Source: Pirellulales bacterium (GTDB lineage: Bacteria > Planctomycetota > Planctomycetia > Pirellulales > JAIMBC01). Taken from it: 32,852 nucleotides of DNA. The notes beneath the pieces are model-generated. The model was not told where the DNA came from, made no database searches, and saw only the letters and a program-made list of their open reading frames with translations. A program made the translations under genes and the position numbers. Shown piece by piece: positions 1 through 32,852 of this stretch. The first letter of the stretch is position 1, and the number at the start of each line of letters is the position of its first letter. The DNA lies in assembly GCA_023511675.1 (NCBI GenBank), contig JAIMBC010000027.1:1-32852 (forward strand). The letters are read 5' to 3'.

Positions 1-2
1 TG

Positions 3-614
<612 letters not shown>

Positions 615-882
615 CAGCCTGTTCCCCAGCCGCCCGAGTTGCCATCCGCCGAGATCGCGGCACCGGCCGCCGGAAAATGCCGCGCCACGCCGCACTCCTT
701 GCACGGCCAGCGTGGTGGCGCCAGCCAGCCCGCTCGCCCAGAGGAGGTAACGAAGCAGCCCTGGCGAGTGCCGGGTACCTCCCGCAACTGCCTGGCTGCT
801 GTCTGGCGGAGCGGCATCTTGCGTTCCGGCTGGGGGGCGGCACGCGCCTGGTGCCCCAGATCCAGCTACTGCCGCAGACGGC

Positions 883-2451
883 CTACCCCACCGGCTTCCC
901 CGCCAGCTCCACAGCCCTGACAATCCGCTGGCGGCACGCCTCGCGGCCAAGGATCGCCAGACAGTCGTACAGCCCTGGGCCGATGGTCTTGCCCGTCACC
1001 GCCACGCGCAAGGCGTGGATCACGTCGCCCACCTTCACCCCCTCGGCCGCCACAAAGGCCTGCATGGCTTGCTCCAGGGCCTCCGCGGTAAAGGGCTCCG
1101 TTTCCAGCGGCCCCTCGACAAACCGAAGCAGCAGCTCCCTCGCCCGCTGCTTGCCAAGCTGCTTGGCAACCGCCCCCATGTCGTACTCCGGCCACTCGCG
1201 AAAGAAGAAATCTCCGTAATTTAAAATGTCTCCCAACACCTTCAGCCGCTCGCCGCAGGCGATCACCACCCGCTCCAACAGGGCACGATCCTCCTCCTTC
1301 ACCGGCCTGCTCAGCAAGCCGGCACGCACCAGGTATGGCAGCATCCGCTCGACCTTCTCTGCCAGCGGCAACTGCTGCATGTAATGGTCTTGAAAGGCCC
1401 ACAGCTTCTTGGGGTCGAAACTTGCCGATGCCCGCGTCACACGCTCGAGCGAAAAGTTGGCAATCATCTGCTCGCGCGTGAGGAACTCCGTCTTATCGTC
1501 CAGGGACCAGCCCAGCAGCAACAGGTAGTTCAGCAACGCCTCCGGCAGGTATCCGACCTGCTCGTAAAAGTCGACCACCACCGGATTGAACGTCTCCGCT
1601 GCGGCCTCCAAGCGCAGCGCGCGGGCGATCGCCAGCCCGTGCTCATACACCTGGGCAAAGTCTCGCTGCTTGAGGTACTTGTCGAGTTTGCGCTTGCTCA
1701 GCTTGTTCTTGCTACCCGGCTCTGCCACGTAGGGCAGGTGCGCGTAGGCCGGCAGCGGGTATCCCAGCGCCTGGGCAATGAACACCTGCCGCGGCGTGTT
1801 GGAAAGGTGCTCTTCGGCCCGAATCACGTGCGTGATCTGGAAGTCGTAATCGTCCACCACGCTGGCCAGATGGTACAGGCACGTGCCATCGGCACGCTGC
1901 ACGACATGATCCTGCTCGCGTGCCCACTCGAACACCACCTCGCCGCGCACCAGGTCATTGATCACCAGGCTACCTTCGCGGGGCATTTTCAGGCGGACCA
2001 CCGCTTGCCGTCCCTGGGCCTCGAAGCGGGCACAATCCGCCGGCGTCTCGGCCATGAAGCGCCGGCTGTACAGGAACGGCCGCTTCTCGGCCTGTGCCTG
2101 CTCGCGCTCAGCCTGCAGTTCCTCGGCGGTGGCGTAGTCCCGGTAGGCGGCACCGCGGGCCAGCAGCTCAGCCACGGCCTGCTGGTAGCGGTGCTGCCGC
2201 TGCGACTGGAAGTACGGTGCGTGCGGGCCGCCGACCTCGGGCCCCTCGTCCCAATCCAGCCCCAGCCAGCGGAAGCCGTGCAAGATGGGTGCCAGGGCGG
2301 CCTCCACATTGCGCTGCACGTCCGTGTCGTCAATCCGCAACAGGAACTGGCCGCCATGCCGCCGAGCAAACAACCAGCAGAACAATGCTGTGCGCACGCC
2401 ACCGATATGCAGGTATCCAGTAGGACTAGGAGCAAAACGGGTGCGGACCAT
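883..2451 (-). CDS. gltX: Glutamate--tRNA ligase
   Basis: Starts MVRTRFAPSPTGYLHIGGVRTALFCWLFARRHGGQFLLRIDDTD (class I HIGH-like motif) with KNKLSKRK as the KMSKS-like motif. The ORF-track start at 2910 is an upstream over-extension; the ATG at 2449-2451 matches the conserved GluRS N-terminus. Confidence 0.96.
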   Translation of the reverse strand: MVRTRFAPSPTGYLHIGGVRTALFCWLFARRHGGQFLLRIDDTDVQRNVEAALAPILHGFRWLGLDWDEGPEVGGPHAPYFQSQRQHRYQQAVAELLARGAAYRDYATAEELQAEREQAQAEKRPFLYSRRFMAETPADCARFEAQGRQAVVRLKMPREGSLVINDLVRGEVVFEWAREQDHVVQRADGTCLYHLASVVDDYDFQITHVIRAEEHLSNTPRQVFIAQALGYPLPAYAHLPYVAEPGSKNKLSKRKLDKYLKQRDFAQVYEHGLAIARALRLEAAAETFNPVVVDFYEQVGYLPEALLNYLLLLGWSLDDKTEFLTREQMIANFSLERVTRASASFDPKKLWAFQDHYMQQLPLAEKVERMLPYLVRAGLLSRPVKEEDRALLERVVIACGERLKVLGDILNYGDFFFREWPEYDMGAVAKQLGKQRARELLLRFVEGPLETEPFTAEALEQAMQAFVAAEGVKVGDVIHALRVAVTGKTIGPGLYDCLAILGREACRQRIVRAVELAGKPVG

Positions 2452-2961
2452 GGGGGCGGATCGAAACGCGGGGTTCCAACTCAACTGCGGTATCGGCCAG
2501 GACGTACTTGTACGCCGCGGCGTGCGGTGCTGTCTAGATTCCCCCTGGCCGGCCCCCGAGCGAATGCGCATGCCAGGTCTTTTCGCGTCTCGGGCTGCCC
2601 AAAAGCATGTACGACCTGCTCCTGTGCGTCCGCCAGCCCCGTTTGGAGTGCGCCCCGCAGCACATGAGGATTTCCGCTCTACCGCGCGAGGCGGGCGGCC
2701 CCCCCATGATCGGTCGCCCCTGCCGACAAAAAGCGGACCGCCTTGGCCGCCGAGGGCGACGTGCAGCCGATTTCCTCCAGGAGCACAACAGACCGGACCC
2801 ACGAGAGGCTGGTTGATTTCCCCCGCCGTCTGGGGCCGAATCGCCGCCGTGACCCATGACCGGGGGTGCCGAAGTCTTCGCGCCCCGCGGCCCGGGCCTG
2901 CGGTCAACACACGGACGAGCCGCCTGCCACGCTCATGCTAGCGGTGTCGACAGCATGCCAC

Positions 2962-3978
2962 CTAGCCGCGGTATCCCTCATGGCAGTTGCTGCAGGCCTT
3001 GTACATCTCGCCGTAAGCCGTGCTGGCACGCTGGTAGTCTTCGGTCTGGACGGCTTCAGCGATTTCTCGGGCCTGCTGTTCGACTACTGCCGCGTAGCCC
3101 AGATACGTATCGTCATCAGCGTATTCGTAGCTCGGATCCTGGATGATCCGCGCCAGCGCAGCGATGATCTGCGCCTCGTGCCGTACGGCATCCTTGTTCT
3201 TGCGGAATTCGCCCGCGTTGGCCAGCCAGCCCTTCAACCGACCGTCCTGAGCCTGCTCCAGCCGCACCATCAGCGGCGGACGATTGACCAGATCGGCCCA
3301 CCGCAGGTCGGGATCGACCTTGGGCAGCTCCACGTTGCCGCCGCGTACCAGCTCGGCCAGGTCTTGGCTGCGCAACTGGGCTTCCTTGAACGAGTTGTCT
3401 GTACCCACCTTGCAGTTCATGCCGGCCCGCCCGAACAGGCTGCGCAGCGCCGGCGCTTCTTTCCTCCAGCGGACCTCGCCGTCGAACTGCGCAATGACGT
3501 TGAACATGGCTGCCACCACGGAGAAGCTGGTGCGGCAAGGCCGGTTGCCGCCTCCCTTGAACTCGCTAGGCGTACGGGTGGCATCTGCCGTGGGTTGTAC
3601 GTGGGCCTTGATCTCGTCTTCCAGCGTGGTACGGCTGATGAGCGTGGACCAGGCGAAGCCGCCGCTCAGGCTGGGCGGGGATGCCTCGTCCGAGGTGGCC
3701 GCCACAGCGTGTTCGGCCGGCGGCCCGCCCGTGGAGCCGCCGCCCGGCTGGCCAGGGCCAAGGTGCAAGCGCGCGTCATCGAAAAACAAATCCAGCAGCT
3801 CTTGCTCCCACTCGGCAGGGGGCGGCTGGGTGCCCTTGCGTACGCTGCGCTGGGCCGTACCATTGCGGCCCTGGGCCCAGAGTTCGGGATGCGCGGCAAG
3901 CAGGCCCAGCGCGCCCAGGGCGATCAAGGGCAGGCAAGCTGCGTGGCGAAACGGGCGTAAAGCGGGTCGGCTGGACAA
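2962..3978 (-). CDS. Secreted cytochrome c-like protein with a C-terminal CxxCH heme motif
   Basis: N-terminal hydrophobic signal-like segment (HAACLPLIALGALGLLAAHPELWAQ). C-terminus YGEMYKACSNCHEGYRG carries one CxxCH. Helical cytochrome c'-like tail by eye. Confidence 0.75.
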   Translation of the reverse strand: MSSRPALRPFRHAACLPLIALGALGLLAAHPELWAQGRNGTAQRSVRKGTQPPPAEWEQELLDLFFDDARLHLGPGQPGGGSTGGPPAEHAVAATSDEASPPSLSGGFAWSTLISRTTLEDEIKAHVQPTADATRTPSEFKGGGNRPCRTSFSVVAAMFNVIAQFDGEVRWRKEAPALRSLFGRAGMNCKVGTDNSFKEAQLRSQDLAELVRGGNVELPKVDPDLRWADLVNRPPLMVRLEQAQDGRLKGWLANAGEFRKNKDAVRHEAQIIAALARIIQDPSYEYADDDTYLGYAAVVEQQAREIAEAVQTEDYQRASTAYGEMYKACSNCHEGYRG

Positions 3979-4010
3979 GCTCTTGCCACCCTAGCAGGCA
4001 AGGGACCACT

Positions 4011-4039
4011 TTGACGTCATACAACGCACCGTGTATGAT
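4011..4039 (+). promoter_or_regulatory. Putative sigma70-type promoter upstream of rpsR
   Basis: TTGACG (4011-4016), 17-bp spacer, TATGAT (4034-4039). Confidence 0.55.
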
Positions 4040-4259
4040 ACCATGCTTTGCGTTCCTACCCAAGCGCGCGACTGATGTCGCTGTGCGCCGGCAGCCGTTG
4101 CAGAGTCCGGGTGGCGCCACGGGTGTATGCGGCCCTTTTGGGCTGGCTGGCTTTCGGGCGAGTGGGTTGGGATTCGCATGAACCGTTCCATCACAGCCAA
4201 TGGCGGGCGGACTCGCCCGGCACAACCACACACAGGAAGCACTGGCAGCAGCAATTTCC

Positions 4260-4550
4260 ATGAGCATCGCACCGCGTACCAAGCCGGCCAAGCCCGGCTC
4301 GGCGGCCAAGAAGCGTTTGCGGGCCGCCACACGAACAAAGAAGAAGGACCCGGTCTTTGTAGACGGCAAGCGGCCTCGACCCATGTATGTCGATTACAAG
4401 GACCTGGAGCTGCTTACCAAGTTGGTGACGCGCCAGGGCAAGATCATTGGGCGGCGGAAGAGTGGCTGCACGGCGGCGAGCCAGCACGCCGTTGCGCGGG
4501 CAATCAAGCGCGCTCGCTTCATGGCGCTGATGCCGTTTGTGGCGGACTAG
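4260..4550 (+). CDS. rpsR: 30S ribosomal protein S18
   Basis: VDYKDLELLTKLVTRQGKIIGRRKSGCTAASQHAVARAIKRARFMALMPFV matches the S18 core. ATG at 4260 chosen over the ORF-track start at 4200. Confidence 0.93.
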   Translation: MSIAPRTKPAKPGSAAKKRLRAATRTKKKDPVFVDGKRPRPMYVDYKDLELLTKLVTRQGKIIGRRKSGCTAASQHAVARAIKRARFMALMPFVAD

Positions 4551-4570
4551 GGGCCGTACAGAAAACGAGC

Positions 4571-4604
4571 GGGGGGCAGCCTCGGCTGAACGAAGCTGCC
4601 CCCC
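4571..4604. terminator. Hairpin between convergent rpsR and ECF sigma genes (possible bidirectional terminator)
   Basis: Perfect 10-bp stem GGGGGGCAGC (4571-4580) / GCTGCCCCCC (4595-4604) with a 14-nt loop. On the minus strand the stem is followed by GCTCGTTTTCTG (a T run). Confidence 0.55.
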
Positions 4605-4706
4605 TAGGATGACATCGAGACTGGCTGCCGGGCCGAGGCCTTGCCGCGGGGGGCGCCACGTCCATCTCGCTGGCGGGCATGAGTGGCTGCATGGGGCCAA
4701 GTCATC

Positions 4707-5282
4707 TCATGCGGTGGCAAGCGACTCCAGCTCTTCGGCCAGGCGCTTCCGCGCCACGTGCAGCCGCCGCTTGATGGTTCCCACCGGCGAGTCGAATTGT
4801 GCGCTCATTTCGAGAATCGACTGGCCGCGCAGGTAGAAGGCCTCGAGCGTCTGGCGGTCCATGTCGCTCAGCCGAGCCAGGCCGTCGCGCAGTGTTTGCT
4901 GGGCCTCGTGGTCCAGCGCGGCCTGCACGGGAGTGGAGGCGTCCAGGCACAAGGCGTCCAGGGCCTGACCTTCGGTCAGAGTTCGATCCAGCCGACGCTG
5001 GGCACGGTTGATGGCCAGGCGGCGCAGAATGGTGCGCAGCCAGCCGCCAAAGGCCTCCGGCTGGCGAAGCTGCCCGATCTTGCGAAACGCCATTACAAAC
5101 ACCTCCTGCACCAGGTCCTGAGCCTCGGCATGGTTTCGTACCCGACGCAGGGCCGCGGCAAACAGGGACTTCTCGAACCGCCGCACCAGTTCTCCGAACG
5201 CCTCCCGATCGCCGGCCTGCGCCGCGCGCACCAGGTGCGCGGATACCAGACCAGGGCGTTCGAATTCGAGCTGCTGACTCAC
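4707..5282 (-). CDS. ECF-family RNA polymerase sigma factor
   Basis: Sigma70 region 2 (FGELVRRFEKSLFAAALRRVRNHAEAQDLVQEVFVMAFRKIGQLRQPEAFGGWLRTILRRLAINRAQRR) and region 4 (LSDMDRQTLEAFYLRGQSILEMSAQFDSPVGTIKRRLHVARKRLAEEL). GTG start at 5280-5282 preceded by GAAGGAGAG; this start is preferred to the ORF-track ATG at 5390. Confidence 0.9.
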   Translation of the reverse strand: MSQQLEFERPGLVSAHLVRAAQAGDREAFGELVRRFEKSLFAAALRRVRNHAEAQDLVQEVFVMAFRKIGQLRQPEAFGGWLRTILRRLAINRAQRRLDRTLTEGQALDALCLDASTPVQAALDHEAQQTLRDGLARLSDMDRQTLEAFYLRGQSILEMSAQFDSPVGTIKRRLHVARKRLAEELESLATA

Positions 5283-5974
5283 GATTCTCTCCTTCAAGTC
5301 TGCCGCAAGCACGCCGTGCGCACACACAGCGCCTTGCGAGGTCCCAGGGACAGGCGGTGGCGGCCCCTGCACTTCAGGGGCCGGCGGCACGAAAGGGCTA
5401 GACGCGACGCTGCACTAGCGAGACGTCAAACCGCGCCCGAGTGCCTCAGACAGAGCCTCGCTGCGCATGCCTTTCGCCACGGGGCCAGAAAGGCACATGC
5501 GAGCACCGGCATTTGGCAACGTCGCGGGCGCTGTCCTGGCCCAGCACGAAATGCGGGCACGACCGTACGTGCTGCCAGACCGCGTGAAGGAACCGCCGCG
5601 GGTGCGCAGCTTGGCCTCGTGCACGCTGACCTTGGCCACGAGCCGGTCCTGGCGAATTCCAAGAGCGACGCATTGGTTCGGTTGATCAGCGTGGCGACGC
5701 ATGGCAAGCTTCCTGCGCTTCGCGCGCGGTTCGGAGAGAAATCGCACTCTGCCCGCACAGGCGGGCGGCCAAAGCGGACAACCCGGGGGAATGGCCCCGG
5801 ACTGGTGTTATAGACGTATTGTCTGAAAAAAGGTTCGCGCTTTCCAGAGATTTCGAGCTTGCGAATCTCCATTTCTCCGCCCGACGTTATACGCGGCCGC
5901 GTTTCTCGCCCTTGCAACCAGGGGCTGGTCGAAGTGTTCCGGCTCGTTTGGGAATTACATCGAGGGTCGCGCAC

Positions 5975-8900
5975 ATGGCTGCACACGAGGCTGCTGCGAA
6001 TGAGGCCGCTGCAAAGGCCGATTGGACAGATCTGCTTGCCGCCATTGACTTTATGTCAGAACGCTTCTCGGCCTGGGCGGCTCGGGGCATGGTGGGCGAA
6101 ACGGCCCTGGGCCTGGTCAGAGAGCAGTACCGGACTTGGCGCTCTCGTGTGCTTGAAGCACAAGCTCAGGGCAAGCCCTTTCCGGGCCATGTGGCCCTGC
6201 GTTCCATATCCAAAGAAGGCGGCCCGGCGGCCGAGCTGGCCCTGTGGCTGTTTGCCGAACATGAGGTGAACGGCCACGGCAGGCTGGGGATCTTGAGCCT
6301 GTCTCAGATGCGTGGCCTGCTCGCCAGCATCGCCGGGCGCATCGCGGCCCTTAAGCGGCAGCTAACGCCCGAAAAACGCTCTGAGATACTCGAAGCGGAG
6401 CTGGTAGAGGCGGCAGTGTTGGCCTCCCGGCAGGGATTCGCCGGTGCTGGCCAGCGCAGGGAGGATGTACTCGGCGAGGAAGAAGCTACAGCTCCGCCTC
6501 CGCATGCAGGTGAGGCCGCGTCACCCTTTGAAGGGGCCGCCCCGGCTGAGGGGCCGTCTGCCTGGGGCGTGCCGGGCGCTGCGGGCAGCGAGCCGCCGCC
6601 CCGCAGGCGGCCGCCGCGCCCCAAGAAGGCTCGTCGCAGCTTGATGCAGATACTGCTTGACCCGCACAGCATTCAAGTGCTGCTGGCGCTTGGTGGGGCA
6701 CTGATGGTGACGGGACTTGTGATCCTGCTTTGGGTGAACGAGTTCTTTACGCCGCCGCTGGTGGCCGTGGGGCTGGGTCTGCTGAACGCCGCCGTGCTGG
6801 GAAGCGGCTGGTGGCTGCTGCTGCGCACCCGCTATCGCCTGGCCGGCCGCGCGCTGACGCTGATGGCCTGCCTGGTAATGCCGCTCAACCTCTGGTACTA
6901 CCACGCCAACGCGCTGATCACCCTGGACGGCCATCTGTGGGTCGCTGCCGTGGTGGTCAGCGCGCTGTATGCGGCGTCGGCCCTGGCGCTGCGCGAGGAG
7001 TTGTTTGTCTACGTGTTCGTGGGCGGGGTCACGCTGACGGGTATGCTGTTTCTGGCAGGACCAGCGGGCAGATTCTGGGAGATTGCCAGCCCGGCAACCA
7101 TGCTCGTGGTGCTGGGGCTGTTGGCGATCCATGCTGAGCGTGCATTTCCGGACTCCGAGGGGCCGTTTGGCCGCAAGCGATTTGGCCTGGCCTTCTTCTG
7201 GTCGGGCCACGCCCTGCTAGCGGCAGGGCTGCTGCTTGTCCTGGGCGCGCAGGTAGCCGGAGACTGGCTTTACCAGCCGGTGTTCCGCCACTGGTACGAG
7301 CAGTGGGGAGCGCAGCCCTCGCCCATTGTCAACGAGCTGAGGTGGCTGGCGCTGGTCCTGGTTGCAGCGGGCACATATGCCTACGTGTACTCGGATCTGG
7401 TGGTGCGGCGCGTGGGCGTCTACCTGCACATAGCGCCGCTCACCCTGGTCTGGCTGCTGGTGCTGGGGCTGCAAATGCTCGAGCTACGCACCGTTGACGC
7501 GCTGATATCTGGGCTGGCGGTCAGCTCGATTGTGGCCAACCTGCTCTCCAAGCAACAGGAGGGCAAGCCGGCAGTCCCGCGCGCCCTGTCGTTGCTTGGG
7601 CCCCTGCTGCCGTTGACGGCTACCGTGCTGGGGTTGATCGTGTACCTGCGTGCCGTCAGTCCAGACTTGAAGAGCGTGTGGGCCCAGTCTCCTCCGAGCT
7701 GGACGTATGTGGGCGCCATGCTGCTGGCGGCCGCGGCGTGCCGGCTGGGTGCCTACCTGCATCGCCATGAACGCACTGGGGTGGTCACGCTCTACTTCTT
7801 CGGCTCGGCAGCGGCGTTGATGGTGGCGGCGACGGCCTTGCTTGTGGTGCTGGGGCTTGAGAGTTGGCAGGAGCACGCCCCCTGGCTGATGCTGATACCT
7901 GCCGTTTACCTGGTGGCAGCGCGTGCCTACCCGGAGGGGCAGGGATCGCGGGCCCTGGAACTGGTGGCACACGCCGCCACCGGAGTGATGCTGGTTTCTA
8001 GCCTGGCATCGGCATGGGACGGCTTTGTGCAGGTGCGCGAGGCGCCGCTGAACCTCACGTTGGCCCTGTTCTTTGCCGAGGCGGCGGGCTTCTACTGGCT
8101 GGCCAGCCTGTGGCAGAAGCGCGCCTGGACGGTGGATGCCTGCGCGCTGGTTTGCTGCGGCGCCGTGTGGCAGATGCTCAATTACTGGGGGGTGCCGTCG
8201 GAGTATTACACCCTGGCATTTGCGCTGGCGGGTCTTGCCCTGATGGTGGTCTACCGCCTGGCGGTACTGGAGCGCTACGGAGCGGCCCGCACGGCAGAGG
8301 CTGCTTTCCGCAGTGCCAACGCGCTGCTTTCGCTCGCCCAGGTAGGTTGCGTGTTCCTGGGTAGCAGCAAGTTGCTGTCAGGCAGCTTGCAGCATTGGCA
8401 CCAGGTCGGCCTGTTCGCGGCCATGGGGTTGATCTCGCTGGCCGCCGTGTGGCTGGTGCGGCACCGCGACTGGCGCCGCTGGTATGTGGTGACGGCGGTG
8501 TTGCAAGCCGCACTGGTCTTTCTCGGGCTCACAGCCCTCAGCACGCTCAGCCACTGGCAGAAGCTGGAGATCTTCAGCATGGCCTGCGGCCTGCTGCTGC
8601 TGGTGGCTGCCCATGTGGGTTGGATGCGGGAAGGGGAGGAAGAGAGCGACGTCGTGTCACTGGGCCTGCTGTTGGGGAGCATCATGCTGGGCCTGCCCCC
8701 GGCCGTGGCCGCCCTCATCGACCGCAGCCGAGGCTTGTTTCTCATCTTGAACGAGGTGGGCTTTCTGGCAACGGCAGTGCTGCTGCTGGCCACTGGATTG
8801 CTGTTCCGGTTGAAGGCCACCACGGTCACGGGATCGGCCCTGCTGACGGTATACGTTCTGGCGCTGGTGTGCTATCTGCCGTGGGACCGGCTGGATACGC

Positions 8901-9040
8901 TGGCCATCATCATCACGGTCGGGGGCGGGCTGCTGTTCGGCACTGGGCTGGTGCTCAGCGTGTTCCGCGACCGTCTGCTGGAGCTGCCCCAGCAGATCAA
9001 GGAGCGCAAGGGCGTGTTCCGTGTGCTGGATTGGCGATAG
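5975..9040 (+). CDS. Very large polytopic membrane protein, DUF2157/DUF2339-like by eye
   Basis: About 1021 aa. Soluble N-terminal region, Pro/Ala/Arg-rich linker (EPPPRRRPPRPKKARR), then many consecutive hydrophobic segments to the C-terminus. ATG at 5975 preferred to 5819. Confidence 0.8.
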   Translation: MAAHEAAANEAAAKADWTDLLAAIDFMSERFSAWAARGMVGETALGLVREQYRTWRSRVLEAQAQGKPFPGHVALRSISKEGGPAAELALWLFAEHEVNGHGRLGILSLSQMRGLLASIAGRIAALKRQLTPEKRSEILEAELVEAAVLASRQGFAGAGQRREDVLGEEEATAPPPHAGEAASPFEGAAPAEGPSAWGVPGAAGSEPPPRRRPPRPKKARRSLMQILLDPHSIQVLLALGGALMVTGLVILLWVNEFFTPPLVAVGLGLLNAAVLGSGWWLLLRTRYRLAGRALTLMACLVMPLNLWYYHANALITLDGHLWVAAVVVSALYAASALALREELFVYVFVGGVTLTGMLFLAGPAGRFWEIASPATMLVVLGLLAIHAERAFPDSEGPFGRKRFGLAFFWSGHALLAAGLLLVLGAQVAGDWLYQPVFRHWYEQWGAQPSPIVNELRWLALVLVAAGTYAYVYSDLVVRRVGVYLHIAPLTLVWLLVLGLQMLELRTVDALISGLAVSSIVANLLSKQQEGKPAVPRALSLLGPLLPLTATVLGLIVYLRAVSPDLKSVWAQSPPSWTYVGAMLLAAAACRLGAYLHRHERTGVVTLYFFGSAAALMVAATALLVVLGLESWQEHAPWLMLIPAVYLVAARAYPEGQGSRALELVAHAATGVMLVSSLASAWDGFVQVREAPLNLTLALFFAEAAGFYWLASLWQKRAWTVDACALVCCGAVWQMLNYWGVPSEYYTLAFALAGLALMVVYRLAVLERYGAARTAEAAFRSANALLSLAQVGCVFLGSSKLLSGSLQHWHQVGLFAAMGLISLAAVWLVRHRDWRRWYVVTAVLQAALVFLGLTALSTLSHWQKLEIFSMACGLLLLVAAHVGWMREGEEESDVVSLGLLLGSIMLGLPPAVAALIDRSRGLFLILNEVGFLATAVLLLATGLLFRLKATTVTGSALLTVYVLALVCYLPWDRLDTLAIIITVGGGLLFGTGLVLSVFRDRLLELPQQIKERKGVFRVLDWR

Positions 9041-9287
9041 GCTGCCCGGCACGACGGACCATGTCTACGTCCTGGGGGACTCACGTTGCTTCGCTGGTCC
9101 ATGAAGAGGCGGAGGACCGCGTGCAGGCTCGGCCCGCGCCGTGCTCCGACGGGCTCGAGTGAGGCGGCCGCCGACAAGCGAGCCGTCACAGAGGTATTGG
9201 GCGGGCCGGCGCCGCGCTTTGACCGGCTCGCTGGAGGCGTCTACGCATGCAAGGGGCTGCCAGTGCTCGCGCCGTGCTGTTGCGGCC

Positions 9288-10190
9288 TCAATGTTCGGCC
9301 GTGGCCTGACGCAGGGCATCACATAGCCGGATCATGCCTGGCACGTCCAGTTCCTCGGCACGTGCTGAGTCTGCGAGACCCAGACTGGACAGCAGGGCAT
9401 CGATCTTCGGCTTGTCCAAGCGGCTGCGATACAGGCTGGCCAGCACGCCCCGCAGCAGTTTGCGGCGGTGCAGAAACAGGCCGCGGACAAGTTCGTGAAA
9501 GGCCTGGCGGTCTTGGATCTGACCACGCCGCGGGGGATCCAGCTCGAGGCGGAGGATGGCCGAAGCCACCTTGGGCCGCGGCCAGAAGGCTTCTGGGGGC
9601 ACCAGGCGGACGATTTCGGCACGACACTGGCTCTGCACCCAGATGCTCAAGGCCCCGTAGTCCTTGGTGGAGGGGTGGGCCATGATCCGCTCCGCGAGTT
9701 CCTTCTGGATGGTGATGGTCATGCTCTGCGGCGCATCTTCCAGATCCAGCAAGTTGGAGATCACGGGCGTGGCCACGTGGTAGGGAAGGTTGGCCACCAG
9801 CTTGAAGCAGCGTCCCGGCGCCGCGGCCAATTGCTCGCGCACGGCCGCTAGGACCGCAGGGTGCAACTGGTTCTTGTTGCGGAGGGCATCTTGCACCAGC
9901 AGGGTCACGTTCGGGCAAGCGGCGAGTTCCGATCGCGCCAGCTCGGCCATGTGCGGGTCGATTTCCACGGTGACCACGTGGGCCGCCAGCGGGGCTACGC
10001 GCGTGGTGAGGGAGCCGGTGCCCGTGCCAACTTCGAGCACCACATCGTGGGGCGAAAGCCGGGCGGCGGCGACGAGCAACTCCAGCAGATTTAGGTCGAT
10101 GAGAAAGTTCTGGCCATGCTGCGTGCGCGGCCGGATGCCCGCCTGTTCGAACTTCTGCTGCAAGAACGACAGGGTTTGCCGCGTGGTCAT
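9288..10190 (-). CDS. rsmA: 16S rRNA (adenine(1518)-N6/adenine(1519)-N6)-dimethyltransferase
   Basis: GIRPRTQHGQNFLIDLNLLELLV, VVLEVGTGTGSLTTRVAPLAAHVVTVEID, LVANLPYHVATPVI: KsgA/RsmA motifs. Confidence 0.95.
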   Translation of the reverse strand: MTTRQTLSFLQQKFEQAGIRPRTQHGQNFLIDLNLLELLVAAARLSPHDVVLEVGTGTGSLTTRVAPLAAHVVTVEIDPHMAELARSELAACPNVTLLVQDALRNKNQLHPAVLAAVREQLAAAPGRCFKLVANLPYHVATPVISNLLDLEDAPQSMTITIQKELAERIMAHPSTKDYGALSIWVQSQCRAEIVRLVPPEAFWPRPKVASAILRLELDPPRRGQIQDRQAFHELVRGLFLHRRKLLRGVLASLYRSRLDKPKIDALLSSLGLADSARAEELDVPGMIRLCDALRQATAEH

Positions 10191-10783
10191 GGCTGTCTCG
10201 CCGCCAGCAGGCGCTCCACGTACTTGGCAAGCAGGTCAACCTCGATATTGACAAGCGCACCCGGCTCCAGCCGGCCCAGCGTGGTACAGGCCAGCGTGTG
10301 AGGGATGAGGGCCACGCTGAAACGTGCGTCCTCGACGTCGACGAGCGTCAGACTCACGCCATCGACGGCAATGGATCCCTTGCTTGCCAGGTAACGTCCC
10401 AGTTCGGGGGGCACGCTATACCAGCAGGTGGCCCAGTCGCCGGCATCCTGGCGGCTCTCGAGCATGCCGACCCCGTCCACGTGGCCCGTCACAAAGTGCC
10501 CCCCCATCGGCTCGCCGGCACGCAGGGCACGCTCCAGGTTTACCATCTGGCCCGCATGCAAGCACCCCAACGTGGTGCGCCGCAGCGTCTCCGGCCCCGC
10601 CTGGACCCCGAAGGCCCCCCCCGCCCGCTCCACCACCGTCAGGCAGCAGCCGTTGACGGCAATGCTCTCTCCCCGGTTCAGCTTCTGCGCCAGCTCGGGC
10701 GCGTGCACCCAAATATCACGCCCAGGAGGGGCCTCCCTCACCTCCGCTACCGGCGCCAGTGCCTCCACCAGTCCCGTAAACAT
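10187..10783 (-). CDS. ribE: Riboflavin synthase, alpha chain type
   Basis: MFTGLVEAL start; two repeated lumazine-binding modules (GESIAVNGCCLTVV and GSIAVDGVSLTLVDV). 4-bp ATGA overlap with rsmA. Confidence 0.95.
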   Translation of the reverse strand: MFTGLVEALAPVAEVREAPPGRDIWVHAPELAQKLNRGESIAVNGCCLTVVERAGGAFGVQAGPETLRRTTLGCLHAGQMVNLERALRAGEPMGGHFVTGHVDGVGMLESRQDAGDWATCWYSVPPELGRYLASKGSIAVDGVSLTLVDVEDARFSVALIPHTLACTTLGRLEPGALVNIEVDLLAKYVERLLAARQP

Positions 10784-10851
10784 CTCGATCTGCGCCTACC
10801 GCTGCTGCTAGCCTGAAACTTGCATGGCATGCATCCTCCCGCACTCGCCCG

Positions 10852-11724
10852 CTAAAACAGAGGTTCCTTGTGGGGGCGGCGCTCCACCACCTCTTGCCAG
10901 GCGTAACGCACCGGCCCCAGCATCACAAAGCACACGCACAGCAACGGCAGGGCATAGCCCCGGATCACCATCACCGCCACCAGCGCGAACAGCAGACTTA
11001 CCAGATGGCCAAACGTGCGTTGCCCTCTAAAAAGCTGGTTCACCACGTGAGGATAGGGAATGCGGCTTACCATCAGCAGCCCCACCGCCAGGGCGAAGAA
11101 CGGCAAGATGCTCTGAATCACGCCGTCGATCGTCTCTGCATACATCAACCGGTTGGGTTCCTTGCGCAGCGTATAGAACAGCATGCCAAAACTGGCCACC
11201 GCCGCCGCGGCCGCCGGGCTGGGTAAGCCCGCAAATCCCAGGTGCTCGTCCTCTTCATCACTCTCCACGTTGAACCGCGCCAGCCGGAGCGCCGCGCACG
11301 CCGCGAAGGTGGCCGCGATCACCCAGACCGCCTCCCGATGCAAATAGGTGAATCGAGGGCACATCTTCACCAGCAGAATGCCCGGAGCAACGCCAAACGT
11401 GATCACATCGCACAGACTATCGAGCTGCGCTCCAAAGTCCGTCGCTGCACGCGACAAGCGGGCCACGTAGCCGTCGAAGGCGTCAAACACCATGCCCAGG
11501 AAAATCAGCCAGCCCGCCAGCATGATGTTGTGCGTGTCGTCTCCTGGGTTCAGCGCCCGGATGGCCTTCACCGGGTTGGAGGTTCCCAGCGCCGCGGCCG
11601 CGGGAATCTCGGTTGAAGTAGGCGGCTCGATGCGGGCCGCCACCACGATGGCGAAGAACCCGCACACAAGGTTGCCCAGTGTAAACAGCGTGGGCAGCAT
11701 GGAGATGGTGCGAAGGCGGTGCAT
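10852..11724 (-). CDS. pssA: CDP-diacylglycerol--serine O-phosphatidyltransferase
   Basis: CDP-alcohol phosphatidyltransferase signature region (GMVFDAFDGYVARLSRAATDFGAQLDSLCDVITFGVAPG). MHRLRTISMLPTLFTLGNLVCGFFAIV start at 11724. Confidence 0.93.
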   Translation of the reverse strand: MHRLRTISMLPTLFTLGNLVCGFFAIVVAARIEPPTSTEIPAAAALGTSNPVKAIRALNPGDDTHNIMLAGWLIFLGMVFDAFDGYVARLSRAATDFGAQLDSLCDVITFGVAPGILLVKMCPRFTYLHREAVWVIAATFAACAALRLARFNVESDEEDEHLGFAGLPSPAAAAAVASFGMLFYTLRKEPNRLMYAETIDGVIQSILPFFALAVGLLMVSRIPYPHVVNQLFRGQRTFGHLVSLLFALVAVMVIRGYALPLLCVCFVMLGPVRYAWQEVVERRPHKEPLF

Positions 11725-11728
11725 GGCT

Positions 11729-12703
11729 TCAACCTGTTGCCGGCGAGTCCTGGCGGATGCGTGCCAGCGGCGTCTCACCGCCACGTACGCGTTGGCCGGG
11801 CTGGACGAGGATTTCCAGCTCGTCCCGTGCTGGGAGCCACAGCTCGGTCCGAGAACCGAGTTTGATCATACCGAACTTGTCGCCTGGCACCAGCACTTCG
11901 CCCGGCCGAGCCTGGCAGACAATGCGGCGTGCCACCTGCCCCGAGATTTGCCGCACGGCCAGCCGGCGATGCGGAGGCGCCTCTTCTTCCAAGCCCAGCC
12001 ACAGGCTCTCATTCTCGGTCGCACACTCCGGACGGAGGGCGCTGATAAACTTGCCGGGCACGTATCGCATGGCAATCACGCGCGCATGGCAGGGAGCGCG
12101 ATTCACGTGCACATCGAGCAGCGACAGGAAGATTCCCACCCGCACGGCCGGACCGCCCAGAAACTCGTCGTGTTCGATACGCGTGACGTCCGTGATCTTC
12201 CCGTCTGCCGGAGCGAGATACAGCCCGCTTTGCTGGGGTACGCGACGCGGCGGATCGCGAAAGAACCACAGCACCACCAGCGCGAACGCCGCCGGCAGCA
12301 CGGCAACCGGCCAGAAACGCGTAGCCGCCAGGGCTGCGGCCAGGGCCGCTGCGGGGCCAGCCATGAGCAGCACCTCTGCCAGGCCCCAGCGTGCAAGGGG
12401 GAGGCGGTCTCGCCAGCGAAACGGATCATGTTCCGGGGCCCAGTAGGCCGAGCACTGGTTGCGGCAATACTTCAGGTCTCTGGGATCGAGCAGGGGATGC
12501 GGTGCACCTTCGGCGTCCCCTTGCCTCAGGCGGGCCATCCGCGCCACATAGGCGGGACGAAAGCGGCGCAGGTACCAACGCCGCCACCGGCCCCAGGCCA
12601 GCTCCAGACGATAACACATCCCCCCACCCGGCTGGACGCTGCGGATGTTTTCGGGAAGCGGTTCGGGAACTGCCCTCTGGGACGGACTGACCACGCTGCT
12701 CAT
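11729..12703 (-). CDS. psd: Phosphatidylserine decarboxylase proenzyme (short Psd-type core with N-terminal extension)
   Basis: YLAPADGKITDV, VRVGIFLSLLDVHVNRAPCHARV, GDKFGMIKLGSRTELWLP (GS processing motif). Confidence 0.92.
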   Translation of the reverse strand: MSSVVSPSQRAVPEPLPENIRSVQPGGGMCYRLELAWGRWRRWYLRRFRPAYVARMARLRQGDAEGAPHPLLDPRDLKYCRNQCSAYWAPEHDPFRWRDRLPLARWGLAEVLLMAGPAAALAAALAATRFWPVAVLPAAFALVVLWFFRDPPRRVPQQSGLYLAPADGKITDVTRIEHDEFLGGPAVRVGIFLSLLDVHVNRAPCHARVIAMRYVPGKFISALRPECATENESLWLGLEEEAPPHRRLAVRQISGQVARRIVCQARPGEVLVPGDKFGMIKLGSRTELWLPARDELEILVQPGQRVRGGETPLARIRQDSPATG

Positions 12704-12917
12704 CTCAGCATGCTACCCCTCTCCCGACCGCCCCGCTAGTGGGCACATTAGCTGCCTTCTCCATCGCCGTAGCGCGGGCGCTGCCATTGGTGCTCTTCCC
12801 CCAGCAAGTACGCTTTCTCTCTCAGCCACCACGTCAAGCACCTTGCGGCCCGGGCATTGTTTGTACCCATCGAGCCGTGGGCAATCCCATTTGTGGCCGC
12901 CGTGGCCCTCTGCGCTT

Positions 12918-13058
12918 CGTCTTCTTCTTCGTGTTCTTCGTGCTCTTTGTGGTACTCGGCCCTTTCTGGTCTTCTTCGTATTCTTCGTGCTCTTTGTGGC
13001 ACTCGGCCCTTTCTGGTCTTCTTCGTGTTCTTCGTGCCCTTTGTGGTACTCTCCTGCG
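12918..13058. repeat. Three tandem 47-bp units of a CACAAAG/CACGAAGAA-rich intergenic repeat
   Basis: Units 12918-12964, 12965-13011 and 13012-13058. The middle unit is TCTGGTCTTCTTCGTATTCTTCGTGCTCTTTGTGGCACTCGGCCCTT. Unit 3 diverges after about 13051 and unit 1 diverges in its first about 6 bases. Confidence 0.92.
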
Positions 13059-13152
13059 TGCGGTTGGCGCTCCTGCGACTCCCTTGAGGTATGGTTGGCT
13101 GCCTAGTAGAATCTGCCCACGTCGTGACTCGCCGTGCCACAGGAGGTTGTTA

Positions 13153-14241
13153 TTGAGCGCCCCCTCTTCCCTCAGAATTGCGGTGATTGGCGGAGACGGC
13201 ACCGGTCCGGAGGTGGCCGCCGAGGGCGTGAAGGTCCTCAAGGCGGTGGCGGCCCTGGAGGGCATCGTCTACGAACTGGTCGATTACGACCTCGGAGGGG
13301 ACCGCTATTTGCGCACGGGAGAGATCCTGCCGCCCTCGGTATTGGAGGAGTTGCGTGCCTGCGACGCGATCTATCTGGGGGCGGTCGGGCATCCCGAGGT
13401 GCCGCCGGGTGTGCTGGAACGCGGCCTGCTTCTGGAGCTGCGATTTCAGCTCGACCAGTACATCAATCTCCGGCCCGTACAGCTCTACCCCGGTGTGGAG
13501 ACCCCGCTGCGAGACAAGGGGCCGGCGGATATCGACTTTGTGGTGGTCCGCGAGAACACCGAGGACCTCTATGCCGGAGCCGGCGGCTTTCTCAAGAAGG
13601 GTACGCCGGATGAGGTGGCCGTGCAAACGGCGATCTACACGCGCAAGGGTTGCGAACGCTGCATCCGCTGGGCGTTCGAGTACACGCGCCGCCGCAACAA
13701 CCCCAAGCGCCGGCTGACGCTGGTCGCCAAGACCAACGTGCTGACCTTCGGCCACGACCTCTGGTGGCGCACCTTCCAGGAGGTAGCCCGCGAGTACCCG
13801 GACGTGCAGCCCGACTATCAGCATGTCGATGCCTGCTGCATGTGGATGGTGAAGAACCCCGAGTACTTCGACGTGATCGTCACCACCAACATGTTTGGAG
13901 ACATCATCACTGACCTGGGTGGCATCATTCAGGGAGGGTTGGGTGTTGCGGCGGGCGCGAATCTCAATCCCGATCCGGGCGGCACGAGCATGTTCGAGCC
14001 GATGGGCGGCAGTGCACCCAAGTACAAGGGTCAGCGCGCGATCAATCCCATTGCGGCGATCAACGCGATGGCCATGCTGCTGGAGCATACGGGCCATCCT
14101 CGGGCAGCGGCGCGTGTGGTTCGTGCAGTGAAGCATGTCACGGGGACGAAGATGCGCAGTCAGGCCGCCGGGAAGATGGGCTATATGACCGACGAGGTCG
14201 GAGACCTGGTGGTGCAGGCGCTGGAAGAGGGCCGGGACTAG
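13153..14241 (+). CDS. Isocitrate/isopropylmalate dehydrogenase family protein (3-isopropylmalate dehydrogenase-like)
   Basis: LRIAVIGGDGTGPEVAAEGVKVL, DFVVVRENTEDLYAG, VTTNMFGDIITDLGGIIQGGLGVAAGANLNP, FEPMGGSAPKYKGQ. TTG start at 13153 with AGGAGG at 13141-13146. leuB is the likeliest symbol but I cannot exclude a tartrate- or isocitrate-type paralogue. Confidence 0.9.
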   Translation: MSAPSSLRIAVIGGDGTGPEVAAEGVKVLKAVAALEGIVYELVDYDLGGDRYLRTGEILPPSVLEELRACDAIYLGAVGHPEVPPGVLERGLLLELRFQLDQYINLRPVQLYPGVETPLRDKGPADIDFVVVRENTEDLYAGAGGFLKKGTPDEVAVQTAIYTRKGCERCIRWAFEYTRRRNNPKRRLTLVAKTNVLTFGHDLWWRTFQEVAREYPDVQPDYQHVDACCMWMVKNPEYFDVIVTTNMFGDIITDLGGIIQGGLGVAAGANLNPDPGGTSMFEPMGGSAPKYKGQRAINPIAAINAMAMLLEHTGHPRAAARVVRAVKHVTGTKMRSQAAGKMGYMTDEVGDLVVQALEEGRD

Positions 14242-14390
14242 CGATGGGGCGATGGCTGGGCTAAAGTCCACAGGCGCCGGCGCGTGCTGCCCCCCCAACG
14301 TGTCGCGCGGTCGGAACCACTCCCGCCTGCGGCCAGCGTAGGCGGCGATAGCGGGGCTGTGCAGAATCAGCCAAGTCGATGAGGTAACCG

Positions 14391-15158
14391 ATGCATCCCC
14401 TGTTTGATCTTACCGGCCGCTCTGCCCTGGTCACGGGCGGCAGCAAGGGCCTGGGGCTCGCCATGGCCAGAGTGTTTGCGGAGGCCGGCGCGAACGTCAT
14501 GATCAGCAGCCGCCACGAAAACGAACTGCAAGCCGCCTGCCGCCAGATTGCCGAGGGTACCTCGGCACGTGCTGAGTACTGCGTGGCAGACATGACGCAA
14601 CGCGCCGACGTGCAGCGCCTGGCACAGGAGGCGCTCGCCCGGCTCGGCCGCGTGGACATTCTCGTGAACAACGCCGGCTCCAATCAGCCGCAGGCCATTG
14701 ATCAGGTGACCGATGAGGCATGGGACCGGATTGTAGAGCTAAACCTCACAAGCTGCATGTTGTTGACGCGCGCCCTCGTGCCGCAAATGAAGCAACGGCG
14801 CTGGGGGCGAATCATCTACATCTCGTCGATCATGGGGCTGGCCTCCAAGGAGGGGCGAAACGCCTACTCGGCTACCAAGTCGGCGGTGATCGGGCTGGCG
14901 CGGGCCAACGCGCTCGATCTTGGGCCCTACAACATCACAGTCAACTGCCTGGCGCCGGGACCGTTTCTCACAGATCTGCCACAAAGCATCTTGTCTGCAG
15001 AGGAACGGCAGTATTTCGCAACGCGCACGGCCCTCGGCCGCTGGGGGCAGCCGCGCGAGCTGGCCGGCCCGGCGCTGCTGTTGGCCAGCGAGGCAGGCTC
15101 CTACATTACAGGTGCCGTGCTGGTGGTCGACGGCGGCTCGCTGGTGAAGACGTTCTGA
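14391..15158 (+). CDS. SDR family NAD(P)-dependent oxidoreductase
   Basis: TGGSKGLGLAMA cofactor motif, NNAGSN, SSIMG...YSATKSA catalytic Ser-Tyr-Lys. GAGGT SD just upstream. Confidence 0.95.
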   Translation: MHPLFDLTGRSALVTGGSKGLGLAMARVFAEAGANVMISSRHENELQAACRQIAEGTSARAEYCVADMTQRADVQRLAQEALARLGRVDILVNNAGSNQPQAIDQVTDEAWDRIVELNLTSCMLLTRALVPQMKQRRWGRIIYISSIMGLASKEGRNAYSATKSAVIGLARANALDLGPYNITVNCLAPGPFLTDLPQSILSAEERQYFATRTALGRWGQPRELAGPALLLASEAGSYITGAVLVVDGGSLVKTF

Positions 15159-15180
15159 AGCTGTTCAAGCTGTTGATGTT

Positions 15181-15210
15181 GCAAGTCCCGGCTCGATTCG
15201 AGCCGCTTGC
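15181..15210. other. Bulged hairpin downstream of the SDR gene (possible terminator)
   Basis: GCAAG-TCC-CGGCTCG / ATT / CGAGCCG-CTTGC: 12 bp of stem with a 3-nt bulge. No clear T tract. Confidence 0.5.
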
Positions 15211-15280
15211 AGCCCCTTGCCGCTAGCAGGCCGCTGACACTCTCCGATAGTAGGCCCGGCCAGCCAATGCGCCGCGAAGT

Positions 15281-15304
15281 GGGCCGGACGCCGACGTCCG
15301 GCCC
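15281..15304. other. Perfect 10-bp stem hairpin in intergenic space
   Basis: GGGCCGGACG-CCGA-CGTCCGGCCC. Confidence 0.6.
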
Positions 15305-15798
15305 CTGTAACGGCGGAGCACGCGTGGCCCTCAGCTGCAATCTTGGGCGCGGCAGTTGCAGGCAGTACTTCCCATGCCGCCTACAGTACGGCGATTGCCA
15401 CAGCGTGGCGCATGCCCAACTCGAACCAGCCCCCCCGGCTTGCGCATTGCCCTAAGTTTGCCTGGGCCTTGTGCCTCTCTGCCGTCGGATCGAAACAGTG
15501 CAAGTCGTGTAGGCGCCGCTGGGCATGCCGGTATATTCTGCGGCCCTGGTGTAAGCTTTCCGCTGGCGCAAGGAGGTGCAGCCGAGGCGGGGGGCAGCGT
15601 GGGCGGTACGACTTCTGCCTCGAGGATACGGCGATTGTTGCTGGTGGCGGCAGGACCGGCTGAGATGGCGGCCCAAGGCTCAGCGGGCAAGCGCGGTGTG
15701 ATCTGCGGCGGGCGACGCGCCTGCGCAGCCGCTGGAGGCATCGCAGGTACAAGCGAGTGAGCCAGCAGGCTGGCAAGGTAAACGTGAAGGAGCGGGCG

Positions 15799-18207
15799 AT
15801 GAACGGGCGAGTTTGTGGCCAGCAGGACGGACATCCGCGTGTGGCCGTGTTGGCCGTCGTGCTTGTGCTGGCCGGCGCGAGCATGAGCTGGGGTGAGGGG
15901 GGGCTATCCCGTGTGCGACGCTGGCTGAGGCGGCCATCGCCAGGTGTGCAGCTTCGCAACCAGCTTCCGCCGGACGTGGATCCAGCCGACCTGGAGCCGC
16001 CTGAGGTCACAGGCGTGCCCCCGATCGCGGACGTGATGCGTGAGCTTGCGGCTGCCCAACGCAGCGAGGCAAATGCAGCACACGCCAGCGAACAGGGCGA
16101 CGCAGAGGGCAAGATGCAGCCAGCCCAGCCAGGGCTGGATCGGCGACCCACGGTGGACAACAACAGGGTTTTGCCACGAGCAGTGGGGAGCGACAGCGGG
16201 GCGAATTCGCCGCGGGCAGAGGCACGTGCCGACGCCACGGGAACCGGCACGAGTAAATCTGCGGCAACCGCGCAGAGGTCCAACGAGCAGGTGGTCACTG
16301 TGGAGATCTCCCCTTTGGGGTTTCACGGCGTGCAGCCGGGAAAGTCCCGTGTGGCGGAGGTATTGCAATCGTGGGGCCCGCCAGCGGGCAGCGAGACCAA
16401 GGGGAAATGGCGCGTGGACGTGTATGCCATGGAGCCGTTTCAGGAAGTGCGCCTGGCATACGAGCAGGAGGTCGTACGCTCCATTGCGATTGTGCTGGAT
16501 GGCATGTTGGGCCGAGAGCAGATTGAGAAACACCTTGGATTGGAATCCGTCGAGGCGGCACCGCTGATCGATGAGCGAGGCCAGCTCGTGGCTTATGTGT
16601 ATCCGGAGCGCGGGCTGATGCTGCGGATGAGTCCACAAGGCTTGGTTGCACCTGGCGGGGACGCAAGCCTAGACGATGCCGATGAGGGGCAGTCGCATTC
16701 GGATGGCGAGGGAACCAACCCGCCTGGCGCCGGCAGGCCCGCGCTTGCTGGCTCACAACCTAGTGGCGAATCGACGCCGTTGTTGGAAGAGTCGGCCGAC
16801 GAGGCCAGCGGCTCCGAGCGTGCTGTCGAGCGATTGCCGCACGCGCTGGGAAGCGAACAGCGGGTTACGGCCGTGGTGCTGGAGGAGATCGATCCCGTGG
16901 CCTTCGTGCAACGGGCAGAAGTGCGTGTGCCGTTGCGTGCCGATGCGGCCCTGGTGGATCTGGAGACGGCCCTGGCCCTGGACGGAAAATGCCATGCGGC
17001 TTGGGGGGCCAAGTCTGAGTTGTTCACGCTGTTGGGCAGGCCAGCAGAGGCCCTTCAAGCCGCCGAGGAAGCGCTGGCGGGCGACAAGATGCGGCCGGAG
17101 TACCAGCTCGCTCGGGCCAGGGCACTCCTGAAGCTGGGACGCCATGACGACGCGCTCGCTGCCGTGGAAGAGCTGCTGGCGCCGCAGGGGCGCCTCGTCG
17201 AGCGTGCGCCGCACCTGGCCGCCACGGCGGCATTGCTTGCCGGCCAGTGTTTCTCTCTGGCGCCGCGGCCGGACTTTGCCCGGGCGGCACAGATGCACAT
17301 GCATGCCATGAAGCTGGCGCAGCGCGCCATGGACAGCGAGAACCTGCGGGTTCGCAAGCAAGCTGCCACGTGTCTCGTAGAAGGACACCTGGCGATGGCA
17401 TACGATGTGGCGTGGGGCCGGTGGAAAGACAAGCAGGCATCCGTCCAGCGATGGCTGTCGCGGGCGGTGGAAGTGGCCGACGAGGCCGCCGCAGCGGGGC
17501 TGTTGGATGCCATGTGGGAGTTGAAGCTTAACCAATCCGCCCTGGCCGCTCTGGCCGGCTTGCGAGAGGCGGCAGAGCCTGCGTCGTGGGTAGCTCAGGT
17601 TCAGGCTGCCGCCGCACATCTGTTGGAGGCGACGCAAGATCCCGCCACAGAGGAGATGGTGCGCTGGGAGCTGGGTACGGCCCTGTACGACGCCGTGCAA
17701 ATCGAGCAGTTGCGTGGCGAGCTGGATCTCGCACTCATGCACGGCAAGGATGCCGCCGCGGCAATGACGGCCGCAGCCGCGGGGCGCGAGCCCAATGCCG
17801 CAGACGCATTCCTGCTGGGCCGCCTCTACTATCGGCTGGGGGCCATCCATGCCCTGGCCGAGCGGAACCATATTCGCGCTACAGAGTGGTACGATCAGGC
17901 CATCCCCTGGCTAAACCGCCCAGCCGCTGAGATCCCTGCACATCTCTTGCTACCCTGGGGAGAGATGCTGGTGAGCATGGCGGTCTCCTACTGGGAGGCA
18001 GGTGCGCAGACGGAGGCAATCGAACTGACGCTTCACGGCGCAGGCCTGATGGAAGGGGCCGTACAACAGCGCCAGGCGGCACAGGACGTTCTGTCCGTCC
18101 CCTACAGCAATCTGGCCAGAATGTACGAACACGCGGGCGACGCTGCTCAGGCAGCCCGCTTCCGCAGGCTCGCCAATAAACCCGCTACCGCCGGCACGCC
18201 GCGCTAG
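15799..18207 (+). CDS. Secreted or membrane-anchored protein with novel N-terminal region and TPR-like C-terminal region
   Basis: MNGRV...VAVLAVVLVLAGASMSWG signal-like start with GGAG upstream. Helical repeat segments (CHAAWGAKSELFTLLGRPAEALQAAEEALAGD; PEYQLARARALLKLGRHDDALAAVEELLAP) are TPR-like. Confidence 0.8.
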   Translation: MNGRVCGQQDGHPRVAVLAVVLVLAGASMSWGEGGLSRVRRWLRRPSPGVQLRNQLPPDVDPADLEPPEVTGVPPIADVMRELAAAQRSEANAAHASEQGDAEGKMQPAQPGLDRRPTVDNNRVLPRAVGSDSGANSPRAEARADATGTGTSKSAATAQRSNEQVVTVEISPLGFHGVQPGKSRVAEVLQSWGPPAGSETKGKWRVDVYAMEPFQEVRLAYEQEVVRSIAIVLDGMLGREQIEKHLGLESVEAAPLIDERGQLVAYVYPERGLMLRMSPQGLVAPGGDASLDDADEGQSHSDGEGTNPPGAGRPALAGSQPSGESTPLLEESADEASGSERAVERLPHALGSEQRVTAVVLEEIDPVAFVQRAEVRVPLRADAALVDLETALALDGKCHAAWGAKSELFTLLGRPAEALQAAEEALAGDKMRPEYQLARARALLKLGRHDDALAAVEELLAPQGRLVERAPHLAATAALLAGQCFSLAPRPDFARAAQMHMHAMKLAQRAMDSENLRVRKQAATCLVEGHLAMAYDVAWGRWKDKQASVQRWLSRAVEVADEAAAAGLLDAMWELKLNQSALAALAGLREAAEPASWVAQVQAAAAHLLEATQDPATEEMVRWELGTALYDAVQIEQLRGELDLALMHGKDAAAAMTAAAAGREPNAADAFLLGRLYYRLGAIHALAERNHIRATEWYDQAIPWLNRPAAEIPAHLLLPWGEMLVSMAVSYWEAGAQTEAIELTLHGAGLMEGAVQQRQAAQDVLSVPYSNLARMYEHAGDAAQAARFRRLANKPATAGTPR

Positions 18208-18379
18208 CCACAGCTCGCCTCTTCCTTTCGGGCGGAATGGCCGCCCATGTCCTCACGCTGCCAGCGTTGCTCCTGGCAAGCAAACCGCCGCGTCTGCCGT
18301 TTCAAGCTATGGTGTTAAGAGCGGCAGCTTGGCGCCGCGAACGCGTTCCTCCCTCTTACTCGAGATTGGGCATTAAAGT

Positions 18380-19321
18380 ATGACTGCTGCTGCCTTGCCA
18401 ACGTCGGCTGTGCCGTTCCAGGCGCACGCGCCGCAAAGGTCCACCAGCACGCTCTCTTCTCTGTTACTGGCAGCCGCGCTGTTGGGAGTTGCTGCCCTCG
18501 GTCTGGAGGGAGTTTGCCGGGCCATCTGGCACCAGCCCGCTCACACGGGGCTGCCCGTCAGTGGCATTGGCAGCACGATGGACGATGCCCTGTTTTCCGC
18601 GAGAGAAACTGCCGCGGACTCAACGCAAATGTCCCGCTGGCTGGGTGCGGCTCGCAGCACCGTTCTGGGGCTGCTGTGTATCGTGAGCCTGATTGCTGTG
18701 GTGCGGGCCTATCAGCCCCGCCAGGCAAGGCCGGCTGTACCGGCAGCGCAACAGGCGTGCGAGATTGCCGAGCACATCGAGGCTGCCTATATCGCCAAAC
18801 GGCAGGAACTGCGAGCGCGGCTGGCGGAAGCTGCTCGCAGCGGCACGAAGCTGCCATTGACGGTACAAGATTTCATGTCCCGGCCGCCCCTGAGTGTCTC
18901 TCCTGCGATGACCACGGAGTCCGTTGCAGCTTTCATGCAGCGAGAACGCATCCGGCACGTGCTGGTGTGCGACAGCGAACTGCTGTTAGGCGTGATCAGC
19001 GACCGAGACCTGTACAGGGCCGGGGGGCGCACGGTGGCCGAGTGCATGTCCCCCCATCCCATCAAGGTAACGCCCGATACCTCTTTAACGACGGCCGCCA
19101 GCCTGATGCTGGCCAACCGCATCAATTGCCTGCCGGTCTGCGACGGCCAGCGCGTGGTGGGCATCATGACCACCGTGGATATGACAGTCGCCATGCAGTG
19201 CCTGATGGCCTTGGTAGAAGACCTGATGACGCAACATGGCTGGAAGGTGGCGGAAGGTGCGAAACCCGCCGGCAAGGCTACGTCCGTGGGCACACAGCCA
19301 CAGGTAGCGGCAGCACCCTGA
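18380..19321 (+). CDS. Membrane-associated CBS-pair domain protein
   Basis: Two N-terminal hydrophobic segments (LSSLLLAAALLGVAALGLEGV; STVLGLLCIVSLIAVVRAY). CBS repeats FMSRPPLSVSPAMTTESVAAFMQRERIRHVLVCDSELLLGVISDRDL and CMSPHPIKVTPDTSLTTAASLMLANRINCLPVCDGQRVVGIMTTVDM. Confidence 0.88.
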   Translation: MTAAALPTSAVPFQAHAPQRSTSTLSSLLLAAALLGVAALGLEGVCRAIWHQPAHTGLPVSGIGSTMDDALFSARETAADSTQMSRWLGAARSTVLGLLCIVSLIAVVRAYQPRQARPAVPAAQQACEIAEHIEAAYIAKRQELRARLAEAARSGTKLPLTVQDFMSRPPLSVSPAMTTESVAAFMQRERIRHVLVCDSELLLGVISDRDLYRAGGRTVAECMSPHPIKVTPDTSLTTAASLMLANRINCLPVCDGQRVVGIMTTVDMTVAMQCLMALVEDLMTQHGWKVAEGAKPAGKATSVGTQPQVAAAP

Positions 19322-19625
19322 GGCGGTGATTGCACAGTGCCGCGCACGTGCGTACGCCACGCCTCAGCAAGCGCCTGCGGGCGAACTTCCTAGCCAATTG
19401 CGCTGCACCGTGGGCCGGCGGGTGAGCTGGATGGAGGCGCTGGTGCGCGGTTCAGGTGGTTGGAGCGGCGGGGGCTTGCGGGTAGGCTGTAAGAGCGTCT
19501 GATCGGGATCTTTGTCGTGGTGCCAAGCATTTACGGCTTGCCGTGGGCGACGTGAGCCGTTCAACCGTCTCAAGACGCTGGCCGCGGCGAGTCCCCCTAC
19601 TGCTCAGACGTGATGGCTCACATGT

Positions 19626-21131
19626 ATGGAACTGGTACCTTGGGACGAGCACAACCGTTCGCTGGTGGAGTGCATCCGGCCGGCCGGCTGGCAGAACCCC
19701 GTCCCGAGCGGCCGCTACAATCTGGTGGCCATTGGAGGCGGGACGGCGGGGTTGGTGGCCGCCATCGGTGCGGCATCCCTCGGCGGCCGAGCGGCTCTGG
19801 TCGAGCGGCACTTGCTGGGCGGCGACTGCCTCAATTACGGCTGCGTGCCCAGCAAGGCGCTGCTGCGTTGCGCCCGCGCGTGCCACGATGCCCGCCAGGC
19901 ACATCTCTACGGCTGCTACCCCTTGCAGGCTGAAGCAGACTTCTCCCGCATCATGGAACGCATGCGCCGGCTGCGTGCCGGCATCGCCAGACATGATGCG
20001 GCATAGCGGTTGCGAGCGCTGGGTGTCGATGTGTACTTCGGCGTGGGGCGCTTCTGCGGCCCGCGCGCGCTGGAGGTAGACGGGCAGCGGCTCGAGTTCC
20101 ACCGTGCGGTGATCGCCACGGGCAGCCGGCCGCTGATTCCGCCACTAGCGGGGCTGGAGGAGACCGGCTACCTCACCAACGAGACGGTGTTCTCTCTGGA
20201 GCGGCTGCCCAGCAGCCTGATCGTGCTGGGCGGCGGACCGATCGGCTGCGAGTTGGGACAGGCGTTCCGCCGCTTTGGCTGCGAGGTGCATGTGGTGTCG
20301 CGCGGCGAACGTCTGCTGCGGCGTGAGGAGCCCGAGGCTTCAGCGCTGGTGGAGGCGCAATTTGCCAGGGAGGGGATCCACCTGCATCTGGGCTGGCAGC
20401 CGGTGCGGGCGGAGCGGATGGGAAGCGCGCGTTCGTTGACCATCGAGCGGGAGGGCTCTCGGCAGAAACTGGTGGCGGAGGCGTTGCTGGTGGCGGTAGG
20501 GCGGCAGGCCAATCTGGAGGGGCTGCAGTGCGAGCGTGCCGGGGTGGCATGCGATGAACGGGGCGTGCGTGTGAACCAGCGGCTGCAAACCACCAATCCC
20601 GCCATCTACGCCGCCGGGGATGTGTGCAGCGAGCACAAGTTCACGCACGCGGCGGACGCCATGGCACGTGTCTGCCTGGAAAATGCCCTGTTTTTTCTGC
20701 GCCGGCGGGCTACCGCAGTGGTGATCCCGCATTGCACGTACACCGACCCCGAGGTGGCTCAGGTGGGTCTGACGGCTGCGCTGGCGCAGCAGCAAGGCAT
20801 ACGCATCGATACCTTCTACGAGACCTTCGATCGCGTCGACCGCGCCTACCTCGATGGAGAGACGGAGGGCCTGGCCATGCTGCACGTCCGCCGCGGCAGC
20901 GACCGTATCGTGGGTGCTACCCTGGTGGCGCGGCATGCCGGCGAAATGATCGGCGAGATCTGCCTGGCCCTCTCCCGCCGCCTGGGGCTGAAGATTCTCA
21001 GCCGCGTGATCCGCTGCTATCCTACACAGGCCGAGGTGTGGAAGCGCCTCTGCGACCAGTACCAGCGCACGCGGCTGACCCCACTGGCAGCACTTCTGGC
21101 CAGCCGCTGGCTGGCATGGCTCCGCCGCTGA
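19626..21131 (+). pseudogene. FAD-dependent NAD(P)-disulfide oxidoreductase (MerA/dihydrolipoamide dehydrogenase superfamily) interrupted by an in-frame TAG
   Basis: 19626-20006 carries the FAD motif ([13 protein letters not shown]) and redox-active [13 protein letters not shown]. The same frame continues 20007-21131 with ATGSRP, NAD motif (VLGGGPIGCELGQAFRRFG), AAGDVC and the C-terminal dimerisation domain. Only the TAG at 20004-20006 separates them. Confidence 0.8.
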
Positions 21132-22978
21132 ACAGCACGCTGTTCTACAACATGGCACACTCCGAATTTGCGTACCTTGATCTGCTCGCCGAGTTCCAAG
21201 ACCTGGAGCATGCCATTGCCCAGTGGCGGGACCATTTGCCAGATTTCCCCGCTGCGGGGCAGCTTCGCACCCTGGTAGACCGTTTGCTGGACAGGGTGGG
21301 ACAATTGCGCCTCCGCATCGAATCTCCGCTGGTGGTGGCCACGCTCGGTGGAACCGGTACCGGCAAGAGTTCGCTGGTCAATGCCCTGGTCGGCAGCGAG
21401 GTGGCAACGCCGGGACGCCAGCGCCCCACCACGCGCATCCCCACGCTCATTTGCCGGCCAGACATCTCGCCCGAACAGCTCGGCATCAGCCCAGACAAGG
21501 TCCAACTTGTCCACCGTGATCTGCCGATGTTGCGCGACCTGGTGTTGCTGGATTGTCCCGATCCGGACACCACGGAAGATCCCAGCGAGAGCGGCAGCAA
21601 CCTGGCGCGGCTGCACGAACTGCTCCCCCATTGCGACGTGCTGCTGGTTACCACCACACAACAAAAGTACCGCAGCTTCCGCGTGGCGGAGGAACTAACC
21701 GCAGCGGCCAGCGGTGCGCGCTTGGTGTTCGTACAAACGCATGCCGACCAGGACGACGACATCCGTGAAGATTGGCGCCGCGTCCTGGACGCACACTACA
21801 ATGTGGGCGAGATGTTCTACGTCGATTGCCTGAGCGCTCTGGCAGACGCCAGGCAGGGCGTGTACCAGGGCGAATTCGCACGGCTCGTCGAGCACCTCAC
21901 CCGCGAACTCTCCGGCACCGCCGCCAAACGCATTCGCCGGGCCAACTTCGTCGACTTGCTGCAAGAGACATTGGCCCGCTGCCAACAGCGCTGCCAAGAG
22001 TGGCTGCCCGCGGTGCAGCGGCTGCAACTGGCCCTGCAAGAGCAGCGCCACAGGCTGGCTCAGTCCCTCGTCCGCCGGCTGCAACAAGAGCTGACGGCAG
22101 ACCGTCGTGAGTGGGAAAGGCGGCTCTTAAGCGAACTGGCGGCGCGCTGGGGGGCGAGCCCCTTCGCTTGGGTGCTGCGCGCGTACCTGGGGTTGGGAGG
22201 CCTGGTATTGTGGGCGGCACTGCTGCGCTCGCGCTCGCCCGCACAAATGATTCTCTGGGGGTCGGTGGAGGCTGGCCGAGTGTGGCGCCGCCGCCACCGC
22301 GCACGGCGGGCCGCGGAGGCCGGGGCACGTATCAGCCAGCTCGCCTGGGGCAAGCATGAGCTGCGCGAGGCGGCCACGATCGTCGCCGGCTATGCACGCG
22401 ATGCCGGCATGCGCCGTGTTCCGAGTTGGGCACAGGGCGACGCACATCTGGAAGGCCTTCAGGCCGAGGCGGCGGCGGCCGTCGAGGCGTTTTCAGCGCG
22501 GGCAGCTCAGGACGTGTCGCGGCTCGTGGAGCGGATGGTGGACGCAAACCGAGGGTGGTTGCTGCGCGGTCCTTTGGAGCTGTTGCTGGTTGCGATGGTG
22601 GGGCTACTCGGGTTCCGCCTGGCGAGGAATTTTTTCTACGAGTCGTGGCTGGCGACGCCCCGGCAGCCGGTGCTGGGACTGGATTTTTACGTGACCGCCG
22701 GCCTATGGCTTGTCGTATGGTGCGGGCTGCTGGTATGGCTGCTTAGCGCCTGGCTGCGCAGGGGCTTGAAGCGCCGGGTTAACGAACTCAGCGAAGGATG
22801 GGCGAGAGAACACCACCTGGGCCGCCTGTTTGCCGCACACGAGGAGTACTGCCGTGCCGTGCAGGGCAGCGTCCAGGAGCTAGAGCGGCTGCAGGCCCGC
22901 GTGGAGGAATTGCGGCAGCAGCTTGAGGTCCCGCCGCGGCTAGGCCATCGGTATCCGGTACCTGCGGCCTCCGGTTAA
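21116..22978 (+). CDS. Dynamin-like/YfjP-like GTPase with C-terminal transmembrane segments
   Basis: P-loop GGTGTGKSSLVNALVG, LVLLDCPDPDTT (G3-like), VFVQTHADQ (G4-like), coiled-coil helices, hydrophobic segments LELLLVAMVGLLGFRLA and AGLWLVVWCGLLVWLLSAW. Start 21116 or 21152, not 20624. Confidence 0.82.
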   Translation: MAPPLNSTLFYNMAHSEFAYLDLLAEFQDLEHAIAQWRDHLPDFPAAGQLRTLVDRLLDRVGQLRLRIESPLVVATLGGTGTGKSSLVNALVGSEVATPGRQRPTTRIPTLICRPDISPEQLGISPDKVQLVHRDLPMLRDLVLLDCPDPDTTEDPSESGSNLARLHELLPHCDVLLVTTTQQKYRSFRVAEELTAAASGARLVFVQTHADQDDDIREDWRRVLDAHYNVGEMFYVDCLSALADARQGVYQGEFARLVEHLTRELSGTAAKRIRRANFVDLLQETLARCQQRCQEWLPAVQRLQLALQEQRHRLAQSLVRRLQQELTADRREWERRLLSELAARWGASPFAWVLRAYLGLGGLVLWAALLRSRSPAQMILWGSVEAGRVWRRRHRARRAAEAGARISQLAWGKHELREAATIVAGYARDAGMRRVPSWAQGDAHLEGLQAEAAAAVEAFSARAAQDVSRLVERMVDANRGWLLRGPLELLLVAMVGLLGFRLARNFFYESWLATPRQPVLGLDFYVTAGLWLVVWCGLLVWLLSAWLRRGLKRRVNELSEGWAREHHLGRLFAAHEEYCRAVQGSVQELERLQARVEELRQQLEVPPRLGHRYPVPAASG

Positions 22979-23269
22979 GCGCTATTGGCATGGAGGGCAC
23001 CAAATCACATCTGGCGAACGGCACGGCTTGTGTCGCAGCCTGCTGCTGCCGGCCAAGCGTGATGCTCGCCTATGGCTCCCCGCCTGCCGCGAACGCCCTG
23101 TTCGGGCTGGCATCTCCGTCTTCCCGCTCCCTGAGAGCGCAGGGGTCTCGCCTGCCTCTCGCTTGTGCAGCGGGCATCTCCATGACGTTGTGCCACCATG
23201 TCTGATCCCTGGGCCCAGTTCCTCCAGGGCCTGTTGCCCCTAGCTTCGGGGCGCTGCTATGCTGGCGGC

Positions 23270-23992
23270 ATGGAACAATCAGGTGAGCAGCCGCCAGTCG
23301 ATCGACCGAACCGTTCAGCCCCATCCGCGGCGTCCAATCCTTACGCATCTCCTCTGGCAAGCGGCGGGCCGTCGTGGTCCGCCTCGTCCCCTCCTCGCCG
23401 GGGCGGCGTGACGGCCGTGTGCGTGCTGCTCATTCTGCTTGGGGCCATGGGCGTGCTCGGATCGCTGCTGCAAGTAGGGAGCATGCTCATTGCGGAACGC
23501 ATGCAATCGTTTGCTGCGGGCGTGCAAGGCCCTGGCCTCTCGCCAGAGGCTCAGGAAATTCAACAACGGATGAACGAGCGCATGATGGACCTGCTGCGCG
23601 GCTGGCGGCCAGTGTTTCTCCCGCTCTACGGCGTCAACCTGGTGGTGTCTGGCGTCTTGGTGGCCGGTGCGATTGGCGTGCTCCAGCGGTTTGCACGGGG
23701 CAAGGTACTGCTGATCGTGGGCTTGTGGGGGGCCCTCGGGTATCTGCTGCTTCATACGCCGGCCAATCTGATCTACGCGGCCAAGAGCATGGGAATCGTG
23801 CAGGAGTTCACTCCCGAGTTGATGCGAGCCACAGGCCCGCAAGGGGACGCGCCCCCCGCCGGCGCCGAGGAGGTCATGCAGACCACGATGATGGTAACCC
23901 GATTCCTCGCGTTTGGGTGGATTCTTATCTGGAGTCTGGGGCAGGCCGCCTTCTATCTGTTCAGCATCTTTTATCTGCGGAAGCGCGCGTAA
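23270..23992 (+). CDS. Small integral membrane protein with about four TM segments, function unknown
   Basis: MEQSGEQPPVDRPNRSAPSAASNPYASPL Pro/Ser-rich N-terminus followed by hydrophobic helices (AVCVLLILLGAMGVLGSLLQVGSMLI etc.). Confidence 0.7.
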   Translation: MEQSGEQPPVDRPNRSAPSAASNPYASPLASGGPSWSASSPPRRGGVTAVCVLLILLGAMGVLGSLLQVGSMLIAERMQSFAAGVQGPGLSPEAQEIQQRMNERMMDLLRGWRPVFLPLYGVNLVVSGVLVAGAIGVLQRFARGKVLLIVGLWGALGYLLLHTPANLIYAAKSMGIVQEFTPELMRATGPQGDAPPAGAEEVMQTTMMVTRFLAFGWILIWSLGQAAFYLFSIFYLRKRA

Positions 23993-24155
23993 CGAGTGAG
24001 GTGCAAACGGCGGTCGCTGGCCGCTAGCGCTCCCTTGCGGCGGTCCCGGTTGGCAGACGCCGCCTCAGCAGGCCGAAGCACTCTTGCCATGTGTGCGTGG
24101 AGTGCTATGTTGCGGCGAACGGAGCCGACACCTCCTCACGGTGAGCAGCAAGATT

Positions 24156-24677
24156 ATGGCTGAAAGCGATTTTCGCGTGGCCGTCTATACCGGCTCCTTC
24201 GATCCCATTACCCTGGGGCACCTGAATGTCATCGAGCGTGCCAGCCGGCTGGTGGATCGGCTCATCGTGGGTATTGGCATCAACGCCGGCAAGGATCCCT
24301 TGTTTACGCCAGACGAGCGCGTGGAGCTGGTACGCAGCGCCACGCAGCGGCTGGGCAACGTGGAGGTGCGCAAGTTCTCCGGACTGGCCGTGCGGTTTGT
24401 GCGAGAGTGCGGTGCCCGCGTGATGATCCGCGGCGTGCGGCCGCTCACCGATGTGGAGGCCGAGCTGACGATGATGCTCGCCAACCGGCAGCTCGATCCG
24501 GACATCGAAACGGTGGTGCTGATGGCCGACAAGGAGTTTGCCCACGTCTCCAGTTCCCTCATCAAGCAAATCGCACCCCTGGCTGGCGACGATGAGCTGC
24601 GCCGCTTTGTGCCGCCGGAGGTGGTGGCCGCCCTGCGACGCAAACTGCAAGGGCCAGCCGTTCCCTCCGCATCCTAG
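24156..24677 (+). CDS. coaD: Pantetheine-phosphate adenylyltransferase
   Basis: VAVYTGSFDPITLGHLNVIERAS (T/HxGH) and FAHVSSSLIKQIA; canonical CoaD. Confidence 0.96.
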   Translation: MAESDFRVAVYTGSFDPITLGHLNVIERASRLVDRLIVGIGINAGKDPLFTPDERVELVRSATQRLGNVEVRKFSGLAVRFVRECGARVMIRGVRPLTDVEAELTMMLANRQLDPDIETVVLMADKEFAHVSSSLIKQIAPLAGDDELRRFVPPEVVAALRRKLQGPAVPSAS

Positions 24678-24967
24678 CATGCAATCCCCCTGATCGCAGG
24701 GCAAATGGACCGCAAAACCAGAGGCCGCATCCTCGTCTCGTCGGGCTGGCGGACGGGCAGGGGTGGACGCCGGATGGCTTCCACAGCGCGGGCGCTGGGC
24801 CTCCGTGGTGCGAGGGCACAGGTGTGATGTGCTGGCCAGCGTGATCTGCTGCCTCTACCGGTGCCGTGGCGGGTGTGTTAAACAAGCTGCGTCCCGCCGT
24901 GAGGGTGGGCGCAGTCTGAACTTCACGCGCCGCACCGCCGGCCAGGCGAGAAAATGGAGAGCGAGCC

Positions 24968-25240
24968 ATGCCCAAGTATGTCATCGAGCGAGAGCTGCCG
25001 GGCGCTGGTAAACTGACCCCCGAGGAGCTGCGCGCCATCTCACAGAAATCGTGCGGAGTGCTTCGCAGCCTGGGCCCGCAGATCCAGTGGGTTGAGAGCT
25101 ATGTCACCGACGATAAGATCTACTGCATCTATATCGCCCCCAGCGAAGAGGCCGTCCGCGAGCATGCGCGCCAGGGCGGTTTCCCCGCCAATGCGGTGAT
25201 GCAGGTGCGAGCGATCATCGATCCCACCACGGCCGAATAG
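24968..25240 (+). CDS. DUF4242-like small protein
   Basis: MPKYVIERELPGAGKLTPEELRAISQKSCGVLRSLGPQIQWVESYVTDDKIYCIYIAPSEEAVREHARQGGFPANAV; GGAGAG upstream. Confidence 0.85.
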   Translation: MPKYVIERELPGAGKLTPEELRAISQKSCGVLRSLGPQIQWVESYVTDDKIYCIYIAPSEEAVREHARQGGFPANAVMQVRAIIDPTTAE

Positions 25241-25320
25241 GCTGGCAGCGTGCAGGGGCGGGGCGCGGTGGCGTGCAGTGGTGGGGCGCTGCCGGCTGGA
25301 GGGGCGGCACCGAAGGCCTG

Positions 25321-26286
25321 CTATCCCACACGGACCAGCTTTTGCAGGGCGTGGCAGGTGGGCGGTACCAGGCCGCGCGAGCCGCCTGCACTGTAGACCA
25401 CCTCGGCCACGTAGAGGCTGCCGTGGCTGTCCAGGCACAGGTCGTGCGGGGCGAAGAAGTTGCCCGGCTCGCACGGGCGGTCCGCGTCTCCAAAGCGAGC
25501 GATGAGTTTGCCATGCGGCTCAAACACGCTGATCCGCGCGCCCGGAGCGCCGGGCGGCACGTCTGTCCACGGGTAGAGGCCGGCGCGATAGCCGACCTCG
25601 GCCACGTACAGCACTCCTTGCGGATCGACCTTCACCTGCATCGGCCGCAGCACGTCTTGCCATTGCTCGAGAAACTCTCCCTCTTGCGTGAAGAATTGCA
25701 AGCGGCTGTTCTCGCGGTCCGCCACAACCACTCGGCCTTGCTTGTCGATGGCGATGCCATGCGGCAAGTTGAACTGGCCCGGTCCGCTGCCGGGCTCTCC
25801 CCAGGAGCAAAGCAGCGTGCCATCGGGGGCGAAGCGGTGCACGCGGGCATTGCCATAGCCGTCAGAGACGAAGATCTCACCCTGCTCGTTCAGGGCCACG
25901 TTGGTGGGTTGGTTGAAGGGGGGCGCGCCACGGCGGATGGTGCGATAGTCGTTTCCCTGGATGCCGCTGGCAGATGGCTCGCCCGTACCAAGCGTGGAGA
26001 GCAGTTTGCCGTCTGTGGTAAACCGCCGCACGGTGTGGCCGAGGTCGTCGGTAAGAAACAGCGTGTCGTCCGGGGCAATCGTGATGCCGTGCGGGCGGCG
26101 GAACATGCCCTCGCCCCAGCAGTGCAGGAAGCGGCCTTGCTCATCGGAGACAATGACAGGATGTGCACCGCGGTTGAACACATACACCTGCCCACGACTA
26201 TCGACGCCCACCCCTGCGGCGTCTACGTACTCCCAGCCCGGGGGCAGTGCTCCCCAGCCGACCAGCGGCATGAATCGGAGCGACAT
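25321..26286 (-). CDS. NHL-repeat six-bladed beta-propeller protein (peptidylamidoglycolate lyase-like)
   Basis: Repeated blades such as RRPHGITIAPDDTLFLTDDLGHTVRRFTTDGKLLSTLG and FNLPHGIAIDKQGRVVVADRENSRLQFFTQEGEFL. MSLRF start at 26286. Confidence 0.88.
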   Translation of the reverse strand: MSLRFMPLVGWGALPPGWEYVDAAGVGVDSRGQVYVFNRGAHPVIVSDEQGRFLHCWGEGMFRRPHGITIAPDDTLFLTDDLGHTVRRFTTDGKLLSTLGTGEPSASGIQGNDYRTIRRGAPPFNQPTNVALNEQGEIFVSDGYGNARVHRFAPDGTLLCSWGEPGSGPGQFNLPHGIAIDKQGRVVVADRENSRLQFFTQEGEFLEQWQDVLRPMQVKVDPQGVLYVAEVGYRAGLYPWTDVPPGAPGARISVFEPHGKLIARFGDADRPCEPGNFFAPHDLCLDSHGSLYVAEVVYSAGGSRGLVPPTCHALQKLVRVG

Positions 26287-26302
26287 ACGGTTTGTTCTCA
26301 CT

Positions 26303-27412
26303 TCAGGCGGCGGCCCCGACCATGGCATTGACGCGCGGCATCACCTCGCGGGCGAACAGCTCCATGCAGTGGATCCACGCGGGCTTGTCATCCCAATCGT
26401 AGCTCATCAGCACGAGTGTGCCGCAGGGGCCGGTCTCTTCAAACAGGGCTTCCAGGCGGCGGACCACTTCATCGACGTCGCCGGCGATGATTTGCTCTTC
26501 CATGAGAAAGTCCAGGTTGCAGTCTGCATCGGCCATGGCGAGGTCGCGCTTGTAGATCTGGCGGCCAAGACCTTTATCAAAGAGGCGGCCGATGTACTCG
26601 TAGTTGCGGCCGAGAGAGTTGGTGCGGGCACGTCGGCGTGCCTCGGCCGTGGTATCGGCCAAGAAGATCGAGCGGCAGATGCGTAGGTCGCTGCGATCGG
26701 GCAGGCGGCCTGCCTGGCGCGCGGCCTCGGCATACGTCCGCCACATGTCGGCCACCACGTTGCCGGTCACCAGGCAGTGTGCAAAGGGCTGAAAGCCCTT
26801 ACGCCCCGCGAGTTTCATGCTTGATGAGTTGCGGCTCATCCCCGGCATGGCAATGGGCGGCAAGGGCTGCTGATAGGGCCGCGGGATGTAGCCGATGCCG
26901 GTCTCCTCGTCCACCGTCTTCTTGAGTTCCACGTTCCAGAACTTGCCGTGATACTCGTAGGGCGGATCGTGCGACCACAGGTACAGGATGATCTCGATGG
27001 CCTCTTCCACCATGGCGGGGGCCTGCTTCGGTTCGACGCCATACAGCTCCTGGTCCGCGGTGACGCTGCCGGGCCCGAAGCAGAGGTTCAACCGGCCGCG
27101 GGAAAGATGGTCCAGGAAGGCCAGCCGGCAGGCCACGTGGGCCGGATGATGCTGCTGCAAGCAAACTGGCGCGGCACCGAGGCGGATCCGCGTCGTTGCG
27201 CCCAGGGCCCGGGCAATGAAGATCTCCGGCATCACAATCGGTTCGTATTTCATCGTGTGATGCTCGCCGATCCAGAATTCGCAGAACCCCAGCTCCTCCG
27301 CTCGGACGATCAGCTCCAGATCCTCGTCCAGCGCCTGCACCAGGGGCTTGGCGGGATCGTGAAACGGCATGATAAACATGCCATAACGCACGGCCGATGG
27401 CAGCTTTTCCAT
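26303..27412 (-). CDS. LLM class (bacterial luciferase-like) flavin-dependent oxidoreductase
   Basis: FCEFWIGEHHTMKYEPIVMPEIFIARALGATTRIRLGAAPVCLQQHHPAHVACRLAFLDHLSRGRLNLCFGPG. Confidence 0.93.
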   Translation of the reverse strand: MEKLPSAVRYGMFIMPFHDPAKPLVQALDEDLELIVRAEELGFCEFWIGEHHTMKYEPIVMPEIFIARALGATTRIRLGAAPVCLQQHHPAHVACRLAFLDHLSRGRLNLCFGPGSVTADQELYGVEPKQAPAMVEEAIEIILYLWSHDPPYEYHGKFWNVELKKTVDEETGIGYIPRPYQQPLPPIAMPGMSRNSSSMKLAGRKGFQPFAHCLVTGNVVADMWRTYAEAARQAGRLPDRSDLRICRSIFLADTTAEARRRARTNSLGRNYEYIGRLFDKGLGRQIYKRDLAMADADCNLDFLMEEQIIAGDVDEVVRRLEALFEETGPCGTLVLMSYDWDDKPAWIHCMELFAREVMPRVNAMVGAAA

Positions 27413-27566
27413 GAGTGGTAACTCTCCATGAGGGGTGAATAGGGCAACTCAAGCGGCAAGGCATCCCCCGCGCCGCGCGGGCGGCACGGCGGGCTGCCGT
27501 ACCGCATCGCCTGACCAAGGCCCGCAACCTGGCCTGGCATTGCGGACTGCCGCCGTAGGACACGGC

Positions 27567-28529
27567 TCAGCGGATGGCAATCGGGTTTCCTGGCGAACCG
27601 GTGGCTCCTTTCAGACGCAAGGGGCAAAACACAAAGGCAAACTCGTACACCTCGTCGGCGGCCAGTGCCTCGAGATCCAGGTTCTCCAGGTGATACACTC
27701 CCTGCCTCACAAGGTTCCACTGATGGACCGGAAAGGCTGTCTCGGCATCCTCATGCGGCACGACCTCGATGGCCCACGTGTCGGCGCCGATCAGCGACAC
27801 CTTCTGCTCCGTCAGCCAGCGGGCCGCTTCCAATCCAATGCCCGGCTCGCCTTCTCCATATGTCTTGTTGTCCACCATCCACAGCTGCCCGTGGCCCGTA
27901 CGAATTAGCACCACGTCTCCAGGCTCCAGCCTCAACACCGCCTCCTTGAGGCACGCCTGAAGGTCCGACGCGCTGATCACGTGCCCGGGCTCCAGCCGCC
28001 GCACCCCCTTGAGCCGGGCCACGTCCAGCAGCACCCCACGCGTAAAGAACACGCCCACGTTCTCCACCCCTAGCTTCTTCAGGCCGTAGGCATCCCCAAA
28101 CTCAGAACGCTTGAAGCCGTTGTAGAATAGATCCTCTTCTCCCACGCGCACGCCCACGTGGCCCAAGCCGTCGAACTGCGTGCCCACCTGGCCGATCTCG
28201 GCGCTCACCAGCTCGTCGTGCGAGACGATCATGTTCTTCCCCGAGGGCGGCTGTGTGGGCGAGCCAGGAATCGTCAGGCTGAAGTGCCGCTTGCCCGGCA
28301 GCGGCATGCCATGCTCGTACAGCCGGCCAAGCTGGTACACTTGTCCCGTGCGAATGAGATCGCGTGCGCGCAACACGCGTTCTGGCGTCTGGCGATTGGC
28401 GGCGCCGCGCTGGTCATCGGGCCCCCACTCGGAAGGCCACCAGATGGGGCCGATGGGCGTATCCGCGGCGAGAGCGAGATGGCACGCGACGACGAACAGC
28501 ACGGCGGCCCGGCGGGGAAGCCGCACCAT
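27567..28529 (-). CDS. Cyclase family protein (PF04199; kynurenine formamidase/isatin hydrolase-like), exported
   Basis: Signal-like MVRLPRRAAVLFVVACHLALA; GAANRQTPERVLRARDLIRTGQVYQLGR; IGQVGTQFDGLGHVGV; GDVVLIRTG. Confidence 0.85.
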   Translation of the reverse strand: MVRLPRRAAVLFVVACHLALAADTPIGPIWWPSEWGPDDQRGAANRQTPERVLRARDLIRTGQVYQLGRLYEHGMPLPGKRHFSLTIPGSPTQPPSGKNMIVSHDELVSAEIGQVGTQFDGLGHVGVRVGEEDLFYNGFKRSEFGDAYGLKKLGVENVGVFFTRGVLLDVARLKGVRRLEPGHVISASDLQACLKEAVLRLEPGDVVLIRTGHGQLWMVDNKTYGEGEPGIGLEAARWLTEQKVSLIGADTWAIEVVPHEDAETAFPVHQWNLVRQGVYHLENLDLEALAADEVYEFAFVFCPLRLKGATGSPGNPIAIR

Positions 28530-28598
28530 GCGGCGGGACCGAGTTGGCGACACGGCAGGCTCCTTGAGCAGACGAGAGGCAAGCGGAGATGTCTGGGC

Positions 28599-30113
28599 TC
28601 AGCGGCACATCACGGGGCCGCCAATGAGGTCTCCCACCACGCGGGCCTTACTGACCACCGCGTCGGTAAGCGTCTCGTCCCGGCCGTGGTGGCGGTAGGT
28701 GAGCCGGTTATGGTCCAGGCCGAGCTGGTGCAGGATGGTGGCGTGCAGATCCTGCACGCTCACGCGGTTCTCGACGGAGCGGTAGCCCACCTCGTCGGTG
28801 GCGCCGTGGCAGTAGCCGCCCTTGAAGCCGCCGCCGGCCAACAGCAGGCTGAAGGCATTGCGGTTGTGATCTCGGCCCATGCCATTTTGCGAGACGGGCA
28901 GGCGGCCGAATTCACCGCTCCAGAGGACGATCGTCGTGTCGAGCAGGCCGCGCTGCTTGAGGTCGGCAATCAGCGCCGCAGCAGGCTGGTCGGTCTGGGC
29001 GCAGATCTTCTCGTTCTCGTCCTTGACGTTGGTATGGGCATCCCAGGGCTGGCCCACCGGCGGGTGGATCTGCACAAACCGCACCCCCAGTTCGATCAAA
29101 CGGCGCGCCATGAGACAACGCGTGCCATAGCCTGCCGTGGTGGGATTGTCGAGCCCGTACATGCGGCGTGTAGCCTCCGTCTCGCGGCCGAGATCCAAAG
29201 CTGCCCCGGCGGCAAGCTGCATCCGCGCCGCCAGTTCGAAATTGCGGATGCGCACCTCCAGCTCACTGTCGCTCCCGTAGGCACGCAGGTGCCGCTCGTT
29301 CAGCCGGCCGAGAAACTCCAGATCGGCCTGGCGCGCGGCGGGATCCTGGGGCACCGCCGGTTGCAGATTAAGCACGGGCGAACCCTGCGTGCTGAACTCG
29401 GTACCGCGATACAACGCCGGCAGCCAGCCGCTCTGCCACAGCAGGGTGCCGCTCGTGTTGTAACCGGCGGGATCCCGCAGCACCACATAGGCGGGCAGAT
29501 CCTGGTTCTCCGTCCCCAAGGCGTAACTGATCCACGAGCCTAACGCCGGCCGGCCCTGGAAGATCTTCCCCGTCGCCAGCAGCACCAGCGCCTCGGTGTG
29601 GTTGTTGTGCTCGCTATACATCGAGCGCACCAGACACAGCTCGTCCGCCACGCTGCCTAGGTGCGGAATCACCTCAGAAAGCAACATGCCGCACTCGCCG
29701 CACGGCAAGAACCGAAACGGCGTGCCTAACAGCACATTGCGCTCGCTGCCGAGCTGGAACATCTCCACCTTGATGCTGTGGCGCTTACCGTCTAGCCGGT
29801 TCAGTTCCGGCTTGGGATCAAACAGCTCCATCTGGCTCGGGCCGCCATTCTGCACGAACATCACCACGGCGTTCGCCCGAGCAGGAAAATGCCCGCTACG
29901 CGGCCGCAGGTCGAGCGGCCTGTTTTCCCCCTCGTGCGCCAGCAGGCCCTCTTCTTGCATGAGCAATGCAAGGGCTATTGTCCCCAGGCCAAAGCCCGAG
30001 AGTTCCAGCAAACGGCGCCGCGAAAGTACCGGCCCGCTTCGGCAAGACCATGCCCCACAACCAGAACCGTCCTCCGCGACACGCAATGTGGGCATGCGAT
30101 GCATGACAGGCAT
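28599..30113 (-). CDS. DUF1501 domain-containing (sulfatase-like) protein with Tat-like leader
   Basis: SRRRLLELSGFGLGTIALALL leader; ANAVVMFVQNGGPSQMELFDPKPELN; LYGLDN-type and GRDHN...AGGGFKGGYCHGATDEVGY motifs. Start 30113 or 30134, not 30464. Confidence 0.93.
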   Translation of the reverse strand: MPVMHRMPTLRVAEDGSGCGAWSCRSGPVLSRRRLLELSGFGLGTIALALLMQEEGLLAHEGENRPLDLRPRSGHFPARANAVVMFVQNGGPSQMELFDPKPELNRLDGKRHSIKVEMFQLGSERNVLLGTPFRFLPCGECGMLLSEVIPHLGSVADELCLVRSMYSEHNNHTEALVLLATGKIFQGRPALGSWISYALGTENQDLPAYVVLRDPAGYNTSGTLLWQSGWLPALYRGTEFSTQGSPVLNLQPAVPQDPAARQADLEFLGRLNERHLRAYGSDSELEVRIRNFELAARMQLAAGAALDLGRETEATRRMYGLDNPTTAGYGTRCLMARRLIELGVRFVQIHPPVGQPWDAHTNVKDENEKICAQTDQPAAALIADLKQRGLLDTTIVLWSGEFGRLPVSQNGMGRDHNRNAFSLLLAGGGFKGGYCHGATDEVGYRSVENRVSVQDLHATILHQLGLDHNRLTYRHHGRDETLTDAVVSKARVVGDLIGGPVMCR

Positions 30114-30123
30114 CTCCGTTCCA

Positions 30124-32808
30124 TCAGGGAACATAAAGGAATTCGTTGCTGCACAGCAGCATGTGGCAGACCCTCGCCAGCGCCTGGGCGCCGGCTGCGG
30201 GGGAATCCGCCGCCGACCGCTGCAAGTGGTAGGCCAGCAGATCCATCGCCCATGCTGCTTCCTGGGCGTCGGGCGGCCTACCCAACACAAGCCGAAAGGC
30301 CTCTCGCACCTGGCTCGCCGCGTCCTCGGCGCGGGCGAGGATCCGCTCGGCCAGGTAGCCCGCCTGCTCGAACATGAAGCGGTCGTTGAGTTGGAGCAAT
30401 GCCTGGCTGACCACGGCCGAGTTGCTGCGCCGCGTACAGTTGGTGGGCATGGCCGGGCGATCAAACTCCGCCAGCAGGGTCAAGTGGTAATTGCGGCGGG
30501 CCAATACGTACAGGCTGCGGCGGAACCTGCTTTCCGGGCTGGGGAGCGACCCTTCGTGCAGCACGACCATGCCGTCTGGCAGGTTCTCGAGGGCCAAGGG
30601 AGGCCCCCCTACGGACGCCTGGAGCTTGCCACTGGCGGCCAAAATGCCGTCTCGCACGTACTCGGAGTCTAGCCGCCGCAGCCGCATCCGCCAGAGCAGC
30701 CGGTTGCCGGGGTCCACCGTTTGCGGATCATACTGCGTAATGGCGCGAGCATCCGGACGCGAGGACTGGCGGTAGGCCCGGCTCAGCACCATCAGCCGCA
30801 GCAGCGGTTTCATACGCCAGCCGCTTTCAACGAACTCCGCCGCCAGCCATTCCAGCAGCTCAGGGTGGGTGGGGGGCTGCCCCGTGAGTCCGAAATTGTC
30901 TGTGGTGGCAACCAGCCCTTCTCCGAAGAGTTGCTGCCACAAGCGATTGACATAGACGCGCGCCACCAAACCCGCGGCGGGCGTGCCGGGCCGTGTGAGC
31001 CAGCGCGCAAGCGCTAGCCGCCGGCCGCTGCTCTGGCCCGATGCCACGGGCGGCGGCAATGGCTCAGGCTCGCCAGCCACTCCACCCTGCGGCGTGAGAA
31101 CCGAGAGAAAGCCGAACTCGACGGGCCGTCCCGGAGTTTCGTGGTCTCCGCGGCGCAGCACGAATGTTTCGGGGGGCGGCCCCACATCGTAGAGCGCCTG
31201 AAGCTGGCCCCAGGAACGCTTCTGAGACCGCAGGGCCTCGATCTGCCGGCGCCACTCGGCAAGCTGCACTCGTTCCGCCTCGGATAGTGCTGCCTGGACC
31301 TCTTCGGCAGTCACCGCCACGCCGGGCCCCAGCTTCTCTGCCAGATAGCGCTCGACCTCCGTCCGCTTGTCCGGGGCGGCGATCACAGCCCGGCGAACAT
31401 CTTCGCGCAATGGCTCAGGAAGCTGAGCCAGCTTCTGCTCGAACAATCGCTCGCGGTGGGCCTGTTCGACCGCCGCCACGCGGGCCTCCAGCTCTACAGC
31501 CTGCTGCTCCAGAGCTGCGTTCTCCGCCTCCATAACCCGCACCTCGGCTGGAGAGACGTCGGGCAGCCGGCGCTCGTTGGCCGGAACCCAGGCCTGTGGG
31601 TTATACGCCGGGGTGAACACAGCCATCAGCCGGTAGTAGTCCTCTTGCGGGATGGGATCGAACTTGTGGCTATGGCAGCGGGTACAGGCCAGCGTCAACC
31701 CCAGCAGCCCCGTGCCCAGGCTTTCCAGAGTGAGGTGCAGCACGCGATAACGGATGAGCGCCGTGTTCAACTCTCGCTGATCGGTGTCGTCCACGGCATT
31801 GCGCAGATAGCCCGTGGCGACCAGCAGCTCTTTCATGTCCGGGGTTAAGGTCGGCGCATTGCGCCAGTCGACCAGCTCGTCCCCGGCAAGCTGCTCGAGC
31901 ACGAAGCGGTCGAAAGGCTTGTCTGCATTGAATGCCGCAAGCACGTAATCTCGATAGAGCCACTTGTTCGGGGCAGTCTTGATGATGGCCGCATCGTTGT
32001 CTGCCCCCACCGTATCGACGTACCCTGCGGCATCCAGCCAGTGCTGCCCCCACTTCTCGCCAAAATGCGGCGAGGCCAGCAGCCGATCGACCACCCGTTC
32101 GTAGGCGGCATCCAGCGCGTCCGGCGTGCGTGCTGACGCAAACTCCTCCAAGACCTCCGCCTCCGGCGGCAAGCCTACCAGATCCAGCGAGATGCGGCGC
32201 GCCAGACTGAGCGGGTCTGCCGGCGCAGAGAACTCAAGCCCCGCCTCTTCCAGCCGCGCCAGCAGAAACCGGTCAACAGGCGTGCCTACCAGGTACTCTC
32301 GCTGGACCTCGGGCGGCTGGGGCCTCACCAGCGGCTGAAACGCCCAGTGCCGACGGGCCTCCTCGGCAAACTCCGGCGGCGGCTCCTCTTCCGCACCGCC
32401 TTCTCCCGGAGCCCCTGCGGCAATCCAGCGGCGAATGACCTCGATCTGCTCATCCGTCAGCGGCAGTTCCCCTTCGGGCGGCATGCTGCGATCCCACACG
32501 CGCTGCCACAACAGGCTTTGTTGAAGGTCGCCCACGATCACCGCCGGGCCGCTGCTCCCCCCGCGCAACACCAGGCCGCGCGTGCGCAGATCCAGCTCTG
32601 CCTGCCGCCCTTCCAGGCCGTGGCACTTCAAACAGTGCGCGTTAAATATTGGCAGCACGTCCCGCTCGAACTGCGGCTCCGCCGGCTCGCTCGCATGGCC
32701 CGCCGCAGCCTGCCCCAGCAGAATACAGAGGCCGCAGATCGGCCCCAACACAGGCGTGAGCGCACGGTGGAGCCACGTGGGGCCTTGCTGAGGGAAAGCG
32801 GCTGGCAT
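30124..32808 (-). CDS. PSD1 and planctomycete cytochrome C domain-containing protein (DUF1549/DUF1553)
   Basis: FNAHCLKCHGLEGRQAELDLRTRGLVLRGGSSGPAVIVGDLQQSLLWQRV; DRFLLARLEEAGLEFSAPADPLSLARRISLDLVGLPP; LARWLTRPGTPAAGLVARVYVNRLWQQLFGEGLV. Confidence 0.95.
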   Translation of the reverse strand: MPAAFPQQGPTWLHRALTPVLGPICGLCILLGQAAAGHASEPAEPQFERDVLPIFNAHCLKCHGLEGRQAELDLRTRGLVLRGGSSGPAVIVGDLQQSLLWQRVWDRSMPPEGELPLTDEQIEVIRRWIAAGAPGEGGAEEEPPPEFAEEARRHWAFQPLVRPQPPEVQREYLVGTPVDRFLLARLEEAGLEFSAPADPLSLARRISLDLVGLPPEAEVLEEFASARTPDALDAAYERVVDRLLASPHFGEKWGQHWLDAAGYVDTVGADNDAAIIKTAPNKWLYRDYVLAAFNADKPFDRFVLEQLAGDELVDWRNAPTLTPDMKELLVATGYLRNAVDDTDQRELNTALIRYRVLHLTLESLGTGLLGLTLACTRCHSHKFDPIPQEDYYRLMAVFTPAYNPQAWVPANERRLPDVSPAEVRVMEAENAALEQQAVELEARVAAVEQAHRERLFEQKLAQLPEPLREDVRRAVIAAPDKRTEVERYLAEKLGPGVAVTAEEVQAALSEAERVQLAEWRRQIEALRSQKRSWGQLQALYDVGPPPETFVLRRGDHETPGRPVEFGFLSVLTPQGGVAGEPEPLPPPVASGQSSGRRLALARWLTRPGTPAAGLVARVYVNRLWQQLFGEGLVATTDNFGLTGQPPTHPELLEWLAAEFVESGWRMKPLLRLMVLSRAYRQSSRPDARAITQYDPQTVDPGNRLLWRMRLRRLDSEYVRDGILAASGKLQASVGGPPLALENLPDGMVVLHEGSLPSPESRFRRSLYVLARRNYHLTLLAEFDRPAMPTNCTRRSNSAVVSQALLQLNDRFMFEQAGYLAERILARAEDAASQVREAFRLVLGRPPDAQEAAWAMDLLAYHLQRSAADSPAAGAQALARVCHMLLCSNEFLYVP

Positions 32809-32852
32809 GGGTGGTCGGTGCTCGTGCTGTGGAAAGGTGCAGGGGGGAGCCG

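Follow-up and report, generated by a model that had tools for sequence, protein, structure and literature searches.

A single in-frame TAG in an otherwise intact FAD-containing oxidoreductase gene of a Pirellulales genome is probably a recent nonsense mutation

Here we describe a gene for an FAD-containing oxidoreductase that is interrupted by one in-frame TAG in a Pirellulales genome, and argue that the stop probably arose through a recent nonsense mutation, in a gene that is dispensable. The locus would then be a very young pseudogene, or else a null allele at the level of the strain. The gene lies on the forward strand at positions 19626-21131 of the 32,852-nucleotide stretch of DNA that we analysed as a whole (the window). 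An earlier note on this DNA had described a single TAG in an otherwise intact flavoprotein frame, with FAD, NAD and dimerisation motifs in place, and had offered a recent pseudogene, an assembly error or readthrough as explanations. The layout is as it was described, and these three options are in our judgement the right ones.

Translation of the frame gives 126 codons, a TAG at codon 127 (20004-20006, forward strand), a further 374 codons and a terminal TGA (21129-21131); it contains no second internal stop and no frameshift. The pre-stop ORF (19626-20006, forward strand, 126 amino acids) carries an FAD-binding GGGTAG motif and the CLNYGC redox pair that is shared with the family, and contains neither the NAD-binding nor the dimerisation domain. 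Both are found in the post-stop ORF (20010-21131, forward strand), which is 373 amino acids long when opened at the TTG one codon 3' of the stop. The two halves match one family, NF004991 (NCBIfam PRK06370.1-3), a MerA/Lpd-like FAD-containing oxidoreductase family whose profile has a length of 509 and a curated cut-off of 620 bits. The pre-stop half scores 176 bits over profile positions 8-132 and the post-stop half 495 bits over positions 138-508, while the read-through protein (501 residues with the internal stop) scores 692 bits over positions 8-508, so that the cut-off is passed only on reading through and either half alone falls short. Pfam likewise matches FAD/NAD-binding domains and a dimerisation domain, and the start and end points of orthologues equal those of the window frame. 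Because its halves are consecutive segments of a single family profile, with both N-terminal motifs and the NAD-binding and dimerisation domains present, the frame is, as judged from its sequence, a genuine gene and not a chance open frame.

The product is predicted to be an FAD/NAD(P)H-dependent enzyme of the disulfide-reductase type. NF004991 belongs to the class I pyridine nucleotide-disulfide oxidoreductases, with MerA and Lpd as kin, and the window gene resembles the family along the full length of the profile when read through; mercuric reductases and dihydrolipoyl dehydrogenases are the solved structures that it matches best. As in MerA, a tyrosine (Tyr465) stands at the position of the catalytic histidine of Lpd. 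The gene differs from its orthologues by the one internal TAG and also at codon 463 (CGC, 21012-21014, forward strand), two residues before this tyrosine, which encodes arginine where 33 of 34 orthologues have histidine. We considered loss of a catalytic base through H463R and rejected it, as the residue aligns to the first, non-catalytic histidine of Lpd, which is alanine in MerA.

Orthologues were surveyed in 197 sampled genomes of the order Pirellulales at a match threshold of E<=1e-100. Seventy genomes, including the window's own, have a match (74 matches in total), and since the gene is thus carried by about 36% of the sampled genomes and is not universal, its loss appears to be tolerable and it is probably dispensable in the order. 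The internal stop occurs in the window genome only and in none of the 73 matches in the 69 other genomes, which indicates that it is a derived state of the window genome. All 73 are also unsplit, so that the two separately conserved ORFs for which the earlier note had suggested looking are absent from these relatives. The survey returned no other genome of the window's family or genus, the nearest orthologue having 61% identity, and a search of the window's own genome found no second NF004991 copy above the cut-off.

The composition of the stop column bears on which codon was changed. It had been proposed, from a family pattern, that glutamate is usual at this site and that the stop arose from GAG by one G>T change. 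However, the column is variable: in 34 aligned orthologues it contains alanine in nine, glutamine in eight, arginine and glutamate in four each, glycine and lysine in two each, and leucine, histidine, proline, threonine and aspartate once each. In the well-supported clade that surrounds the window protein (14 rows), glutamine is the commonest residue, encoded mostly by CAG. Since the column is variable and the near relatives mostly have CAG, a change from CAG to TAG is the most likely origin on this comparison; the proposed GAG to TAG change is possible but is not favoured. The favoured change is a C>T transition, and it agrees with the GC-to-AT mutation bias that one study reports in bacteria (PMC2936535).

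The decoding machinery suggests that such a stop would be read as a stop. The genome encodes RF1, with PET at the PxT position and GGQ, and RF2, with SPF and GGQ, the PxT and SPF motifs being those that we take to tell the two factors apart. The Rfam cut-off is passed by 45 tRNA genes, none of them with a CUA anticodon, and PylS was searched for in the genome and not found. The amber suppressor tRNA that the earlier note had named as a thing to look for is thus absent from the set, with the proviso that the genome is about 95% complete and the missing part could hold one. A tRNA-Sec gene that the general tRNA search had missed lies at L180:1501-1596 (minus strand, contig C137 of the same genome); it has the anticodon UCA and so reads UGA, and its presence suggests that the genome probably makes selenoproteins. 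Forms of tRNA-Sec that read UAG exist, and we rejected this one as a UAG reader because its anticodon is UCA and not CUA.

The use of TAG elsewhere in the genome was assessed in a sample of 423 kb, made up of about 390 kb taken in stretches together with the window. Long ORFs in this sample end in TAG more often than in either other stop (73 of 172; TGA 68, TAA 31; some of these ORFs are probably spurious), despite a GC content of 66%. In rpsR the S18 profile reaches its end at the very residue that precedes the TAG, and a TAG also lies between rplA and rplJ, between ptsH and ptsI, and between an Hsp70 gene and a Macro-domain gene. Taken with RF1 and the tRNA set, these natural boundaries indicate that TAG is a normal working stop in this genome. 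The frequency of TAG, along with its presence inside the reductase gene, might be read as a sign that the codon has been reassigned to an amino acid genome-wide, but this is contradicted by the presence of RF1, by the lack of a detected CUA tRNA or PylS, by a tRNA-Sec with UCA, by a conserved gene that ends at TAG where its profile ends, and by distinct adjacent genes that TAG separates. Reassignment, which the earlier note had already held to be unlikely, is extremely improbable and for practical purposes refuted by these sequence features. The window gene does share with UAG recoding systems (pyrrolysine, UAG-reading tRNA-Sec and TAG-reassigned codes) an in-frame TAG inside a conserved frame; the genome differs from them in that the searched decoding components are absent or standard, and the relatives differ in using normal sense codons at this site, which is variable.

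An enzyme might still be made if the TAG were leaky, with readthrough yielding a functional full-length protein. In favour of such a model, many residues are tolerated at the stop position and the sequence beyond it is undecayed. However, a suppressor tRNA was not found, the RNA 3' of the stop shows no unusual degree of structure (z = -0.33), the stop is shared by none of the relatives, and E. coli reporters gave a mean UAG readthrough of less than 1% at every temperature tested (PMC11126739), all of which leaves functional readthrough very improbable. The chance is equally slim that the gene is naturally split, with termination at the TAG followed by restart at the TTG at 20010 and the two fragments joining into a working enzyme. 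This TTG does open the 373-residue ORF one codon past the stop, and bacteria are known to reinitiate translation at short distances after termination (PMC6728339), but no Shine-Dalgarno-like element precedes the TTG (as judged by eye), no relative is split, the break falls inside the FAD domain, and either fragment alone is without essential parts. We therefore give little credence to the idea that either route keeps the enzyme in this lineage as a low-level or two-part product, and even taken jointly functional readthrough and a split product are improbable. A functional product is unlikely given the missing Shine-Dalgarno-like element, the unsplit relatives, the lack of unusual RNA structure and the low rate of UAG readthrough in E. 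coli reporters.

According to the reading that we favour, a recent nonsense substitution would have interrupted a single-copy, dispensable gene of the NF004991 family, the likeliest change being CAG to TAG. RF1 would then terminate translation at the TAG to release a 126-residue fragment, and because this fragment would be without the NAD-binding and dimerisation domains, the enzyme would be lost. The window gene is like recent single-nonsense bacterial pseudogenes in its one stop, otherwise intact frame, dispensability, intact orthologues and standard code; we observed no difference from them, although we infer, rather than observe, that the stop is of biological origin, that living cells carry it in their genome and that the enzyme product is inactive.

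Neither side of the stop bears the marks of long decay. GC content at the three codon positions is 0.71/0.54/0.80 before the stop and 0.73/0.49/0.82 after it, resembling other window genes. In the set of 34 orthologues the protein departs from conserved columns at 0 of 37 positions before the stop and 4 of 79 after it, and in a narrower set, at a looser threshold, at 0 of 39 and 8 of 99; these departures are inside the range of intact relatives and give no clear sign that constraint is relaxed beyond the stop. We rejected the protein's long end branch (0.64) as a sign of acceleration, since the path from the reductase to three outgroup genomes has 1.04 times the median length (LeuB, 1.45; CoaD, 0.72) and scarcity of close relatives explains the branch. 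With codon pattern and protein divergence both normal, any lesion appears to be recent. It should be noted that this lack of decay does not discriminate between a recent mutation, continued use of the product and an error of assembly, each of which it would fit.

Assembly error is the rival to be taken most seriously, because errors of this kind account for many of the pseudogenes with internal stops that public assemblies contain, and often for those in drafts (PMC11017572). The TAG would in that case be a consensus error, or the base of a minor strain taken into the consensus, and the gene would be intact in most cells of the species. The genome is a draft of 422 contigs, the rest of the gene shows normal divergence and no decay, and a second single-stop interruption was met within a small sample. 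Against this, the window genes that were scanned have no other recognised disruption and the reductase itself has no frameshift; on balance we regard such an error as possible but unlikely. The decoding machinery, the natural use of stops and the orthologues together favour either an ordinary null allele of recent origin or an error in the assembly. The reductase is one more interrupted gene and biologically minor; its use is in calibration, as a frame with perfect motifs and a single TAG here looks as if it were recoded.

Further interrupted frames were sought by screening the 423 kb on codon usage for same-frame stops flanked on both sides by coding-like sequence, and 18 of the best candidates outside the window were scanned with Pfam; the screen is coarse, since it relies on a weak codon bias and placed the reductase itself only sixteenth. 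In one of the 18 a domain, DUF7901, is crossed by the stop, which is a TAA. None of the 18 has a conserved domain crossed by TAG, and the TAG cases with domains on both sides proved to be distinct genes. This suggests that interrupted genes are occasional in the genome and not tied to TAG, and the second such gene, on this domain evidence, counts for a nonsense mutation in the reductase. The DUF7901 gene encodes a PEP-CTERM-like protein (L130:7515-8354, forward strand, contig C403 of the same genome), with its in-frame TAA at L130:7929. Two other candidates were set aside: the TAG in a second flavoprotein (G000:C379:36217-37638) is a natural gene end and not an interruption, and a same-frame TGA on the minus strand of the window at 28601 divides a DUF1501 gene from a cyclase-family gene.
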